From the NCBI GenBank assembly GCA_900320185.1, contig ONRD01000006.1, forward strand, positions 1-62,481: 62,481 nt of DNA. Direction: 5' to 3'. Shown here in pieces: positions 1 through 62,481 of this stretch (position 1 is the first letter of the stretch; each line of letters begins with the position of its first letter). The DNA comes from an uncultured Bacteroidales bacterium. GTDB taxonomy: Bacteria > Bacteroidota > Bacteroidia > Bacteroidales > UBA932. Position numbers and translations under genes: made by a program. The notes beneath the pieces are model-generated. The model was not told the origin of the DNA, made no database searches, and was given only the letters and a program-made list of their open reading frames with translations.

Positions 1-1432
1 GTAAGGGAAGCCGAGGAACTCGTCACTGACCATCGGTGTGTCCGGGCCGCCGTAGATGTCCACATGGACAGGGTACTTCCGGGACGGGTCGAAATCCATG
101 GGGTAGACAATCAAGGCCGGCAGTTCGAAACCATCATGGGTCGTCATTGTGATGATTTCGGGGGATCCAAGCTGCCCGAACAAAGCATCCGCCGAGAACT
201 CCTTCCCGGCAAGGTCGGCGACCATGAAAGACTTTCCAGGCTTCACGAGGTCGTAGATCCAGATCCGGTGCGGGGTCCTGGAGTTGCTCAGGGTCACAGC
301 CAGGTGCTTCCTGTCTGGAGAAAGCTCCGGAGAGCTCGCGTTGAAGGCCGGATCCGTGATCGTCGTGACCTTCCCCTTGAAAGCCGAACAGACGGAAGCC
401 CTGACCCTGGAATCCCTCTGGGCAAGGAAGAACACCCTGGATGTGGAGCCGTCGAATTTCCGCGAGGGCTTCCCTTCGTCCACCGAAAGGATCCCCATCC
501 TCCAGTTCTCCCCTGAAGTAAGTCTCTTCAAAGTCTTTCCGTCGTAGGAGAGGTAGTATGCCTGCTGCCACATAGGACTCATGATAGACCAGGGACTTGG
601 AACCGTCCTCGGGTGAGACGGCGTACAAGTCGAGGGTGTTCTGGGTCCGGGGCTCCCTCTGGACGAAAAGGACCTTGCCGTCGGGTTTCCAGAAAGGAGT
701 GCCGAAGTACTGGTCGTCTTCCTCGTTGAAATCGGCCCACACGACCTTGCCCGTCTCCGCGTCGGCGATTCCCATGCGGACCTTCGGATTGTTGTCCCCG
801 CATTTGGGGTAACGGGTCATCCTGACGGAGCCTCCGGTCGGGGAAACTCCTTCCATCGGGACCGCCGACCCGGCTTTCTGTGAATACGACAGCATCATCC
901 CGGACCTGTCGTAGTCTTCGGGGAAGGGAGAATAGATCGGGAAAACCGGCACTTCAGTGTTGTCGAAACGGCAGAAGCCTATCTTCCTGGAATCGGGGGA
1001 CCACCAGAAGGCACGGTAGCGGGAAGCCCTGCCATAGATTTCCTCGTAATAGACCCATGAGGCGTACCCGTTCAGGATGACGGCGGAACCGTCGGAAGTC
1101 AGCCTTGTCTCCTTCCTGGTGGCCACGTCGACCACCCAGAGGTCGTTGTCGCGGGTGAAGGCCATCTTCGTGGAATCAGGCGAGAACGTAAGGTTGACCG
1201 CGCCGTCGGGACTGAACGGAAGGCTCTGTCTCGTGTCGGCAGGAAGGTCGACGCCATCCTTCCTTTCCCCCGTGACTACGTCCACGGAGAAGTTCCCTTT
1301 TCCACCGTTCCTGAAACCGAAGGCGACCTCGTTGTCCCCGATCCACCTGTAGCTTGTCGGGAAATCGTTGAATACCTGGGCATCGAGTACCACGGCGACA
1401 AAGATGCCGGCCAATGTGAACAACTTTCTCAT
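1..1432 (-). CDS. DPP4-type S9 peptidase, frameshifted and cut by the window edge
   Basis: Secreted prolyl-type dipeptidyl peptidase of family S9B; such enzymes clip dipeptides from peptides in the periplasm. The N-terminus (MRKLFTLAGIFVAVVLDAQ) is a signal peptide, followed by the DPP-IV beta-propeller with repeats such as FSPDSTKMAFTRDNDLWV and WSPDSRKIGFCRFD. The frame opened at 1432 stays open to 134 but stops making sense after VYHESYV (about 565-571). The next frame continues the propeller (QQAYYLSYDGKTLKRLTSG) and then the start of the alpha/beta hydrolase domain (YPVHVDIYGGPDTP) out to base 1. One extra base or two missing bases would join the two. The catalytic Ser-Asp-His region lies outside the window. 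It starts 3 bases after the stop of the RecD-like gene, so it is the last gene seen of that operon. A sequencing error would explain the break as well as a real mutation. Confidence 0.85.
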
Positions 1433-1435
1433 GAG

Positions 1436-2929
1436 TTATCTTGTTTTGAAATATTCATCCTTGAAATTGACCAGGTAAACTCTCTCGACCGCCCTGGTCA
1501 TGGCGGTGTACAACCATTTCAGGTCGTCGGTGGAAAGCTCTTCCTGCCAGAAAGGGTTGTCGATGAACACGCAGCCCCACTGGCCTCCCTGGCTTTTGTG
1601 GCAGGTGATCGCGTTGGCATATTTGAGCTGGAGCGCATTGAAATAGGGATCCTCCCTCACGGCTTCGTAGCGTTTCTTCTTGCTTTTTATGTCGGAATAG
1701 TCTGCGTCCACACCGTGGTAGAGAGCGTTCTGCTGCTCATAGGTCAGGGAAGCCGATTCTGACCCAAGGGTATCGAGGCAGACCTTGGCCTGGATCTCGA
1801 CGCAGCCGTAGTCGGGGAAAGAGAGACGGGCATCCGCGAAATGGAGGCCGTAACGTTCCTCATGGTTCTTGATGGACACCAGGGTGGCGATGTCACCGTT
1901 TGCGATGTAGTCCATCTCCTTGACTCCGCCCAGGAAGTGGTAACAGTTCTTCACTATCATGAGTTTCTCCCCCCGCACAAGCCTGTCCTCGTCGAAGAAG
2001 ACCTGCGCGCGGATCCCGTCATTGTAGCGGTTCGCGCGCTTGTTGGAGCGGCAGAGCACTATGGCGTCCTCCTTCGAATAATCGGTATAATAGGCCTGGT
2101 TCAGGGCATCTAGTAGTTCCCCTCCGGAAATCCGCCGCACGTCGTCGAAGCCGTCGGTCCTCAGGCCCAGGGACCCGGTCTCCACCATCTCGCCGGACAG
2201 GGTAGAAGAAAGGATAAGGTCCCTCAGATGCGTGGCGTTCCACAGGATTCCCGACTCCTTCTGCTGGCGGACGACCTCCGTCAGGGTGCATGACCTCACC
2301 CCTCCGAACCTGCTCTGAAGGTATTCCGGAGAAAGCGCCGGGGAAAGGTCGTGTCCTACCGGAGGCAGCTGGGCGGAGTCTCCGATGAGGATGAGCCGGC
2401 AGTCCGTACCGTCCCGCACGAAGGACACAAGGTCTCCGAGAAGGTCCCCGTCACCGAACTTGACCGACACGTCCCTCTGGCCCTCGGAGACGCCGATCAG
2501 GGAGACTTCATCCACAATGAACAATTTGTGGGACAGCCTGTTGGGCACTCGGGAGAACACACCGAGACCATCATCGCCGACCTTCTTCTGCCGGTAGACC
2601 ATCTTGTGGATGGTCCTCGCGTTCTTCCCGGAATAACCGGACAGGACCTTCGCAGCCCTTCCGGTAGGAGCCATAAGGTAGCAGATCTCTTCATATTCAT
2701 CGGGACCGTCGGGCCTGCGCACCAGCGGCCTCAGACCGTCAAGGGCGCTTATCACGGCGGAGATGGCCGTGGTCTTGCCGGTACCGGCGAATCCGTCCAC
2801 GACAAGGATGTCGGCATCGTCGCAGGTGATGAACGACGCCACCTCCCTGAACAGGTTTTCCTGGTCAGGAGTCATCCCATAGTCGAAAAAGGAGAGGAAC
2901 CTTTCGTAGAAAAAAGAACTGCGGTCCAT
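1436..2929 (-). CDS. RecD-like SF1 DNA helicase (AAA family ATPase)
   Basis: Superfamily 1B helicase resembling the RecD/TraA group, probably a 5'-3' DNA helicase in DNA repair; the standalone role in Bacteroidales is not settled. Visible motifs in order: Walker A DGFAGTGKTT near residue 45, APTGRAA (motif Ia) near 85, Walker B LFIVDEVSLI near 135, GDSAQLPPVG (motif III) near 180, the RQQ region, and a C-terminal UvrD_C_2-type block ITCHKSQG with YTAMTRA at the end. At 497 residues it lacks the N-terminal extension of long RecD2 proteins. It lies one base downstream of trkH and directly upstream of the DPP4 gene, so it appears co-transcribed with both. Function as a helicase is firm; partners are unknown. 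Confidence 0.88.
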   Translation of the reverse strand: MDRSSFFYERFLSFFDYGMTPDQENLFREVASFITCDDADILVVDGFAGTGKTTAISAVISALDGLRPLVRRPDGPDEYEEICYLMAPTGRAAKVLSGYSGKNARTIHKMVYRQKKVGDDGLGVFSRVPNRLSHKLFIVDEVSLIGVSEGQRDVSVKFGDGDLLGDLVSFVRDGTDCRLILIGDSAQLPPVGHDLSPALSPEYLQSRFGGVRSCTLTEVVRQQKESGILWNATHLRDLILSSTLSGEMVETGSLGLRTDGFDDVRRISGGELLDALNQAYYTDYSKEDAIVLCRSNKRANRYNDGIRAQVFFDEDRLVRGEKLMIVKNCYHFLGGVKEMDYIANGDIATLVSIKNHEERYGLHFADARLSFPDYGCVEIQAKVCLDTLGSESASLTYEQQNALYHGVDADYSDIKSKKKRYEAVREDPYFNALQLKYANAITCHKSQGGQWGCVFIDNPFWQEELSTDDLKWLYTAMTRAVERVYLVNFKDEYFKTR

Positions 2930-2930
2930 C

Positions 2931-4385
2931 TTATTTCGTCCTGCGGTTGAACAGCATCATCAGCACGGCGAGGACGGGATAGATTTCGACACGGCCGAGG
3001 AACATGTCAACTGTGTACATGAACTTTGCTCCGGCCGCCTGCGCCCCGAAATTGCCCATGACGCCCAGGTCTCCTATCGCAGGGCCGACATTCCCGAGGG
3101 AAGATATGGTGGCGGGCAGGGCGTACTGGTTGCCGCGGTCGAAGAAAAGCGTCAGGGAAACGGACAGGATGACGACCGCCATGTAGAGGGCTATGTACAG
3201 GATATGGGGCGCTACGTCATCCTGACGGACTACCTTGCCGTTGACCCTGACCTCGTTGACGGAAGCGGGATGTATGGTCTGCTTGATGTGGTAACGGACC
3301 TCCTTGAACAGGAGAAGCACGCGGTCCGCCTTGAGTCCGCCGGTGGTGGATCCCGCCATGCCGCAGCATATTCCGGCAAAGAGGAGCAGGCTGGAAGGGA
3401 GGACGGGCCAGGCGCTGTTGTCGGCTATCCCGAAGCCCGAGGTCGAAGCATAGCTTATCACATGGAAAGCCCCGGAAAGGGCGGAAGCCCCCCAGGTCTG
3501 TTCGATTCCGTTGACCTTGAGGGATATGGTGACGATGACGCTGAGGACGACGAGGACTCCGGCATAGAAGCGGAATACGTCGTTCTTCAGGGGCTTCATG
3601 GACTTGGTCACGAAAACCGCATAGATCATCCCGAAATGGAGCGAGGACAGGACCATGAACACCATCGTCACCAAGTCTACCGCGACGGAGTCGAAGGCTC
3701 CGATCGACGCGTTCTTCGTACTGAAGCCTCCTGTCGCCGTCACGCTCATCGCATGGTTGAGGGCATCGAAGGGTTTCATGCCGCAGAGAAGGTAGCTCAA
3801 GAAGGAAGCGGCGAGGATGGCGAAATAAACGCACGTGAATATCCACACCGTCCTGTTCGAACGGGAATTATAGCCCTGCTTCGACAAGGAGGAAAGCTCC
3901 ATGTTCGTAAGGCGGAGCCTCATCTGCGAAGAGTTCGGAATCACAAGGAGAAGGAAGACGACTACCCCCAGTCCGCCTATGAAATGGGTCGAAGACCTCC
4001 AGAAAAGGAGGCTGTCCGGGAGCATCTCCACGTTCTCAAGGATGGTGGCGCCTGTCGCAGTAAAGCCGGAAACACTTTCAAACCAGGCATTTTCGACGCT
4101 GAAAGGACCTCCCCAAAGGGCATACGGAAGCATGCCGAAGACAAAGGACAGAAGCCATGAAAGGACGATTATCATGAACCCGTCCTTCATGGTGATCTCG
4201 GGAGTCTTGCGCACGAATATGAAAGGGAATATCCCTACGATGAAAGTGATGGTGAAACTGATCATCAGGGCAGCCAGGGCGCTGTCGTTGCCCCTGGACA
4301 AGGAGACCAGTATCGACAGGAACATGAACAACGCACTGACAAGCAGGGCGTAGCCGACATTCCTGGATATTACCTTGATGTTCAT
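2931..4385 (-). CDS. trkH: TrkH family potassium uptake protein
   Basis: Inner-membrane potassium translocating subunit of the Trk/Ktr type. At 484 residues it has the normal TrkH length and many hydrophobic segments. The four pore loops are visible: SVSGFTATGATIL near residue 107, SVTATGGFSTKN near 215, ISYASTSGFGI near 315 and SLGNVGPAIGDLG near 430. In each, a Gly in the selectivity filter is expected and found. No trkA/ktrA gene with RCK/TrkA_N domains is in the window, so the regulatory partner must be elsewhere. It lies between a membrane sensor-like protein (8-base gap upstream) and a RecD-like helicase (1-base gap downstream). This arrangement suggests co-transcription but not a shared function. 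Confidence 0.9.
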   Translation of the reverse strand: MNIKVISRNVGYALLVSALFMFLSILVSLSRGNDSALAALMISFTITFIVGIFPFIFVRKTPEITMKDGFMIIVLSWLLSFVFGMLPYALWGGPFSVENAWFESVSGFTATGATILENVEMLPDSLLFWRSSTHFIGGLGVVVFLLLVIPNSSQMRLRLTNMELSSLSKQGYNSRSNRTVWIFTCVYFAILAASFLSYLLCGMKPFDALNHAMSVTATGGFSTKNASIGAFDSVAVDLVTMVFMVLSSLHFGMIYAVFVTKSMKPLKNDVFRFYAGVLVVLSVIVTISLKVNGIEQTWGASALSGAFHVISYASTSGFGIADNSAWPVLPSSLLLFAGICCGMAGSTTGGLKADRVLLLFKEVRYHIKQTIHPASVNEVRVNGKVVRQDDVAPHILYIALYMAVVILSVSLTLFFDRGNQYALPATISSLGNVGPAIGDLGVMGNFGAQAAGAKFMYTVDMFLGRVEIYPVLAVLMMLFNRRTK

Positions 4386-4393
4386 CGTTGCGC

Positions 4394-5239
4394 TCAGTTC
4401 TCCTGGGCATGGATCCCGGCCCTTTCGCGCAGGCTGGCCACCCGCTTGCGAAGCTGCTGGTTCTCCATGGTGATCTCGGTTATCCCTTCGTTGAGTTCGG
4501 CGAGCTGGTCGTCCCCGTCGAAGGTGTAGGAATACTTCTTGTTATGCGAACGGTATCCGTTCAGCCCTTCGAGCATCTTGTACAGCGGGTCGACATAGTA
4601 GGCCATGATGAAGAAGAGCAGCATGAGCACCAGGAGGAGTCCGACTCCGACCGCCACGATTCCGGGGATGATGCTCCTGTAGAAGCCCCTCTGGAAAGTC
4701 TCTGAATTCTTCTTCAGGTCGTCGTACATGGCATTGCTCAGCACCTCGATGTAGGAGTTGAGCTTGCCGAACTTAGGCTGGAGGCGCTCGAAGTACCAGG
4801 TCCTGGTGTCGATGAAATCGGACTTGAGGACATCCTCGAGTTCAAGGGAGGTGAGCATATAGGCGGAATAGGCGTACAGCACCGAATCGGTCATCGGCAT
4901 CATCTTCGGGGAGAGCAGCGACCGCCTGAGCGAATCGCAGTGCTCGACGAAGCCGGTACGCTTGAAATCCGGCAGGGTGTCGATGCTCTCGTCTCCTATG
5001 ACGGTCAGAAGGTCGAGGTTGTAGGCGCTGCTGACCTTGGACAGGTTCTGGGCCATGTTGATGCCCTTGACATTGTCGGCCATCAGGTCGGACACGTAGT
5101 GGCTCATCCTGCTGTACTCCATGATGGAAATCACGCTGGAGACCAGGAGGGTGACGGCTATCGCCATGAGGGCAAGGGTAAGCTTGGCTTTCATCGAAAG
5201 CCGCCTTTCCTTCATTTTGTCAACCAATTTCCCGCGCAT
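4394..5239 (-). CDS. Membrane protein with four-helix sensor-like ectodomain and HAMP-like stretch, no output domain
   Basis: Not a named family that I recognise. A first membrane helix (about residues 17-40) is followed by a helical periplasmic region of about 150 residues rich in Leu, Ser and Asp, resembling the four-helix-bundle sensor of chemoreceptors. A second membrane helix (IIPGIVAVGVGLLLVLMLLFFIM, about 191-213) leads into YVDPLYKMLEGLNGY, which looks like the start of a HAMP domain, and a coiled coil (ENQQLRKRVASLRER). The protein then stops, with no kinase, GGDEF or methyl-accepting domain. The start may lie at Met 9 or Met 16 rather than the first Met. It is the first gene of the trkH operon, so it could sense something relevant to ion uptake or envelope state; that is inference. 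Confidence 0.7.
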   Translation of the reverse strand: MRGKLVDKMKERRLSMKAKLTLALMAIAVTLLVSSVISIMEYSRMSHYVSDLMADNVKGINMAQNLSKVSSAYNLDLLTVIGDESIDTLPDFKRTGFVEHCDSLRRSLLSPKMMPMTDSVLYAYSAYMLTSLELEDVLKSDFIDTRTWYFERLQPKFGKLNSYIEVLSNAMYDDLKKNSETFQRGFYRSIIPGIVAVGVGLLLVLMLLFFIMAYYVDPLYKMLEGLNGYRSHNKKYSYTFDGDDQLAELNEGITEITMENQQLRKRVASLRERAGIHAQEN

Positions 5240-5246
5240 TGAAAAT

Positions 5247-5254
5247 CAAATGTA
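5247..5254 (-). promoter_or_regulatory. Probable -7 element for the trkH operon
   Basis: The minus strand reads TACATTTG, an exact match to the Bacteroidota -7 consensus TAnnTTTG, just upstream of the first gene of the sensor-trkH operon. I see no clear TTTG at the usual -33 distance, so this is a partial match only. Confidence 0.45.
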
Positions 5255-5399
5255 TGCTCAAAATCACCGCAATTTAAGAAAAAAATCCATGATTTACCGG
5301 GAACTCCATGGAAAAGTGCTGCCGGAGTCCTTCAGAGCGGCCTTGGCGGAGATTCCGCGAAGGAAGCCCCCTCGGGCAGCCTGAGGAGCACCGCGGCCG

Positions 5400-6299
5400 T
5401 CAGAGGATGTTCATGGACTGCTCGCGGATCTTCTCGAGCTCGTCCTTCATCAGCACGACGAGTTTCTGTATGCCGGCATGGTTGGCCTTGGAGCCGGTGG
5501 TGTTGATCTCGCGTCCCATCTCCTGGATGATGAAACCGAGCTTGCGTCCCGGATACGGTTCCCCGTCGATGGTGTCCATGAAATACCTGCAGTGCTGGCG
5601 GAGTCGGACTTTCTCCTCATTGATGTCCAGTTTCTCCAGATAGAATATCATTTCCTGTTCAAACCTGGACGGATCGACCTTCTGCCGAAGGTCGGAAAGA
5701 TTCTTGGATAGCCTTTCCCTCACAGCCTCGATCCTCTCCCCTTCCAGTTTCTCGACTTCATCCTCGAGCTCCATGATGCGTCGGACCCTGGATGTCACAT
5801 CCCTGTACAGGGCTTCGCCTTCCCTGGCCCTGTAGTCATTGACTGAAGCCAAGGCTTCCCGGATGGCTTCCTCGACTACAGGCCAGTTCCCTTCGTCGAT
5901 GATGTCCTGGCGGGAACTGTCGAAGACATCCTGGAAGCGCATGATACCTGACAGAAGTTCATTGTCCATCCTTGCCTGGTCGCCGGAATCGGCTGACCTG
6001 TAGCCGGTCAGGTCATTCCGGATATCCTTCATCTGGGTGAAATATTCTTTCACCAGATCCGGATTGACCTTCCTTGCAGCGCCGGAAGAAGGCTCCCATG
6101 TGATGAAGAAATCGATCGTTCCCCTCACAAGGGATTCGGCGATCATCTGGCGGACCTGCAACTCCTTGTCCTTTGGGAGGAGGGATGTCTTTATGTTGGC
6201 GTCGGAGTTCTTGCCGTTGAGGGTCTTCACCTCGATTGTGAGTTTACCGGAATCAAGTACGGCTTCCGCCTTGCCGTAACCGGTCATTGACTTTATCAT
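5400..6299 (-). CDS. yicC: YicC/YloC family endoribonuclease
   Basis: Member of the YicC/YloC family, shown in other bacteria to act as an endoribonuclease in RNA turnover. The N-terminus MIKSMTGYGKAE is the family signature, and LTIEVKTLNGKNSDANIKTS matches the conserved strand region. The C-terminal domain (DUF1732) ends in GREINTTGSKANHAGIQKLV and KDELEKIREQSMNIL, the most conserved part of the family. At 299 residues it is the usual length. It is divergent from glnS, with the two promoters packed in about 118 bases. In most Bacteroidota it sits beside gmk, which is not present here. Confidence 0.92.
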   Translation of the reverse strand: MIKSMTGYGKAEAVLDSGKLTIEVKTLNGKNSDANIKTSLLPKDKELQVRQMIAESLVRGTIDFFITWEPSSGAARKVNPDLVKEYFTQMKDIRNDLTGYRSADSGDQARMDNELLSGIMRFQDVFDSSRQDIIDEGNWPVVEEAIREALASVNDYRAREGEALYRDVTSRVRRIMELEDEVEKLEGERIEAVRERLSKNLSDLRQKVDPSRFEQEMIFYLEKLDINEEKVRLRQHCRYFMDTIDGEPYPGRKLGFIIQEMGREINTTGSKANHAGIQKLVVLMKDELEKIREQSMNIL

Positions 6300-6357
6300 G
6301 CCTTGATATTTTATCGTACCGGACCGGGATTGCCCTGATCGAATCCCGCTTCCGGCA

Positions 6358-6365
6358 CAAATGTA
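6358..6365 (-). promoter_or_regulatory. Probable -7 element for yicC
   Basis: The minus strand reads TACATTTG, matching TAnnTTTG, about 60 bases upstream of the yicC start. The -33 region is not clear. It lies back-to-back with the glnS -7 element. Confidence 0.45.
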
Positions 6366-6386
6366 AGAATTATTCTAAGGTTTTGT

Positions 6387-6394
6387 TAACTTTG
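6387..6394 (+). promoter_or_regulatory. Probable -7 element for glnS
   Basis: TAACTTTG matches the Bacteroidota -7 consensus and lies about 24 bases upstream of the glnS ATG, giving a short leader. The same TAACTTTG occurs before recA in this window. No good -33 TTTG is seen. Confidence 0.5.
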
Positions 6395-6417
6395 CAGGAT
6401 AAATCAATCATCTGGCA

Positions 6418-8094
6418 ATGGAAGAAGCAAAGAATCCCACGGCGGCCGAGCCGAAGAAACTGAATTTCCTCGAAGAGATAATCGAGGACGACCTGAAATC
6501 CGGAAGGGTCACCAGCGTCATGACGCGTTTCCCCCCGGAGCCTAACGGTTATCTCCACCTCGGGCACGCCAAAAGCCTGTGCATCAACTTCGGGCTCGCC
6601 CAGAAATACGGCGGCAAGACCAACCTCCGCTACGACGACACGAATCCCACGAAGGAAGACACCGAATATGTGGACGCCATCAAGGAGGACATCAAATGGA
6701 TGGGCTTCCACTGGGACAAGGAACTCTACGCTTCCGACTATTTCGACCAGCTCTACGAGTGGGCCGAGCAGCTGATCAAGGAAGGCCTGGCCTATGTCGA
6801 CGACCAGACCCAGGAAGAGATCAGCAAGGGCCGCGGAACGGTCGACACCCCCGGCACGGAGAGTCCCTGGCGCAACCGCAGCGTGGAAGAGAACCTCCGT
6901 CTCTTCAGGGAGATGAAGGCTGGGAAATATGCAGACGGGGAGAAGGTCCTCCGCGCGAAGATCGACATGGCGTCCCCGAACATGATGTTCAGGGACCCTC
7001 TCCTGTACAGGATCAAGCATGCTTCGCATCACCGCACCGGAGACAAATGGTGCATCTACCCGATGTACGACTTCACGCACGGGCAATGCGACTCCATCGA
7101 GCACATAACCCACTCGATCTGCACCCTGGAATTCGACGTGCACAAGCCGCTCTACGACTGGTTCATCAAGACCCTCAGGATCTGGCCCTCGCACCAGTAC
7201 GAATTCGCCAGGCTCAACCTCACCTACACCCTGATGAGCAAGCGCAAGCTCCTCGAACTGGTCCAGAAAGGCCTGGTCTCGGGGTGGGACGATCCCAGGA
7301 TGCCTACCCTGTGCGGCGTCAGGAGACGCGGCTACACCGCCGAGGCCCTGAAGATGTTCTGCGAGAAGATAGGCGTTTCGAAACGCGACCAGATGATGGA
7401 CATCCAGCTGCTTGAATGGTGCGTGCGCCAGGACCTCAACGCCAGGGCCAACAGGTACATGGTGGTCAGGAATCCTCTAAAGCTCACCATCACAGACTGG
7501 GAACCGGGCAAGGTGGAGTGGTTCGACTGCCCCCTCAATCCGGCCGACCCGGAAGGCGCCACGAGGAAGGTGCCTTTCACCGGCGAGCTCTACATCGAAA
7601 GGGAGGACTTCATGGAAGACGCTCCAAAGAAATTCTTCAGGCTTAAGCCCGGAGGAGAGGTCCGGCTCAAATACACCTACATAATCAAGTGCGAAGAGGT
7701 GGTCAAGGACGAGGATGGGAACGTCGTTGAACTGAGGTGCAGCCATGACCCTTCGACAAGACCCGGCGGAGGCGAATGGCGCTCCGTCAAGGGTACCATC
7801 CACTGGGTCTCCGTACCGCACGCCACGGAGATAACGGTCCGCAACTACGACCGTCTCTTCACGAAGGAAGACATGAACGACATCCCCGAGGGCAAGGACT
7901 ACAAGGACTACCTCAACCCGGAGTCCCTTACCGTGGCAAAGGCTTTCGCCGAACCGGCGCTCGCGGATGACCAATCGGGCATCGCCGTCCAGTTCGAGCG
8001 TACGGGCTACTTCTTCAAGGATCCGGACAGCACGCCTGAAGGATTGATATTCAACAAGACGACCTCCCTCAAGGATTCCTACAGGCCGGAATAG
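6418..8094 (+). CDS. glnS: Glutamine--tRNA ligase
   Basis: Class I glutaminyl-tRNA synthetase, which charges tRNA-Gln with glutamine. The HIGH-type motif appears as PPEPNGYLHLGHAKS (about residues 39-53) and the KMSKS-type motif as LMSKRKL (about 273). The proline-rich PPEPNG form is typical of GlnRS and non-discriminating GluRS of the GlnRS branch. The C-terminal half carries the beta-barrel anticodon-binding domains (for example EREDFMEDAPKKFFRLKPG). At 558 residues it has the normal bacterial GlnRS length. The LolC/E-like gene follows after 12 bases, so they are probably co-transcribed. Confidence 0.96.
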   Translation: MEEAKNPTAAEPKKLNFLEEIIEDDLKSGRVTSVMTRFPPEPNGYLHLGHAKSLCINFGLAQKYGGKTNLRYDDTNPTKEDTEYVDAIKEDIKWMGFHWDKELYASDYFDQLYEWAEQLIKEGLAYVDDQTQEEISKGRGTVDTPGTESPWRNRSVEENLRLFREMKAGKYADGEKVLRAKIDMASPNMMFRDPLLYRIKHASHHRTGDKWCIYPMYDFTHGQCDSIEHITHSICTLEFDVHKPLYDWFIKTLRIWPSHQYEFARLNLTYTLMSKRKLLELVQKGLVSGWDDPRMPTLCGVRRRGYTAEALKMFCEKIGVSKRDQMMDIQLLEWCVRQDLNARANRYMVVRNPLKLTITDWEPGKVEWFDCPLNPADPEGATRKVPFTGELYIEREDFMEDAPKKFFRLKPGGEVRLKYTYIIKCEEVVKDEDGNVVELRCSHDPSTRPGGGEWRSVKGTIHWVSVPHATEITVRNYDRLFTKEDMNDIPEGKDYKDYLNPESLTVAKAFAEPALADDQSGIAVQFERTGYFFKDPDSTPEGLIFNKTTSLKDSYRPE

Positions 8095-8106
8095 CCCCAC
8101 CAGGAG

Positions 8107-9306
8107 ATGAACCTGCCGTTATTCATAGCCGGCCGCTACCTGTTCGCGAAGAAGTCACACAACGTGATCAACATAATCTCCGCGATCAGCGCCATAGGCA
8201 TGGCGGTGGGCACGGCCGCCCTCGTCATCATCCTGTCGGTCTACAACGGCTTCGACTCGCTCGTCAAGGACACGCTCGGGAACATCGAGCCTGACATCCT
8301 GGTGACACCGGCCGAAGGAAAGTCCTTCGTCCCTGACGGTAAGGTGCTTGACAATCTCCGCGACCATCCGGGGATCACGGGCGTGTGCTGCGTGATCCAG
8401 GAGAATGTCTTCATCGATTACGAAGAGCACCAGGGAATAGCCAAGGCCAAAGGGGTCGAGGCTTCCTACGAAGGCAACACTCCCCTGTCCTCCCACATGG
8501 TCCAGGGCACGTTTTCCCTCCACAAGGGAGACCTTCCCCAGATGGTGGTGGGCTCAGGCCTTGCCTACAAGCTGGGCATCAATACAGGCTTCCTCTCCCC
8601 GGCCAGGGTCTGCTATCCCGTGAGGGACAGGAAATTCTCCATGGCGAATCCCATGGCCTCGCTGCAATCCGTGAAAGTGCGGCCATCCGGAGTCTTTTCC
8701 GTCAACCAGCAGATCGACGACGAGATGGTGATCCTTCCCATCGAGCAGATGAGGGAGCTCCTTGGCTACGATGACGAAATCACCGGAGTCGAGATACGGA
8801 TCGAGGACGGCAGGCAGACCAAGGCGATGGTCAAGGAAGTCGAGGCCCTCTTCGGGGCGGGTTTCAAAGTCGCCGACAGGTTCCGCCAGAACCCCTCCCT
8901 CTACAAGATGATGATATACGAGAAAGCCGCCATCTACGCCATCCTCATATTCATAATAATCATCATCGCATTCAACATCTTCGGAAGCCTCACGATGCTG
9001 ATCATCGAGAAGCAGGACGACATCGCGACGTTCCGGAGCATGGGAGCCACGCAGGGGCTCATCCGCAGGATATTCACTCTTGAAGGATGGATGATCTCCC
9101 TCCTGGGCCTCTCCGCCGGCCTGGTCATAGGGATCGGCTTCGCCCTACTCCAGCAGAGGTTCGGCTTCATAAAGATGCCGGGCAGTTTCCTGGTAAGTTC
9201 CTACCCGGTCATACTCCAGTGGAGCGACATAGTGGCCACGGCGGCCGGAGTCGCGCTCATCGGCTACCTGATCGCCCTGATTCCCGTAAGGAAGAACATC
9301 AGTTGA
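8107..9306 (+). CDS. FtsX/LolC-E family ABC transporter permease
   Basis: Inner-membrane permease of the MacB/LolCE type, likely part of a lipoprotein release system (LolCDE) that sends lipoproteins to the outer membrane. The N-terminus FIAGRYLFAKKSHNVINIISAISAIGMAVGTAAL is typical of LolC/E in Bacteroidota. A large periplasmic domain (about residues 45-270) separates the first helix from three C-terminal helices, including YAILIFIIIIIAFNIFGSLTMLI followed by the conserved EKQDDIATFRSMGAT segment. The end IALIPVRKNIS also fits. Bacteroidota often carry one LolC/E-like permease; no lolD ATPase is adjacent. Its 3' end overlaps the convergent GH2 gene by 8 bases. Confidence 0.88.
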   Translation: MNLPLFIAGRYLFAKKSHNVINIISAISAIGMAVGTAALVIILSVYNGFDSLVKDTLGNIEPDILVTPAEGKSFVPDGKVLDNLRDHPGITGVCCVIQENVFIDYEEHQGIAKAKGVEASYEGNTPLSSHMVQGTFSLHKGDLPQMVVGSGLAYKLGINTGFLSPARVCYPVRDRKFSMANPMASLQSVKVRPSGVFSVNQQIDDEMVILPIEQMRELLGYDDEITGVEIRIEDGRQTKAMVKEVEALFGAGFKVADRFRQNPSLYKMMIYEKAAIYAILIFIIIIIAFNIFGSLTMLIIEKQDDIATFRSMGATQGLIRRIFTLEGWMISLLGLSAGLVIGIGFALLQQRFGFIKMPGSFLVSSYPVILQWSDIVATAAGVALIGYLIALIPVRKNIS

Positions 9307-11431
9307 GCCTTGGGATCCTGCTGACTGTGATCTCGTCGCTCACCCCGTTGTTGGAGACCACCCTGAAGGTGTTGTCCCCGGGTTTAAGGAACACTCCCGG
9401 GAACTGCCACACCACTCCCGTGGGATCCGAAGGGGCGAAGAGTTTTGCCACCAGCTTGTCGTTATGGAAGAGCGAAAGGTACTTGGCGTTGCTGTAGACC
9501 TTTACCGCCAGTTCTTCTCCGGCGGGGAAGGCGGTCCTGCGGCGCGAAGTGATGTAAACGGTCGTCTCCTTCTTGTTCCACAAGGACTTGTAGAGATAGA
9601 AAACATCCTTGCGGGTCTTCCTGTCACGGGTCACCAGGCCTTTGTCGTTCATGTACATCCTGTCCTTGTTGCGGGTGAACTTGAGTCCTGAAGGCGAATC
9701 CATGTAGCCCTCCCTGCGGCTGGCCACGGGGAAATCGAACAGCACCCAGGCGGAGGTGAAGTTGAGCCAAGGCATGGCCTCGATCTGGGTGACGTATGAC
9801 TCATGGAAACGGTTGCCGTATTCTTCGAAATGCCGGGATTCGTCCTCGGGATCGCGCACGGCCAGGGAGTCGTTCCAGGTGTGGCAGAAAGGATTGATGC
9901 CCACTCCGTATTCAGAGACGTTGACCACGCCGTTGCCGCGAAGCCTGCGGACGTCGTCCATCGCCCTGGTGAAACCACCGAATTCGTTAGGGGTGTAATA
10001 CCAGCCGAAATAGAGGTTTTCCGAACAGTAGTCGGACTTCAGGTCCGGATAGCCGTCCCTCTGGAGCCGGGAGTCGTCCGAGAAACCCACGCAGCGGTCG
10101 GGATCCAGCTTCTTGGCGAAATCATAGAGCTTGGCGGTCTCATAGGAGACCCTTTCAGGATCCAAAGCTCCCTGGAGGAGGTCATTGTTGCCCCAGGTGT
10201 CCAACTCGTTCCAAAGGCCCCAGAAGACTATGCTGGGATGATTCATGTAATTGACGATCATCTCCTTGAGCTGATTCTGGATGTTGTTGAAATAAGACAT
10301 CCTGGCGGAAGTTCCGCAGACATTCACCCAAGGGATTTCGGTCTGGACGATGATTCCGAGGGAATCGCAGAGCTGGAATGCCCGGTCGTTATGCGGATAA
10401 TGCGCAAGGCGCAGGAAGTTCGCTCCCAGTTCTTCGATGATCTTCCAGTCGCGGTTGTAGTCCGCGTTCTCAAGTGCGGAAGCCTTCCCGTCCATGTCCT
10501 GGTGCATCGCGACTCCCCTGAGCGGGTAGGACCGTCCGTTCAGAAGGAAGCCCAGGTCGGGATCCATCGTGAAAGTCCTGTACCCTATCTTCGTCTCGAC
10601 TATGTCCATCATCCGGCGGCCCTTGAACATTTCAATGCGGAGGGTGTACATGTACGGATCGTCGACCCCTTCCCACAGCCGGAGGCCTGAAAGAAGGAAA
10701 TCGTGGGTGAACTCATAATCGGAAAAAGCCTTGACATTCACTGTCCTGTCCGCCTGGTAGCCCAGCCTTCCGTCGGACTCGAGGAGCTGCACCCGCACCA
10801 GTATGTCGGCGTCCTTGTCGCCTGAATTGACAATCCGGGTCGCCACCTTGGTCTCGACGTTCCTCCTGGTCACGACGGGAGTCTCGCAGCGAAGCCTGTA
10901 CATCCCGTACTCCTCCGGAGAGAAGTAGATGTCGTCCATGTCCAGGAGCCACACCGGATTATGAAGCCCGCCGTTCTTGTTGAAGTCGGAAGTCACCGGT
11001 ATCATGGCCAGGTCCTCCTTGTTGCTGCAGGTGACCTCGATCCGGTTCACCCCTTTACGGGCGGCCTCTCCGATGTTCACGACGTAAGGCGTGTAGCCGC
11101 CCTTGTGCGCAGCGACCTGCACTCCGTTGACCTTCACGACGGAAGCCTGCGCAGCGCCCTCGAACAGGAGGAAATAGTTCTTGTCCCTGTCGCCCAGACG
11201 GACGTCGCAACGGTAGGTGGCTTCTCCCCTGTAATATGAAGCGGAATGCCCGTCACGGGCATTGTAGGAATGGGGGACGATGACTTCTTCCCAGGAAGAT
11301 CCGTCCTTGCTGAATTCCCACTCCTTCAGCTGTGTCTGGTGGAAGCCCCTGATCTGGGCTCCAAGCGGGAAGGACCCGAGGCAAAGGGCGGACAGCACGG
11401 CCGCCATCGTCTTCAAGCGGATGAATTTCAT
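9299..11431 (-). CDS. Glycoside hydrolase family 2 enzyme (beta-galactosidase/glucuronidase type)
   Basis: Exported GH2 retaining beta-glycosidase. A signal peptide (MAAVLSALCLGSFPLGAQ) precedes the sugar-binding jelly roll (residues about 30-190, with VPHSYNARDG and YYRGEATYRCDV), the immunoglobulin-like domain (about 190-300) and the TIM barrel (about 300-600). The acid/base Glu is in LWNELD (about residue 409), and the nucleophile Glu is in NVSEYG (about 506). A short C-terminal beta domain follows. The substrate (galactoside, glucuronide or mannoside) cannot be decided from sequence. Its start overlaps the stop of the metallophosphatase by an ATGA, so translation is probably coupled to the nucleotidase genes. 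No SusCD pair is nearby. Confidence 0.9.
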   Translation of the reverse strand: MKFIRLKTMAAVLSALCLGSFPLGAQIRGFHQTQLKEWEFSKDGSSWEEVIVPHSYNARDGHSASYYRGEATYRCDVRLGDRDKNYFLLFEGAAQASVVKVNGVQVAAHKGGYTPYVVNIGEAARKGVNRIEVTCSNKEDLAMIPVTSDFNKNGGLHNPVWLLDMDDIYFSPEEYGMYRLRCETPVVTRRNVETKVATRIVNSGDKDADILVRVQLLESDGRLGYQADRTVNVKAFSDYEFTHDFLLSGLRLWEGVDDPYMYTLRIEMFKGRRMMDIVETKIGYRTFTMDPDLGFLLNGRSYPLRGVAMHQDMDGKASALENADYNRDWKIIEELGANFLRLAHYPHNDRAFQLCDSLGIIVQTEIPWVNVCGTSARMSYFNNIQNQLKEMIVNYMNHPSIVFWGLWNELDTWGNNDLLQGALDPERVSYETAKLYDFAKKLDPDRCVGFSDDSRLQRDGYPDLKSDYCSENLYFGWYYTPNEFGGFTRAMDDVRRLRGNGVVNVSEYGVGINPFCHTWNDSLAVRDPEDESRHFEEYGNRFHESYVTQIEAMPWLNFTSAWVLFDFPVASRREGYMDSPSGLKFTRNKDRMYMNDKGLVTRDRKTRKDVFYLYKSLWNKKETTVYITSRRRTAFPAGEELAVKVYSNAKYLSLFHNDKLVAKLFAPSDPTGVVWQFPGVFLKPGDNTFRVVSNNGVSDEITVSRIPRLN

Positions 11432-12273
11432 TTCTTTCTGGTTACTTTCATGTTGCCGATCCTCAAGCCCCAGCAGCCGTCCTGGACGATAGGGACCGGG
11501 ATGCCGTCCAGGTTGTCTACATAGCCTGGTTCAGCCAGGTCGGTGTGCGAATGGCCGCCGACAATGATGTCGACGTTGCGGGTCCCGGCAGCGAGCGTGT
11601 GGTCGCTGAAAGGGCCTCCCTTGTACCCGATGTGGGTAAGGGCTATCACCAGGTCGCATTTCTTCTCGTGCCTGAGATAGTCCGCCCACTTGTTCACGAC
11701 CTCGTTGACGTCGTAGCTCCGTATGCGGCTGGAAGTCTCGCTGGAGACCAGGGTCGAGATGTCAGGCAGCAGGCCGATGATGCCGATCTTCATCCCGGCC
11801 TTCTTCACGATGGCGTAAGGCCTGACATAGGGGCCGATCTCGACCTGGGAGAAATCGTAGTTGGCGCACACGACCGGGCACTTTATACGCGCAAGGCGCC
11901 TGGCAAGGTCCTCGATGCCGTTGTCGAACTCGTGGTTCCCGAGAGCGATGCAGTCGTACTTCATGGCATTGACCAGTTCGACCTCGACGTCCCCGTTCAG
12001 GACGGAATAATAAGAGGATCCCTGGTTGAAGTCGCCCGCATGGAGCAGGAGGACGTTCCTCTTCCCGTCAGCCTTCACGACTGAATCCCTGTAGGCGGCA
12101 CGCTCGATCACTCCTCCCGTACCGGACTGGGACCCTCCCCGCAAGGGTTCGAGGTGACTGTGGGTATCGTTCACATGGATTATGGTAAGCCTCCTCTGGG
12201 CAGCAACCGGGACAAAGACCGCCGGCATGGCAAGCAGCGTCACAAGGAGCAGGGCTTTGCTGATGTCTCTCAT
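11428..12273 (-). CDS. 5'-nucleotidase-type metallophosphatase (catalytic domain only)
   Basis: Periplasmic calcineurin-like phosphoesterase equal to the N-terminal half of UshA-type 5'-nucleotidases. A signal peptide (LLLVTLLAMPAVFVPVAAQ) is followed by the metal-binding motifs VNDTHSH, HAGDF, ALGNHEFD and VGGHSHTDL, in the right order and spacing. The protein ends at about 281 residues, without the C-terminal substrate-binding domain. That domain is encoded by the gene just upstream, whose stop overlaps this start by ATGA (12270-12273). The two products very probably form a nucleotidase together; this split form is common in Bacteroidota. The GH2 gene is coupled downstream. Confidence 0.9.
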   Translation of the reverse strand: MRDISKALLLVTLLAMPAVFVPVAAQRRLTIIHVNDTHSHLEPLRGGSQSGTGGVIERAAYRDSVVKADGKRNVLLLHAGDFNQGSSYYSVLNGDVEVELVNAMKYDCIALGNHEFDNGIEDLARRLARIKCPVVCANYDFSQVEIGPYVRPYAIVKKAGMKIGIIGLLPDISTLVSSETSSRIRSYDVNEVVNKWADYLRHEKKCDLVIALTHIGYKGGPFSDHTLAAGTRNVDIIVGGHSHTDLAEPGYVDNLDGIPVPIVQDGCWGLRIGNMKVTRKK

Positions 12274-13115
12274 TTCCTGTCGTCTTTATCCAATATCGTA
12301 ATCCAGTGCCGGTTCTCGAATTCCACGGGCTTCCCGGCGGCCGTGAGGCCGGCCACGTAGGCAAGCATCGTGTCATAGAGCCAGCCGTTGCAATGTATCA
12401 CCTCGACCGCGTTCCGGGACACATGGTAACCGTCTCCTCCGTCGAGGAGGAAGTTGATGGTGGCGACACCGTAGACCTTGTCGTCGTCTATGGGCTCGCC
12501 GTCCACCGTCGCAGACAGTATCCTGCCGTTCTCGGCGACCACCTTCACTCCGCCCAGGATCTGGAACCTGGACGCAGCCATCTGGTCCAGGAGAGCCTTG
12601 ACTTCACGCCCGTGAAGCCCCACGTAGCAGATGTTGTTGTGGAAAGGGAACATCGACATGATGTCGTCGTAGAGGATCTCGCCCGAGGGCATGTCGATCC
12701 TCACTCCCCCGCGGTTCGTAAAACCTATGTCGACTTTTTTCCCGGTGCTGTCGGCTACCGCCCTCATCAGCTCGTCGACATACCAGTCATATATCTCGCA
12801 TTCGGGATATTCCCTGACCATCTCTCGTGTGGAATAGCCGATGACCTGCTTGACCTTGGCCATCTCGTCCTGGCAGCCGAGCATGATCCTGGCTACCTTC
12901 GGAGTGGTTCCGCCGCGAAATTTCCTCCCGTTCGGGGAATGGTAGGTCCGGCCCTTGACATATCCCATGGACTGGAGGACGTTGTCTGCGTTCGAGGCTA
13001 CGACCCCCGTCCTGTGCCCGTCCACCGGGTCCGTCTTCCATTCGATGCTCACGCCCTGGGCCATGCAGACATATCCCCAGGAGAGCAGGAGCATTGCGGC
13101 CAATATCTTCCTCAT
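12270..13115 (-). CDS. 5'-nucleotidase C-terminal domain protein
   Basis: Substrate-binding half of a UshA-type nucleotidase, encoded separately from the catalytic half. I place the start at Met 10 of the open frame (MRKILAAMLLLSWGYVCMAQ), which gives a clean signal peptide and leaves no overlap with the natB-like gene beyond its own stop region. Conserved C-terminal features are FTNRGGVRIDMPSG (usually N-x-GG-R), DIMSMFPFHN, VGLHGREVKALLDQM and NFLLDGGDGY, the last being the aromatic substrate clamp region. At about 281 residues it is the normal size for the detached domain. It is coupled by ATGA to the metallophosphatase. Confidence 0.88.
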   Translation of the reverse strand: MRKILAAMLLLSWGYVCMAQGVSIEWKTDPVDGHRTGVVASNADNVLQSMGYVKGRTYHSPNGRKFRGGTTPKVARIMLGCQDEMAKVKQVIGYSTREMVREYPECEIYDWYVDELMRAVADSTGKKVDIGFTNRGGVRIDMPSGEILYDDIMSMFPFHNNICYVGLHGREVKALLDQMAASRFQILGGVKVVAENGRILSATVDGEPIDDDKVYGVATINFLLDGGDGYHVSRNAVEVIHCNGWLYDTMLAYVAGLTAAGKPVEFENRHWITILDKDDRK

Positions 13116-13123
13116 GCCATTAC

Positions 13124-14455
13124 CTATTTCTGTTTCAACCATTTCCAGAGATCGGAGAAAGTAGATTTCTTACCGAACATGAGGATACCGACCTTGTAGA
13201 TCTTCGCGGAGACCCAGGCGCAGCCGATGAACGTGAAGAAGAGAAGTGCGATGGAGAGCACCAGCTGCCACATCGGGACTCCGTAAGGGATCCTCGCGAG
13301 CATCACTATCGGTGAGGTGAACGGTATCATGGAGGTCCACACCACGAGGCCTCCGTCAGGATTCTTGAAGGCCATCAGGATGATGAAATATGCTATCATC
13401 AGCGGGATCGTGAGAGGGAGCTGCAGCTGTGCTGCGTCTCCTTCGTTCTCCACCGCCGAACCCACTGCAGCGAACAGGGACGCATAGAGCAGGTAGCCAA
13501 GGATGAAGAAGATCAGGAACGAGACGATCAACTTGACCCAGGGGATGTTCGACAGGGTGCCCAGGATGGTCTGGAGCTCTCCGGGAGTACCCTGGACCAT
13601 CGCGGTCTCGGCACCGGCCATCATCTCTGGAGCGTTCTGCAGAGACTGCATCATGTCCTGGCCCATGAACTGGCTGGCGGCTGTGACCAGCACCACGGAT
13701 AGGACAATCCAGAGCAGGAACTGCGTGAGCGCGACCAGCGCGACACCGATGATCTTCCCGAACATCAGGTCGGTAGCCTTGACCGAGGAGATCAGGACTT
13801 CCACGACACGGCTGTTCTTCTCTTCGATGACACTCGACATCACCTGCCCTCCGAACATCGTGATGAACATCCAGATGATGATTCCGAGGATCATGGAGAC
13901 CATCATGTAGATGCCCGACTCGGAAATCTTCTCCTCGCCCGACTCGCCGAGGGTGTATTCAGTGACCGAGACGTCCGACCGTACGTCCTCCATTATCTGC
14001 CGCAGGTTGTCGATCCCGTACTGGCGGATCCTGTATTCCTCGACGGCATCGTTGACCTTTGAAGCAAGGCCGCTGGTGAACTCCACTCCAAGAGGGTCCT
14101 TTGAATATGCCTGGACCGACACTGTCCTGGCGACGGTGTCGAGGGGCGAGACGACCACCAGTACATCCTTGCCCAGTTCCGCCAGGCGTCCCTTTACGGA
14201 CTCCGGCGACTCGAAGGAATAGTCGGCGAACGAAAGGCGGTCCGTGTCGGTGAGGTGCGGCATGACGATCCCCGACTGGTCGACGACCGCCACGTCCTGC
14301 TTCCTTTCCTTGGTGTTTCCCATGATGTAGTACACCGCCACGATCATCCCAACGAAGAGGATGGGGACCAGGAAGGTGGTCACAAGGAATGACTTTTTCT
14401 TTACGCGGGTCTTGTACTCACGCGCGATGACTGTCTTTATGATCTTGAAATCCAT
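13124..14455 (-). CDS. ABC-2 type transporter permease (NatB-like)
   Basis: Membrane subunit of an ABC exporter of the NatB/ABC-2 type, associated in other bacteria with sodium export or drug export. An N-terminal helix (VTTFLVPILFVGMIVAVYYIM, about residues 25-45) is followed by a periplasmic loop of about 130 residues. A cluster of about five helices begins at YMMVSMILGIIIWMFITMFGGQVM, and the conserved EEKNSRVVEVLISSV segment (about 212-226) is the coupling element typical of this family. At 443 residues it is complete. It follows its ATPase with a 2-base gap, so the two form one transporter. The substrate is unknown. Confidence 0.88.
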   Translation of the reverse strand: MDFKIIKTVIAREYKTRVKKKSFLVTTFLVPILFVGMIVAVYYIMGNTKERKQDVAVVDQSGIVMPHLTDTDRLSFADYSFESPESVKGRLAELGKDVLVVVSPLDTVARTVSVQAYSKDPLGVEFTSGLASKVNDAVEEYRIRQYGIDNLRQIMEDVRSDVSVTEYTLGESGEEKISESGIYMMVSMILGIIIWMFITMFGGQVMSSVIEEKNSRVVEVLISSVKATDLMFGKIIGVALVALTQFLLWIVLSVVLVTAASQFMGQDMMQSLQNAPEMMAGAETAMVQGTPGELQTILGTLSNIPWVKLIVSFLIFFILGYLLYASLFAAVGSAVENEGDAAQLQLPLTIPLMIAYFIILMAFKNPDGGLVVWTSMIPFTSPIVMLARIPYGVPMWQLVLSIALLFFTFIGCAWVSAKIYKVGILMFGKKSTFSDLWKWLKQK

Positions 14456-14457
14456 GG

Positions 14458-15375
14458 TTATTCCTCCTCTGTTACCAGTTTGATGAATATGTCGTTCATC
14501 CTGGGGATGAGTTCCTTGAATGAATTGATGACGGCCCCGCGCCCGAGAAGGGCGGACAGCGCATCATTGGTCCGGGCTTCAGCCTCAAGGGATATCACGG
14601 CCGTATGCCGTCCTGCGTTGTCCTCATCGGACAGGACCTTGAACAGGCCCTCCGCATCCTCGATCCTCTCGCTGCCGGTGTAGACGACTTCTATGTTGTT
14701 GTTGCCGTACTTGTGCCTGATCTCATCCACACCGCCGGAAATCACCAGCCTGGACTTGTTCAGGAGGGCGATCTCATCGCAGAGTTCCTCGACGGACTCC
14801 ATGTTGTGGGTGGAGAGGATGATGGTGGAGCCCTCCTCCTTGAGCCTCAGGATCTCGTTGCGGATGATTTCGGTGTTGACAGGGTCGAAGCCGGAGAAAG
14901 GCTCGTCCAGGATCATCAGGGAAGGCCTGTGGACGACGGTGGTGATGAACTGCACCTTCTGCGCCATTCCCTTGGAGAGTTCCTCGACTTTCTTCTTCCA
15001 CCAGTCCTGGATGCCGAAGCGGACGAACCACTCCTTGAGTGCCTTCCTGGCATCCTGGGAGCTCATCCCCTTGAGCTGGGCCAGGTACATCGCCTGGTCC
15101 CCGACCTCCATCTTCCTGTAGAGTCCCCTCTCTTCCGGGAGGTAGCCTATCTTCTCCACGTCGGACTGGGTAATCGGCCTTCCGTTGAAGAAGACCTCCC
15201 CCGCAGTCGGTATGGTTATGCGGTTGATGATCCTGATCAATGTCGTCTTTCCGGCTCCGTTGGGGCCGAGGAGTCCGAAGATCCTGCCTTCGGGCACTCC
15301 CAGGCTGACCTTGTCCAGCGCGACCTTCGGTCCGAAATTCTTGCAGACTTCCCTGCAGTCAATGATATTGCCCAT
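14458..15375 (-). CDS. ABC transporter ATP-binding protein (NatA-like)
   Basis: ATPase of the ABC-2 exporter whose permease is next downstream. Walker A is GPNGAGKTT (about residues 38-46), the signature is VEELSKGMAQK (an LSKGM variant of LSGGQ), and Walker B is LMILDEPFSGFDPV with the D-loop following; the switch His is in LSTHNM. A C-terminal extension of about 80 residues follows the NBD, as in NatA-type subunits. It begins 6 bases after the holA stop, so holA, natA-like, natB-like and the nucleotidase genes may share a transcript. Confidence 0.92.
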   Translation of the reverse strand: MGNIIDCREVCKNFGPKVALDKVSLGVPEGRIFGLLGPNGAGKTTLIRIINRITIPTAGEVFFNGRPITQSDVEKIGYLPEERGLYRKMEVGDQAMYLAQLKGMSSQDARKALKEWFVRFGIQDWWKKKVEELSKGMAQKVQFITTVVHRPSLMILDEPFSGFDPVNTEIIRNEILRLKEEGSTIILSTHNMESVEELCDEIALLNKSRLVISGGVDEIRHKYGNNNIEVVYTGSERIEDAEGLFKVLSDEDNAGRHTAVISLEAEARTNDALSALLGRGAVINSFKELIPRMNDIFIKLVTEEE

Positions 15376-15381
15376 ATGTAG

Positions 15382-16425
15382 CTAAACATTAAGTATCTTG
15401 CTCACGAGCTCCACCAGGAGCTCTCCCGGACCGGCCTCTCCGGCTTCTCCTCCCTTGCCTTTGAAATCATATTCACAGAGAAGGGAGATGACGGACATGG
15501 CCTGCCGGACGGAATAATTGGCTATGGCGGTGTCGTATTGCTTCCAGAAATAGGGGTTGACTCCCTGCAGCGCGGAAGCGACTTCATCGCGGTCCGGATA
15601 ACGCTTCTTCTCCTTCAAGGCGCCATAGCGGAGTATCCTGGAGAAATGGGTGTAAAGGGCGGACACCGCCATCGGCATCGCGAACTTTATCCCCTCCCCG
15701 ATCCTGGCCGCCGTCCCCAGCGCCTTGCTTCCGTTCCTGGCCGACAGTTCCCCGGTCAGTTCGAAGATGCTGTACTCGCGGCTGATCCCCACATTCCTCT
15801 CTATGTCGGCGGCCGTGACTTCCTTCGTCCCCTCGGGAAGATTCTTGAGCATCTTGTCCGTCTCGACGGCTATCTTTCCCATGGACGTACCGGCCGACTC
15901 GGCGAAGAGGGCTGCGGCTTCCGGGGTTATGGCAAGCCCGCGGTCGGCGAAATAGCCGCTGATCCACGAGGCCATCTCATAGTCCCTCAAGACGTTGGAT
16001 TCCACCACCACGCCATTCTTCGCGCACTGCTTGTACAGCGACTTCCTCTTGTCGGCGGAGCCGCCTCTCATCAGGATGACGAGCACGGTGGAATCGAGCG
16101 GGTTCTCGCAGTAGACGGAGAGCCTCTCCAGGTCGGCCATCCCCTGGGCGTCTTTCACCACGACCAGCTGCCTTTCCGCCATCATGGGGAAACGCCGCGC
16201 TGCAGTGACCACCGTGTCGGCATCGACATCCGCACCGTAACAGATCGTTTCGTTGAAGTCCCGGGCGAATTCGTCAAGGGAATGCTCGACGATCGCATCG
16301 CAGACCATGTCGAGGTAGTAGGGTTCGTCTCCCATCAGGAGATAGACGGGACTGAAAGACCCCGCCTCCGCCTTGGAGATGATGTCCCGGCACTGTGCTG
16401 CAACGTTGACCGAACTTTTCGCCAT
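15382..16425 (-). CDS. holA: DNA polymerase III delta subunit
   Basis: Clamp-loader delta subunit, which opens the beta sliding clamp during replication. The start is placed at MAKSSVNVAAQCRDI: the longer frame upstream reads through non-coding sequence and past a -7 element. The N-terminal AAA-like domain shows PVYLLMGDEPYYLDMVCDAI, the family signature, and the delta-specific AARRFPMMAERQLVVVKDAQGM. There is no functional P-loop, as expected for delta. The C-terminal helical collar region ends in LVELVSKILNV. The length, 347 residues, is usual. Confidence 0.92.
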   Translation of the reverse strand: MAKSSVNVAAQCRDIISKAEAGSFSPVYLLMGDEPYYLDMVCDAIVEHSLDEFARDFNETICYGADVDADTVVTAARRFPMMAERQLVVVKDAQGMADLERLSVYCENPLDSTVLVILMRGGSADKRKSLYKQCAKNGVVVESNVLRDYEMASWISGYFADRGLAITPEAAALFAESAGTSMGKIAVETDKMLKNLPEGTKEVTAADIERNVGISREYSIFELTGELSARNGSKALGTAARIGEGIKFAMPMAVSALYTHFSRILRYGALKEKKRYPDRDEVASALQGVNPYFWKQYDTAIANYSVRQAMSVISLLCEYDFKGKGGEAGEAGPGELLVELVSKILNV

Positions 16426-16431
16426 ATTCTG

Positions 16432-16439
16432 CAAATATA
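16432..16439 (-). promoter_or_regulatory. Probable -7 element for holA
   Basis: The minus strand reads TATATTTG, an exact TAnnTTTG match, only about 7 bases before the chosen holA ATG. If used, the holA mRNA would be nearly leaderless. This also argues against the longer holA start. Confidence 0.45.
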
Positions 16440-16500
16440 ATAAAAAAAGGAAGTGTTCCCCATATAGGACGCGCGAAGTTGAAGGACATCCGGAAACGGA

Positions 16501-16546
16501 AAGAGGATGACCTTCAAGCCCGTCGGGCTCGCCGGCCATCCTCCTC
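16501..16546 (-). terminator. Hairpin terminator after hpf (shared hairpin family)
   Basis: On the minus strand a stem GAGGATGGCC/GGTCATCCTC (one G-U pair) closes a GC-rich loop and is followed by a short T-rich run. It lies about 40 bases past the hpf stop and would end the long minus-strand run. Its 3' arm is the same as in three other hairpins of this window (near 26870, 36120 and 59140). Confidence 0.6.
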
Positions 16547-16587
16547 GGCTTCATCCGCGGCACGGAGCTGCGGACTTGGACGAAATA

Positions 16588-16878
16588 TTATCCCACTATC
16601 TTCTCCTTGGTCCTGACGATCTTCTCCTTCATCAGGTCGACCGCCGTCGTGACCGCATCCTCGAAGGTGTTCGCGCTCCTCTCGATGAGGAGGTCCTGTC
16701 CATAGGCCCTTGTCTGGATCTTTACGTCCTTGTTGTCAGGCACTTCTTGCAAAGACAGGGTAACGTCAATGTCTTCAAGGTGATCACTGAACCTGGAAAG
16801 CTTCGAGACTTTTTTCTCTACGTAGTCGAGCAGTTTCTGGTCTGCGTCGAACTTCAGGGATTTTACTCTAATCTCCAT
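16588..16878 (-). CDS. hpf: Ribosome hibernation promoting factor (HPF/RaiA family)
   Basis: Short HPF/YfiA protein that binds the 30S decoding region in stationary phase and stabilises idle ribosomes. The start is set at MEIRVKSLKFDADQKL; the longer frame adds 13 residues that fall inside xerC. Family features are DYVEKKVSKLSRF, the central strands DIDVTLSLQ and VKIQTRAYGQDLLIERSANTF (split here), and the C-terminal helix AVDLMKEKIVRTKEKI. At 96 residues it lacks the dimerising C-terminal domain of long HPF. It overlaps the 3' end of xerC by 11 bases and is last in the run. Confidence 0.9.
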   Translation of the reverse strand: MEIRVKSLKFDADQKLLDYVEKKVSKLSRFSDHLEDIDVTLSLQEVPDNKDVKIQTRAYGQDLLIERSANTFEDAVTTAVDLMKEKIVRTKEKIVG

Positions 16879-17863
16879 TTTTACCTCCGCTTTTTGCCCG
16901 TGGGTGGGCGTTAACATAAACTTTTTTCAGCTTCTCGATGGAATTGTGCGTGTAGACCTGGGTGGCGGCCAGGGAGGAATGACCAAGAAGTTCCTTGATA
17001 GAATTGAGGTCCGTTCCCTCGTTCAGGAGTTCCGTAGCCAGGGAATGCCTCAGTACGTGTGGGGATTTCCTCCCCGTGATGCTTCCTATCCCTCCAAGTT
17101 CGCCCTTGACCGTCCTGTCCACGAAGACCGGATAAAGCTGCCTGCCTTTCACGGTCACCAGCAGAGGCTCGTCAAGCGTCCTTTCGCGCCCTTCCATGCG
17201 GGTTACTGCTTGTAAATATAATGATAATTCCTGACAAAGAGAAGGCACGACGGGAATTTCTCGCATCTTGTCGCCTTTTCCATGCACTTTCAGGACACGC
17301 CTCGCAAAATCCATGCTCGAGATCCTCAGGGAGATGAGTTCTGAACGGCGGATGCCGGTACCGTAGAGCATCGACACGACCAGGCGGGCAAGCCTTCGGG
17401 AATATGCAGCCTCGGAAGCCTTGTCGTGGCCGGTTATGAGCTCCAGGTTTTCCTCCGAGGCGTCGCAGTCAGTAGAAGCGAAATACTCCTCCATGGACTC
17501 GTCGCGATAGAACACCGGAAGCCTCTTCTCGGTCTTGGGCCTCGCCACCGTCCTGACCGGATTCGACTTGAGCCTGCCCTGCTTCATGAGCCACCGGCAG
17601 AAACCACTGAGGACGGACAAGTGGAGGTTCACCGTCCGGGGGTCGTCGTCGCGGACACCGACAAGGTACACCTCATAGCTTCGTATGACGGAAGGGACCA
17701 TGAAGGAAAGCAGCACGTCGTCGGCAATGCGCCCGGGCGGGACGCCGGCTTCCGAAGCCGAGTACTCCACGAAGTCCCCGAGGACGGCGGAATATATCTC
17801 CCGAGTCCTCCCGGAGTACCTCCTCACCTTGGAGATGTAGGCTATGTACTCTTCTGCAAGCAT
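16868..17863 (-). CDS. xerC: Tyrosine recombinase XerC-like
   Basis: Site-specific tyrosine recombinase, probably resolving chromosome dimers at dif. The N-terminal SAM-like core-binding domain covers about residues 1-100. Catalytic residues are all visible: Arg in TGIRRSEL (about 172), Lys in HGKGDKMRE (about 196), His-x-x-Arg in SPHVLRHSLATELL (269/272), His in ELLGHSSL (295), and the nucleophile Tyr in QVYTHNS (304). At 331 residues it is somewhat long because of an insert around TDCDASEENLELITGHD. It overlaps cca by 22 bases upstream and hpf by 11 bases downstream. That xerC lies in a housekeeping operon rather than near mobile DNA supports the Xer role. Confidence 0.9.
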   Translation of the reverse strand: MLAEEYIAYISKVRRYSGRTREIYSAVLGDFVEYSASEAGVPPGRIADDVLLSFMVPSVIRSYEVYLVGVRDDDPRTVNLHLSVLSGFCRWLMKQGRLKSNPVRTVARPKTEKRLPVFYRDESMEEYFASTDCDASEENLELITGHDKASEAAYSRRLARLVVSMLYGTGIRRSELISLRISSMDFARRVLKVHGKGDKMREIPVVPSLCQELSLYLQAVTRMEGRERTLDEPLLVTVKGRQLYPVFVDRTVKGELGGIGSITGRKSPHVLRHSLATELLNEGTDLNSIKELLGHSSLAATQVYTHNSIEKLKKVYVNAHPRAKSGGKNGD

Positions 17864-19338
17864 TCAATGAGTCCCATCCCGGCGGCCTTGGCGCGCATCA
17901 GCGCATCGGCCTCCTCGAAATTGTTGCCGATCCTCCCGTCCAGTACGGCTTCCTTCACATATTCCTTAAGCTCGCCGACCTCCTTGCAAGGCGGCAGGCC
18001 GTAGAGCGACATTATGTATTCACCGGTGATCGGGTTCTTCCAGTTGCGGATCCTGTCCTTCTCCTCCACCTCCACGAGCTTGCGCTTGACAAGTTCGAAA
18101 TTGTCTTTGATCCTGGCGACCTTTGCGGGATTCTTGGAAGTGATGTCGGCCCCGCAAAGGAGCATGAGGTCGTCGATCTCGTCTCCCGCATCGAAAAGAA
18201 GACGCCTCACGGCCGAATCCGTCACCTCCTCGTCGACCAGGGCTATCGGCCTGTGGTGGAGGCTGACCAGCTTGCGGACGTACTTCATCTTCTCGTTCTG
18301 GGGCATCTTAAGGTTCTTGAATATCTTCTCGACCATCCGCGCCCCGACTACTTCGTGTCCGTGGAAAGTCCACCCCTGCCCCGGGACGAACTTCTTGGTG
18401 GCGGGCTTGCCTATGTCATGCAGGAGGGCCGCCCAGCGAAGCCATACATTGACCTCCCGGCGAGTGCCTTCCCTCACCTCGGACTCCTCTTCGGCCGCAA
18501 CGTTGTCAACCACCTGGAGGGTGTGGGAGAAGATCTCCTTGTGTCCCTTTCCATCAACGGTCTCGACGCCCTTGAGCCTTGAGAGCTCAGGAATGATGAA
18601 ATCGAGCAGACCGGTCTCGTCGGCGATGCGGAATCCTATGGACGGATGGGAAGCTGACAGTATCTTGCACAGTTCCTCGACTATCCTCTCCTTGGAAAGG
18701 ATCGACATCCTGTCCTTCATCGCCTTCATCGCACGTATCGATTCGGGCACTATGGTGAACTGCAGACCGGGAGTGCTCAGCTTGGTGGCGAAGCGGATCG
18801 CACGGAGCATCCTCAGGGGATCGTCGCTGTAGGTCTGTTCCGGCTCGAGAGGCGTCCGGATTATCCCGGCAGCAAGGTCCCTTATCCCTCCGAATGGATC
18901 CACGAGGGCCCCGTAATCCTCCCTGCAAAGGCTGAACGCCATCGCATTGATGGTGAAGTCCCGCCTTTTCTGGTCCTCCTCAAGGGTACCGTCCTCGACA
19001 ATGGGTTTACGCGAGTCGTGACGGTAGGATTCCCTCCTGGCACCGACGAACTCCACCTCTGCCCCGTGGTACTTGAGCATGGCCGTCCCGTAGGTCTGGA
19101 ACACAGACACCTGGCACTTCCTCCTTTCAGAGGACTCTATCCTGCGGGCCACTGCTTCCGCCAGTTCGATTCCGCTTCCTTCGACCACTATGTCGATGTC
19201 GTCGTTCCGCCTGCCCAGGAAACAGTCCCTCACGTAGCCGCCGATCACGAAAGCCCTGACCCCGAGCTCCTCCGCGACGGATGAGACCAATGCGAACACC
19301 GGGTTGTCCAGGCAGCCTTCTGTTATAGTCTTTCCCAT
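17842..19338 (-). CDS. cca: CCA tRNA nucleotidyltransferase with HD domain
   Basis: Class II CCA-adding enzyme or poly(A) polymerase-type nucleotidyltransferase that repairs tRNA 3' ends. The nucleotidyltransferase signature GGYVRDCFLGRRNDDIDIV carries the two metal-binding Asp residues (about 42-51). Then come RRDFTINAM and DPLRMLRAIRFA, the neck-region motifs, and an HD domain with RWAALLHDIGKP and FHGHEVVGA. At 498 residues it is the normal Bacteroidota length. The tRNA-Gly in this window lacks an encoded CCA, so this enzyme is needed. It lies 30 bases after the HsdR_N-like gene. Confidence 0.92.
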   Translation of the reverse strand: MGKTITEGCLDNPVFALVSSVAEELGVRAFVIGGYVRDCFLGRRNDDIDIVVEGSGIELAEAVARRIESSERRKCQVSVFQTYGTAMLKYHGAEVEFVGARRESYRHDSRKPIVEDGTLEEDQKRRDFTINAMAFSLCREDYGALVDPFGGIRDLAAGIIRTPLEPEQTYSDDPLRMLRAIRFATKLSTPGLQFTIVPESIRAMKAMKDRMSILSKERIVEELCKILSASHPSIGFRIADETGLLDFIIPELSRLKGVETVDGKGHKEIFSHTLQVVDNVAAEEESEVREGTRREVNVWLRWAALLHDIGKPATKKFVPGQGWTFHGHEVVGARMVEKIFKNLKMPQNEKMKYVRKLVSLHHRPIALVDEEVTDSAVRRLLFDAGDEIDDLMLLCGADITSKNPAKVARIKDNFELVKRKLVEVEEKDRIRNWKNPITGEYIMSLYGLPPCKEVGELKEYVKEAVLDGRIGNNFEEADALMRAKAAGMGLIECLQKST

Positions 19339-19368
19339 TGCTTTCCTTGAATATGCAAAAATAAGAAT

Positions 19369-19773
19369 TTATTTCTGCATGGTCTCCCAGTCCGGAAATT
19401 CCTTGACCGCCTCGAAAGGCTCATCCTCCCGCCCCGTCCGGCGGAAACCGAAGGTAGTGACCCCGTTGGTCACGGCGATATACCCGACATCCAGCACCAG
19501 GTTGTACTTGAGAGCCTGCTCGAGGACCGCGCGGTCGATGGTGACGTCCTCCCTCTTGCACTCGACCACCATCAGGGGGGACGCATCGCGGGAATAGACG
19601 AGGATGTCCGCCCGGAAGGCCTTGTCCCCGAACTTCATGCTGACTTCGCTCATCATCATGTGCATAGGCACCCCGAGCCTTTCGGAAAGCACCCCGATGA
19701 ACCACTGGCGGACCCTTTCTTCCGGGGTCAGGGCCACCATCTTCTTCCTCAACGGATCCCAGACTTTTTCCAT
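19369..19773 (-). CDS. Small HsdR N-terminal-like PD-(D/E)xK protein
   Basis: A 134-residue protein matching only the N-terminal nuclease-like domain of type I restriction R subunits. The nuclease core is visible as FRADILVYSRDASPLMVVEC followed by KRE, that is D-(about 14)-E-C-K, and a preceding helix TPEERVRQWFIGVLSERLGVP. No helicase, HsdM or HsdS gene is nearby, so it is not an intact restriction system. Solitary copies of this domain are common in Bacteroidota near holA or other housekeeping genes and have no known role. It follows the CapA-NlpC gene by 8 bases. Confidence 0.8.
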   Translation of the reverse strand: MEKVWDPLRKKMVALTPEERVRQWFIGVLSERLGVPMHMMMSEVSMKFGDKAFRADILVYSRDASPLMVVECKREDVTIDRAVLEQALKYNLVLDVGYIAVTNGVTTFGFRRTGREDEPFEAVKEFPDWETMQK

Positions 19774-19781
19774 AGCGAAGA

Positions 19782-21185
19782 TTATCTTTCGTCAACCACC
19801 CTCCTGATTCCGACGAACCTGGACTCATAATAAGAACTTCCGACCAGGGAATTGACCGTGACTCCCGAACTCGTGGATGCATGGATGAACTTGATGTTCC
19901 CGTCCGGCATCACCTCGGTCACTATGCCGACGTGTCCGGGCCAGACCCTGCGCTGGGTGTCGAAGAAGACAAGGTCTCCCCTGCGGACATCCTGCATCTT
20001 GACCTCCTTGCCCTGCGTGTACTGTCCCTGGGCCGTTCTCTGGAGGTGGATCCCATACCTTGCGAACACATAGGTGGTGAAACCGGAACAGTCGAAACGG
20101 TCAGGACCGGTCTTCCCCCTGGAATAACGGCACCCGATGTAATTGCTCGCGAATTCCAGCATCTCGTCCACCGTGCTGTTGATGGTGCCGAGCGGGACCG
20201 TCCTGATGACTCCGTCAGATGAAATCGAGATTCCGTTGTAAGGTATCACCGAATCGGCCACCGACTGCATTTTCTGGGCGGCACCGTCATTGCGGTCCAG
20301 GACCGGCCCGTGACCGGTCTTCTGGATGAAAGAGACCACATTTCCTTTGAGGAAACTGCCGTCGCGGTTGAGGGTCAACTGGACCAGAGGAGCCATCGCC
20401 CTGTTGCTCAACTCGTTGGTCTTGAACGGATCGCAGAATATCCCAAGGCTGTAGGTTATGAAACGGTCCTTGTAGATCTCGGAACCCGCCACGAAATCGG
20501 AACAGTGGCCTATGACGATGTCGGCCCCGGCATCGACGCACGAATGCGCGAAGTCCTGGATGGCGGCGTCGTCTTCCCCGCTACGGAAAGAGACCACCAC
20601 CGTGTTGCAAGCCTCGTCCAGGGCGCCGATGTACTCGGCGACCATCTCGAGGTCCCCGGTACCCAGTCCACCGGCCGTGCTCGTGAACGAGCAGAAACCT
20701 ACGGTCCAGCCCTCCTTGGTGACTATGGACGTCTCGCAGAGTCCTTTCAGGCCCACCGCCGTGATCCCGGCCTCCCGCAAAGCCGAAAGGGTGGAGTCCA
20801 CTCCTTCCGAACCGAAATCCCGGATATGGGCGGTCCCGACGTCAAGGACATCGAATCCGGCATCCTTGAGCCATGTGGAGAGGGCCTGGGGAGCCTTGAG
20901 GTAGAGAGCCTCCGAGTTGTTCCTCCAGTCCTGCGGAGAGGTATCGCCGTCGAAAAGCACATGACCCAGGCCGGCAAAGGCGAAATCAGTCTGGTGGAGG
21001 TATTTCCTGGCGCTCTCGAAGAGATGGCGCCCTTCGGAACGCGGGAGTTCCGCGGATGGATACTTGTCGCAGAGTATGATGTCGCCTACAAAGGAGAACG
21101 ACACTGTCTCAGAGGCGGGAGGACCGGCATGGAGCACCCATGCGGTCAAAAGGAAAAGAACCGACAATATTTGCGTCTTCTTCAT
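19782..21185 (-). CDS. CapA-like domain fused to NlpC/P60 peptidase
   Basis: Exported two-domain protein. After a signal peptide (MKKTQILSVLFLLTAWVLHA), residues about 28-300 resemble the CapA/PgsA metallophosphatase-like fold (FSFVGDIILCD, GFDVLDVGTAHIRDFGSEGVD, FITYSLGIFCDPF). Residues about 335-467 are an NlpC/P60 cell-wall hydrolase with catalytic Cys in RFDCSGFTTYVF (about 366), His in PGHVGIV (about 417) and a third polar residue near FIHAS. The hydrolase should cut peptide stems in peptidoglycan. In the CapA part the usual NLE is GLG (71-76) and the usual ANNHxxDxG is GTAHIRDFG (117-125), so metal catalysis is doubtful. It follows the GTPase-like gene set by 11 bases. Confidence 0.85.
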   Translation of the reverse strand: MKKTQILSVLFLLTAWVLHAGPPASETVSFSFVGDIILCDKYPSAELPRSEGRHLFESARKYLHQTDFAFAGLGHVLFDGDTSPQDWRNNSEALYLKAPQALSTWLKDAGFDVLDVGTAHIRDFGSEGVDSTLSALREAGITAVGLKGLCETSIVTKEGWTVGFCSFTSTAGGLGTGDLEMVAEYIGALDEACNTVVVSFRSGEDDAAIQDFAHSCVDAGADIVIGHCSDFVAGSEIYKDRFITYSLGIFCDPFKTNELSNRAMAPLVQLTLNRDGSFLKGNVVSFIQKTGHGPVLDRNDGAAQKMQSVADSVIPYNGISISSDGVIRTVPLGTINSTVDEMLEFASNYIGCRYSRGKTGPDRFDCSGFTTYVFARYGIHLQRTAQGQYTQGKEVKMQDVRRGDLVFFDTQRRVWPGHVGIVTEVMPDGNIKFIHASTSSGVTVNSLVGSSYYESRFVGIRRVVDER

Positions 21186-21196
21186 CGAATCAAAGT

Positions 21197-22450
21197 CTAA
21201 TAAACATGGAAGCTCCTCTCGCCAAGCAGTATCCCATCACACAGGAATCTGTATTGATAGTCTCCTGCCGGCCAGTTTCCATCCTCGTCCCTGCCATATC
21301 CCGCCAGACGGACCTGGCGGACTCCTTCTGAAAGGTAACCCGTGCTGGACGAGTATCTGTAGCTGCCCTGTGGAGTATCCATTTCCATGGTTATTTCGTA
21401 ACGCCCGGCTTCCCTGACCATGAGGTCGAGTTCCGGGACAAGATACCTGGTCCTGGGCGAAGTTATCAGGCTGCCGAACCCTACGAGCACGTCTCCCGCC
21501 TTGTTGGTGACTCCGAATTTCACATCCCTGAGCACCAGTGGGCCATAGCTGGCCACCCCGCTGTTCCTGCCGCTGTAGAAACGCTCCCTGAGGTTCCCCA
21601 GTACCAGGGGGCTGTAGTGTGGTTCGATGCCATAAACTTCATTTCCCCTGGACATGAAGGCCTCAAGGTCTTCAAGCACTTCACTGGAGAAATCCTCGAA
21701 CTCGGTTTTTCCGGAGAAACCGGAAGGAGACCCGATCCTGCCGATTGCCTTGACAAGATAAGAGTAGTGGGCTTTCTTGAGCGACGCCCTGAATGCCGAG
21801 GATGCGGAAGAAAGGTCTTCAAGGTCACCGAGACAGACGGTGCCGGAGCATGTCCTGAAGCCGTACACCTTCCCGAGGCAGGAATCGAGCGCCTGGATCC
21901 TCTTCAGTGAAACGTCGATTCCGGGACGGTATTCCACTTCCCGGGTCTCGTCAAGCACATGCCTGTATGTCAGAAGGAGCGACTTCAAAGTGTCCAGGTC
22001 GGCACGCACGTCGCTGTCGGCAGGGACCACGTAACCGTCACGGGCGTAAAGCCTCATCCCCGTCAGGGTGTCCACCCTCCCGAGGAAGAAGTCCACGGAC
22101 GCATCCTTCCACCCATGGGAGGAAAGAGACTCCACGCAGTGCGCGACCATCAATGGCGCATATTTGCGGTAGAAGAAACCGGAGCACAGGCCATCGCGCT
22201 CCCTGCGGGAAATCTTCTTTTCATAGACATAGTAGCCGATGGCATCCTTGACGGTCTCATAAGCCGTCTCGGAGTAGCCGTCATATCCGTCGATCCTGTC
22301 CTCGAGTTCAAGGACCAGGGAATTCCTGACCTCCGGAAGCCTGGGCGCTGAAACTACGCTGCCATAGAACACCATGATGCCGGCCACCGCTGCAGTGAGG
22401 CACAGCAGCAGCACCAGGATTTTCAGGAATGACCGGAAAGCGTTGCCCAT
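21197..22450 (-). CDS. Membrane-anchored protein of unknown function
   Basis: I do not recognise this family. One N-terminal membrane helix (FLKILVLLLCLTAAVAGIMVFYG, about residues 8-30) is followed by about 385 residues that should lie outside the cytoplasm. The middle part is helical with paired Cys residues (CSGTVCLGD, FRTC). The C-terminal 130 residues look like beta sandwich: YLVPELDLMVREAGRYEITM and a final strand set ending in RSFHVY, suggesting an Ig-like domain that interprets a ligand or partner. It lies 6 bases after the tethered GAP-like protein and 11 bases before the CapA-NlpC gene, so it probably belongs to the same system. Confidence 0.65.
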   Translation of the reverse strand: MGNAFRSFLKILVLLLCLTAAVAGIMVFYGSVVSAPRLPEVRNSLVLELEDRIDGYDGYSETAYETVKDAIGYYVYEKKISRRERDGLCSGFFYRKYAPLMVAHCVESLSSHGWKDASVDFFLGRVDTLTGMRLYARDGYVVPADSDVRADLDTLKSLLLTYRHVLDETREVEYRPGIDVSLKRIQALDSCLGKVYGFRTCSGTVCLGDLEDLSSASSAFRASLKKAHYSYLVKAIGRIGSPSGFSGKTEFEDFSSEVLEDLEAFMSRGNEVYGIEPHYSPLVLGNLRERFYSGRNSGVASYGPLVLRDVKFGVTNKAGDVLVGFGSLITSPRTRYLVPELDLMVREAGRYEITMEMDTPQGSYRYSSSTGYLSEGVRQVRLAGYGRDEDGNWPAGDYQYRFLCDGILLGERSFHVY

Positions 22451-22456
22451 GGTTCG

Positions 22457-23698
22457 TCAGTCTTCAGTGGTTTCCTGCTGTGGAGGGGCCTGGACTGTTT
22501 CCTGGGGGGGAACGGTACTTGACGGCTTCCTGCCATCCGCCCGTCCCGGGCGCGGGCGTCCGGCAGGCCTGGTGGCCGGACGGGAAGGCTCGGAGACGAC
22601 TTCCTCGGGAAGAACGCCTGCCGCCTCGACTGCAAGGCTGTCCAGGGCTGCCGAATCAGCAGGCTGGCCGGTCACCAGTCCTTCCTCTTCGACCGGCGGA
22701 TTCTCCTGACCGGCCGCATCATGAGGCTTGTACACCCACATTCCGATGAAAAAGCCAAGGACCAGTCCGGCGAAGGCCGACAGGAAAGGGAGAGCACGGC
22801 GGCCGAGGAGGAGCCCCGTCAAGGAAGGACGGTCCTGCACCTTCGGGGCTTCCGACTGCCGGGAGGGCTCCTCCCTTCTGACCAGCATCACTTCCATCGG
22901 ACGCGAGATCCTCCGGCCCTTCTCGTAAGTGAGATACCCCGGACATGAGACGCGGACGACCACATTCGCCGCAGACTGCTCCGGGACGGTGGCCGAACTC
23001 CCGGCCGGGACCTCGACGCCATTGAGGAACAGCCGGAAGCCATCCAGGCTCCCGCGGGTAGCGGAATCGATGACCTTGAAGTCACGGTAGGATATCCTCA
23101 CCTTCCCTTTCATCGACTCGAGAGGCTTCCGTGTAAGGTCCGCCAGCGAAGGCGAAGCTTCCAGCCCGGATGACTTGTCGATCAGGAACACTCCTGCGAA
23201 CCTCTCATATTCCCTCTGGAACGGTTCATCAAGGAGTTCCTCCAGGGTATGGCCGGTCCCGTCGCCATAGTAGCGGCAGGCTGAAGAAGTGCCGGCGGAA
23301 AGTATCGGACTGGGGAAAGGCTTGTCCGGATAGTCCCGGGCGAAGAGTTCCTCCAGCGAGGCCGTGTCCAGGTAAGGCGCCCTGATGCAATCCTCAAGGG
23401 CTGCGATGATCCCGGCCAGCCGGCGCCCAGTCACATCGCACCCGGACGGCACGAACAACGTCGCCGACGTGAAATCCCCTCCCCGGCCGGGGATGCTCTT
23501 GCACACGGTGAAAGCGGCTCCGGGCTGGACAAACCGCATGAAGGTCACGATGCCGGTTCCCTCGGAAAAGCCTTTGATGGCGCCGAGCCTGGTCCTGATG
23601 TCCGAGGCGGAGTACTTCTCCCAGCCTTCCCTGTTCCTGGAATACAATTCCTGCAAGCCTGCGCTCGCCCTTGTGACTATGATTCCCAGCTTGCTCAT
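22457..23698 (-). CDS. Possible GAP1-like N-terminal protein with PEGA-like domain and C-terminal membrane anchor
   Basis: A 413-residue protein of unusual layout. The N-terminal 190 residues are predicted globular and cytoplasmic; KSIPGRGGDFTSATLFVP (68-85) resembles the GR-x-G-(N/D)-F core of GAP1-N domains that pair with double GTPases in conflict systems, but the match is weak and by eye. Residues about 196-275 look like a PEGA-type beta domain (FRLFLNGVEVPAG, VRVSCPGYLTYEKG). A single membrane helix (302-323, FLSAFAGLVLGFFIGMWVY) precedes a Pro/Glu-rich tail of about 85 residues. Its start overlaps the GTPase-like gene stop by ATGA, so the two are translationally coupled and probably interact. 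Confidence 0.6.
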   Translation of the reverse strand: MSKLGIIVTRASAGLQELYSRNREGWEKYSASDIRTRLGAIKGFSEGTGIVTFMRFVQPGAAFTVCKSIPGRGGDFTSATLFVPSGCDVTGRRLAGIIAALEDCIRAPYLDTASLEELFARDYPDKPFPSPILSAGTSSACRYYGDGTGHTLEELLDEPFQREYERFAGVFLIDKSSGLEASPSLADLTRKPLESMKGKVRISYRDFKVIDSATRGSLDGFRLFLNGVEVPAGSSATVPEQSAANVVVRVSCPGYLTYEKGRRISRPMEVMLVRREEPSRQSEAPKVQDRPSLTGLLLGRRALPFLSAFAGLVLGFFIGMWVYKPHDAAGQENPPVEEEGLVTGQPADSAALDSLAVEAAGVLPEEVVSEPSRPATRPAGRPRPGRADGRKPSSTVPPQETVQAPPQQETTED

Positions 23699-25263
23699 TT
23701 TGAAAGCATTGACCTGATTTTTGACAATTTGTTCTCACTGAACGATGCAGAATGCCCAAGGATGGTCTGGAGGACTTCGTCGGCCTTGTCGCCGTTGAAA
23801 CGGCAATAGTTCTGGAAACAGACCTCCCCGATGGTGAACGGGATCACCTTGAGTTCTCCCCTGCCGATCTCATGCCGGAGGCAGATCTCCTTAAGGCTCG
23901 AATAGAATCCCTTGTAGTTCTGCGCCAGGTAGTCAAGGATCTGCTCCCTAACCTTGACTCCGTTCTTCCTGGCGTCCTTACGCGCCTTGTCCGCCTTTGT
24001 GATAAGGATGCAGACGAGGTCCGTCCTGTCCTTGAATATGTCATTGTCGCGGATGTAGGCCGCGGCGCCTTCAAGGTAGGTCCTCTGGTCAAGGCCCTCG
24101 TAGAGCCTTTCTTCAGCCCCGTATTCGATGACGAAGAAATGGAGCTTGCGGTTCCTGGTCCCGGCCTCGCCGAGCAGGATCCCGTCGAGGGTACCCAGGC
24201 ACTCTTCAGACTCATTGTCAAGGGGCAGGCCCTTGTACTTCTTGTACATGCAGCGGACAATCTCTCCGGCCATGTCGATGAAAGTCACTGGATGGTAATT
24301 CCCCGACATGTCCTGGATGTCCATGCCCATCTCGTAAGTCGCCCATATGGAAGTCCCGGGAGGGAGTACGCCCACCCTGTCCTCCTTGAACATCATTCCC
24401 AGCGCATCCATGTAGGCACCCCCCTGGCATTTCTGCCGCCGGACGGACTTGATGCCGCGGCAGTCGTCGGCGACGCTCATTATAGCCCCCAGGGCGCAGC
24501 TCTTCCCTGATGACGGGATCCCCCAGAAATAAACCTCGGTGCAAGGTTCCATGCTCACCTTTTCAACCTTCCTCTCAGGCATCGGAAGCTGACCGGACGA
24601 TTTACCCGCAAGCATCAGTTCCACGAACTCATCGGAGATGCCGGCCTCCCGGAGCCTGTCCACCCTGAAAAGGCCCTGGTCCGCCAGTGCCGAGACCACT
24701 GACGAATTCAGGAAGTTCCTGTCTTCCCGAAGCTGTGACAATATGTCCTCTTCCGTGATGGAGTGCTTGGCGAGCAAGCCGGCGAGAAGGGCGGTGACCG
24801 CTGCATTCGGGTCGGTGACATTCATGTCCGCAGGGATGGCCGCGATCTGCCTGACAACTTCTGAGAAAGGCTTGGGAGCATTCCGGATGAGCGAGTTGAT
24901 GGCCTTCCTTGCCTCCACCGAATACTTTCCGACGGGATACTTGTCAAGGAAAGAGGCAAGCGCAGTCCTGTCGGCCTTGTCGGTGGTGCGCCATTCAAGG
25001 TCCTCGTCTCCTACGGGGGAAGGTACTTCCCTCGAAGCGTCAGGGCTGGCTGCGGGCTGGTCCGCCTCCTGGACGATTATCCCGCTTTCCTCGATTGCGG
25101 CAAGTATGCGGCGAACCTCCTCCGCCTTGGATTCAAAGCCGCCGAAGGTGTTGCGGCGGTCGCACAATTCCTCATAGGAAACGACCCCGAGCTTTATCGC
25201 CCTGGCGAGCTCGTACGGGCTGATTTCCTCGATGTAATCGAATATTTCCTGCTTATTCCTCAT
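23695..25263 (-). CDS. Large P-loop GTPase-like protein with helical N-terminus
   Basis: The start is set at MRNKQEIFDYIEE, 4 bases after the upstream gene; the longer frame reads back into that gene. Residues 1-60 form a helical module (ISPYELARAIKLGVVSYEEL). DEDLEWRTTDKADRTALASF with KYPVGKYSVEARKAINSL (87-125) resembles short helical linkers found in bacterial signalling NTPases. The GTPase core has P-loop GIPSSGKS (248-255), a switch I candidate PPGTS (301-305), DMAGE (330-334) matching DxxG, and TKAD (422-425) matching (N/T)KxD. This suggests GTP binding. I place it near the DO-GTPase groups by architecture, not by alignment. It is coupled to the tethered protein downstream. Confidence 0.72.
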   Translation of the reverse strand: MRNKQEIFDYIEEISPYELARAIKLGVVSYEELCDRRNTFGGFESKAEEVRRILAAIEESGIIVQEADQPAASPDASREVPSPVGDEDLEWRTTDKADRTALASFLDKYPVGKYSVEARKAINSLIRNAPKPFSEVVRQIAAIPADMNVTDPNAAVTALLAGLLAKHSITEEDILSQLREDRNFLNSSVVSALADQGLFRVDRLREAGISDEFVELMLAGKSSGQLPMPERKVEKVSMEPCTEVYFWGIPSSGKSCALGAIMSVADDCRGIKSVRRQKCQGGAYMDALGMMFKEDRVGVLPPGTSIWATYEMGMDIQDMSGNYHPVTFIDMAGEIVRCMYKKYKGLPLDNESEECLGTLDGILLGEAGTRNRKLHFFVIEYGAEERLYEGLDQRTYLEGAAAYIRDNDIFKDRTDLVCILITKADKARKDARKNGVKVREQILDYLAQNYKGFYSSLKEICLRHEIGRGELKVIPFTIGEVCFQNYCRFNGDKADEVLQTILGHSASFSENKLSKIRSMLSK

Positions 25264-25267
25264 TCTC

Positions 25268-26338
25268 TTACAAGGTAAAACTGCCAAGGTCGTCTTCATC
25301 AGCCTCAAGAGCTGCTGCCTCACTTCCGGCGTACTCGTCTCCTGCGTCCTCGCCTCCTGCGTTCGTGGCTCCCGCACCCTTGCCTCCCGCGTCCTCCGGC
25401 AGACAGTCATCTTCATGCCGGGACGCTTCCCAACGGCTCTCCCGACGGCCGGAGGGGAACAGCGTGTACCAGTTCCTGCTGTGCCGGCGCTGCAGGAAGT
25501 AAGGAAGCATCAGCATTAGCCATACGGCAAGGAGCAGCAATATGGAAAGAGGGTTGAATCCTCCCTTGACGTAAAGTTCCCTCAGGGACTCGAGTCCGCC
25601 GATGGCCTCGTCGAGGCTCTCATGCCCGGGGTCGAACCAATATTCATCGTCCAGTTCCTCCCCCTTGAAGCTTACGCGGGAAAGCTCCTCGAGCCTCCCG
25701 TGCCATTCCATAAGGGCGGCCTCAGTCCTGTCTATGCTCCCCAGCAGGAATATGTTCCATGTCGAGATATTCCCGGAAGACCTGCCGATCCAGTCTTCAG
25801 CGCGTTTCCTGAGCTCCTGCTCGTTATAGTACAGCAGCGACGCCTCCAGCGCCCTGACCCTGTTGTCCTGCTGGACCTGTGTCAGCTTTTTCTTCTTTAC
25901 GGCATCCCTGAAGCGGTCGCAACGTGCTCGGGAATACTCTTCATAACTGTCGAACATCTTCCGCGAATCCTGGATCGACTGTTCGAAACGCGTCCTGATG
26001 GCATCTTCCCTGGAATGGACTGTCAGGGAATGCATGAAGGGGACCATAAGCACGCAGAGGATGAACGGGAAGGAGAAGAACAGGATCCTTTCCCGCCTTA
26101 TGCAGGCCGCGAAACCGGAATCCGTTCCCTTGAGCCGCTGAAGGGTGGAGAAGGACAGGACCAGGACCAGGGAGACCACGAATGTGATGACGCCCGGGAC
26201 GATGTACCCTCCGCCAAGCCGGTATGTCAGGCCCACGAAAGTGCCGTAGGCAGTCGCGATGACAGCCAACGACGCCAGTATGTGTCCCCATGAAAACTTC
26301 AGGAGAACGTTCATTCTTCTTCCGGTCGTATTGTCCAT
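25268..26338 (-). CDS. Four-helix membrane protein with acidic Gly/Ala-rich tail
   Basis: First gene of the GTPase-like set; family not recognised. Three hydrophobic helices occupy about residues 17-40, 46-66 and 86-107. A long helical, charged soluble segment (about 110-255, with RFEQSIQDSRKMFDSYEEYSR) follows, then a fourth helix (ILLLLAVWLMLMLPYFL, about 266-282). The C-terminal 60 residues are low complexity with repeated GGxDAG-like units (AGGKGAGATNAGGEDAGDEY), and the DNA under them is also repetitive. The start may be Met 1 or Met 9. Together with the GTPase-like protein it may form a membrane-based signalling complex; that is inference from position only. Confidence 0.65.
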   Translation of the reverse strand: MDNTTGRRMNVLLKFSWGHILASLAVIATAYGTFVGLTYRLGGGYIVPGVITFVVSLVLVLSFSTLQRLKGTDSGFAACIRRERILFFSFPFILCVLMVPFMHSLTVHSREDAIRTRFEQSIQDSRKMFDSYEEYSRARCDRFRDAVKKKKLTQVQQDNRVRALEASLLYYNEQELRKRAEDWIGRSSGNISTWNIFLLGSIDRTEAALMEWHGRLEELSRVSFKGEELDDEYWFDPGHESLDEAIGGLESLRELYVKGGFNPLSILLLLAVWLMLMLPYFLQRRHSRNWYTLFPSGRRESRWEASRHEDDCLPEDAGGKGAGATNAGGEDAGDEYAGSEAAALEADEDDLGSFTL

Positions 26339-26432
26339 TCACGCATTCCCATTGCATAAAATGTGCCTTCATGAAAAAAATCGCCGGGACTTGAAACATA
26401 TTCCGGACACTGGGCGTATAAGTAGCACGCTT

Positions 26433-26831
26433 GGGGATGTTCTGGTTTCGACAGCATCGATTCCGGGCGGTAAGCATACCGGGCTTCTGGGAGATCTGCC
26501 CGTAAAAACCGTTCTTCCAAAAATTTAGTTGCTGATAACAACTACGCACTCGCTGCCTAATCCGACCAAGTCGATTAGCTTAATCCGAACCGCCTAGGCT
26601 GCGGTTCCGACGAGTATCCTGCGGTCTCTCTCCTTCCGAGTACCGGGTTCAGGGTATCATCCAGGAAGGATGCTCCGGCGGACTCCTTTAAAGCCGGCCA
26701 AGATTCAAAGGATAAGCTTCGGTTAGCCCGCCTTCCGGCAGGCCGTCGCCGACAACCAAAGGAAGGATAAGTATGTAGAAAGCCTCTTGGTACGTTGTTT
26801 GGACGGCGGTTCGACTCCGCCCATCTCCACA
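26433..26831 (+). ncRNA. ssrA: Transfer-messenger RNA
   Basis: tmRNA rescues stalled ribosomes. The 5' end GGGGATGTTCTGGTTTCGAC and the 3' T-arm GGCGGTTCGACTCCGCC are both characteristic, and GGGGATG (26433-26439) pairs with CATCTCC (26822-26828) with one G-U pair. The tag frame is at 26531-26560 and reads ADNNYALAA then TAA, the Bacteroidota-type tag ending in ALAA. The full CCA is not encoded. A hairpin terminator follows. It is divergent from the GTPase-like operon, about 94 bases away. Confidence 0.95.
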
Positions 26832-26833
26832 AG

Positions 26834-26880
26834 AAAGAGGATGACTGATAGTCTGTCGACTTAGAGGTCATCCTCTTTTT
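26834..26880 (+). terminator. Rho-independent terminator of ssrA
   Basis: AAAGAGGATGAC pairs with GTCATCCTCTTT across a loop and is followed by five T residues. The 3' arm belongs to the hairpin family also seen near 16510, 36120 and 59140. Confidence 0.8.
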
Positions 26881-26905
26881 GTTGGCCATGTGGGATGCAA
26901 GCGGC

Positions 26906-26987
26906 ATTGTCCTTATGGCCTTCCGCTTCGCTCCATCCCACCCACGCCTGGCGGCGCAGTGCCCCCCCTAACGGCCGCGGGCGGCCA
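26906..26987. repeat. Intergenic GC-rich repeat, copy A
   Basis: Shares CCTTCCGCTTCGCTCCATCC and ACGGCCGCGGG with a second copy at 59196-59281; the two are similar through their whole length. Both copies lie just downstream of a hairpin terminator and contain no gene. The rest of the gap up to 27033 holds nothing else that I recognise. Confidence 0.6.
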
Positions 26988-27032
26988 AGCAGTGGTTGCT
27001 GCCTGACCGCCCGGCCTTAAGCCCTTTGCAAA

Positions 27033-28346
27033 TCAGAGTTTGTATTTTTCGTGAACGCGGGAAAACTCAACGGAGGGATTGGACTCGAGCACCGATTTTA
27101 TTTCCTTATAGCCGCCCCTGGTGATATCAGGAATTACTATTTTGGCCTCCCGCTTGGACTGATCGGAACGAATAGCCTTGATGGTGCCTTTTATCTCGAC
27201 ACATCCGAATATCGAGAACGGCTTCTTGAACCAAGTGACGGTATCTATCTCAGCGAACGGGACAGACAGTTCCTTCATCTTCTTTTTCCGAAGCCGCCTG
27301 GGATTATAAATCATCCTGTCGGACAAGAACAGCACATAAGGAGCCCTTCCGAACATATTCCGGAAAAACAAATGCGATGAACGGACATCCCCTGCACCTT
27401 CCGTAAAGACACCGTTTTCTTTCACCCGGCGGATGATGTCCTTGACTTTAAATCTTGAGAACCTGTGCCTGGTAGTCAGGTTCTGCTCGCCATAAACGGA
27501 AATTCTCTTCCTGAGGAAACCTTTTCCCGCGAACACTGCATAGATCCTTTTGTAGGGGATATAGGTCATTTCATCCTTGGAGAAGCGCCTTGTCGAATAC
27601 GTAAGCGCCTCATCCGTAAGAGTGATGTTCTCCCGTCCGAAGAATCCCGAGGAATATGACACCCCGTCTGCATCAAGTCTCCGGGATTTGCTGAAGCACA
27701 GGTCTTTCACTTCCTGCCTCAGAATGGGAGACTTGATCTTGGCATTTATCTGCCGATGGTATCCGCAATAGATATTCGACCGGTTCTGGACGAAAAAAGC
27801 CATCTCTTCAAGCGGAACGCTGTCCACTTCATTACCGCGGATATAGTACAGCCATCGATCTGAATATGCAATATATCTTTTCCGCAGAAAGCCTCCGGCA
27901 TATTCACATCTGCCACATGCTGCGCCGCATTCCTTCAGGAGAGCCTCCGTCCGGTCATAATCCTCCGGACTCAACTTTATTGAGATCGTGGCAGTGTTCA
28001 TCTTGAGATCCCTGTCCAAATCCATGTCCATCTCCTCGGAAGGTTCATCCGCTGTTTCACTTATTCTACGAAGGATCCTTTTGAAAAGGTTATCATCCTT
28101 GTCATCAGATTTCAGGTCCTCAGGCTTCGGGACCCCATCATAGGAATCTTCCCTGGAAATGACCAGCAACTTGTTCCTGGACAGCGGCGAGCCATATCCG
28201 AAATATGTCAGGTTGTCCAAGGGAAACGATTCTACCAGCTTTTCTGAGAACAAGCCTTTTCTGTAGAGCTTGATCGTCGTTCCATCGAATACAAGTCTTT
28301 TTTTATTCAGGAAAGAGGGTTTGAGGTGAATAGTAAAATTATCCAT
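27033..28346 (-). CDS. Cytoplasmic protein with about four PH-like repeats
   Basis: No named family recognised. The 437 residues divide into similar beta-rich blocks in which a strand ends in a displayed residue pattern and is followed by a hydrophobic site. Examples are VFDGTTIKLYRKG then FPLDNLTYFGYG (about 19-52), YIAYSDRWLYYIRGNEVDSV then EEMAFFV (about 150-185), ITLTDEALTYSTRR then IPYKRIYAVFAG (about 237-270), and VLFLSDRMIYNP then VPFAEIDTVTWF (about 335-370). This is the look of bacterial PH-like (bPH) domains. There is no signal peptide or membrane helix. The gene is less GC-rich than its neighbours. It stands alone with its own promoter, divergent from yhhQ. Confidence 0.6.
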   Translation of the reverse strand: MDNFTIHLKPSFLNKKRLVFDGTTIKLYRKGLFSEKLVESFPLDNLTYFGYGSPLSRNKLLVISREDSYDGVPKPEDLKSDDKDDNLFKRILRRISETADEPSEEMDMDLDRDLKMNTATISIKLSPEDYDRTEALLKECGAACGRCEYAGGFLRKRYIAYSDRWLYYIRGNEVDSVPLEEMAFFVQNRSNIYCGYHRQINAKIKSPILRQEVKDLCFSKSRRLDADGVSYSSGFFGRENITLTDEALTYSTRRFSKDEMTYIPYKRIYAVFAGKGFLRKRISVYGEQNLTTRHRFSRFKVKDIIRRVKENGVFTEGAGDVRSSHLFFRNMFGRAPYVLFLSDRMIYNPRRLRKKKMKELSVPFAEIDTVTWFKKPFSIFGCVEIKGTIKAIRSDQSKREAKIVIPDITRGGYKEIKSVLESNPSVEFSRVHEKYKL

Positions 28347-28394
28347 GGTGAATTAAGTTGAAGTGTCATTCTGACTGCAGGGATTTGCCTAAAG

Positions 28395-28425
28395 CAAAGA
28401 TAGGGATTATTCAGAAGTTTTCAAA
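28395..28425 (-). promoter_or_regulatory. Bacteroidota promoter for the PH-like repeat gene
   Basis: On the minus strand TTTG (-33) is followed after 19 bases by TATCTTTG (-7), an exact match to TTTG-N19-TAnnTTTG. It lies about 50 bases upstream of the start at 28346. Confidence 0.7.
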
Positions 28426-28484
28426 TAATGGAAAGGACGGGAAGTCCACCATTCCGCCCAAGGCAGGGATTATCGGACAAGAGT

Positions 28485-28515
28485 TTTGCAAATCCAGCCA
28501 TCTTTCTTACCTTTG
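28485..28515 (+). promoter_or_regulatory. Bacteroidota promoter for yhhQ-queF
   Basis: TTTG (28485-28488), 19 bases, then TACCTTTG (28508-28515): an exact consensus match. Transcription should start near 28521, giving a leader of about 60 bases that contains the riboswitch. Confidence 0.75.
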
Positions 28516-28544
28516 CGCCCGAGGAGTTGCCGGCATGGCTCTCC

Positions 28545-28574
28545 AAGTGTGCTTGGTACCACTATAAAAACAAG
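28545..28574 (+). promoter_or_regulatory. preQ1-I riboswitch
   Basis: The leader folds as the minimal preQ1-I H-type pseudoknot. P1 is AGTG (28546-28549) with CACT (28560-28563). L1 is TG. P2 is CTTG (28552-28555) with CAAG (28571-28574). L2 is GTAC, containing the C expected to pair with preQ1. L3 is the A-rich ATAAAAA (28564-28570). Order and spacing match the known B. subtilis queC aptamer. P2 overlaps the AAGAAG ribosome-binding site just before the ATG at 28580, so ligand binding would block translation. The two genes downstream, YhhQ and QueF, both belong to preQ1/queuosine supply, which strongly supports the call. Confidence 0.8.
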
Positions 28575-28579
28575 AAGAG

Positions 28580-29284
28580 ATGACCATAGACAAAAGCAAC
28601 GGACAGCAGCAAGGACTGTCCACTTCCTTCCTTTGGCTGGCAATACTTTTCAATGTCTGCCTGATTGCCTCAAACCTTTTTGCAACAAAGATATTCCAGA
28701 TAGGCTCCTGGTGCGTCCTGCCCGGTGCGGTATTGATTTTCCCGGTCTCCTACATCATCAACGACTGCCTGAGCGAGGTCTACGGATACCGTAAGGCCAG
28801 GCTTGTGATCTGGACAGGATTCGCGATGAATTTCTTCTTCGTTGCGGCCGCGCAGCTTGTGGTGGCCCTTCCCGGAGCCCCCTTCTGGGATGGCCAGGAC
28901 GCCTTCAGGACCGTATTCGGAGCTGCACCCAGGACGGCGGTGGCGTCCCTGGTTGCGTTCCTTGCCGGTTCCAACATCAACGCCATCGTGATGAGCCGCA
29001 TGAAAGTCAGGGACAGGGGAAGGAGATTCGGCCTCCGTGCCATTCTCTCTTCTATTGCAGGAGAACTCGCCGACTCGCTGATATTCATTCCGGTCGTGTT
29101 CTGGAACCAGGGAGTCCGTACGATACTGACCATGGCGGCATGCCAGGTGACCGCCAAGGTGCTCTACGAGATGGCGATCCTGCCCTTGACCGGCTTCGTC
29201 GTCAGGAAACTCAAGGAGCACGAAGGGACGGACACTTTCGACGAGGGAATCTCGTACAATCCATTCAAGCTTTCCATCAACTGA
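28580..29284 (+). CDS. yhhQ: Queuosine precursor transporter (YhhQ/VUT family)
   Basis: Inner-membrane carrier of the YhhQ family, known to import queuosine precursors such as preQ0 and preQ1. About six hydrophobic segments are visible, with the family motifs [20 protein letters not shown]-like stretch near residues 52-75 ([20 protein letters not shown] in this protein) and [19 protein letters not shown] near 155. The end ELADS...YEMAILPLT also fits. At 234 residues it is the usual length. A good ribosome-binding site (AAGAAGAG) lies 5 bases before the ATG and is covered by the preQ1 riboswitch. queF follows after 17 bases. Confidence 0.93.
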
Positions 29285-29301
29285 CAAAAAGACCATCGAC
29301 C

Positions 29302-29763
29302 ATGCAATACGACAGAGAAAAGGAAGGGCTCAGCGCCCTGGGGCACAAAAGCGGAATCAGCCGGGATTACGATCCTGAAGTGCTTGAAACCTTCGCCAAC
29401 CAGCATCCGGAGAACGACTACTGGGTCAGGTTCAACTGCCCGGAATTCACTACCCTCTGCCCGATCACCGGACAGCCCGACTTCGCCGAGATCAGGATCT
29501 CCTACATTCCCGGCGAGAGGATGGTGGAGAGCAAGTCGCTGAAGCTCTATCTATTCAGTTTCAGGAACCATGGCGACTTCCACGAAGACTGCGTGAACAC
29601 CATAATGAAGGACCTCATCGCCCTGATGGATCCCAAGTACATCGAAGTCACCGGTTTCTTCACTCCTCGGGGAGGAATTTCCATCTACCCCTACGTCAAC
29701 TACGGACGGCCCGGGACAAAGTACGAAGACCTGGCGTCCAGGAGATTCGCGACCCACGAATGA
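29302..29763 (+). CDS. queF: NADPH-dependent 7-cyano-7-deazaguanine reductase (QueF type I)
   Basis: Reduces preQ0 to preQ1 in queuosine biosynthesis. The start is set at [14 protein letters not shown]; the longer frame upstream runs inside yhhQ. The active-site Cys is in [16 protein letters not shown] (about residue 54), and the acid Asp is in [11 protein letters not shown] (about 93). The type I QueF motif [16 protein letters not shown] is present between them. At 153 residues it is the unimodular, FolE-like form. It shares the riboswitch-controlled transcript with yhhQ. No queC, queD or queE gene is in the window, so imported or separately made preQ0 is the substrate. Confidence 0.95.
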
Positions 29764-29917
29764 CACTCCTCCCCCTCACGTAGTATCCGGGATCCGGTTC
29801 CACTCCCCCGGACGCCTTCACCACGTGGAGGGCGGAGACCTTGCAAAGGACAGTCTTCCCGCTGCATGAGACCTCGGATGCAGGCCGGCCCCGCATCCGA
29901 GAAAGTATAGTTTTTTC

Positions 29918-29948
29918 TTGCAAAACAATACAAACGTTTGTATATTTG
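29918..29948 (+). promoter_or_regulatory. Promoter of the lacI-type regulator and uronate operon
   Basis: TTG (29918-29920) is followed after 20 bases by TATATTTG (29941-29948), matching the Bacteroidota consensus. It lies about 30 bases before the regulator start at 29980. The spacer and -7 element contain the operator palindrome. Confidence 0.7.
29928..29943. promoter_or_regulatory. LacI-family operator
   Basis: ATACAAACGTTTGTAT is a perfect 16-base palindrome with a central CG, the form bound by LacI/GalR-family dimers. It covers the end of the promoter spacer and the first bases of the -7 element, so bound repressor would block polymerase. The gene directly downstream is a LacI-family regulator, which implies autoregulation. 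Confidence 0.75.
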
Positions 29949-29979
29949 TAGCGGCATAGGCCGACTATTGCTTGAAACC

Positions 29980-30987
29980 ATGTTGAAAGCCACCATCACT
30001 GACATCGCAAGGGAGATGGGGATAACCCCCTCGACAGTATCGCGAGCCCTCTCCGGAAGCCCCCGCGTCAAGGAAGCCACACGCAAGGCCGTGGAGCAGA
30101 AGGCCAGGGAGATGGGCTATGAACGGAACGTCATGGCCTCGAACCTTAGGAAAGGTGTCGCCCAGACCGTGGGCATCATAGTCCCGAGGATAAACCGCCA
30201 GTTCTTCAGCAACGTAATAAGCAGCATCGAATCCGCCCTGGGCACTGCAGGCTATTCAGTCATCATCTGCCAGACCAGGGAAAAACTCGAGAACGAGATC
30301 AATGCCTTGAAGACCATGCGCTCCAACAGGGTCGCCGGAGTCATCATGTCGCACTCCATCGAATCCAAGGACGGAAGCCATGTCATGGAAATCCTGGACG
30401 AGGATACCGCCCTCATCCAGTTCGACCGCGTCTTCAGCGACCTACCGGGAGTCAAGATCGTCAACGACGGAGCCAATGGCTCCTACCAGGCCACGAAATG
30501 CCTGATCCGCAACGGGTACCGCAGGATCGGCACCCTCGCCGGATACCTCGGTACCGCAACTTTCCGCTCCAGGCTCGAAGGATACCGCAAGGCGATTTCC
30601 GAGGCCGGGTTGGAGGAATATGTATTCACTGACGCGATCCTCCGCAAGACAGGGCAGGAAAGTGCACAGGAGGCAATCAGGATGGGCTGCGACGCGCTCT
30701 ACTGCGCCGGCGACTTCTCCGCCCTCGGCGCGATGGATGCCGCCAAGCAGGCAGGGCTCTGCATTCCCCGCGATTTCGGCATCGTCGGCACCGCCAACGA
30801 GATATTCACCGACCTGACCTCGCCGGCGATGAGTTCGATCGAGCAGAATCCGAAAGAGATGGGGCTGCGCGCCGCGGAAGCCTTCCTCCAGTTCGCGAAA
30901 GGCATCTATGAAGACAAGGAAATCATCGTTGAGATGAAACTCATAGAAAGGGAATCATCAATGAGACAAACACTTACAAAGCAATGA
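29980..30987 (+). CDS. LacI-family transcriptional regulator of the uronate operon
   Basis: DNA-binding repressor with an N-terminal helix-turn-helix (TITDIAREMGITPSTVSRAL, residues about 5-24) and hinge region, followed by a periplasmic-binding-protein-like sensor domain (VGIIVPRINRQFFSNVISSI onward). The start at MLKATITDIA is chosen because the longer frame reads into the promoter. At 335 residues it is standard. Its stop overlaps the start of kduD by 4 bases, so it is the first gene of the uronate operon. The likely effector is a uronate breakdown product such as 2-keto-3-deoxygluconate; that is inference. Confidence 0.9.
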   Translation: MLKATITDIAREMGITPSTVSRALSGSPRVKEATRKAVEQKAREMGYERNVMASNLRKGVAQTVGIIVPRINRQFFSNVISSIESALGTAGYSVIICQTREKLENEINALKTMRSNRVAGVIMSHSIESKDGSHVMEILDEDTALIQFDRVFSDLPGVKIVNDGANGSYQATKCLIRNGYRRIGTLAGYLGTATFRSRLEGYRKAISEAGLEEYVFTDAILRKTGQESAQEAIRMGCDALYCAGDFSALGAMDAAKQAGLCIPRDFGIVGTANEIFTDLTSPAMSSIEQNPKEMGLRAAEAFLQFAKGIYEDKEIIVEMKLIERESSMRQTLTKQ

Positions 30988-31787
30988 CGAATATTTTTTC
31001 ACTTGAAGGAAAGAACGCCTGGATTACCGGTGCTTCCTATGGAATCGGCTTCAACATCGCAAAGGCTTTCGTTGCAGCCGGCATTGACAACATCATCTTC
31101 AACGACATCAATGAAGCCGCCCTGGAGCGCGGCCTGCGCAACTATGCCGAGGCCGGGATCAAGAACGTCACCGGCTACGTCTGCGATGTCACCAAGGAAA
31201 ACGACGTCAAGGCCCTCGTCGAGAGGATCCACCGCGAAGTCGGGAAGATCGACATCCTGGTAAACAACGCAGGGATCATCAAGAGGATTCCGATGCACGA
31301 GATGAAGCGCGAAGAGTTCCAGCAAGTCATCGACGTGGACCTGGTGGCTCCCTTCATCGTTTCCTCCGCCGTCCTTCCCGAGATGATGGAGCGCCGCGAA
31401 GGGAAGATCATCAACATCTGCTCGATGATGTCCGAACTCGGCCGCGAGACAGTTTCCGCATACGCTGCGGCAAAGGGCGGCCTGAAGATGCTCACAAGGA
31501 ACATCTGCTCCGAGTACGGCGAGTACAACATCCAGTGCAACGGGATCGGGCCCGGCTACATCGCCACTCCCCAGACTGCGCCCCTCCGCGAGATACAGCC
31601 TGACGGCAGCCGCCATCCCTTCGACCTGTTCATCTGCGCAAAGACCCCTGCCGGCCGCTGGCTCGACCCCTCTGAACTCGGCGGTCCCGCGGTTTTCCTG
31701 GCTTCCCACGCCTCTGACGCGGTCAACGGCCACATCCTCTACGTGGACGGCGGAATCCTCGCCTACATCGGCAAGCAGCCCAAATAA
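30984..31787 (+). CDS. kduD: SDR dehydrogenase, 2-deoxy-D-gluconate 3-dehydrogenase / gluconate 5-dehydrogenase type
   Basis: Classical short-chain dehydrogenase. The cofactor motif TGASYGIGFNIA (residues about 16-27), NNAG (about 93-96), and the catalytic Ser-Tyr-Lys set (SMMSELG..., YAAAKGG) are all visible. It probably reduces 3-deoxy-D-glycero-2,5-hexodiulosonate to 2-keto-3-deoxygluconate. The choice of KduD over gluconate 5-dehydrogenase rests on the adjacent kduI, kdgK and KDPG aldolase. At 267 residues it is a little longer than typical, with an insert around PDGSRHPFDLF. It is the second gene of the operon, coupled by ATGA to the regulator. Confidence 0.88.
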   Translation: MTNIFSLEGKNAWITGASYGIGFNIAKAFVAAGIDNIIFNDINEAALERGLRNYAEAGIKNVTGYVCDVTKENDVKALVERIHREVGKIDILVNNAGIIKRIPMHEMKREEFQQVIDVDLVAPFIVSSAVLPEMMERREGKIINICSMMSELGRETVSAYAAAKGGLKMLTRNICSEYGEYNIQCNGIGPGYIATPQTAPLREIQPDGSRHPFDLFICAKTPAGRWLDPSELGGPAVFLASHASDAVNGHILYVDGGILAYIGKQPK

Positions 31788-31851
31788 CGCCCCTGGACTG
31801 TAATATCGGACAAGAGGGGCATGCCCCGACAGAACCATAAGCAAGAAAACG

Positions 31852-32694
31852 ATGAAACTGAACTGTACAGTCAGACAGGCGTCCAGCAACGTGGATGCGA
31901 AGCACTACGACACCCAGCGTCTCCGCAAGGAATACCTTGTCGAGAATGTCATGGTGGAAGACGAGATCAACATGGTGTACTCCATGTTCGACCGGATAAT
32001 CGCAGGAGGCGCCGTCCCCAAGGATGAAGACCTCCTCCTGAGCGCGCCCGAGATCCTGCGCGCCGACTATTTCACCCAGCGCCGTGAAATCGGCATCATC
32101 AACGTCGGAGGCCCCGGTACGGTGGTCGTCGGCGAGGACAGGTACCATCTTGACTACAAGGAAGCTTTGTACGTGGGGCGCGGAGACCGCCATGTCACCT
32201 TCTGCAGCGACTCCCCCGGCTCACCCGCCCGCTTCTATTTCTGCTCGGCCTGCGCACATCGCCCGACCGGAGTCAAGAAAGTCACCAAGGAGGATGCGGT
32301 GGTCATGCATCTGGGATCCCTGGAAGAGTCCAACGAACGGACCATCAACCGGCTTCTCGTCAAGGAGGTGGTTCCATGCTGCCAGCTCCAGATGGGCATG
32401 ACCGAACTGGCTCCCGGAAGCACATGGAACACGATGCCGGCCCACACCCATGACCGGAGGATGGAAGTGTACTTCTACTTCGAAGTCCCGGAAGACGGAG
32501 CCGTCTGCCACTTCATGGGCGAGCCCCAGGAGACCAGGCACATCTGGATGCATAACGAGCAGGCCGTGATCTCTCCCCAGTGGAGCATCCATTCGGCCTG
32601 CGCCACCCGCAACTACACATTCATCTGGGGAATGTGCGGAGAGAACGACGACTACAACGACATGGACTGGTGTGCAACAAAAGACCTTAGATAG
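31852..32694 (+). CDS. kduI: 5-dehydro-4-deoxy-D-glucuronate isomerase
   Basis: Converts 4-deoxy-5-ketouronic acid, made from unsaturated uronates released by polysaccharide lyases, to the KduD substrate. Family hallmarks are RLRKEYLVENVMVEDEINMV near the N-terminus, GIINVGGPGTV, LYVGRGDR, and the metal-binding cupin block TWNTMPAHTHDRRMEVYFYF (around residue 200). The latter contains the two His and the Glu of the site. At 280 residues it is full length. It follows kduD by 64 bases and abuts the DUF4861 gene directly. Confidence 0.95.
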   Translation: MKLNCTVRQASSNVDAKHYDTQRLRKEYLVENVMVEDEINMVYSMFDRIIAGGAVPKDEDLLLSAPEILRADYFTQRREIGIINVGGPGTVVVGEDRYHLDYKEALYVGRGDRHVTFCSDSPGSPARFYFCSACAHRPTGVKKVTKEDAVVMHLGSLEESNERTINRLLVKEVVPCCQLQMGMTELAPGSTWNTMPAHTHDRRMEVYFYFEVPEDGAVCHFMGEPQETRHIWMHNEQAVISPQWSIHSACATRNYTFIWGMCGENDDYNDMDWCATKDLR

Positions 32695-33597
32695 ATGAAG
32701 AAGGCTTTATTGATCATGATGGCTGCCCTCTCCGCGCTTGCCGGCTGCAAGACCACGGGGAAGGCCGGCGACAGTGCCGCAGAGCCCAAGGATACCACAG
32801 TGATGGCCAGGTTCGTTCCCGAGAGGATGGACGACTTCGTCTTCGAGAACGACCTCATAGCCGGCCGGTTCTACGGGAAGGCCCTGGAGGGCAACCCCAC
32901 GTCGCCCGGAATAGACATCTGGGTGAAACTGCCCGGCAAGCTCGTCGCCAATGAATGGTACGCCAAGGCGATGGAGGACGGGGGGTACTACCACCGCGAC
33001 CATGGCGGCAAAGACTGCTACAAGGTGGCGGTCAGCCTCGGAGGAGGAGCCTCCGCCGTCATGCTGGACGGGAAGCTTCATTTCCCCGCCACCAACTACA
33101 GGTCCTACGACATCCTCTCCAGCGAGCCGGACAGCGCAGTCTTCGTCCTCCACTATCCCGAGTGGGAAGTGGGCACCGGCAGGATCTCCCTGGACAAGAA
33201 AGTCACCGTGGTCGGAGGGACATATTTCTGCAAGGTGGAAGACACCTACACCTTCTCGGGCCTGGACAGTGACAGCCTGACCGTTGCGGCGGGAATATTC
33301 AGGCATCCCGGGCAGGGCACCATCGAGGAGGAAATCAGCACCCCCGACAGGATCGCAATCTGGGAAAAGGCATCCGACCAGAGCGTCGAGCCTGAAGACG
33401 GGATGATCGGCGTCGCCGTCATAGTCCCCGGAGCCTCTTACACAGGCCTCAGCACCGGAGACGACCACAGCATCGCCGTCAGGACAATCGCATCCGGAGA
33501 GACATTCAGCTACATGTTCGGATCCTGCTGGTCGAAAGGCAGCATCAAGGACGCCGACTCATGGTTCGAACTGGTCAAGTCAACCACTGTTAAATAA
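32695..33597 (+). CDS. DUF4861-type lipoprotein in uronate operon
   Basis: Lipoprotein with signal peptide and lipobox LSALAGC (Cys about residue 18). The rest (about 280 residues) resembles DUF4861: FENDLIAGRFYGKAL, SPGIDIWVKLPGKLVANEWY, and the beta-rich middle. Members are common in Bacteroidota loci for pectin, alginate or ulvan breakdown, and their activity is not established to my knowledge. The Asp/His-rich stretch YYHRDHGGKDCYK could be part of an active site. Its start abuts the kduI stop with no gap. Its placement among uronate enzymes suggests action on an extracytoplasmic unsaturated uronide or its ester. Confidence 0.8.
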   Translation: MKKALLIMMAALSALAGCKTTGKAGDSAAEPKDTTVMARFVPERMDDFVFENDLIAGRFYGKALEGNPTSPGIDIWVKLPGKLVANEWYAKAMEDGGYYHRDHGGKDCYKVAVSLGGGASAVMLDGKLHFPATNYRSYDILSSEPDSAVFVLHYPEWEVGTGRISLDKKVTVVGGTYFCKVEDTYTFSGLDSDSLTVAAGIFRHPGQGTIEEEISTPDRIAIWEKASDQSVEPEDGMIGVAVIVPGASYTGLSTGDDHSIAVRTIASGETFSYMFGSCWSKGSIKDADSWFELVKSTTVK

Positions 33598-33603
33598 AAG
33601 GCA

Positions 33604-34641
33604 ATGCATAAGGTAGTGACATTCGGGGAGATCATGCTGCGCCTCTCCACCCCGGGGCACCTCCGCTTCTCGCAGGCCAGGCAGTTCGACGCCACATTCG
33701 GGGGCGGAGAAGCCAACGTGGCTGTGTCCCTTGCCAACTACGGACTGGAGGCGGAATTCGTCACCAGGCTTCCCGACAACGACATCGCTGCGGCGTGCCT
33801 GCGCGACCTCCATTCCTACGGGGTAGGCACCGGCAGCTGTGTGTTCGGCGGCGACCGGCTCGGAATCTATTTCCTCGAGACAGGAGCCGTCGCCCGCGGA
33901 AGCAAGGTGGTCTATGACAGGGCATATTCATCAATCAGCACCGTCAAGCCGGGGATGATCGACTGGGACAGGGCGTTCCAGGGTGCGGACTGGTTCCATT
34001 GGACCGGGATAACCCCGGCAATCAGCGAAGGAGCCGCCGAGGTCTGCATGGAAGCGATCGAAGCTGCGCGGAGCAAAGGAGTATTCGTGTCCTGCGATCT
34101 CAATTACCGCAAGAACCTCTGGAAATACGGCAAGAGCGCCTCGGAGGTGATGCCCGCCCTGGTGGCAGGCTGCGACCTCATCCTCGGCAACGAGGAAGAC
34201 GCGGAGAAGGAATTCGGGATCAAGCCCGAAGGCTTCGATGCCGAGCATTCTGACGGCGAGATCGACCAGACCCGCTTCGAGAGCGTGTGCACGCAGTTGA
34301 TGGAACGTTTCCCCAGGTGCAGGAAGGTAGCGATAACCCTCCGCGGGTCCATCAATGCCAGCCACAACACATGGGGCGGGGTCCTTTTCGACGGCAGGAC
34401 CCTTTTCCAGTCGCGCCGTTACGACATAACCCACATAGTCGACCGGGTAGGCGGCGGGGACTCCTTCATGGGAGGACTGATCTACGGTCTGCTCACCTAC
34501 GAGGACGACCAGAAGGCCATAGACTTCGCTGCGGCGGCCTCATGCCTGAAGCACACCATCTTCGGTGACTACAACCAGGCGACGGTGAAGGAAGTGGAAA
34601 GCCTGATGGGAGGCAACTCTTCCGGAAGGGTTGCAAGATAG
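33604..34641 (+). CDS. kdgK: 2-keto-3-deoxygluconate kinase (PfkB family)
   Basis: Ribokinase-fold kinase that phosphorylates KDG to KDPG. The N-terminal signature VVTFGEIMLRLSTPG and GGGEANVAVSLANYG match the sugar site, and the C-terminal ATP/catalytic motif DRVGGGDSFMGGLIYGL contains the catalytic Asp (about residue 283). FVSCDLNYRKNLWK is typical of KDG kinases. At 345 residues it is full length. It lies 6 bases after the DUF4861 gene and 31 bases before the aldolase, and together they complete the path from unsaturated uronate to pyruvate and glyceraldehyde 3-phosphate. Confidence 0.9.
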   Translation: MHKVVTFGEIMLRLSTPGHLRFSQARQFDATFGGGEANVAVSLANYGLEAEFVTRLPDNDIAAACLRDLHSYGVGTGSCVFGGDRLGIYFLETGAVARGSKVVYDRAYSSISTVKPGMIDWDRAFQGADWFHWTGITPAISEGAAEVCMEAIEAARSKGVFVSCDLNYRKNLWKYGKSASEVMPALVAGCDLILGNEEDAEKEFGIKPEGFDAEHSDGEIDQTRFESVCTQLMERFPRCRKVAITLRGSINASHNTWGGVLFDGRTLFQSRRYDITHIVDRVGGGDSFMGGLIYGLLTYEDDQKAIDFAAAASCLKHTIFGDYNQATVKEVESLMGGNSSGRVAR

Positions 34642-34672
34642 ATAAGGAAGACGGAATATAACCATCAAGGAA

Positions 34673-35329
34673 ATGGCAAGATACAGAAAACTCGAAGTTC
34701 TCACGACCATCAAGGAGACCGGGATCGTCCCGGTCTTCTACAGCGACCTGGACACTGCCAAGGCAGTTGCCACGGCGTGCTGGAAGGGAGGGATACGCGC
34801 ATTTGAATTCACCAACCGGGGCGATTTCGCCATACAGGTCTTCAGGGACCTTTCAAAGTATGTCCTCGCCGAGTGCCCCGGGCTCATGCTCGGAGCCGGG
34901 ACGATACTGGATGCGCCGACTGCTGCGCTCTTCATCCAGATGGGAGCCAACTTCATAGTCTCCCCTTCCCTGAACCCCGAGGTTGCGAGGCTCTGCAACC
35001 GGCACGGCATCCCCTACACCCCGGGCTGCGGAAGCGTGACGGAAATATGCAATGCACAGGAGCTTGGGTGCGACCTCGTGAAAGTGTTCCCGGCAGGAAG
35101 CGTAGGCGGGCCGAAGTTCGTAAAGGACGTACTGGCACCGCTGCCCTGGACCATGATGATGGCGACAGGCTCGGTGGAACCGACCCGCGAAAACCTTTCC
35201 GCATGGAAGGCCTCGGGAGTCACCTGCGTCGGCATGGGATCGAAATTGTTCCCTAAAGATGCACTGCAGACGGGTGACTGGCAGAGGATAACCGAAATCT
35301 GCGCCTCAGCGATCGAATACTTCAAATAA
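34673..35329 (+). CDS. eda: KDPG / 4-hydroxy-2-oxoglutarate aldolase
   Basis: Class I aldolase that splits 2-keto-3-deoxy-6-phosphogluconate to pyruvate and glyceraldehyde 3-phosphate. The general base Glu is in RAFEFTNRGD (about residue 45), the Schiff-base Lys is in DLVKVFPAG (about 137), and the phosphate loop is in MMATGSVEPT. At 218 residues it is a normal length. It is the last gene of the uronate operon. The downstream gap holds the rplS promoter and no strong terminator. Confidence 0.93.
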   Translation: MARYRKLEVLTTIKETGIVPVFYSDLDTAKAVATACWKGGIRAFEFTNRGDFAIQVFRDLSKYVLAECPGLMLGAGTILDAPTAALFIQMGANFIVSPSLNPEVARLCNRHGIPYTPGCGSVTEICNAQELGCDLVKVFPAGSVGGPKFVKDVLAPLPWTMMMATGSVEPTRENLSAWKASGVTCVGMGSKLFPKDALQTGDWQRITEICASAIEYFK

Positions 35330-35342
35330 TTTCCAAAAAGTT

Positions 35343-35372
35343 TTTGAGATTCTGGAAATATTTGTACATTTG
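35343..35372 (+). promoter_or_regulatory. Promoter of rplS
   Basis: TTTG (35343-35346), 18 bases, then TACATTTG (35365-35372). The spacer is one base short of usual but both elements match. Start of transcription near 35379 gives a leader of about 65 bases. Confidence 0.65.
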
Positions 35373-35388
35373 CAGTCCCAAAAACAAA

Positions 35389-35429
35389 GCAACCTCTCAC
35401 GGGTCGTTATCAAAAGTGCGTGACGTTGC
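35389..35429 (+). promoter_or_regulatory. Structured leader of rplS (candidate L19 autoregulatory RNA)
   Basis: Two stacked stems form: GCAAC (35389-35393) with GTTGC (35425-35429), and inside it TCACG (35397-35401) with CGTGA (35419-35423), closing a loop of about 17 bases. Such a fold directly before a ribosomal protein gene is what autoregulatory leaders look like. I cannot match it to a named leader family. Confidence 0.5.
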
Positions 35430-35445
35430 GTTAAAGTACTGAGAA

Positions 35446-35829
35446 ATGGATTTGATTAAAGTTGTAGAGCAAGCTTTCGCTAACGAGAAAGTTGCAAGCT
35501 ATCCCAAGTTCAAGGCCGGTGACACCGTCACCGTCACTTACAGGATAAAGGAAGGCGACAAGGACAGGCTGCAGAAGTTCAGAGGTGTCGTCATCCAGCA
35601 GAGGGGCGCCACTCCCCAGACCAGGACTTTCACTGTCCGCAAGGTCTCCGGCGGAATCGGTGTCGAGAGGATTTTCCCTTACCAGTCACCCTTCATCGAC
35701 TCGATCGAACTCAACAAGGTCGGTAAGGTCCGCAGGGCAAGGATCTTCTACCTCCGCAACCTGTCTGGAAAGAAGGCCAGGATCAAGGAGCGCAAGTACT
35801 CAGCCGTCGCCAAGGAAACCGAGGCTTAG
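35446..35829 (+). CDS. rplS: 50S ribosomal protein L19
   Basis: Ribosomal protein at the 30S-50S interface. Family signatures are [53 protein letters not shown] and the end [20 protein letters not shown]. At 127 residues it has a C-terminal tail ([14 protein letters not shown]) slightly longer than in many bacteria. It has its own promoter and a structured leader, and two tRNA genes follow on the same strand. Confidence 0.97.
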
Positions 35830-35867
35830 GCTCAGTAGCAAGAAGGCGGGATGATTTCCCGCAAAAC

Positions 35868-35944
35868 GGTCCCCTAGCTCAACTGAATAGAGCATTTGAC
35901 TACGGATCAAAAGGTTACAGGTTTGAATCCTGTGGGGATCACCA
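35868..35944 (+). tRNA. tRNA-Arg (ACG)
   Basis: Acceptor GGTCCCC pairs with GGGGATC; the anticodon stem TTTGA/TCAAA holds the loop CTACGGA, so the anticodon is ACG. The T-loop GTTTGAATC-type segment is normal and CCA is encoded (35942-35944). Length is 77 bases. Confidence 0.93.
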
Positions 35945-35946
35945 AG

Positions 35947-35974
35947 GAAGCGCAGTGTTTCTGCGCTTTTTCCT
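35947..35974 (+). terminator. Hairpin terminator after tRNA-Arg
   Basis: GCGCAG-TGTTT-CTGCGC followed by TTTTT, lying directly after the tRNA 3' end. Confidence 0.75.
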
Positions 35975-36005
35975 TGAAAAGGTCGGTTCGGGAGAACCAG
36001 CCGCT

Positions 36006-36078
36006 GCGGAATTAGCTCAGTTGGTAGAGCGTCGGCTTCCCAAGCCGAAGGTCGCGAGTTCGAACCTCGTATTCCGCT
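36006..36078 (+). tRNA. tRNA-Gly (CCC)
   Basis: Acceptor GCGGAAT pairs with ATTCCGC; the anticodon loop TTCCCAA gives anticodon CCC. D-arm GCTCAGTTGGTAGAGC and T-arm with GTTCGAACC are standard. CCA is not encoded. Confidence 0.95.
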
Positions 36079-36080
36079 CA

Positions 36081-36136
36081 AGAAGAAGAGGGTGACCGAT
36101 AAGTCCTCATGGGACTTTGAGGTCATCCTCTTCTTA
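36081..36136 (+). terminator. Hairpin terminator after tRNA-Gly (shared hairpin family)
   Basis: AAGAAGAGGGTGACC pairs with GGTCATCCTCTTCTT (one G-U) across a loop that itself contains AGTCC/GGACT. The 3' arm is nearly the same as in the ssrA terminator. Confidence 0.75.
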
Positions 36137-36194
36137 TATGGCCACAGCCCGGAGGCTTTCACGGACTACATAGGTCCGAGCCTCTCATCAAGTG

Positions 36195-36701
36195 TCAGGC
36201 TTCGGGAATTTCTTCCTCGGCAGGTACGCTGAAAGGTGATCCTGCAGAAGGGCCGCCGACTGTGTAGCTGTCATCGTACTTTGGTTCCTCAGGCTCGGGA
36301 ACGTCGTACATGGCGGGCTGGTCGCCGGCTGTAAGAGCCTGGAAATCGGCTTCGGTTATCATCTTGCAGTTGCCGTTGAACTTGGCATCCAGCTCGACAC
36401 TCAGCCTCCTGATGTGAAGGTCGCCCTCGACTACGCAGGTATCCTTAAGGGAAAGGGTATCCTTGACATAAAGGTTGCCGTTGACCTGTCCCCAGAGGTC
36501 GGCGTCGTTGCACACGATGTCGCCTTTGATGACTGCGTTTTCGCCGATAGTTACCTTCGCATCCGAGGTTACCTTGCCCTCGAAGGTACCGTCGATCTTG
36601 ATGTCAGTGGGAGTCTTTATCTCTCCCTTGATGGTAGTCCCAGCGGATATCCTGCTGTTCTCGCCACCGATGACTTCGTCATTTCTTCCAAAATTTGCCA
36701 T
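36195..36701 (-). CDS. Bactofilin family cytoskeletal protein
   Basis: Polymer-forming beta-helix protein. After a short disordered N-terminus, residues about 18-125 show regular repeats of the bactofilin type: SAGTTIKGEIKTPTDIKIDG, FEGKVTSDAKVTIGENAVIKG, DIVCNDADLWGQVNGNLYVKD and so on, each turn about 17-20 residues. A Pro/Glu-rich C-terminal tail follows. Bactofilins set cell shape or anchor envelope enzymes. At 168 residues it is typical. It is 34 bases downstream of secA, possibly on the same transcript. Confidence 0.9.
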   Translation of the reverse strand: MANFGRNDEVIGGENSRISAGTTIKGEIKTPTDIKIDGTFEGKVTSDAKVTIGENAVIKGDIVCNDADLWGQVNGNLYVKDTLSLKDTCVVEGDLHIRRLSVELDAKFNGNCKMITEADFQALTAGDQPAMYDVPEPEEPKYDDSYTVGGPSAGSPFSVPAEEEIPEA

Positions 36702-36735
36702 GGTATTATGATATTTGTTTCTGATTGTCGTTTAG

Positions 36736-39700
36736 TTATGACAGGTCCCTGCCGTGGCAGTTCTTGTATTTCTTTCCTGACCCGCAAGGGCAGGGATCGT
36801 TCCTGCCAATCTTCTTGTCGACACGGACCGGAACATTGGCTTTCTGCTCTCCGTTGGTGCTAAGGTTATCGTGACTTGTCCTCATCTGGCTGAGATTGTT
36901 GCGACGCTGAGGAGCCTGGGCGGGACGCGCGGCGCTGTCCTCGCGGAGCGGGACGAAGGCACGGAGCAGGAATGAGAGGACGTCCTTGTTGAGTTCCTCG
37001 AGCATGGAAGCGAAAAGGTTGTAGCTTTCAAGCTTGTACACGACAAGCGGGTCCTTCTGCTCGTAGGTGGCGTTCTGGACGGAGGTACGGAGGTCGTCCA
37101 TCTCGCGCAGATGCTGCTTCCAGTGCTCGTCGATCTGGTAGAGGATGATGGCCCGGCTGAGAGCCTTTGCGGTCTCCTTGCCCTGGGTGTTGTAGGCCTT
37201 CTCGAGATTGACGCTCAGGGTAAGCTGCTTCCGGCCGTCGGAAATAGGGATAGCGATGTTCTGGTACATGCTTCCCTGCTTCTCGAATATGGTCTTGATG
37301 AAGGGATAGAGCTTTTCGCACAGAGTACTCATCCTCCGGTCGTAGACCTCCTTCATATGGTCGCAAAGCCTGGAGGCGATGGCGTCGGCATTGGCTCCGG
37401 AATAGAACTCCTCGTCAAAGCCAAGGTCAATCGACAGCTGCCCCATCACATATTCCTCGAAATCCTGGTAACTCATTCCCTGGGCGCGGTCGGCGATCAG
37501 CGAGGAGGAATCGATCATCATGTTCTGGACGTCTATCTCGATCCTTTCGCCGGAAAGGGCGTTCCGCCTCCTGGCGTAGACCGCCTCGCGCTGGTAGTTC
37601 ATCACATCGTCATATTCAAGAAGTCTCTTACGAATGCCGAAGTTGTTCTCCTCCACCTTCTTCTGGGCATTCTCGATCGACTTCGAGAGCATTCCGTTCA
37701 CCAGCGCCTCGTCATCCGGCATCCCAAGCCTGTCCACGACGCCCGCGATCCTCTCGGACCCGAACAGGCGCATGAGCTTGTCCTCAAGGGAGATGTAGAA
37801 CGCCGAAGAACCGGGGTCGCCCTGACGGCCGGCACGGCCGCGCAACTGCCTGTCCACACGGCGAGAATCGTGCCTTTCCGTACCTATAATGGCAAGTCCT
37901 CCCGCAGCCTTCACCTCGGGGGTGAGCTTGATGTCGGTGCCTCGGCCAGCCATGTTGGTCGCGATCGTAACCGCACCCAGCATCCTGTCCTCAAGGCGCC
38001 TGACTCCATCCTCCCCGACCACGGGTACCTGTCCGGGAGAGCTCTGGCCGGCCTGGGCTACGATTTCAGCCTCGCGGGCATGCTCCTTCGCATTCAGGAC
38101 GTTATGCTTGATACCGCGCAGGCGGAGCAGCTTGCTCAGGAGTTCGGATGTCTCGACATCCGTCGTACCGACCAGCACGGGACGCCCTGAATTGCGGAGC
38201 TCCTCGATCCTGTTGATGACTGCCGCGTACTTGGCTTTCTTCGTCTTGTAGATCAAGTCGTCCTGGTCGTCACGGATGACGGGGCGGTTGGTAGGGATCA
38301 CCACCACGTCCAGCTTGTAGATGGACCAGAACTCCCCTGCCTCCGTCTCTGCGGTACCGGTCATGCCGGCGAGCTTGTGGTACATCCTGAAATAGTTCTG
38401 GAGCGTGATCGTGGCGAAGGTCTGGGTCGCCGCCTCTACCTTCACGTTCTCCTTCGCCTCCACGGCCTGGTGCAGTCCGTCGCTCCAGCGACGGCCCTCC
38501 ATGATACGGCCGGTCTGCTCGTCCACGATCTTGACCTTGTTGTCGATCACGATGTAGTCGACATCCTTCTGGAACATGGCATAAGCCTTCAGGAGCTGGA
38601 GCATCGTATGTACACGCTCGCTCTTGAGGGAATAGTCCTCCATCAGCTTGTCCTGGGCTTCATGCTTTTCCTCGGGGCTCAGCGATTCGTTCTTCTTTAT
38701 CTCGGCGATCTTGGATCCGACGTCCGGGAGCACGAAGAAGTCCGGATCGGAAACGGCATTGGCAAGGGTATCGTGTCCCTTGTCGGTCATGTCGACCGAA
38801 TGTTGCTGCTCGTTGATGACGAAATACAACTCATCGGTAACGATGTGCATCTGGCTCTCGTTGTCCTGCATGTAGAAGTTCTCGGTCTTCTGCATGAGCT
38901 GCTTCATCCCGGGTTCGCTCAGGAACTTGATCAGCGGCTGGTACTTGGGAAGTCCTTTGTAAGCCCTGAAGAGCAGGAGCCCGCCCTCCTCCTTACCGGC
39001 TGCGATGGCCTTCTTGGCATCGTTCAGGATCTGGTTGACCAGGGTGCGCTGCTTCTGGTACAGGGTCTCCACGTAGGGCCTGAAATCCATGTACTGCTGG
39101 TCGTCCTCGGCCTTGGCTACAGGACCTGAGATGATCAACGGGGTACGGGCATCGTCGATGAGGACGGAATCGACCTCGTCGACGATCGCATAGTGGTGTT
39201 TTCTCTGGACAAGGTCCCCCATGGTGAAGGACATGTTGTCACGGAGATAGTCGAAACCGAATTCGTTGTTGGTCCCGAAGGTGATGTCGCAGTTGTAGGC
39301 CCTTTTCCTTGCTTCGCTGTTGGGCTCGTGCTTGTCGATGCAGTCGACGGAAAGGCCATGGAACATGTACAGGGGTCCCATCCACTCGGAGTCACGCTTC
39401 GACAGGTAGTCGTTGACGGTGACCATGTGGACGCCTTTCCCCGCAAGTGCGTTGAGGAACACCGGAAGGGTCGCCACGAGGGTCTTGCCCTCACCGGTGG
39501 CCATCTCGGCTATCTTTCCCTGGTGGAGTACGATTCCGCCGATGAGCTGTACATCATAGTGGACCATGTCCCAGGTAATCTCGTTGCCTCCGGCCATCCA
39601 GTGGTTGCGGTAGACCGCCTTGTCGTCCTCGATCGTGACGAAGTCGTGGTCTATGGAAAGCTTCCTGTCGAAATCGTTTGCCGTCACGGTCACCGTCTCG

Positions 39701-40074
39701 TTCTCCTTGAACCTGCGGGCCGTGGATTTCATGATGGCGAAGGCCTCGGGAAGGATCTCGTCCAGGACCTTCTCGATCGCGGTGTCTTCTTCCTTGACAA
39801 GCTTGTCCGACTCCGTTGCCAGGGTTTCCTTCTCCTGGACCGGGATGTCCTCCTCGAGTTTCTGGCGGATCTCCTCGATCCTCTTCTCGAACGGTGCCTC
39901 GGCTTCGCGGAGCCTGGACTTGAGGGCTTCAGTCCTCGCCCTGAGGGCATCGTTGTCAAGTTTGTCTATCGTTTCGTATGCGGCCAGGACCTTGTCCAGG
40001 ACCGGTTTGACGGCTTTCATGTCCCTGTCGGACTTGGAGCCGAAAATTTTCCTTAGTATACCAGATACTGCCAT
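36736..40074 (-). CDS. secA: Preprotein translocase subunit SecA
   Basis: ATPase motor of the Sec export pathway. Visible are Walker A in [12 protein letters not shown], Walker B in [16 protein letters not shown], the nucleotide-binding domain 2 motifs [14 protein letters not shown] and [26 protein letters not shown], and the C-terminal SEC-C zinc motif [16 protein letters not shown]. At 1112 residues it is longer than E. coli SecA, as usual in Bacteroidota, with an insert around [19 protein letters not shown]. It has its own promoter, and the bactofilin gene follows. Confidence 0.98.
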
Positions 40075-40101
40075 AAAAACAAAAAGTCTCCGATTAACTT
40101 A

Positions 40102-40133
40102 CAAATTTAAAGATAATCAGAGACAATTACAAT
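40102..40133 (-). promoter_or_regulatory. Promoter of secA
   Basis: On the minus strand ATTG, 20 bases, then TAAATTTG, matching the Bacteroidota promoter form with one departure at -33. It lies about 28 bases before the secA start. Confidence 0.6.
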
Positions 40134-40186
40134 TATTTAACCGCAGTATTTTTTACGGTTTTTCCTGACTTTCTGTCATCGTCGGG

Positions 40187-41746
40187 CTACCAGCTGTCAG
40201 TACGGAAGGAGGCGACCGGGATGCCAAGACTGGTCTTGAGGTCAGCCTCGGTCCAGTTGTGGAAGGCATAGCGGACGGCCACCGCATCAGGCACGGAAGA
40301 ACAGTCGATGACCACACTGTCCCAGAGCGTTGAAGCAGGGACTTCATGGAACACCCGGTCGGGACCGGCGACTTCGAACCCCTTCACGGGGAAACCGTAG
40401 TCCGAGTAATGGCCGAGGCCGATCCTGGTGTCGGTGAAATGGACGACTATCCTTGGAGCGGCATCGTCGCCTTTCCGGATATCGATGTCATAGCCGGACT
40501 GGTGTATCCTGCCCGTCTGGACGTCGGACCCGCCGGGGAAGGTTACAACGTCGGGATGGGCGAATCCGTTTCCCAGGCCGGTCTTAATCCCGTAGACATT
40601 CTCGAGGGCAAGGACGGCGAACTGGTCGGCCACTTCCTTCTTCCTGCCGGGATGGATGCACCCTTTGTCCCCGAGGGTTTCAGTGACCGCCACCCCTGAA
40701 TTCGGGATGATGTCCAGGGAAGAGAGCTGGTTCTCGACGAAATAGCCGCGAGCGGTCCCCTCCGGATTGCTGTAGCCGTAGGGGGCGATGAGGGTGAAAT
40801 AGAAAGGAAGCTTGTTTTCGGTATCGCCCCATGCGTCACGCCAGCAGCGGACCATAGCCGCCTGGAGTTTGTCGTAGTAAGGAATATCCCCGAATATCAG
40901 CTCTGAACAGCCTTGATACCAGACGAACCCGCGAAGAGCGTAGCCCTTTACAGGATAAAGTCTTGAATTATAGAGCGTTGCCACCTGGCGCGGAGCCTCG
41001 CGGTTCGGATCGGGCTCGTCCCTGCGGTCAAGGATCGCCTGATACTTGTCCTCCGGAATGCCGGCTTTTGCATATTTGTCCAGGTAATCCTCCGTCAGCC
41101 ATGGAGGCAGCAGGCATCCGCCCCAGGGATTCGCGATGACTCCCACGGTGACGCCAAGAGTCTTGGTAAGCCGTTTGGCGAAGAAATAGGCTACGGCTGA
41201 GACTTCGGCGGCCACAGGGCCTTCCGTGTGAGTCCATGCACAGTCGACATCTTCCTGCGGAGTGAACGCCTTGCCGGCGTTTATGCTGAAGAAGCGGATC
41301 CTGCCGGCATATTCATGGGCTTCGGAAATGGCGTCATAAGCTCCTTCGACTCCTTGCGAAATGCCGCCGATCAGGCTAAGCGCCATGTTGGACTGGCCGC
41401 TGCAGAGCCACACCTCCCCTATCATCACGTCCTGGAGGACGATGGCTTTCTTCACACCCTTTGCGCTGACCTTCAATGAGTACGGTCCTCCAGCCGAGGG
41501 AGTCTGCACCTTCACTTCCCAACGTCCGGAATCATCCGCCGTGGCGGTATAGCGCCCACCTGTCCATGAAGGTTCGACAACCACCTTTGCACCCTTTGCG
41601 GCCCAGCCCCAGACGGGAGCCTGGGACATCTGCTGAAGGACCATGTGGTCCGAGAATACGGCGGGAAGCTTTAGCGCGCCTGCTTCCTGGGCGGCCATTG
41701 CGGCCGAAAAGGCCGACAACACAAGAATGAGAATGATCTTTTTCAT
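40187..41746 (-). CDS. Sialate O-acetylesterase family protein
   Basis: Exported SGNH-type esterase. The start is set at MKKIILILVLSAFSAAMAAQ, a clear signal peptide; the longer frame reads through the promoter. The nucleophile block is LCSGQSNMALSL (Ser in SGQSNM, about residue 120 of the mature frame), with VIANPWGG as the Gly block. The usual WYQGESN appears as WYQGCSE, a change worth noting. An N-terminal sugar-binding-like domain (FSDHMVLQQMSQAPVWGWA) and a C-terminal Ig-like domain frame the esterase. It likely removes O-acetyl groups from sialic acids or plant/host glycans; no sialidase is nearby. Confidence 0.88.
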   Translation of the reverse strand: MKKIILILVLSAFSAAMAAQEAGALKLPAVFSDHMVLQQMSQAPVWGWAAKGAKVVVEPSWTGGRYTATADDSGRWEVKVQTPSAGGPYSLKVSAKGVKKAIVLQDVMIGEVWLCSGQSNMALSLIGGISQGVEGAYDAISEAHEYAGRIRFFSINAGKAFTPQEDVDCAWTHTEGPVAAEVSAVAYFFAKRLTKTLGVTVGVIANPWGGCLLPPWLTEDYLDKYAKAGIPEDKYQAILDRRDEPDPNREAPRQVATLYNSRLYPVKGYALRGFVWYQGCSELIFGDIPYYDKLQAAMVRCWRDAWGDTENKLPFYFTLIAPYGYSNPEGTARGYFVENQLSSLDIIPNSGVAVTETLGDKGCIHPGRKKEVADQFAVLALENVYGIKTGLGNGFAHPDVVTFPGGSDVQTGRIHQSGYDIDIRKGDDAAPRIVVHFTDTRIGLGHYSDYGFPVKGFEVAGPDRVFHEVPASTLWDSVVIDCSSVPDAVAVRYAFHNWTEADLKTSLGIPVASFRTDSW

Positions 41747-41766
41747 TGTTCCAAAACCTCTTTCTA

Positions 41767-41774
41767 CAAATATA
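41767..41774 (-). promoter_or_regulatory. Probable -7 element for the sialate O-acetylesterase gene
   Basis: The minus strand reads TATATTTG, about 20 bases upstream of the chosen start. No convincing -33 element. The 240 bases beyond (41775-42017) are AT-rich and hold no gene that I can see. Confidence 0.45.
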
Positions 41775-42017
41775 TGCAAAAAAAACGTATTGAAGCCCTG
41801 AAGGCCCCGGAGGTAATATGGATGCGGCTGTTGCTTGCGCATTATTGATAATGTTATTGGTCTCTACTTGTTTGGGGGTATTTACCGCATTGTGGAAAGA
41901 ATACCAAAGCCAGCAATACAAAGTTAAGTATTGGAATCAGATAATACAATCTTTTCTAGTCCAGACTCTTTAACTTACAAATCCGGCAAGTCTATCTCAG
42001 GCGAGACGGCGCGCTTC

Positions 42018-42260
42018 AGTTTTCAAATAGCTCACACGGTCCATTTTCGCAATAAGTTGTAAATCAAAGCATTATTTTTTGATAGTGTGTTAAGAGGATG
42101 TTTTTTTGGGGGTACCTTCACACACTGCTGGATTGTAATATGCTAATAATGAGATGTTTATCTTTTGGGGGCGTGTTAGCTACTTGAAAGCAAGTTGACC
42201 TGGGCAACCACAAATACTCAGATTTATCAACGGCTTTGCCCAGTCGTTGGTCGGTACAAA
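42018..42260 (-). mobile_element. MITE-like repeat element, copy 1
   Basis: Read on the minus strand, this 243-base stretch is similar over its whole length to 59485-59730. Both begin with TTTGTACCGACCAACGA and end with GAGCTATTTGAAAACT. Inside, TTTCAAGTAGCTAACACG near one third and CGTGTGAGCTATTTGAAA at the end are inverted repeats of each other, enclosing about 170 bases. The outer 70 bases form a hairpin with CTGGGCAA (42200-42207) and TTGCCCAG (42236-42243). There is no open frame. Similarity stops sharply at the inverted-repeat end, which is what a mobile unit would do. Confidence 0.7.
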
Positions 42261-42292
42261 GAAAAAGAGGCCGGCCGAAACGGCCGACCTCC
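42261..42292 (-). terminator. Terminator of the beta-barrel protein operon
   Basis: On the minus strand GAGGTCGGCCG-TTTC-GGCCGGCCTC is followed by TTTTTC. It lies 21 bases past the stop of the second barrel gene and abuts the repeat element. Confidence 0.8.
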
Positions 42293-42312
42293 AGTCATAC
42301 TTCCTCCGAAGA

Positions 42313-42900
42313 CTAGAAGATGTAGGCTACGCCGACATGGAACTGGTTCTTGGTGAGGCTGCCTGCCGTGGTGTCATAGATCTTGGTCAGGCCATAGTCG
42401 TAACCGGCGTCGAAACGGACCATATCATAGAACTCGAAGGCGATGCCGCCGCCAACTTGGATGTTGAAACGGTTGTAGTTGTCGTTGTTGTACCAATCTG
42501 TCGTGATGACCGCACCGCTGATCTCATCCTTCAGCCCATAGGCGAAGGTAGGACCTGCGTAAGGCCTGATGACGAAACCGGGAGTAAGCTGCAGGCCAAG
42601 GTTGAGCATAACCGGAGCGGAGAGGTACATCTGCTTGCGGTCGATGTTGTTCGCGCTCTTGGTGGCGTAGTTGAAATAGACACCCGGAGCGAGTCCGAGA
42701 CCGGAGTTGCCGAAGCCGATGTTGTAGTTGAGGCCGGCATAGAAACCGGAGAGAGTGGTGGTTTCAGTACCCGAGCTGAGAAGGTTCGCGCCTGTGTTCA
42801 TAGGCATGACGAGACCTGCGCCGATGGATGCCTGTCCGAATGCGGAAGTTCCGATGAGCATCATCGCTCCAGCGATGACAGCTGTAAAGATTTTCTTCAT
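42313..42900 (-). CDS. Small outer membrane beta-barrel protein (paralog 1)
   Basis: Exported 195-residue protein with signal peptide MKKIFTAVIAGAMMLIGTSAFGQ. The mature part is made of alternating strands ending in aromatic residues (FYAGLNYNIGFG, GLGLAPGVYFNYATKS, VMLNLGLQLTPGFVIRPYAG, AGYDYGLTKIYD) and finishes HVGVAYIF, a typical outer-membrane barrel end. It belongs to the small porin-like barrel proteins of Bacteroidota. Its function is unknown. It is a clear paralog of the next gene upstream (same signal peptide and strand order), so the pair arose by tandem duplication. Confidence 0.85.
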   Translation of the reverse strand: MKKIFTAVIAGAMMLIGTSAFGQASIGAGLVMPMNTGANLLSSGTETTTLSGFYAGLNYNIGFGNSGLGLAPGVYFNYATKSANNIDRKQMYLSAPVMLNLGLQLTPGFVIRPYAGPTFAYGLKDEISGAVITTDWYNNDNYNRFNIQVGGGIAFEFYDMVRFDAGYDYGLTKIYDTTAGSLTKNQFHVGVAYIF

Positions 42901-42937
42901 GGTTATAAAAAAATATTAAAACAAGGTTTTCCGATAA

Positions 42938-43576
42938 TTAGAAGAGGAAGGCTACTCCGGCATGGAGCTGCTGGCGGTGAACGTTGACCGTCGAACCACC
43001 CCTGTTGAGAAGGCCGTAATCATAGCCTACGGTAAAGCGGACCATGTTCTCGAAGTCCAGGCCGACTCCGCCGCCGACCATGACATCGAAGTTCTTGTAC
43101 TTGGTCCAGTTGGACAGTTCGCCGTCATAGATGTCATAAGTGTGCTTGCTGTCCCCGCTGACCGGAACGGCCACCTTGGAAGTAAGGCCGTAGGAAAGGG
43201 TCGGGCCGCCGAACACGATGAACCTGAGCCCGTCTCCGACCGGAACCCCAAGGTTGAGGTCTATCGGTGCGGTGAAATAGGTCTCGGTAAGGTCTCCTTC
43301 AGCGACTGCCAGGTTGGCATTGTCCTTGGTCAGGTAGGAGAAATAGAGTCCCGGTGCAATCCCGAGCCCGGAGGTTCCGACAGGGATGTTGTAGCTGCCG
43401 CCGAGGTAGAATCCGTTGAGACTTGCATCGACTTCCTTGGTAAGGAGGCTGAGGATGTTGACATCGATGTTGGTCTTGCCATAAACATAGCCTGCGCCGA
43501 GAGAGGCCTGGGCGAAGGCGGAGGTCCCGATGAGCATCATGGCTCCTGCAAGGACCGCGGTAAAGAATTTCTTCAT
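42938..43576 (-). CDS. Small outer membrane beta-barrel protein (paralog 2)
   Basis: Exported 212-residue barrel protein. The signal peptide MKKFFTAVLAGAMMLIGTSA matches that of the downstream paralog in almost every residue, while the mature part has diverged: FYLGGSYNIPVGTSGLGIAP, LYFSYLTKDN, APIDLNLGVPVGDGLRFIVF, VGYDYGLLNRGG, and the end HAGVAFLF. Probably eight strands. It is transcribed first, 37 bases before the paralog, and the operon ends in a strong terminator. Role unknown. Confidence 0.85.
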   Translation of the reverse strand: MKKFFTAVLAGAMMLIGTSAFAQASLGAGYVYGKTNIDVNILSLLTKEVDASLNGFYLGGSYNIPVGTSGLGIAPGLYFSYLTKDNANLAVAEGDLTETYFTAPIDLNLGVPVGDGLRFIVFGGPTLSYGLTSKVAVPVSGDSKHTYDIYDGELSNWTKYKNFDVMVGGGVGLDFENMVRFTVGYDYGLLNRGGSTVNVHRQQLHAGVAFLF

Positions 43577-43666
43577 GATAAAAGTATTGTTTGTTTCATA
43601 CCTTTTTCCGAAAGTTGCCTTCCTGCCAAAATCAAGCCATACTTGGCCGAATCAGGCTACCACCCT

Positions 43667-43699
43667 CTGTGACAGGCAATAACGGCCGCATGGCACCAG
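43667..43699. repeat. 33-base direct repeat, unit 1
   Basis: Matches 43740-43772 with one difference (A or G). Both contain TGTGACAGGCAATAACGGCC. The units are 40 bases apart, between the polysaccharide operon end and the barrel genes. No open frame spans them. Confidence 0.7.
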
Positions 43700-43739
43700 A
43701 GGATTATCCTCGAGAGGCAGTTGACGGCGGACAGGACGA

Positions 43740-43772
43740 CTGTGACAGGCAATAACGGCCGCATGGCGCCAG
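43740..43772. repeat. 33-base direct repeat, unit 2
   Basis: Second unit of the pair at 43667-43699, ending 5 bases past the stop of the last glycosyltransferase gene. Confidence 0.7.
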
Positions 43773-43777
43773 GGGGC

Positions 43778-44800
43778 TTACCCGTTGCAGAGGCCTGACA
43801 GGAGCCTTGCGAAGGAAGGCCATGAATTGGCCTGCGCAAAGGCGCGGAGTTCACCGGCAGGAATCTTCCGCCCGTGACGCAGGACCGAGACAAGTTCCCC
43901 GTAGGACCCGTAGACATCGCACACGCCTTCCCGGTTCAGGTCAAGGAAAGCCCCAGTGGAAGGGCCGACAGGAGTACCACCCATCGCAATCGTGTCCATC
44001 AGGACCCCGGAACCGGAAATGCTGCCGGGAATGTAAGGGAACACCACATGGGCGCTCGAACGGACCAGTTGCCGCAGTTCGTCGAAACCGGCTGCCCTGT
44101 TCTCGAAGACGAACCTAGTCGCCGAAGGACGGGCCACGGCGTCCTCGATCCTTGCGGCAAGGCCGGGGTCGTCGCAGCGGCCGACTATCAGCACGCTGAG
44201 CCCCGCCTCGCGGACGGATGGATCGGAGACGAACTCCTCCACGCCCTTGTACGGAAGGATCCTCCCCCAGACAAGGGCATCCCTGACAGGAGGGATATCC
44301 GGCTCAGCAGGAGAATCTTCCGAAACCACCATCGGGTGGCAGGCATAAACTACCTTGGATGGATCGCCGCCCAATCGTGACAGCATGGCCCGGGCGATCC
44401 CGGCGGTCTCTCCGGAATGCGAAACCACCGCACTGGAGAGGAGAAGCTGCATCCTGGTAAGTTCCCTGCTCATGTGGTTCTCGCCCTTGTGCGGACGAGG
44501 GTTATGGAATATGAACACGATCCTGCGTCTGCGGAGCTTCATTATCCTGAGGGCAAGCCTGGCCATCAGGTACTGGATGAAGGCCAGCTTGTGGAAGGCG
44601 ATGGTCTCCACGAAGGAAAGGAGGAAGACATCAGCCTTGAAGGAGTTGACCAGGAGGCTGAGCCCCTGCATGAGGCATGGTCTGTCATCTGCTTCCAGCA
44701 CTTCGAAATACCTTGCAAGTTCCTTTTTAAGGAGGGGGACGTACCGGTTGGGATAGCCGTCCTTGCGGCTTGCGGAAGGGGCAACGTAGATCTTCTTCAT
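43778..44800 (-). CDS. Glycosyltransferase (GT-B fold, GT4-like)
   Basis: The start is at MKKIYVAPSASRKDGYPNRY, overlapping the GT2 gene stop by ATGA; the longer frame lies inside that gene. The 340-residue protein has a first Rossmann half ending in IVFIFHNPRPHKGEN and a second half with LVWGRILPYKGVEEFVSD, VLIVGRCDDPGLAARI, and the donor-side VVFPYIPGSISGSGVLMDTIAMGGTPV. The usual E-x7-E motif is not clear. It probably adds one sugar to a lipid-linked surface glycan at the inner membrane. It is the last gene of the polysaccharide operon. Confidence 0.85.
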   Translation of the reverse strand: MKKIYVAPSASRKDGYPNRYVPLLKKELARYFEVLEADDRPCLMQGLSLLVNSFKADVFLLSFVETIAFHKLAFIQYLMARLALRIMKLRRRRIVFIFHNPRPHKGENHMSRELTRMQLLLSSAVVSHSGETAGIARAMLSRLGGDPSKVVYACHPMVVSEDSPAEPDIPPVRDALVWGRILPYKGVEEFVSDPSVREAGLSVLIVGRCDDPGLAARIEDAVARPSATRFVFENRAAGFDELRQLVRSSAHVVFPYIPGSISGSGVLMDTIAMGGTPVGPSTGAFLDLNREGVCDVYGSYGELVSVLRHGRKIPAGELRAFAQANSWPSFARLLSGLCNG

Positions 44801-45654
44801 CGCTTCAGGAGTCTCTTCAGTGAATATGTCAACCGCGCGAGGGCGAACTGCCATGCCGGAGTGTGCCGGTAGGTGCGGTAGTAGTAGCATTCGCTTTCGA
44901 ACTTGAGGGAACGGACCTTGAGTTCGTCGTAATATTTCCTTGTCGTGAAACCGTGTTCGTGGACGACGGAGACCGCAGGATAATAATAGACCTTCCTGCC
45001 TGCCCTCAGAAGCCTCTCCGAAAGGATCATCTCCTCGGCATAGAGGAATGTGCCCGGATCCATTCCTCCGACAGCCTCCCAGTCGGAAGTCCGCACCATG
45101 AAGAAGGAGCCCGACACGCGGTAATGGAAGCCTTCTGCAGCCTTCCTTGAATATTCCTGCACGTAAGACTTTTCCTTCCGTCCGAGGGGCGGGACCAGGT
45201 TGGACCAGTAATGCCAGACATGCCTCCTCCAGAAAGACATGTATGGCTCCGGACTCTGCAGCCTGCCGTCCAGTCCGACCACCTTGGGCCCGATCACGGC
45301 CGCCTCCGGCGTGGACTGGAGCTTCTCGGCCATCCTTTCCACCACCCCAGCGCTCGATAAGCGGATGTCGTTGTTGGCGAACAGCAGGAGGGACGGCGAG
45401 AACTGGTTGATGGCTACGGCGGCGCCCAGGTTGTTGCCCTTCGCAAACCCCAGGTTCTCCTCTGAAGGCACGACGAACACGTACTGGTCCGGACACCCCT
45501 TGAAAGCCTCCAGCAGAGTGGTCCGGCTCTCGGGGGTGCTGCCGTTGTCGACAATGACGACTGCATAGTCCGAGGAAACGGCGCTCAGTTCGTCCTTGAC
45601 GAAGGCTATCGTCTTGTCCTCGGAATGGTAGTTTATGACTATTATCCCTATCAT
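44797..45654 (-). CDS. GT2 family glycosyltransferase
   Basis: GT-A fold transferase, rhamnosyltransferase-like. The N-terminus GIIVINYHSEDKTIAFV, VVIVDNGSTPES, ENLGFAKGNNLGA and FANNDIRLS (DxD-like NND) are standard for the family; the acceptor side GGMDPGTFLYAEEMILSERL carries the catalytic acidic residues. At 285 residues it is complete. A basic C-terminus (LTYSLKRLLKR) suggests membrane association. It is coupled by ATGA to the last transferase and lies 4 bases after the GT4 gene. Confidence 0.92.
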   Translation of the reverse strand: MIGIIVINYHSEDKTIAFVKDELSAVSSDYAVVIVDNGSTPESRTTLLEAFKGCPDQYVFVVPSEENLGFAKGNNLGAAVAINQFSPSLLLFANNDIRLSSAGVVERMAEKLQSTPEAAVIGPKVVGLDGRLQSPEPYMSFWRRHVWHYWSNLVPPLGRKEKSYVQEYSRKAAEGFHYRVSGSFFMVRTSDWEAVGGMDPGTFLYAEEMILSERLLRAGRKVYYYPAVSVVHEHGFTTRKYYDELKVRSLKFESECYYYRTYRHTPAWQFALARLTYSLKRLLKR

Positions 45655-45658
45655 CTTG

Positions 45659-46843
45659 CTAGAAGGCGGCTACTCTGTCCTTTACGATTGCCCCTGTTTC
45701 ACCCGGAGTGCCCCGACCGTCCAGTACAGAGTCGTAAATCTCCAGGAGTTTCTTGCCGAAAGCCTCTTCGGAAAACCTTGAGACGGCATCCTCCTGCGCC
45801 CGTGAAACCACGTCCTGCGGGGTGTTTTCCGACATCTCACGCATCAGGGCCGCGCATTCTCCGACCGTGTCGAAGAAAAACCCGTTCTCCCGGTCCCTGA
45901 CGATCTCGAGTGTCCCTCCGGATTTCCGGGCGATCACCGGGCAGCCATAGAACATGGCTTCCACGGTAACCCTTCCCAGACCTTCGAACTCGGAGCACAT
46001 CAAGTAGGCAAGGGCTCTGGAGACGTAAGGCTTGACCGAATCGCACGGGCCCTTGAAGACAAGGGCGTTGTCCACTCCAAGGCGGCCGGCCAGGGCGTGG
46101 AGTTCCGCTTCGTAAGAAGGATCGATACCTCCTACGAACATCAGCCTGAAGCCCTCCTCTGCCAGATGCGAGGCTGCCAGGGCGGCTATGGCGACCTCAG
46201 GGCACTTGACAGGACTCCAGCGGCCGGCACACATCACGAAATACCCGGATTTTTCCTCGACAAGGCAGGTGTCGGCCGCCTCGCAGACAGCGTCCGGAAG
46301 ACAGTAGGCATTCCCAGCGGAATCCAGTCCCAGATGGGTCTTGAGCGCCGAGGAAATGGCTATCACGGCATCGGAGCCCTCCAGCAGGGAACGCCAGCGG
46401 GCGAAGCCCCTGAAGGGCCTGGCTTTCAGCCCGAGGTCGAAATATTCCCTCAGATGCCACACATGGGCGGCACCGAGCCTCGCTGCTATCTCCGGTCCGA
46501 TGTCCACGACGCTCGAATTGGAGTGGACTATCTTCACCCCGCGGTCCTTGAGCATGGCGCAGACTGCCGTCACGCACCGCGAGTTGATCCTGGTGGTGGT
46601 GACAAGATGGGGCAGGTACCTCAGCGCGCGCGACAATGCCCCGCCACGGTAGGTACTGCGCCGGAACGGGACCACGATGCATTCGTAGCCCCTGGACCGG
46701 AAATATTCGGAGACCGCCCCTTCCGCGCGGACCAGCACTATAGGTTCGACCTCGTCCCGCACCGAATGCAGGAGATTCTCCAGGGACTTGGTGGAACCTC
46801 CGGTCACGAAATCCTCGTTGTGGATGTACAATACTGTAATCAT
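45659..46843 (-). CDS. GT4 family glycosyltransferase
   Basis: GT-B fold retaining glycosyltransferase. The start is set at MITVLYIHNEDFVTGGSTKS; an earlier Met 12 codons upstream (46879) is possible. Features are the Gly-rich N-terminal loop TGGSTKSLENLL, HSNSSVVDIGPEIAARLG, and the second domain with CAGRWSPVKCPEVAIAALA, FVGGIDPSYEAELHALAGRL and the donor motif CSEFEGLGRVTVEAMFYGCP (E-x7-E type) followed by SGGTLEIV. At 394 residues it is normal. It lies downstream of the pyruvyl transferase gene in the same operon. Confidence 0.92.
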   Translation of the reverse strand: MITVLYIHNEDFVTGGSTKSLENLLHSVRDEVEPIVLVRAEGAVSEYFRSRGYECIVVPFRRSTYRGGALSRALRYLPHLVTTTRINSRCVTAVCAMLKDRGVKIVHSNSSVVDIGPEIAARLGAAHVWHLREYFDLGLKARPFRGFARWRSLLEGSDAVIAISSALKTHLGLDSAGNAYCLPDAVCEAADTCLVEEKSGYFVMCAGRWSPVKCPEVAIAALAASHLAEEGFRLMFVGGIDPSYEAELHALAGRLGVDNALVFKGPCDSVKPYVSRALAYLMCSEFEGLGRVTVEAMFYGCPVIARKSGGTLEIVRDRENGFFFDTVGECAALMREMSENTPQDVVSRAQEDAVSRFSEEAFGKKLLEIYDSVLDGRGTPGETGAIVKDRVAAF

Positions 46844-46880
46844 GTCTTTCTGGGAGAAACAATCATGGGCACCGGTCATT

Positions 46881-47963
46881 TCAATGTCCCGCCCCAGGCT
46901 CTTCGCCACAGCCCAGGGCCTTGTCGAGGAAGGCGGCCGATCGGTTCCGCAGAACCGAGAGCCTCCTCTCCACCTCGGCACCGCCTGAAGGCCGCTCGGA
47001 GAGGTCCATGTCAGCCCCGGAAGAGAGCCGGTCCTCAAGAGCGAGACTGGAAAGCAGGGACTCCACCCTGAGATTCCTCTCACCGGGGGGCACTATGGAG
47101 AGGAACGGCTTGCGGAAGATGACCGAGAATGCAGTCCCATGGAAGGAGGAAGTCACGATGCATGCAGCCCCTTCCACCAAGGAAAGGAATTCAGCCGGAC
47201 CTGCCCACTGGACGGTATCCTTCCGGGGACGCCAGAGAGCCTTCTTGGAAAGGATGACCAGGGGAAGCCCCCGCTTTGCCGCGATTTCCCGGGCAGCCTG
47301 GACGACCTTGTCTTCCCAGACCATCGGATAGGCCAGGACATAACCTCTCCGGCGAACAGGAGATGCCACCGTCAGCCATTTCTCACGGTCGAGAAGGAGC
47401 GTCGGGTCCGGCAGGCACTCCACAGTCCTTGCGCAAAGCGGCTGGAGGAGTTCCCTCAGCGACTCTTCCCTCACGCTGACAGCATCGAAACCCTTGAGAA
47501 GACGCTGGACGGCAGCGGCCTCGTCGGGTCCGAGGACCCCCGCATTCATGCTGGCGGCCCATGCTATCTTCCTGGCGGAAGATTGGAATCCGCCCCAGTA
47601 AGGGCCTCCGAAGCCGTCAGACAGGGCAGGGTTCCAGACCTGGTCGCTGCCGAAAAGGATGGCGTCGTAGATGTCATCGATCCTGTCTCCGTCACCGTAC
47701 CTGGAAGAGGACAGGCGAAGGTTCCTGCCCACGAAACTTTCGAACCGGGAGTAGCGGACCATCCTGGAAAGAGCGCGCGGCAAGGCCTTGAGGCCGTCGC
47801 GCCCGGCCTGCCAGACCCTGTAGGAAGACTCTATGACCGGGCTGCGGTAGTCGATCACCTCAGCGTCGATCCCGCGCATGAGGAGGAATTCCTGGGTCGC
47901 CCATGCCTGGAGGACCGCCCCGTAATTGCGGGCATTGTGGAATGTGAGTATGCCTGCTTTCAT
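46881..47963 (-). CDS. Polysaccharide pyruvyl transferase family protein
   Basis: Transfers pyruvate as a ketal (or acts similarly) to surface glycans. The start is at MKAGILTFHNARNYGAVLQA, a signature of the family in Bacteroidota; the longer frame lies in the FrhB-type gene. Further motifs are LFGSDQVWNPALSDG, FDAVSVREESLRELL, VECLPDPTLLLDREKW and the C-terminal IVTSSFHGTAFSVIFRKPFL, the donor-binding block. At 360 residues it is typical. Its start overlaps the stop of the Fe-S gene by 4 bases. FrhB-type and pyruvyl transferase genes are often paired in such loci. Confidence 0.9.
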   Translation of the reverse strand: MKAGILTFHNARNYGAVLQAWATQEFLLMRGIDAEVIDYRSPVIESSYRVWQAGRDGLKALPRALSRMVRYSRFESFVGRNLRLSSSRYGDGDRIDDIYDAILFGSDQVWNPALSDGFGGPYWGGFQSSARKIAWAASMNAGVLGPDEAAAVQRLLKGFDAVSVREESLRELLQPLCARTVECLPDPTLLLDREKWLTVASPVRRRGYVLAYPMVWEDKVVQAAREIAAKRGLPLVILSKKALWRPRKDTVQWAGPAEFLSLVEGAACIVTSSFHGTAFSVIFRKPFLSIVPPGERNLRVESLLSSLALEDRLSSGADMDLSERPSGGAEVERRLSVLRNRSAAFLDKALGCGEEPGAGH

Positions 47964-49126
47964 AAATGTCTCTTGACTTTGGCGATGAAACTTCTTATCC
48001 TGTAGCCGGGGGATGCCTTGCCGTACTTCCGGTTGACGAAAGCGAAGCCCCTGGAGGGAAGATCCTTCTCGAAGCTTGTCCAACGGGGGTCCAGCACCGT
48101 GGCGGACCGCAGATTGTGCTGAAGGACCCTCTGCACATCTATCTTCGTGACCTGGAGGCCGGGACATGCCCCCGCGAAAAACTCCGCCCCCTTCTCGCTG
48201 TTGCAAAGGACCAGGGACCAAGGCTTGCCGTCGGCTAGTTCAGGGAAGGCCTCTTCGACTCCCCAGCAGTCGCCGGCGGTTATGTCCGAAGGGCGCCTCA
48301 GGGAAGCGAAAGGACACGACCCGCATGAAGGCCTGAGCGCTATATCCTTATAGAACAGGAATGAATATTCGTCCGAATCAAGGGTCGTCCCATCCTCGAA
48401 ACCGATGGACTGGACCGTCTTGTGCCAGCCGAAGGACGGATTCCGGAACATCGCGCTCCGGACCGGGGACCCTGCCTTCGCGGAGCAGTGCTCCAGATAG
48501 GCCCTCCACAGTTCCGGCGCAGGGACACCGTGGCAGATTATGTCCATCAGGAAGAGATTCTTCCTCAGGGCGGGAGCGACGGCGGAAAAGACACCGGCAG
48601 TCTGGCACGGTGTGCCTGTGAACAGCACCCTCCGGCCTGCGGCAAGGTCTTCGATGACCTGCGGGAGCACACCGTCGGTACGGCTCTGCGCATATTTGCT
48701 GAGACGGAACCGCTCGATGCCATCCATGGTCGCGGCACGCATGTGGACCGGCATGAAGGAGCCGGAAAGAGCCGCGCCGTAAACCACTCCCCCTTCCAGG
48801 ACCATCTTCTTCATCAGGCTGAAAGCCACTCCCCCGCTCTGGCTTTTTCCAAGGGCCGAAGGATCCCTGGCGACATAGGCATCCTGCATATAGCCTGCAT
48901 CAGGCACGGCTGCCTCCTCTTTGAACGGGCATGCCTCCAGGCACGCACCGCAACCTATGCAGGACTCGGAGTCCACCACAGGATAGAGGAAGCCCATGGG
49001 GTCGGCCTTCATGGAGAGCGCGCCGCAGGGGCACGCCCGGACACAGGCCGAGCATCCGCAGCAGCGGCTCCTGTCAGTGTTTCTTTCAGCTACGTTGACC
49101 ATCTTTGCTGATTCCAAGTTTTTCAA
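47960..49126 (-). CDS. FrhB-type 4Fe-4S protein (coenzyme F420 hydrogenase/dehydrogenase beta subunit family)
   Basis: Two ferredoxin clusters are visible at the N-terminus: CCGCSACVRACP (about 22-33) and CIGCGACLEACP (about 56-67). The FrhB core follows with GGVAFSLMKKMVLEGGVVYG, RVLFTGTPCQTAGVFS, MDIICHGVPAPELW and SCGSCPFASLRRPSDITAGD. Such proteins in polysaccharide loci are thought to do flavin-dependent redox on a sugar or lipid carrier; F420 itself is not expected here. The first codon of the frame is TTG and lies in the flippase gene; Met 9 (MVNVAERN, near 49102) is an alternative start that still overlaps that gene. Confidence 0.88.
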   Translation of the reverse strand: MKNLESAKMVNVAERNTDRSRCCGCSACVRACPCGALSMKADPMGFLYPVVDSESCIGCGACLEACPFKEEAAVPDAGYMQDAYVARDPSALGKSQSGGVAFSLMKKMVLEGGVVYGAALSGSFMPVHMRAATMDGIERFRLSKYAQSRTDGVLPQVIEDLAAGRRVLFTGTPCQTAGVFSAVAPALRKNLFLMDIICHGVPAPELWRAYLEHCSAKAGSPVRSAMFRNPSFGWHKTVQSIGFEDGTTLDSDEYSFLFYKDIALRPSCGSCPFASLRRPSDITAGDCWGVEEAFPELADGKPWSLVLCNSEKGAEFFAGACPGLQVTKIDVQRVLQHNLRSATVLDPRWTSFEKDLPSRGFAFVNRKYGKASPGYRIRSFIAKVKRHL

Positions 49127-50648
49127 ACGCCTTTGCCTTGAGGAAGTCCCTTTCCTGGCGGCCCAGGCCGAGGGTCCACACCGCCGCCCCCGTGCAGAGG
49201 ACTGAGACGGTACAGACCAGGAGCATATTCAGGAAACTCTCTCCCAGCACCTTCGAAAGGACCAGGGGCAAAGGAATGGATACCGCCGCGACAAGGGCGA
49301 TGTTTCCAAGCACCTGGACGCAGAAGGCACGGGTGTCCAGTCCGACCATACCCCTCAGGAGGATCATCCTGGCTGCGAGGCAGGCCACGGAAAGGGCTAT
49401 CGCCACGACATAGACAAGCTCGGGTGCCCCGCCGATCTTGAGCGCGATCCACGCAAGCGGGACGTTCAGGAGCTGGAGTCCACCGACGATGATCTGGTAT
49501 TTCTTGATGTCGCCGGTGGCGAGCATCATCGTCACGAGCGGTGCGGAAACGGCCTCAACCATGGTCAGGACCAGTACCAGCTGCACGAACCGGACGGAGT
49601 GGTCCGGGACGTCCACCTGCCACAGGTCCATCAGGTACGGGGTGTTGAACAAGATGGGGAAAGAGAGCATCATCAGCAGGTACAGGGAGAACCTGGATCC
49701 CCTGAAAGCAAGGCTCATCATGTATTTGCGGTCTCCGGAAGCATAGGACTTGGTGATCTGCGGATTCATCGAAGTCATGAATGACGTCGCGAACTGGGAG
49801 ACGGCACCGTTGACCTGGATCGCAAGCGCACGCGCGGCATTGACGGCAGCGGGGAAGAAAAGGTTGATCACCAGCGTACCTCCATGGTCCCGGAGCACCC
49901 CGGAAGCCGCACCGATGAAGTTCCACCCGGCGAACCCGGACATTTCCCTGAGCAAGGACCGGTCGAAGGCCATCTTCCCCCTGCACTCCCGGAAGTTCCT
50001 CCTGCAGTAAACCTGGTACACCACCCTCACAGCCACGGCCACCAGGCACATGGCAAGGGCGTAGAACACCAGTGAATCCATGGGCGCCACGCTGATGAGC
50101 AGGGCGATGGCGAGCTTGCAAAGGCCTTCGAATATCCCCATGTAGGCAAAGGCCGTCATCTTCTCGTGGGCGATTATCGAAGCGTTGTAGGGGACGCTGA
50201 CAAGGTTGACGGCAAAAGTCACGACCGAGAACTGGAAGACCACCTTCGCTGCATGGACCCTGTCCGGCGGAATCGTCATGTAGCGGCTTATGTACCACGG
50301 GCCGGCAAGCTCCGCAAGGAATATGATGCCCGCGGCGATCAAGGCCTGGATCACAACCGCAGTGGAGAAGATACGCCGCAGCCTGTCCTGGTCTCCCTTC
50401 CCGAGTTCGAAGGTGAGGAAACGGCTGATCGCCGCCGAGAGGGAGTTGGATATCACCGCAAACAGGGCGACAAAGCCCCCGACGGTCGTGTACACCCCAA
50501 GGTCGGTCTCGCCGAGAGAGTGGAGGACCACCCTGGACGTATAGAGCCCGATGGCCAGCAGGACGAGCATGCGGAAGTACAGAGCCAGGGTATTCCTGGC
50601 TATCCTCCTGCTGTTCTCGGAAATCTTCGGGGCTCCGTCCGGGTTCAT
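49086..50648 (-). CDS. Lipopolysaccharide/O-unit flippase (MATE/Wzx-like)
   Basis: Polytopic membrane protein of about 520 residues with about 12-14 hydrophobic segments (for example LALYFRMLVLLAIGLYTSRVV and the following VYTTVGGFVALFAVISNSLS). These match the polysaccharide-exporter branch of the MOP superfamily found in Bacteroidota. It probably flips lipid-linked repeat units across the inner membrane. The start is set at MNPDGAPKISENSRRIARN, 2 bases after the epimerase stop. The C-terminal 40 residues are basic and cytoplasmic. No Wzy polymerase is adjacent. Confidence 0.88.
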   Translation of the reverse strand: MNPDGAPKISENSRRIARNTLALYFRMLVLLAIGLYTSRVVLHSLGETDLGVYTTVGGFVALFAVISNSLSAAISRFLTFELGKGDQDRLRRIFSTAVVIQALIAAGIIFLAELAGPWYISRYMTIPPDRVHAAKVVFQFSVVTFAVNLVSVPYNASIIAHEKMTAFAYMGIFEGLCKLAIALLISVAPMDSLVFYALAMCLVAVAVRVVYQVYCRRNFRECRGKMAFDRSLLREMSGFAGWNFIGAASGVLRDHGGTLVINLFFPAAVNAARALAIQVNGAVSQFATSFMTSMNPQITKSYASGDRKYMMSLAFRGSRFSLYLLMMLSFPILFNTPYLMDLWQVDVPDHSVRFVQLVLVLTMVEAVSAPLVTMMLATGDIKKYQIIVGGLQLLNVPLAWIALKIGGAPELVYVVAIALSVACLAARMILLRGMVGLDTRAFCVQVLGNIALVAAVSIPLPLVLSKVLGESFLNMLLVCTVSVLCTGAAVWTLGLGRQERDFLKAKAFEKLGISKDGQRS

Positions 50649-50650
50649 AA

Positions 50651-51700
50651 TCAGTCTTTCTTGAGCGGGTTCCTGTCGCTTCTGTACCATTCCATGAACC
50701 TGCCGATCCCCTCATGGAGGGAGGTGGACGGCTTGTATGAGAGTTCCTGCTGAAGGGCGGTGCAGTCGGCGTATGTCTGGTAGACATCCCCCTGCTGCAT
50801 GGGCAGGAAGACCTTCTCGGCGGTCTTGCCGCAGGCTTCCTCCAATTCCCTTATGAAGTCCATCAGCCTCACCGGGCTGGAACAGCCGATGTTGTACACC
50901 TTCGCAGGGACTCCGTCCGGGCAGCGGGAAGCCTCGGGAGGATTGTCGATCACCCGAAGGGTACCTTCCACTATGTCGTCTATGTAGGTGAAGTCCCTGA
51001 TCATGTCGCCGTTGTTGAAGACCTTTATCGGCCTCCCTTCCATGATGGCGGAAGCGAAGAGCATGGGAGACATGTCGGGACGTCCCCAGGGGCCGTAGAC
51101 GGTGAAGAAGCGGAGTCCTGTAGTCGCCATGCCATAGAGCTTGGAATATGAATGGGCCATCAGTTCATTGGCCTTCTTGGTCGCCCCGTACAGGCTCACC
51201 GGGGTGTCGGCCTTGTCAGCTTCGGAGAAAGGGACCTTGGAGTTGAGGCCGTAGACCGAACTGGATGAAGCATAGACAAGCTGGGGCGTCCCATGGTTGC
51301 GGCAGGCCTCCAGGATGTTGAGGAATCCCTCCAGGTTCGACCGGAGATAGGCATAGGGATTGGTTATGGAATACCTGACTCCCGCCTGGGCGGCAAGGTT
51401 CACCACCTTGTCGAACCTCTCCGAGGAAAAGAGGGCGTCCAGAGCCTCCTTGTCGCAGATCGACATCCTTACGAAGCGGGATCCGGGGTAGATGGAGCCG
51501 GTTTTCATCACGCCATACCCGAAGGGGCCCTCGAAGCCGTTCACGGCCAGTCTCCCATGCTTGAGGGAGACATCGTAGTAATCGTTTATCTCGTCCAGTC
51601 CCAGGACCTCGTCCCCCCTGGAGGCGAGCCTTCTCATCAGGGCGGCGCCTATGAAGCCTGCCGCTCCGGTAACCAGTATCCTTGATTTCATCTTCATCAT
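50651..51700 (-). CDS. NAD-dependent sugar-nucleotide epimerase, UDP-glucuronate 4-epimerase type
   Basis: Extended SDR enzyme. The NAD motif GAAGFIGAALMRRL (about residues 12-25), catalytic Tyr/Lys in SLYGATKKANE (about 168-178), and the substrate block FFTVYGPWGRPDMSP are all present. The LDEINDYYDVSLKHGRL segment is typical of UDP-glucuronate 4-epimerases. It likely makes UDP-galacturonate (or a related sugar) for the glycan built by the genes downstream. At 349 residues it is complete. The start may be Met 1, 2 or 4. First gene of the operon. Confidence 0.9.
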   Translation of the reverse strand: MMKMKSRILVTGAAGFIGAALMRRLASRGDEVLGLDEINDYYDVSLKHGRLAVNGFEGPFGYGVMKTGSIYPGSRFVRMSICDKEALDALFSSERFDKVVNLAAQAGVRYSITNPYAYLRSNLEGFLNILEACRNHGTPQLVYASSSSVYGLNSKVPFSEADKADTPVSLYGATKKANELMAHSYSKLYGMATTGLRFFTVYGPWGRPDMSPMLFASAIMEGRPIKVFNNGDMIRDFTYIDDIVEGTLRVIDNPPEASRCPDGVPAKVYNIGCSSPVRLMDFIRELEEACGKTAEKVFLPMQQGDVYQTYADCTALQQELSYKPSTSLHEGIGRFMEWYRSDRNPLKKD

Positions 51701-51793
51701 TCCTTTAAACGGATAAAGTTAATAATAATTCCGCAAACTTGCTTGATGTACCCGTTTTTACTATTTTCGCATCGTTGAAAACCATCGTCTACC

Positions 51794-52258
51794 ATGGACC
51801 GGATGAAGAGGATATACGCCCGCAACTGCGAAGTCCGGAGGATTGGCAAGGAGGCCGCATGGCCCTTCCTGGAAGCCAACCACAGGCTCGGAGGCACCCG
51901 CTGCAGGTACTTCTACGGGCTCTTCCATTCTTCAGGCGGCGGTCCTGAGGAACTGGTTGCGGTTTCAGGATTCTCCTCTCCAAGGAAATGGAACAAGGGA
52001 GGAAGGACCGTAAGGTCCTGCGAATGGGTCCGCTACGCCTCAGCCAGGTCCACCAGGGTGGACGGCGGAATGGGGAAGACTCTGAAAGCCTTCATCGACG
52101 AAGTGGAGCCGGATGACGTGATGAGCTACGCCGACGCATCGTGGTCCGACGGTGACGCCTACCGGAAACTTGGATTCCGGGAAGAAGGGGCCAAGGAATT
52201 CCCGGATGGCAGGAAAAGCCTGAAATTCAGATTAAAACTGACTGATTATGAGCAATGA
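51794..52258 (+). CDS. GNAT-like protein resembling phage-type acetyltransferase-fold proteins
   Basis: A 154-residue protein of a family I can only describe. EANHRLGGTRCRYFYGLFH then ELVAVSGFSSPRKW, SCEWVRYASARSTRVDGGMG and MSYADASWSDGDAYRKLGF form the GNAT-like scheme seen in phage and plasmid proteins, where the closing motif is YxDxxWxxGxxYxxLGF. The GGMG stretch could be the CoA-binding turn. It also recalls Mom-type DNA modification proteins, but the similarity is too general to claim. mtgA overlaps its end by 11 bases. Its start may be Met 1 or Met 4. Confidence 0.65.
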   Translation: MDRMKRIYARNCEVRRIGKEAAWPFLEANHRLGGTRCRYFYGLFHSSGGGPEELVAVSGFSSPRKWNKGGRTVRSCEWVRYASARSTRVDGGMGKTLKAFIDEVEPDDVMSYADASWSDGDAYRKLGFREEGAKEFPDGRKSLKFRLKLTDYEQ

Positions 52259-52988
52259 GGTCCCTATAGGGAAAAGACTGTGCAGGTTGCTTCTGGTAAA
52301 GCTGCCCCTCTCTTTGATAGCCTTGTCCCTGGTCTGGGTGCTGGTCCTTAAATGGTGCCCCGTCCTGGTGACTCCCCTCATGGTCCAGCGCTCGATCGCA
52401 TACCGTTCGGACAAGGAGTTCAGGACAAGGAAGGTCTGGAAACCCTACAGGGAGATTTCACCGGAACTTGCCAGGGCCGTCATCGCCAGCGAGGACAACC
52501 TGTTCGAGAAACATCACGGCTTCGACTTCAAGGCCATCAAGGACGCCCGCCGGGAGGCGAAGGACGGGAAGAGGGTAAGGGGCGCGAGCACGATCTCGCA
52601 GCAAACGGCGAAGAATGTCTTCCTGCTTCCGCACAGGAACCTGGTCCGCAAAGGCCTGGAAGCCTATTTCACCGTTCTGATAGAGGCCATCTGGGGGAAG
52701 GAAAGGATCCTGGAAGTGTACCTCAACGTCGCCGAGATGGGTAAAGGAGTCTACGGAGCGGAAGCTGCCGCCCGGTACCATTTCGACATCCCGGCATCCG
52801 AACTCACGAGAAGGCAGTCATGCCTGATCGCCGCTTGCCTGCCCAATCCCCTCAAACGCAATGCAAGCCACCCTTCTTCGTATGTTTCGAGAAGGGCGGC
52901 TGCAATCTCAAGCCTGGAGCAGAAACTATCCTACCCGGAGTGGATCAGGCACGGGACTGGAGTTCCTTCAGGCAAGCGGAAACGTTAG
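52248..52988 (+). CDS. mtgA: Monofunctional biosynthetic peptidoglycan transglycosylase
   Basis: GT51 enzyme that polymerises lipid II into glycan strands. One N-terminal membrane helix ([21 protein letters not shown]) is followed by the five GT51 motifs: [18 protein letters not shown] (catalytic Glu), [44 protein letters not shown] (second Glu) and [15 protein letters not shown]. There is no transpeptidase domain. At 246 residues it is normal. It overlaps the GNAT-like gene by 11 bases at its start and the convergent purC gene by 44 bases at its end. Confidence 0.95.
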
Positions 52989-53901
52989 CTTCGATCCTCT
53001 CCGCCGAATATTCCTCCTTGCGGAACGGGTCTCCTGTGATGTGCTCGAACAACTCGATGTAGCGGTCGGTGATCCCGGCCACGACTTCCGGTGTCATCGG
53101 AGGCACCTGCTGCCCTTCCCTGCCCTGGAAACCGTTGGCCATCAGCCATTCACGGACAAATTCCTTGGACAGCTGGCGCTGCCGCTCTCCGCGGGCGAGC
53201 CTCTCCTCGTAGCCTTCCGCATAGAAATAGCGGGACGAATCCGGCGTGTGGACCTCGTCCATCAGGAAGATCCTTCCGTCCCTGCGTCCGAACTCATACT
53301 TAGTGTCGACAAGGATAAGTCCCTGGCGGGCGGCTATCTCCGTTCCCCTCTGGAAAATGGCGCGAGTATATTCCTCAAGCTGTTCATATTCCTCGCGGGG
53401 CACGAGTCCGGAGGCTATTATCTCCTCCTTCGAGATGTCCTCGTCGTGACCTTCGGCGGCCTTGGTGGTGGGCGTGATTATCGGCTCGGGCAGCTTCTGG
53501 TTCTCGACCATCCCGTCCGGAAGGGGAACTCCGCAGAGGGTACGCTTCCCCGCCTTGTACTCGCGCCATGCATGACCGGCAAGATAGCCTCTGATGACCA
53601 TCTCCACCTTGAACGGCTCGCACTTCAGGCCCACAGTGACGGCAGGGTCGGGAACAGCCACCTTCCAGTTGGGGAGGATGTCCGAGGTAGCGTCCAGGAA
53701 CTTGGCGGCAATCAGGTTCAGCACCTGCCCTTTATAGGGGATGCCCTCCGGAAGGACGACGTCGAAGGCGGAGATCCTGTCGGTCACGACCATGACCAGA
53801 TAATCACCATCGATGTCATAGACGTCACGGACCTTCCCGACGTACTTGCCAACCTGCCCGGGCAGGTTGAATCCAGTTTTGACAATAGCTTCCATATTCA
53901 T
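52945..53901 (-). CDS. purC: Phosphoribosylaminoimidazole-succinocarboxamide synthase
   Basis: SAICAR synthetase of purine biosynthesis. Typical blocks are [20 protein letters not shown] and [17 protein letters not shown] at the N-terminus, [44 protein letters not shown] and [15 protein letters not shown]. At 318 residues it is the longer (eukaryote/Bacteroidota-like) version. Met 1 or Met 3 (53895) may be the start. Its 3' end overlaps mtgA by 44 bases on the other strand. recX lies 6 bases upstream. Confidence 0.96.
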
Positions 53902-53907
53902 ATCAAA

Positions 53908-54402
53908 TTATTCATCATCATCTTTTACTCCGGCTTCGAGGCCCGACAACAGCCGTTCCACCACAGGGGCGACGGCTTCATAGTCATATCCCCTGCCCAG
54001 GGCGAAGCGGAGAAGCTTGAACTTCTCGTTCGGGTCGCCCCGCAAAGCAGCGTACTTCGCCTCCAGGACCGAGACCATCTTCCTGAAAGCCTCAGCCTCG
54101 TCGATCTGGAGGAGCGCCTGCCTGGCCGTATCCCGCGGTATCCCCTTCATGACCAGGGCCGTGGTTATCTTCGCAGGCCCCCAGCCGGAAAGCCTGGACT
54201 TCTCCCTGGCGAAGGCGGCGGCATAGCGGCCGTCATCCACGAATCCGTCTTCCTGAAGGGAAGTGAGCAACTTCCCGGCAAGGGCGGAGTCGCCGTCAAG
54301 GGAGGCTGTCGCCTTCCTCAGGATGTCGGAACTGCAGCACTCCCTTCTCGAGCACAGGGCCTGCAACCTGCCCAGAACCTGTTCGTATCCTTCAGTCTCC
54401 AT
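53908..54402 (-). CDS. recX: Regulatory protein RecX
   Basis: Small helical protein of the RecX family, which inhibits RecA filaments. It has the three-helix repeats LQALCSRRECCSSDILRKA, LQEDGFVDDGRYAAAFAREK (with FVDDxxYAxxF, the family hallmark) and KFKLLRFALGRGYDYEAVAP. The start is set at METEGYEQVLG; the frame extends five codons further with no usual start. It overlaps the end of the patatin gene by a few bases, possibly coupling the two. recA is 3.6 kb away on the other strand. Confidence 0.9.
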   Translation of the reverse strand: METEGYEQVLGRLQALCSRRECCSSDILRKATASLDGDSALAGKLLTSLQEDGFVDDGRYAAAFAREKSRLSGWGPAKITTALVMKGIPRDTARQALLQIDEAEAFRKMVSVLEAKYAALRGDPNEKFKLLRFALGRGYDYEAVAPVVERLLSGLEAGVKDDDE

Positions 54403-54406
54403 GGTG

Positions 54407-56830
54407 TCAGAAATCAAAGCCCACCCCCAGGTACAGGCCGACCTTATGGGTCAGAGTCGACCAGTTGACATTAGCCTTAAGCGGACCGATTATGGAGTTG
54501 TAGGCGTACTGGACCCCCATGCCGGTCACAGTCTTGACGTTCCCGCTGCCGAAGTTCTCGAAATCGCCCAGGTCGTTCGCAGAGACTGCGAAATTGCCCA
54601 TTAGGGAGAGGTAGTTGTTGGTGCTCAGCCGCACCCTGAACTCTCCGCCGACTACTCCCAGGATGTTCTGCATGGCCGCGGCGTTGCTTACGCCCACGAA
54701 CGGCACCTGCTGTTCGATGTAACGGCCCGGCATCAAACCGCCGATGGCGTTTATGTAAGGGACAGGGACGTCATCGCCGATGAGGTAACGGATGTTGACG
54801 GAAGGAAGGAAGGCGATATGCTCGGTACCGTGGACGGCACGTGCGGAAAGCATCAGCACATGGAAATGTCCTATGTCGTGAGGGAGGCCGCCGTAGATCC
54901 ACTCGTAAGAGAGGACCGTGGAGCGTCCCCTGGTGGGGAAATAACCGTTGTCGAAGGAATAGTGCTCGCCTTTTATGAACGAGGAGAAATAATTGTTTGT
55001 CAAGCTGCTGAAATCGTAGTCACCGATGACGTCCTCGCTCATCAGCGAGTTTATCCTGTAATAGTCGCTCCGGATTCCGGTCTTGAAGAAGAACCGGGAC
55101 CAGCGGATGTTTGACAGGTAGAGGTCGGTCCTCTGGTTGAAATAGTTGATTCCCAGTCTGTTATCGCCGAGACTGAAGGTATTCCTATTTGTGTAGCGGA
55201 CCGAGGTCTCGGCATTCAGCGTCATTCCCTTCGGGGCGACATAGGAATAATGCAGGGACGCATAAGGATTGGTTCCCACCTTTCCGGTGAAGTCCAGCAT
55301 CGATCCCTGTATCTTCTGGACCCCGATCCCGATATTCAGCAGCACCGACACTATCTCCTCGGTATCGACCCTGAAACCGAACCCCACCTGGCTTATGGGC
55401 CCTTTCTTGCACTTCAGTTCAAGCCTGTATGGTTCCTGCGACCCGTGGAGTTCATAGTTGACATAGTCGAAAGCATTGGTCCCGAAAATGTTGGCAACGG
55501 CGTCCTCGATCTCGTCCTTTCCCATACGGGTGCCGGCGAACATCTTCATCCTGTCCTGCAGGAACAGGCTTTCCTTGTCGGAGACACCGGTCACCTCAAT
55601 GCCGTCGATCATCACTTTCCTGGCACCCAGGTCCTCCGCTTTCCGGTTGCGCAGTTTCGTCCCCGCAGAACCCGTCAGTCTGAGAAGGGAATCCAGGGCG
55701 GGAGCTTCGGCAAGGGCGGACTCATAGCCCTTGCGTATGATTGTGTCTATGCTTGCCGCGGTGAAACTCAGCATGTTGTAACCGGTAAGGTCGGGCTTGA
55801 GCGTCACGTCCGGGATGTCCACGTTGCTCTCGAACGAAGACCTTCCCATCAAATCGATCCCGGAATCAATGATTTCCCCAAGGTTGTTTATCTCCGAATA
55901 TGTCCTGTAGCCACTGGAAAGGTTCACTCCGATGATGATGTCGGCACCTATCTTCCTGGCAAGGTCGGTAGGATAATTGTTCCTCATGCCGCCGTCGACG
56001 AGTACCATCCCGTCAGTCTTGACGGGAGCGAACAGCCCCGGGATGGACATGGTCGAACGCAGCGCCGTGTTGATCTTGCCCCTGGTCCAGATCTTCGCCG
56101 TCCCGGTCACCAGGTCGGTGGCAACGCAGATGAAAGGAATCGGAAGGTCGTAGAAATCTATCTCGTCCTGGTAGCCGACGGACATGGAACTGAATATGTT
56201 GCTTACGTTCTGGCCGTAAACCATCCCGGAAGGGAGGCTTCCGAGGATGTTGTCCTTGACCAAGTCCGAAGCATCCGCCTGGTCGGCGCCGAAGTGCAGC
56301 TGGTCGTCCGAGCGCCTTGGATAGCGGTTGTCGTCTTCCTTCTGCCGGATATAGTCGTCCTTCGAATAATAGAAGGGGAACGAGACCACGAACTTCTCCT
56401 TGTACTTGACCCTGGTGTAGGAGAGATAGTCCCTCGGAACCTTGTCGCTGAGGGCCATGTCCCAGTCTATACCCCGGATGAGCGTGTCCAGCTGGCCGGC
56501 ATCATAGCCAAGGCTGTACAAGCCTCCGACCAGGCCGCCCATGCTGGTGCCGAGCACAACATCCACCGGCATGCCTATGGATTCAAGGTAACGTATCACG
56601 CCCACATGGGCAGCCCCCTTGGCGCCTCCTCCGCTGAGGACAAGCGCTACGGTGGGACGCTTCTCGCTCTTGCGGACCTCGGCCAGTTTAGAGCGGATCT
56701 TCTCCACCCGAAGGTCCCTTGCCTCGCGTTCCTCATCGAGGCGGGCATGCTGCGACTGCCCGACCGCCGCCGGCATGGAAGCAAGCAGCAGGAACGCCAC
56801 AAGAGTCGCTATTCTGTCAAGATTTCCCAT
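54407..56830 (-). CDS. Patatin-like phospholipase with C-terminal outer membrane barrel
   Basis: PlpD-like two-part protein. The start is set at MGNLDRIATLVAFLLLASMP, a signal peptide. The patatin domain (residues about 60-330) has the oxyanion loop SGGGAKGAAHVGV, the nucleophile elbow GTSMGGLVGG, and the catalytic Asp in DGGMRNNYP. A POTRA-like segment (VMIDGIEVTGVSDKESLFLQ) precedes a barrel of about 300 residues ending in LYLGVGFDF, the Phe-terminal OMP signature. This is a type Vd-like secretion layout; in Bacteroidota many such proteins keep the lipase at the surface or periplasm. It lies between rlmN (2-base gap) and recX. Confidence 0.92.
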   Translation of the reverse strand: MGNLDRIATLVAFLLLASMPAAVGQSQHARLDEEREARDLRVEKIRSKLAEVRKSEKRPTVALVLSGGGAKGAAHVGVIRYLESIGMPVDVVLGTSMGGLVGGLYSLGYDAGQLDTLIRGIDWDMALSDKVPRDYLSYTRVKYKEKFVVSFPFYYSKDDYIRQKEDDNRYPRRSDDQLHFGADQADASDLVKDNILGSLPSGMVYGQNVSNIFSSMSVGYQDEIDFYDLPIPFICVATDLVTGTAKIWTRGKINTALRSTMSIPGLFAPVKTDGMVLVDGGMRNNYPTDLARKIGADIIIGVNLSSGYRTYSEINNLGEIIDSGIDLMGRSSFESNVDIPDVTLKPDLTGYNMLSFTAASIDTIIRKGYESALAEAPALDSLLRLTGSAGTKLRNRKAEDLGARKVMIDGIEVTGVSDKESLFLQDRMKMFAGTRMGKDEIEDAVANIFGTNAFDYVNYELHGSQEPYRLELKCKKGPISQVGFGFRVDTEEIVSVLLNIGIGVQKIQGSMLDFTGKVGTNPYASLHYSYVAPKGMTLNAETSVRYTNRNTFSLGDNRLGINYFNQRTDLYLSNIRWSRFFFKTGIRSDYYRINSLMSEDVIGDYDFSSLTNNYFSSFIKGEHYSFDNGYFPTRGRSTVLSYEWIYGGLPHDIGHFHVLMLSARAVHGTEHIAFLPSVNIRYLIGDDVPVPYINAIGGLMPGRYIEQQVPFVGVSNAAAMQNILGVVGGEFRVRLSTNNYLSLMGNFAVSANDLGDFENFGSGNVKTVTGMGVQYAYNSIIGPLKANVNWSTLTHKVGLYLGVGFDF

Positions 56831-56832
56831 AG

Positions 56833-57885
56833 TCAACGTTCTTTCAGTCCTGCGCCGTGCTCGCCGGCTAGCATCCCGCACGCGGCAAGGATATCCTCTC
56901 CCCTCGATGCCCTGATGGTGGCGGTTATCCCATGGTTGGACAGCCTGTCGCGGAAGTTCTCCATCACCACCGCGGGCGAAGTCTCGTAAGGGGCGCCGGG
57001 TATCTTGTGGAAGCGGATCAGGTTGACCCTGCACTCAAGTCCACGGAGCAGCCTGATCAGGGCATCGGCGTGCCTCTTGGTGTCATTGATGCCAGAGAAC
57101 ATGGTGTATTCGAAGCTGACGCGCCTCTGGCCGGTGAAGTCATACTGGCGGAGAAGTCCTATCACATCTTCCAGTGGCCAGGCTTTCTGGACCGGCATCA
57201 AGTCCAGACGTTCGTCCGGGAAAGGATCGTGGAGGCTGACCGCCACATGGCAACGCGTTCCGTCAAGGAAAGCCTTGAGGTTCGGTATGACGCCTATGGT
57301 GCTCAGGGTGATCCGCTTGGGGCTCCAGGCGAATCCCCAGTCCGCAGTCAGGACCTCGACGGCACGCATGACATTGCCGAAATTGTCCAACGGTTCGCCC
57401 ATCCCCATGAACACGGCGTTGGTCAGCGAGCGTGATTCATCGATGGATATGAACTGGGACAGGATGTCTGCGGGGGAAAGGTTACCGTGGAAACCCTGGC
57501 GCCCGGTCATGCAGAACTTGCAGCCCATCCGGCATCCTGCCTGGGATGAGACGCAGATGGTCCTGCGGTCATCGTCCGGGATCATCACGGCCTCCACCGA
57601 ACTGTCTTCGAAGCCACCGGCAAGAGGGCACCGCACCGGGAAGAGGTATTTCCTGGTACCGTCCGAAGAGACGCTGCATGCTGAAGGTGCTGTCAGGCCC
57701 AGGTCATAGCGGTCCTTCAGGGCCTCCCTTCCCGCCTTGGAGATGTCGGTCATCGCATCTATGGAAGATACCCTTCCGACGTACAGCCAGCGCGCGATCT
57801 GTTTGGCAGAAAACTGCGGCAGACCGCATTCCAGGGCAACAGCCTTGAGTTCTCCGGGGGTTTTTCCAAGCAGTTTTTCCTTCAT
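56833..57885 (-). CDS. rlmN: 23S rRNA (adenine2503-C2)-methyltransferase
   Basis: Radical SAM enzyme that methylates A2503 of 23S rRNA and A37 of some tRNAs. The cluster motif CRMGCKFC and the second Cys near the C-terminus (NDTKRHA region and the late ILAACGML block) are present, with GMGEPLDNF and RITLSTIGVIPNL as further family motifs. The open frame extends to 57912, but a -7 element (57910-57917) overlaps that first codon, so I favour the third Met (MKEKLLGKTPGELKA) at 57885. It is divergent from recA. Confidence 0.93.
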   Translation of the reverse strand: MKEKLLGKTPGELKAVALECGLPQFSAKQIARWLYVGRVSSIDAMTDISKAGREALKDRYDLGLTAPSACSVSSDGTRKYLFPVRCPLAGGFEDSSVEAVMIPDDDRRTICVSSQAGCRMGCKFCMTGRQGFHGNLSPADILSQFISIDESRSLTNAVFMGMGEPLDNFGNVMRAVEVLTADWGFAWSPKRITLSTIGVIPNLKAFLDGTRCHVAVSLHDPFPDERLDLMPVQKAWPLEDVIGLLRQYDFTGQRRVSFEYTMFSGINDTKRHADALIRLLRGLECRVNLIRFHKIPGAPYETSPAVVMENFRDRLSNHGITATIRASRGEDILAACGMLAGEHGAGLKER

Positions 57886-57909
57886 GGCGTCAGGTTTTTC
57901 CATCGATTG

Positions 57910-57917
57910 CAAAATTA
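57910..57917 (-). promoter_or_regulatory. Probable -7 element for rlmN
   Basis: The minus strand reads TAATTTTG, matching TAnnTTTG. It sits across the longest possible rlmN start codon, which supports the shorter start at 57885. Confidence 0.4.
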
Positions 57918-57951
57918 GCGAAAAATAATGGCAGATTTACAGTTAATTTAA

Positions 57952-57959
57952 TAACTTTG
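57952..57959 (+). promoter_or_regulatory. Probable -7 element for recA
   Basis: TAACTTTG matches the -7 consensus, about 52 bases before recA. No clear TTTG at -33 and no recognisable SOS box, so the regulation of recA cannot be read here. Confidence 0.5.
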
Positions 57960-58011
57960 CGAGAAGGGGGACATCTTTTCCCCCGTTTTGACAATTTAAC
58001 ACCTATACATT

Positions 58012-59040
58012 ATGGCAAAAGAGGCAGAGGCAAAGGCCGCAGACATCAACGCCGCAAAACTGAAGGCGCTGCAGGCCACGATCGACAAGATTGAGAAAGA
58101 TTATGGGAAAGGGACGATCATGAAGCTGGGAGATCAGCCACAATGGGACGTACAGGTCATTCCGAGCGGCTCAGTCGCGCTCGACCACGCGCTTGGGATA
58201 GGCGGTTATCCCAGGGGAAGGATCATCGAGATCTACGGACCCGAATCCAGCGGCAAGACCACCCTGGCGATCCATGCGATCGCCCAGGCCCAGAAGACCG
58301 GCGGCATCGCAGCGATGATCGATGCCGAACATGCGTTTGACAGGACATATGCGAAGGCTCTCGGAGTCAACCTCGAGACCTTGCTGATTTCGCAGCCGGA
58401 CAACGGCGAGCAGGCCCTCGAGATAGCCGACAACCTGATCCGCTCGGGAGCGGTCGACATCGTGGTGATCGACTCGGTCGCCGCCCTGACCCCCAAGGCG
58501 GAGATCGAAGGCGAGATGGGAGACAACAAGGTCGGACTCCAGGCAAGACTGATGAGCCAGGCCCTCCGCAAACTCACGGCGAACATCTCCAAGACCAATA
58601 CCTGCTGCATATTCATCAACCAGCTAAGGGAAAAGATCGGCATCATGTTCGGCAACCCCGAGACCACCACGGGTGGCAACGCCCTCAAATTCTACGCTTC
58701 AGTGCGCATCGACGTCCGCAGGATCACCCAGCTCAAGGACGGTGAGGAAGCCCTCGGCAACAGGACGAGGGTCAAGGTGGTCAAGAACAAGATGGCTCCA
58801 CCTTTCAAGAAGGCCGAGTTCGACATAGTCTATGGCCAGGGAATATCCAAGGCCGGGGAACTCGTGGACCTTGGAGTCGAGTTCGGGATCATCGGCAAGA
58901 GCGGTTCCTGGTTCTCCTACAACGACCAGAAACTGGCCCAGGGACGCGAAGCCACCAAACAACTTCTCAGGGACAACCCCGAACTGGCCGACGAAATCGA
59001 GGCCAGGATAAGGGAGGCCCTGAAGGAGACGAAGGACTGA
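58012..59040 (+). CDS. recA: Recombinase A
   Basis: RecA strand-exchange ATPase. Walker A is GPESSGKTT (residues 76-84), the catalytic Glu region is DAEHAFD, Walker B is [12 protein letters not shown], and the loop L2 signature is [20 protein letters not shown]. At 342 residues it is normal. A strong hairpin terminator follows at once. Its last 30 bases plus 3 beyond the stop are duplicated perfectly at 60252-60284. Confidence 0.99.
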
Positions 59041-59043
59041 CGC
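59011..59043 (+). repeat. 33-base direct repeat at the recA 3' end, copy 1
   Basis: The last 30 bases of recA, including the stop, plus CGC, identical to 60252-60284. The two copies bracket 1208 bases. Confidence 0.9.
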
Positions 59044-59067
59044 GGCGATACCTTTCGCAGAATGGCG

Positions 59068-59097
59068 AGGTCGACCAAAATGGTCGACCTTTTTTTT
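59068..59097 (+). terminator. Rho-independent terminator of recA
   Basis: AGGTCGACCA-AAA-TGGTCGACCT, a perfect 10-base stem, followed by seven T residues. Confidence 0.9.
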
Positions 59098-59114
59098 GGT
59101 TGATCATTGACGGA

Positions 59115-59150
59115 GACTGATGAATCCGCTGACTTTGAGGCCTCCTCTTC
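59115..59150 (+). repeat. Degenerate copy of the shared terminator hairpin
   Basis: GACTTTGAGGCCTCCTCTTC at its end matches the 3' arm of the hairpins after tRNA-Gly and ssrA, but the 5' arm is too degraded to pair well. Probably a relic. Confidence 0.5.
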
Positions 59151-59195
59151 ATTTATAGTTGACGGGCTGCAGGGTGACGGGCTGCCGTAAGCAGT

Positions 59196-59281
59196 ATTGT
59201 CCTTCGGACCTTCCGCTTCGCTCCATCCCTCCCACTGCGCTGCGCTTGTGGGTCCCTCCCGCTTACGGCCGCGGGTGGCCA
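59196..59281. repeat. Intergenic GC-rich repeat, copy B
   Basis: Second copy of the repeat at 26906-26987, sharing CCTTCCGCTTCGCTCCATCC. It again lies shortly after a hairpin terminator. Confidence 0.6.
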
Positions 59282-59428
59282 GGGTCCTCAGGACAACACC
59301 GCTTGCGGCCTGCTCATATCCTCTTCACCCCACACGTCTGTAGATGGCTTGGGTTTCAGGCGGAACCTGTCCACAAAAACAGGCCCTCAGCGTAAAAGAC
59401 TTAAGTATGCCGTCATTCTGGCGACGTA

Positions 59429-59454
59429 GTCATCCTGAGCGAAGCGAAGAATCT
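59429..59454. repeat. REP-like sequence
   Basis: GTCATCCTGAGCGAAGCGAA is a short sequence known as a recurring intergenic repeat in many unrelated bacteria, usually as part of a palindrome pair. Only one arm is evident here. The stretch 59282-59484 around it holds no gene that I can support. Confidence 0.5.
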
Positions 59455-59484
59455 TCCCGGCATGTGCCCGATAAGCAAACATTT

Positions 59485-59730
59485 TTTGTACCGACCAACG
59501 AGGTGGGGTGCCGAGTTATTGATGAATCTGAATATCTTGGGTTCTCTTGGTCAACTTACTTTCAAATAGCTAACACGCACCAAAAAGATAAACATCTCAT
59601 TATTAGCATATTACAAAACTACAGCGTGTGAAGGTCCCTCAAAATACAGCCCACCTATCACGTTAACGAAAATTAATACATTGATTTACAGCCTATTGCC
59701 AAAACCAGGCGTGTGAGCTATTTGAAAACT
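59485..59730 (+). mobile_element. MITE-like repeat element, copy 2
   Basis: Similar over its whole 246 bases to the minus strand of 42018-42260. Inner inverted repeats are TTTCAAATAGCTAACACGC (59560-59578) and GCGTGTGAGCTATTTGAAA (59709-59727), with one mismatch. The best conserved inner part is AGATAAACATCTCATTATTA and the bases that follow. No open frame. It sits 60 bases from a truncated tyrosine recombinase gene, in the repeat island after recA. Confidence 0.7.
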
Positions 59731-59790
59731 AACTACTCATTGTTCAACCTCGGTAAACTCATATCAGAACTAGACATCCCCCCGCCGGCC

Positions 59791-60249
59791 TCATTTCCTC
59801 GGATGGTGCTCCAGGACGGCCCTCTGCCAGGTCGAGGAGTCGATGTGGGTGTATATTTCCGTGGTGAGGATGCTCTCGTGTCCGAGCATCTCCTGGACGA
59901 CACGCAAGTCGGCCCCGTTTTCTATAAGATGTGTCGCGAAACTGTGACGGAAAGTGTGCGGGGATATTTCCTTGTGGATTCCGGCAAGCATCGCCTGCTT
60001 TTTCACCATCGAGAAAAGAGCCACCCTGCTGAGTTTCTTCCCGAAACGGTTCAGGAACAGGATGTCGTCGAACTGCGGAGATGCACTCTGAGGCCTGACA
60101 CCGAGATATTCGGAAACCGCCCTGGCCGCCATCTCCCCAAGGGGTACGACCCTCTCCTTGTTGCCCTTCCCTATCACGCTCACGAACCCCTCTTCAAGGA
60201 ATATCCTGAATATCCTGAGGTCGGAGGCCTCGGACACACGAAGGCCGCA
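59791..60249 (-). pseudogene. XerD-like tyrosine recombinase, C-terminal remnant
   Basis: Only the C-terminal half of a Xer/integrase-type recombinase remains. The frame reads CGLRVSEASDLR at its upstream edge, the expected context of the first catalytic Arg, then VIGKGNKERVVP (Lys), SPHTFRHSFATHL (His-x-x-Arg), EMLGHESI (His) and EIYTHID (nucleophile Tyr). A stop codon (TAA) lies immediately before CGLR, at the boundary with the copied recA tail. About 150 N-terminal residues (core-binding domain) are missing. A GTG at 60237 could start a 148-residue product, but without the DNA-clamping domain it should not recombine. The full-length xerC at 16868 is a separate, intact gene. Confidence 0.85.
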
Positions 60250-60251
60250 TT

Positions 60252-60284
60252 AGGGAGGCCCTGAAGGAGACGAAGGACTGACGC
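60252..60284 (+). repeat. 33-base direct repeat of the recA 3' end, copy 2
   Basis: Identical to 59011-59043. It lies between the broken upstream edge of the XerD remnant and the stop of the TonB receptor gene. Confidence 0.9.
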
Positions 60285-60288
60285 CCTG

Positions 60289-62436
60289 TCAGAATTCCAG
60301 ACGGTAGCCCAGGCTGGGCATAAGGGGAATGAGCGAAATCTTGCGCCATTCCCCTTTTTCCGTGTCGTAATTGATAAGGCAGGGATTGTGGCGGTTCAGC
60401 ACATTGTACACGCCTATTCCCAGGTACTGCGGATGGCGGTCCTTCGAGAACCGGGCATACAGGCCGGCATCCAGACGGATGTAGGCGGGCATCCGGTAGT
60501 TGTTTATCGTAGTGAATACATTTGACTCCACTATCCGGTCGCCGAATATGTCGAATGCGATTTCCCTTCCGACCGGAACCGTCTCAAGCGTCCCGGACTG
60601 GTAGGTGAAGAAGCCCGTGATCCCGGCTTCGGTCCGCAGGTTGTCAAGGAACTTGATCTCCGTGCTCACGTTCAGGATATGGCGACGGTCGAACTTGGAC
60701 GGGAAAACTACACCGTGGTTTACCGATCCGAATCTCCTGTCGGTCTTTGAGAGGGTGTAGGCTATCCTGCCGCTGAGAACCTTCCCGGTCCTCTCGGCCA
60801 GAATTTCCATACCTTTGGACCATCCGTCTCCGACATCTATATTATCCTCCCAGCCAGCCATTGCCGAACTGAACAGGGAAGTTGCATCGGAATAATAGAC
60901 AAGGTTCCACATCCGTTTCGCATAAGCACCGGCGGAGAGTGAATAGCAGCCCCAACTGTACATCAGACCGGTATATACCTGGCCTGTTTTCTCGGGAGGG
61001 AACCCCTTGCACGATGGTACTGTCATATCAAGCGACCACCCCATAGGGACTCCTTCCAGGGTATGGTTGTACTGGACCAGATAGTCTGCAGTAGCTTCTA
61101 TGCAGAAGTTGCCCGGAAGATATCGGCGCAGCATCACGCCTGCCTCGGGCGAGGCCACGACTTCCGCCTTCGACGGCTTCCCTGGCATAAAGGCGGACAG
61201 CGAAGCCCTCGCTGCCACGCGGGCCTCATATTTCCCGGGAGAATTCCATTCCTCCTGGACTCCAAGCATCCCCGAGGCAGTCTTCCTGTAGTTGTTGCCC
61301 ATAGGAGAATACGTGGGGAAGACCACTCCTTCTCCTGCGATCGAGACTGAAGAACCGGGATTGTACACCGTGTACCGCGCTTTCGCGTCCCAGGACAGGG
61401 TCCGCACCCCGCTTCTCTTCCGATGCCGATGGAAGCGGGCTTCAACCTCTTCTATGCTGCTGCGGATTGCCATTGCATTGGTTGTCAGGTAGGAGAACAT
61501 CTTCTGCCCCTGGCTGGTAGCGAACCTGTTATAGGAGACACCAAGGAGGTTGTTTCCCTCCAGGGAATTCCAGTCGTGCTCCAGGTTCACGACCAAGTTA
61601 CCCCAAAGGGCGTTGTCCTCAGAATCCTTGTAACGGTACCAGTAGGCATCGTGGCTGTTGAAAAAAGACAATGCGTACTTCGACCGCGAAGATTCCTTGA
61701 AGAGCACCTTGGCATAGAGGTCATAGACGGCAGCTGAAACGTCGCTGATGCAGGCTGCATATTCGGATTTTTCAGCCGCATAGCCTTTTAGAAGATTCCA
61801 TTCCGCCTTGACTGGCGCGATCCTGGCAGCGGCGAACACACTCAGGCGGTCGCCTATCACCCTCTGGCCGGCACTGCCACCGATGATGAAATTGCTGACG
61901 GAAGCACTCCGGCCGGACTTTGAGGAGAATTCTTCCGTGGACCGTATCCTGATGTGCGAAGCCGTGAGGTTGTCTTCTCCGGAGGAGAAACCTCCGACGG
62001 AGAAGTCAAGGCTTCCCACAAGATCCGGAGAATAAACCGAGGTGATCCCGAACAGATGACTTGTGCCATAGATCCTTACCCCGTCGAGAGTAAGGACATT
62101 TCCGCCCAAGTTCCCTCCGCGGACAAAATAGGCGCTTCCCCCTTCCAGGCCGGAGGATATTCCCGGAAGGGTCTGGATGAACTTCACCGGGTCCCTCTCC
62201 CCCATGGCACTTACGGTCAGGTTGCTTTTGACAAGTTGCAGGTTATAGTTGCCGGCACCTTTCCTGAGAGGGGGCTTCGATGTCTTCGTGGCTGGCGGCA
62301 GGGAATCACTCCGTTCCGTAACGCTCCTTTCCTGCCCGGAGGCAGCGACGCCGCCCAGGAACGCCAGGGCGACAGTCAGGACCAGTCTTGGACATGAAAG
62401 GTTCTTAGACACCAGGTTACAGAGCTGTAAAGCCAT
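60289..62436 (-). CDS. TonB-dependent receptor with plug domain
   Basis: Outer-membrane transporter driven by TonB. The first 35 residues include a hydrophobic export signal (LVLTVALAFLGGVAASGQ). The plug domain is plain: VSAMGERDPVKFIQTLPGIS, GSAYFVRGGNLGGNVLTLDG and VYSPDLVGSLDFSVGGF. The rest is a 22-strand-type barrel with many aromatic strand ends, finishing SLGYRLEF. There is no N-terminal CarboxypepD_reg domain, unlike SusC-type receptors. The substrate is unknown. In related Bacteroidota such receptors are often followed by a DUF4249 lipoprotein gene; none is present, and the downstream side is the rearranged recA-tail island. Confidence 0.9.
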   Translation of the reverse strand: MALQLCNLVSKNLSCPRLVLTVALAFLGGVAASGQERSVTERSDSLPPATKTSKPPLRKGAGNYNLQLVKSNLTVSAMGERDPVKFIQTLPGISSGLEGGSAYFVRGGNLGGNVLTLDGVRIYGTSHLFGITSVYSPDLVGSLDFSVGGFSSGEDNLTASHIRIRSTEEFSSKSGRSASVSNFIIGGSAGQRVIGDRLSVFAAARIAPVKAEWNLLKGYAAEKSEYAACISDVSAAVYDLYAKVLFKESSRSKYALSFFNSHDAYWYRYKDSEDNALWGNLVVNLEHDWNSLEGNNLLGVSYNRFATSQGQKMFSYLTTNAMAIRSSIEEVEARFHRHRKRSGVRTLSWDAKARYTVYNPGSSVSIAGEGVVFPTYSPMGNNYRKTASGMLGVQEEWNSPGKYEARVAARASLSAFMPGKPSKAEVVASPEAGVMLRRYLPGNFCIEATADYLVQYNHTLEGVPMGWSLDMTVPSCKGFPPEKTGQVYTGLMYSWGCYSLSAGAYAKRMWNLVYYSDATSLFSSAMAGWEDNIDVGDGWSKGMEILAERTGKVLSGRIAYTLSKTDRRFGSVNHGVVFPSKFDRRHILNVSTEIKFLDNLRTEAGITGFFTYQSGTLETVPVGREIAFDIFGDRIVESNVFTTINNYRMPAYIRLDAGLYARFSKDRHPQYLGIGVYNVLNRHNPCLINYDTEKGEWRKISLIPLMPSLGYRLEF

Positions 62437-62481
62437 AATAGATTGTCGAGTTATACATAATAATAACCCTTAACTTTTTAA

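What the first reader, a model, noticed from the sequence alone, without database searches (positions are those of the whole stretch)
19782..26338. Candidate undescribed membrane GTPase system with a peptidoglycan hydrolase at its end
Five minus-strand genes are packed with gaps of 4-11 bases or an ATGA overlap. They encode a four-helix membrane protein with an acidic tail, a 522-residue P-loop protein (GIPSSGKS, PPGTS, DMAGE, TKAD), a tethered protein with a GR-x-G-D-F block like GAP1-N plus a PEGA-like domain, a second anchored protein, and a CapA-NlpC/P60 fusion. Known double-GTPase conflict systems pair a GTPase with a GAP1-like partner; here the set adds envelope parts and a cell-wall hydrolase. 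This could be a signalling or defence device acting on the envelope, or a housekeeping envelope machine of this lineage.
Basis: partly seen in the sequence, partly recalled or inferred. Interest (0 to 1): 0.8.

Follow-up and report, generated by a model that had tools for sequence, protein, structure and literature searches.

The report
Detached membrane GTPase switch operon
Four of the five genes form the membrane GTP-switch half of a larger, little-studied bacterial gene system whose other half (SrfB, SrfC and a protease) was not found here, while the fifth gene, a cell-wall cutter, looks like a neighbour that belongs to this chromosomal spot.

Summary
The five genes, motifs and spacings are real. 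A-D (21197-26338) form one conserved module: a four-helix membrane protein (A), a Ras-fold GTPase (B) related to the DO-GTPase/YcjX group, a membrane-tethered partner (C) whose N-terminus models as a longin-like fold, and an anchored protein (D). I found B at 20 other loci. At 16 of the 17 where it could be tested the module sits directly behind a subtilase; 13 of those 16 also show SrfB and SrfC, the rest end at a contig edge. The window is the stripped form: no subtilase, SrfB or SrfC beside it, and no SrfB or SrfC match in its genome. E (CapA-NlpC/P60) is not a constant part: three congeneric genomes hold a related E in the same slot beside the tmRNA gene without A-D, and none of the 20 loci has E in the DNA held. 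Most likely this is a horizontally spread conflict- or envelope-stress-type GTPase switch, here detached from its usual effectors. No function was tested.

The parts
25268..26338 (-). Gene A: four-TM membrane protein; long loop 104-256 inferred periplasmic, acidic C-terminal tail inferred cytoplasmic
   Evidence: ORF; TM by hydropathy; homologs before B at related loci; fused to B in L009
23695..25263 (-). Gene B: GTPase; helical N-terminus about 1-220, Ras-like GTPase domain about 239-507 with GIPSSGKS, DMAGE, TKAD
22457..23698 (-). Gene C: N-terminal longin-like domain (about 1-155), beta-sandwich (about 196-279), one TM (302-320), disordered proline-rich tail
21197..22450 (-). Gene D: N-terminal membrane anchor with a mostly helical, probably periplasmic body and an extra C-terminal segment
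   Evidence: Weak homologs behind C in several loci; no Pfam family; TM 11-29
19782..21185 (-). Gene E: secreted CapA (PGA_cap) plus NlpC/P60 fusion; last gene of the run, not a constant part of the system
   Evidence: Pfam; Cys/His/His of NlpC/P60 present; in the same slot without A-D in G605, G821, G812; not found at 20 B loci
26433..26830 (+). tmRNA (ssrA), 94 bases from the start of A; right border of the variable slot
   Evidence: ARAGORN; same border in G605, G602, G598, G821, G812
19369..19773 (-). HSDR_N-like protein gene; left border of the slot
   Evidence: Pfam HSDR_N_2 88 bits; same border in those five genomes

Best explanation
A-D is the membrane GTPase switch module of a horizontally spread, conflict- or envelope-stress-type system that normally also has SrfB, SrfC (a second P-loop protein with GTPase-like motifs) and a subtilase. 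Inferred working: A anchors GTPase B to the inner membrane; C presents a longin-like domain to B as its GAP, exchange factor or scaffold and reaches across the membrane; D senses or relays from the periplasm; a change of nucleotide state in B drives an output. In complete systems the output arm is SrfB/SrfC/subtilase. In this window that arm is missing, so the module works alone, through an unlinked partner, or is a remnant. E became the last gene of the run because A-D came to lie between the slot's E-type gene and the tmRNA gene. Shown: gene content, synteny, missing genes, motifs, slot comparison. Inferred from models: folds and topology. Inferred only: switch direction, signal, output, and the order of events at the slot.
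For: Synteny: 16 of 17 testable non-window loci have the subtilase directly before A, and 13 of the 16 show SrfC and SrfB; SrfB is PF07520 at 625 bits and SrfC PF10139 at 395 bits in L013; a Runella plasmid has SrfB, SrfC, S8, a small protein and the B match in the same order, 1.3 kb after brxL. All 8 non-own genomes with the B GTPase domain among 393 of the order are SrfB-positive. No SrfB or SrfC match in the own genome. GTPase: invariant motif residues in 17 of 17 rows, model and YcjX/G-alpha matches, DO-GTPase1 hit of L048. A-B fusion and a second B in L009. Longin-like C. Patchy: 6 of 300 genus and 5 of 199 family genomes, own included.
Confidence: 0.6

Rival explanations
1. The five genes are one functional unit: the GTPase module controls the periplasmic hydrolase E, an effector swap in which a peptidoglycan hydrolase replaces the usual subtilase.
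For: 11-base D-E gap; intact NlpC/P60 residues; window E is only 41-43% identical to the three congeneric slot E proteins, which share 81-89% with each other, while the flanking genes are about 70-86% identical to the window's, so window E is unusually diverged. L009, the other copy without the subtilase, has a weak transpeptidase-like gene beside it (16.5 bits, cut-off 22.1).
Against: E is at 0 of 20 B loci in the DNA held; the same-slot E of three congeneric genomes stands without A-D in the fetched stretches, and G605 is negative for B (whether G812 and G821 were among those 300 is not shown); five CapA-NlpC fusion loci elsewhere in the family have no A-D nearby.
Confidence: 0.17
2. A-D is a decaying remnant of the full SrfB/SrfC/subtilase system without a function of its own.
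For: Three of the usual genes are missing; C is shorter than its relatives with both ends held (413 aa against 541-1074 aa).
Against: All four frames are open, tightly packed, with intact GTPase motifs; L009 also keeps A-B-C-D without the usual arm.
Confidence: 0.15
3. The module is an envelope-stress GTPase system like YcjX with a membrane partner, not a conflict system.
For: YcjX is the top structural match and its structure paper calls it a stress protein (reference title seen); membrane and periplasmic parts dominate.
Against: G-alpha subunits tie with YcjX; patchy distribution; plasmid copy near a BREX gene; association with SrfB/SrfC and a subtilase.
Confidence: 0.25
4. Housekeeping envelope machine of this lineage.
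For: Membrane-linked proteins; chromosomal position beside the tmRNA gene.
Against: B in 6 of 300 genus genomes; slot without A-D in G605, G602, G598, G821 and G812.
Confidence: 0.03

Closest known systems
DO-GTPase / GAP1 GTPase-centric conflict systems (Kaur et al. 2020, PMC7159879; passages and section 29 seen)
   Same: GTPase with a glutamate in its Walker B region and TM-bearing partners; that paper reports GTPases with four N-terminal TM helices, GTPase pairs, PEGA or beta-sandwich parts and Hsp70-linked neighbourhoods; L009 has an A-B fusion plus a second B
   Different: Window B matches no DO-GTPase model; no GAP1, GASH or FNIII component found; one GTPase only in the window; relatives go with SrfB/SrfC/subtilase, and SrfB has 0 occurrences in that paper's main text
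SrfABC operon (SrfB PF07520, SrfC PF10139)
   Same: In relatives A-D follows SrfB, SrfC and a subtilase; same Pfam families
   Different: Window has neither; the papers seen treat SrfABC as putative effectors or a toxin complex (PMC11942329, PMC6950479; passages), and the passages seen name no A-D
YcjX stress GTPase (6nz6 and others)
   Different: Low identity; G-alpha subunits tie within 1 Z; B has its own helical N-terminus and partners
Longin-domain GTPase regulators (Lst4/FNIP, FLCN, GATOR1 subunits, DENND1, TRAPP) and TagF
   Same: C residues 1 to about 155 model as this fold; longin and roadblock domains bind GTPases (PMC3521125, passages)
   Different: Borderline Z, 5-11% identity, no sequence match; C is a membrane-tethered bacterial protein

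Membership tests
DO-GTPase family | GTPase motifs with conserved glutamate in the Walker B region | tested here: met
   G333 and E334, G248/G253/K254 and T422/K423/D425 invariant in 17 of 17 rows; DYAGE of a real DO-GTPase1 aligns to DMAGE by hhalign, E 0.0011, probability 20.8
DO-GTPase family | Match to Pfam DO-GTPase1/2 over the curated cut-off | tested here: not met
   Window B: no match. In the family 4 of 17 members touch each model at E up to 0.5; L048 passes the DO-GTPase1 cut-off
DO-GTPase family | Ras-like fold close to YcjX | tested here: met
DO-GTPase/GAP1 system | GAP1 protein with N, M and C domains | tested here: not met
   0 of 14 C-family rows match a GAP1 model; hhalign to a real GAP1 E 0.83. 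A shared fold was not tested
DO-GTPase/GAP1 system | GASH (N1 type) or FNIII protein (N2 type) | tested here: not met
   No such Pfam match in A-E
SrfBC system | SrfB and SrfC genes in the array | tested here: not met
   Not in the window run; no match in the own genome at 92.8% completeness (the SrfC search rang in no control). Met in 13 of 16 relatives with the subtilase
A-B-C(-D) module defined here | Adjacent A, B, C, D homologs in order | tested here: met
   In the most distant loci parts are by position: C in L047-L050, D in L047-L050, L176 and L177, A in L176
Longin domain | Longin fold at the N-terminus of C | tested here: inconclusive
NlpC/P60 and PGA_cap | Pfam match over cut-off, NlpC/P60 Cys/His/His present | tested here: met
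Known anti-phage system (PADLOC) | Match to a defence model | tested here: not met
   A-E: 0 families at E up to 5

The most novel reading that the evidence does not exclude
A bacterial membrane GTPase controlled by a membrane-tethered longin-type regulator, built like the longin/GTPase pairs of eukaryotes and Asgard archaea, normally drives a SrfB/SrfC/subtilase arm; here it has been cut loose and re-wired to a peptidoglycan hydrolase of the tmRNA slot, an effector swap in progress.
Probability: 0.15. Interest if true: 0.8.

Novelty: new variant of a known kind. Interest (0 to 1): 0.55.

Why it matters
[quoted passage not shown] Finding them, in Bacteroidota, in a fixed array with a subtilase, a DO-GTPase-type membrane GTPase and a longin-like partner suggests a bacterial signalling or conflict device rather than only a host-directed factor. 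The window supplies a natural experiment: the switch module without the rest. If C is a true longin regulator, the longin/GTPase partnership would reach into bacterial accessory systems, and that is directly testable with purified B and C.

Tried and rejected
GAP1-N identity of C: Pfam scan of 14 rows and hhalign against a real GAP1 gave nothing; dropped as a sequence claim. L009's upstream P-loop gene and its 327-residue neighbour, which I took by eye for a GAP1-like pair: hhalign with B covers only the P-loop (E 0.0022, probability 12.8), with C nothing (E 0.55). Phage or viral origin: no B relative in 50,697 phage records or in viral contigs (32 pattern hits, none confirmed). PDB sequence matches of SrfB, SrfC, B and C: none, or none convincing. 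Sigma-70 promoter scan: 2 found against 2.8 expected, uninformative; terminator-like sites 14 against 7.1, mostly inside genes, not used.

PADLOC flank test: 105 proteins from 13 flanks of 8 genomes (L194 was fetched and left out; ORFs under 120 or over 1,500 residues or running off an end were left out) against 90 from 13 control stretches of the same genomes. Flanks showed type I and IV restriction, type II and orphan methyltransferases, AbiEi/AbiEii, PbeA and PDC-S01; controls showed UvrD-type helicases and PDC-S01. Only 25 of 85 and 25 of 56 families are displayed, so no enrichment is claimed.

Rows dropped: of the 54 genomes matching A1, 45 cover only the N-terminal region. Fifteen SrfB-positive genomes have no B GTPase match; I fetched 11 and read 11 stretches of them (the second SrfB contig of G213, L142, was not read): 7 have SrfB-x-SrfC, 3 SrfB without SrfC in the stretch, 1 (G462) is cut in the subtilase and may belong to the A-D type. 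Of 10 tmRNA loci read (G605, G602, G598) share the window's left flank; the other 7 do not show these flank genes, so they say nothing on the slot, though two have an NlpC/P60-only match near the tmRNA. In one search tblastn gave no A match in six loci (L047-L050, L176, L177); blastp found A in five of them. A and D were not modelled.
Full report
Observation. The five ORFs, their packing and motifs are as described. E is a PGA_cap plus NLPC_P60 protein; A, B, C and D reach no Pfam cut-off, and none of the five matches PADLOC. NCBIfam adds nothing over cut-off for A-D.

Distribution. With B as query, 5 of 199 genomes of the family match, own included, and a scan of the named species collection gave four loci: Bacteroides muris, Phocaeicola paurosaccharolyticus and two Prevotellaceae MAGs. 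With a nine-row profile 54 of 393 genomes of the order match at 1e-4, but only 9, own included, cover the GTPase domain; the other 45 match the N-terminal region alone. In the genus 6 of 300 genomes match at 1e-8, own included. This is an accessory element, not a core gene.

Neighbourhood. I read 20 non-window loci with B (L006 to L013, L043 to L050, L174 to L177). Three are too short to show what precedes A (L007, L011, L046). Of the other 17, 16 have a subtilase directly before A (in L047 with one small ORF between; in L176 A is by position only). Thirteen of the 16 also show SrfC and SrfB; the other three end at a contig edge (L012, L174; L043 after SrfC). In L013 SrfB scores 625 bits, SrfC 395 and the subtilase 147. 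The exception, L009, has A fused to B, a second B, C and D, with another P-loop protein, a 327-residue gene and a weak transpeptidase-like gene upstream. B is conserved by sequence at all 20; C and D become positional in the most distant loci (C in L047-L050; D in L047-L050, L176, L177). A Runella plasmid holds SrfB, SrfC, an S8 peptidase, a 312-residue protein and then the B match (26% identity over 65% of B), with brxL of BREX 1.3 kb before SrfB. All eight non-own genomes with the B GTPase domain in the order sample are SrfB-positive, out of 23 SrfB-positive genomes. Of the 15 without B I read 11: seven carry SrfB, a protein of 325-341 residues and SrfC, three SrfB without SrfC in the stretch, one is cut in the subtilase.

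The window is the odd one out. Its own genome (92.8% complete) gives no match to SrfB or SrfC at E up to 1; the SrfC search rang in no control genome, so that absence is weaker, although the model does find SrfC in a relative. A subtilase elsewhere in the genome was not searched for. The five other B-positive genomes of the genus all have the subtilase beside A, and the four whose contigs reach far enough have SrfC and SrfB.

The slot. In three congeneric genomes (G605, G821, G812) the order is HSDR_N gene, a ThiF-like gene (my reading of the sequence), an E-type gene, tmRNA, with no A-D in the stretch; in G602 the E gene is missing too, and in G598 the HSDR_N gene lies directly beside the tmRNA. 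Seven other tmRNA loci of the genus do not show these flank genes. The window E groups with the three slot E proteins in a nine-sequence tree (support 1.0) but is only 41-43% identical to them, whereas they are 81-89% identical to each other and their flanking genes are about 70-86% identical to the window's. So the window's E evolved fast or was replaced by a related gene. Full-length or nearly full-length E matches are rare in the genus: G000, G605, G821 and G812 among 9 of 280 genomes with any match at 1e-30. Five CapA-NlpC fusion loci of the family have no A-D beside them, and none of the 20 B loci has E in the DNA held. E is therefore best read as belonging to the slot, with A-D lying between it and the tmRNA gene. 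In the window the ThiF-like gene is not in the slot; whether it is elsewhere was not tested.

Mechanism. The A-B fusion in L009 argues that A is B's membrane anchor. A longin-type domain encoded right behind a GTPase suggests a GAP, exchange factor or scaffold (inference; longin and roadblock domains bind GTPases, PMC3521125, passages). D and the tail of C are placed to read the periplasm. In complete systems SrfB (weak FtsA-like stretch, E 0.0064), SrfC (P-loop GESQMGKS and DFPG seen in the sequence) and the subtilase would be the output arm; this is inferred. The patchy spread, the plasmid copy near brxL and the likeness to GTPase-centric conflict systems favour conflict; YcjX likeness favours envelope stress. 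I put conflict first, with low certainty.

Literature. Ten searches of the held library. SrfB with SrfC and GTPase: 2 papers. With Bacteroides: 0. srfABC with operon: 30, 20 listed. GTPase, GAP1 and conflict terms: 4. SrfB, Hsp70, subtilase, operon, three of four: 15, 10 listed. SrfB names or Pfam accessions: 9, listing only. DO-GTPase: 3. Longin, bacterial, GTPase, TagF, three of four: 154, 12 listed. SrfB, SrfC, phage, defense: 4. Longin domain with conflict and prokaryotic: 7. Passages were seen of PMC7159879 (and section 29), PMC6950479, PMC3521125, PMC4917890, PMC11237479, PMC3608642 and PMC11942329; the rest as listings with abstract starts. PMC7159879 has no SrfB, longin, TagF or YcjX by word search of its main text. 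PMC3608642 (passages) places srfB/srfC of host-associated Deltaproteobacteria beside T6SS post-translational control genes, a curious parallel to the TagF-like match of C. In what I saw I met no description of the SrfB-SrfC-subtilase-A-B-C-D array; subscription papers and preprints were not searched.

Verdict. Real, mostly as described, but the conserved unit is A-D and not A-E, and it is a detached piece of a larger system.

Noticed in passing
19369-26830: The stretch between the HSDR_N gene and the tmRNA gene is a variable slot in this genus: empty, ThiF-like gene only, ThiF-like plus E-type gene, or E to A as here (five genomes compared).
   Followed up: yes
L009:1348-13034: Prevotellaceae MAG locus with an A-B fusion, a second B, C and D, plus an upstream P-loop protein, a 327-residue gene and a weak transpeptidase-like gene; no SrfB, SrfC or subtilase in the stretch.
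   Followed up: partly
L180 (NZ_CP031031.1 56244-83230): Runella plasmid carries SrfB, SrfC, S8, a small protein and the B match in this order, 1.3 kb after brxL of BREX.
   Followed up: partly
L136, L137, L139, L140, L143, L144, L147: Second SrfB type: SrfB, an unknown protein of 325-341 residues, SrfC, in three of the seven a subtilase, without A-D; L144 also has a STAND-like NTPase (motif recalled) nearby.
   Followed up: partly
L006:7305-7985, L007:1592-2458, L008:7289-7930: A DUF805 protein (Pfam match tested for L006 only) whose N-terminus resembles that of B by eye lies between A and B.
   Followed up: no
27033-28346: Gene on the other side of the tmRNA with only weak bacterial PH-domain matches (E 0.034, under cut-off).
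   Followed up: no
order sample: 45 of 393 genomes match only the N-terminal region of the B profile, a repeat that hits YfiO in some members and seems common in the order.
   Followed up: no
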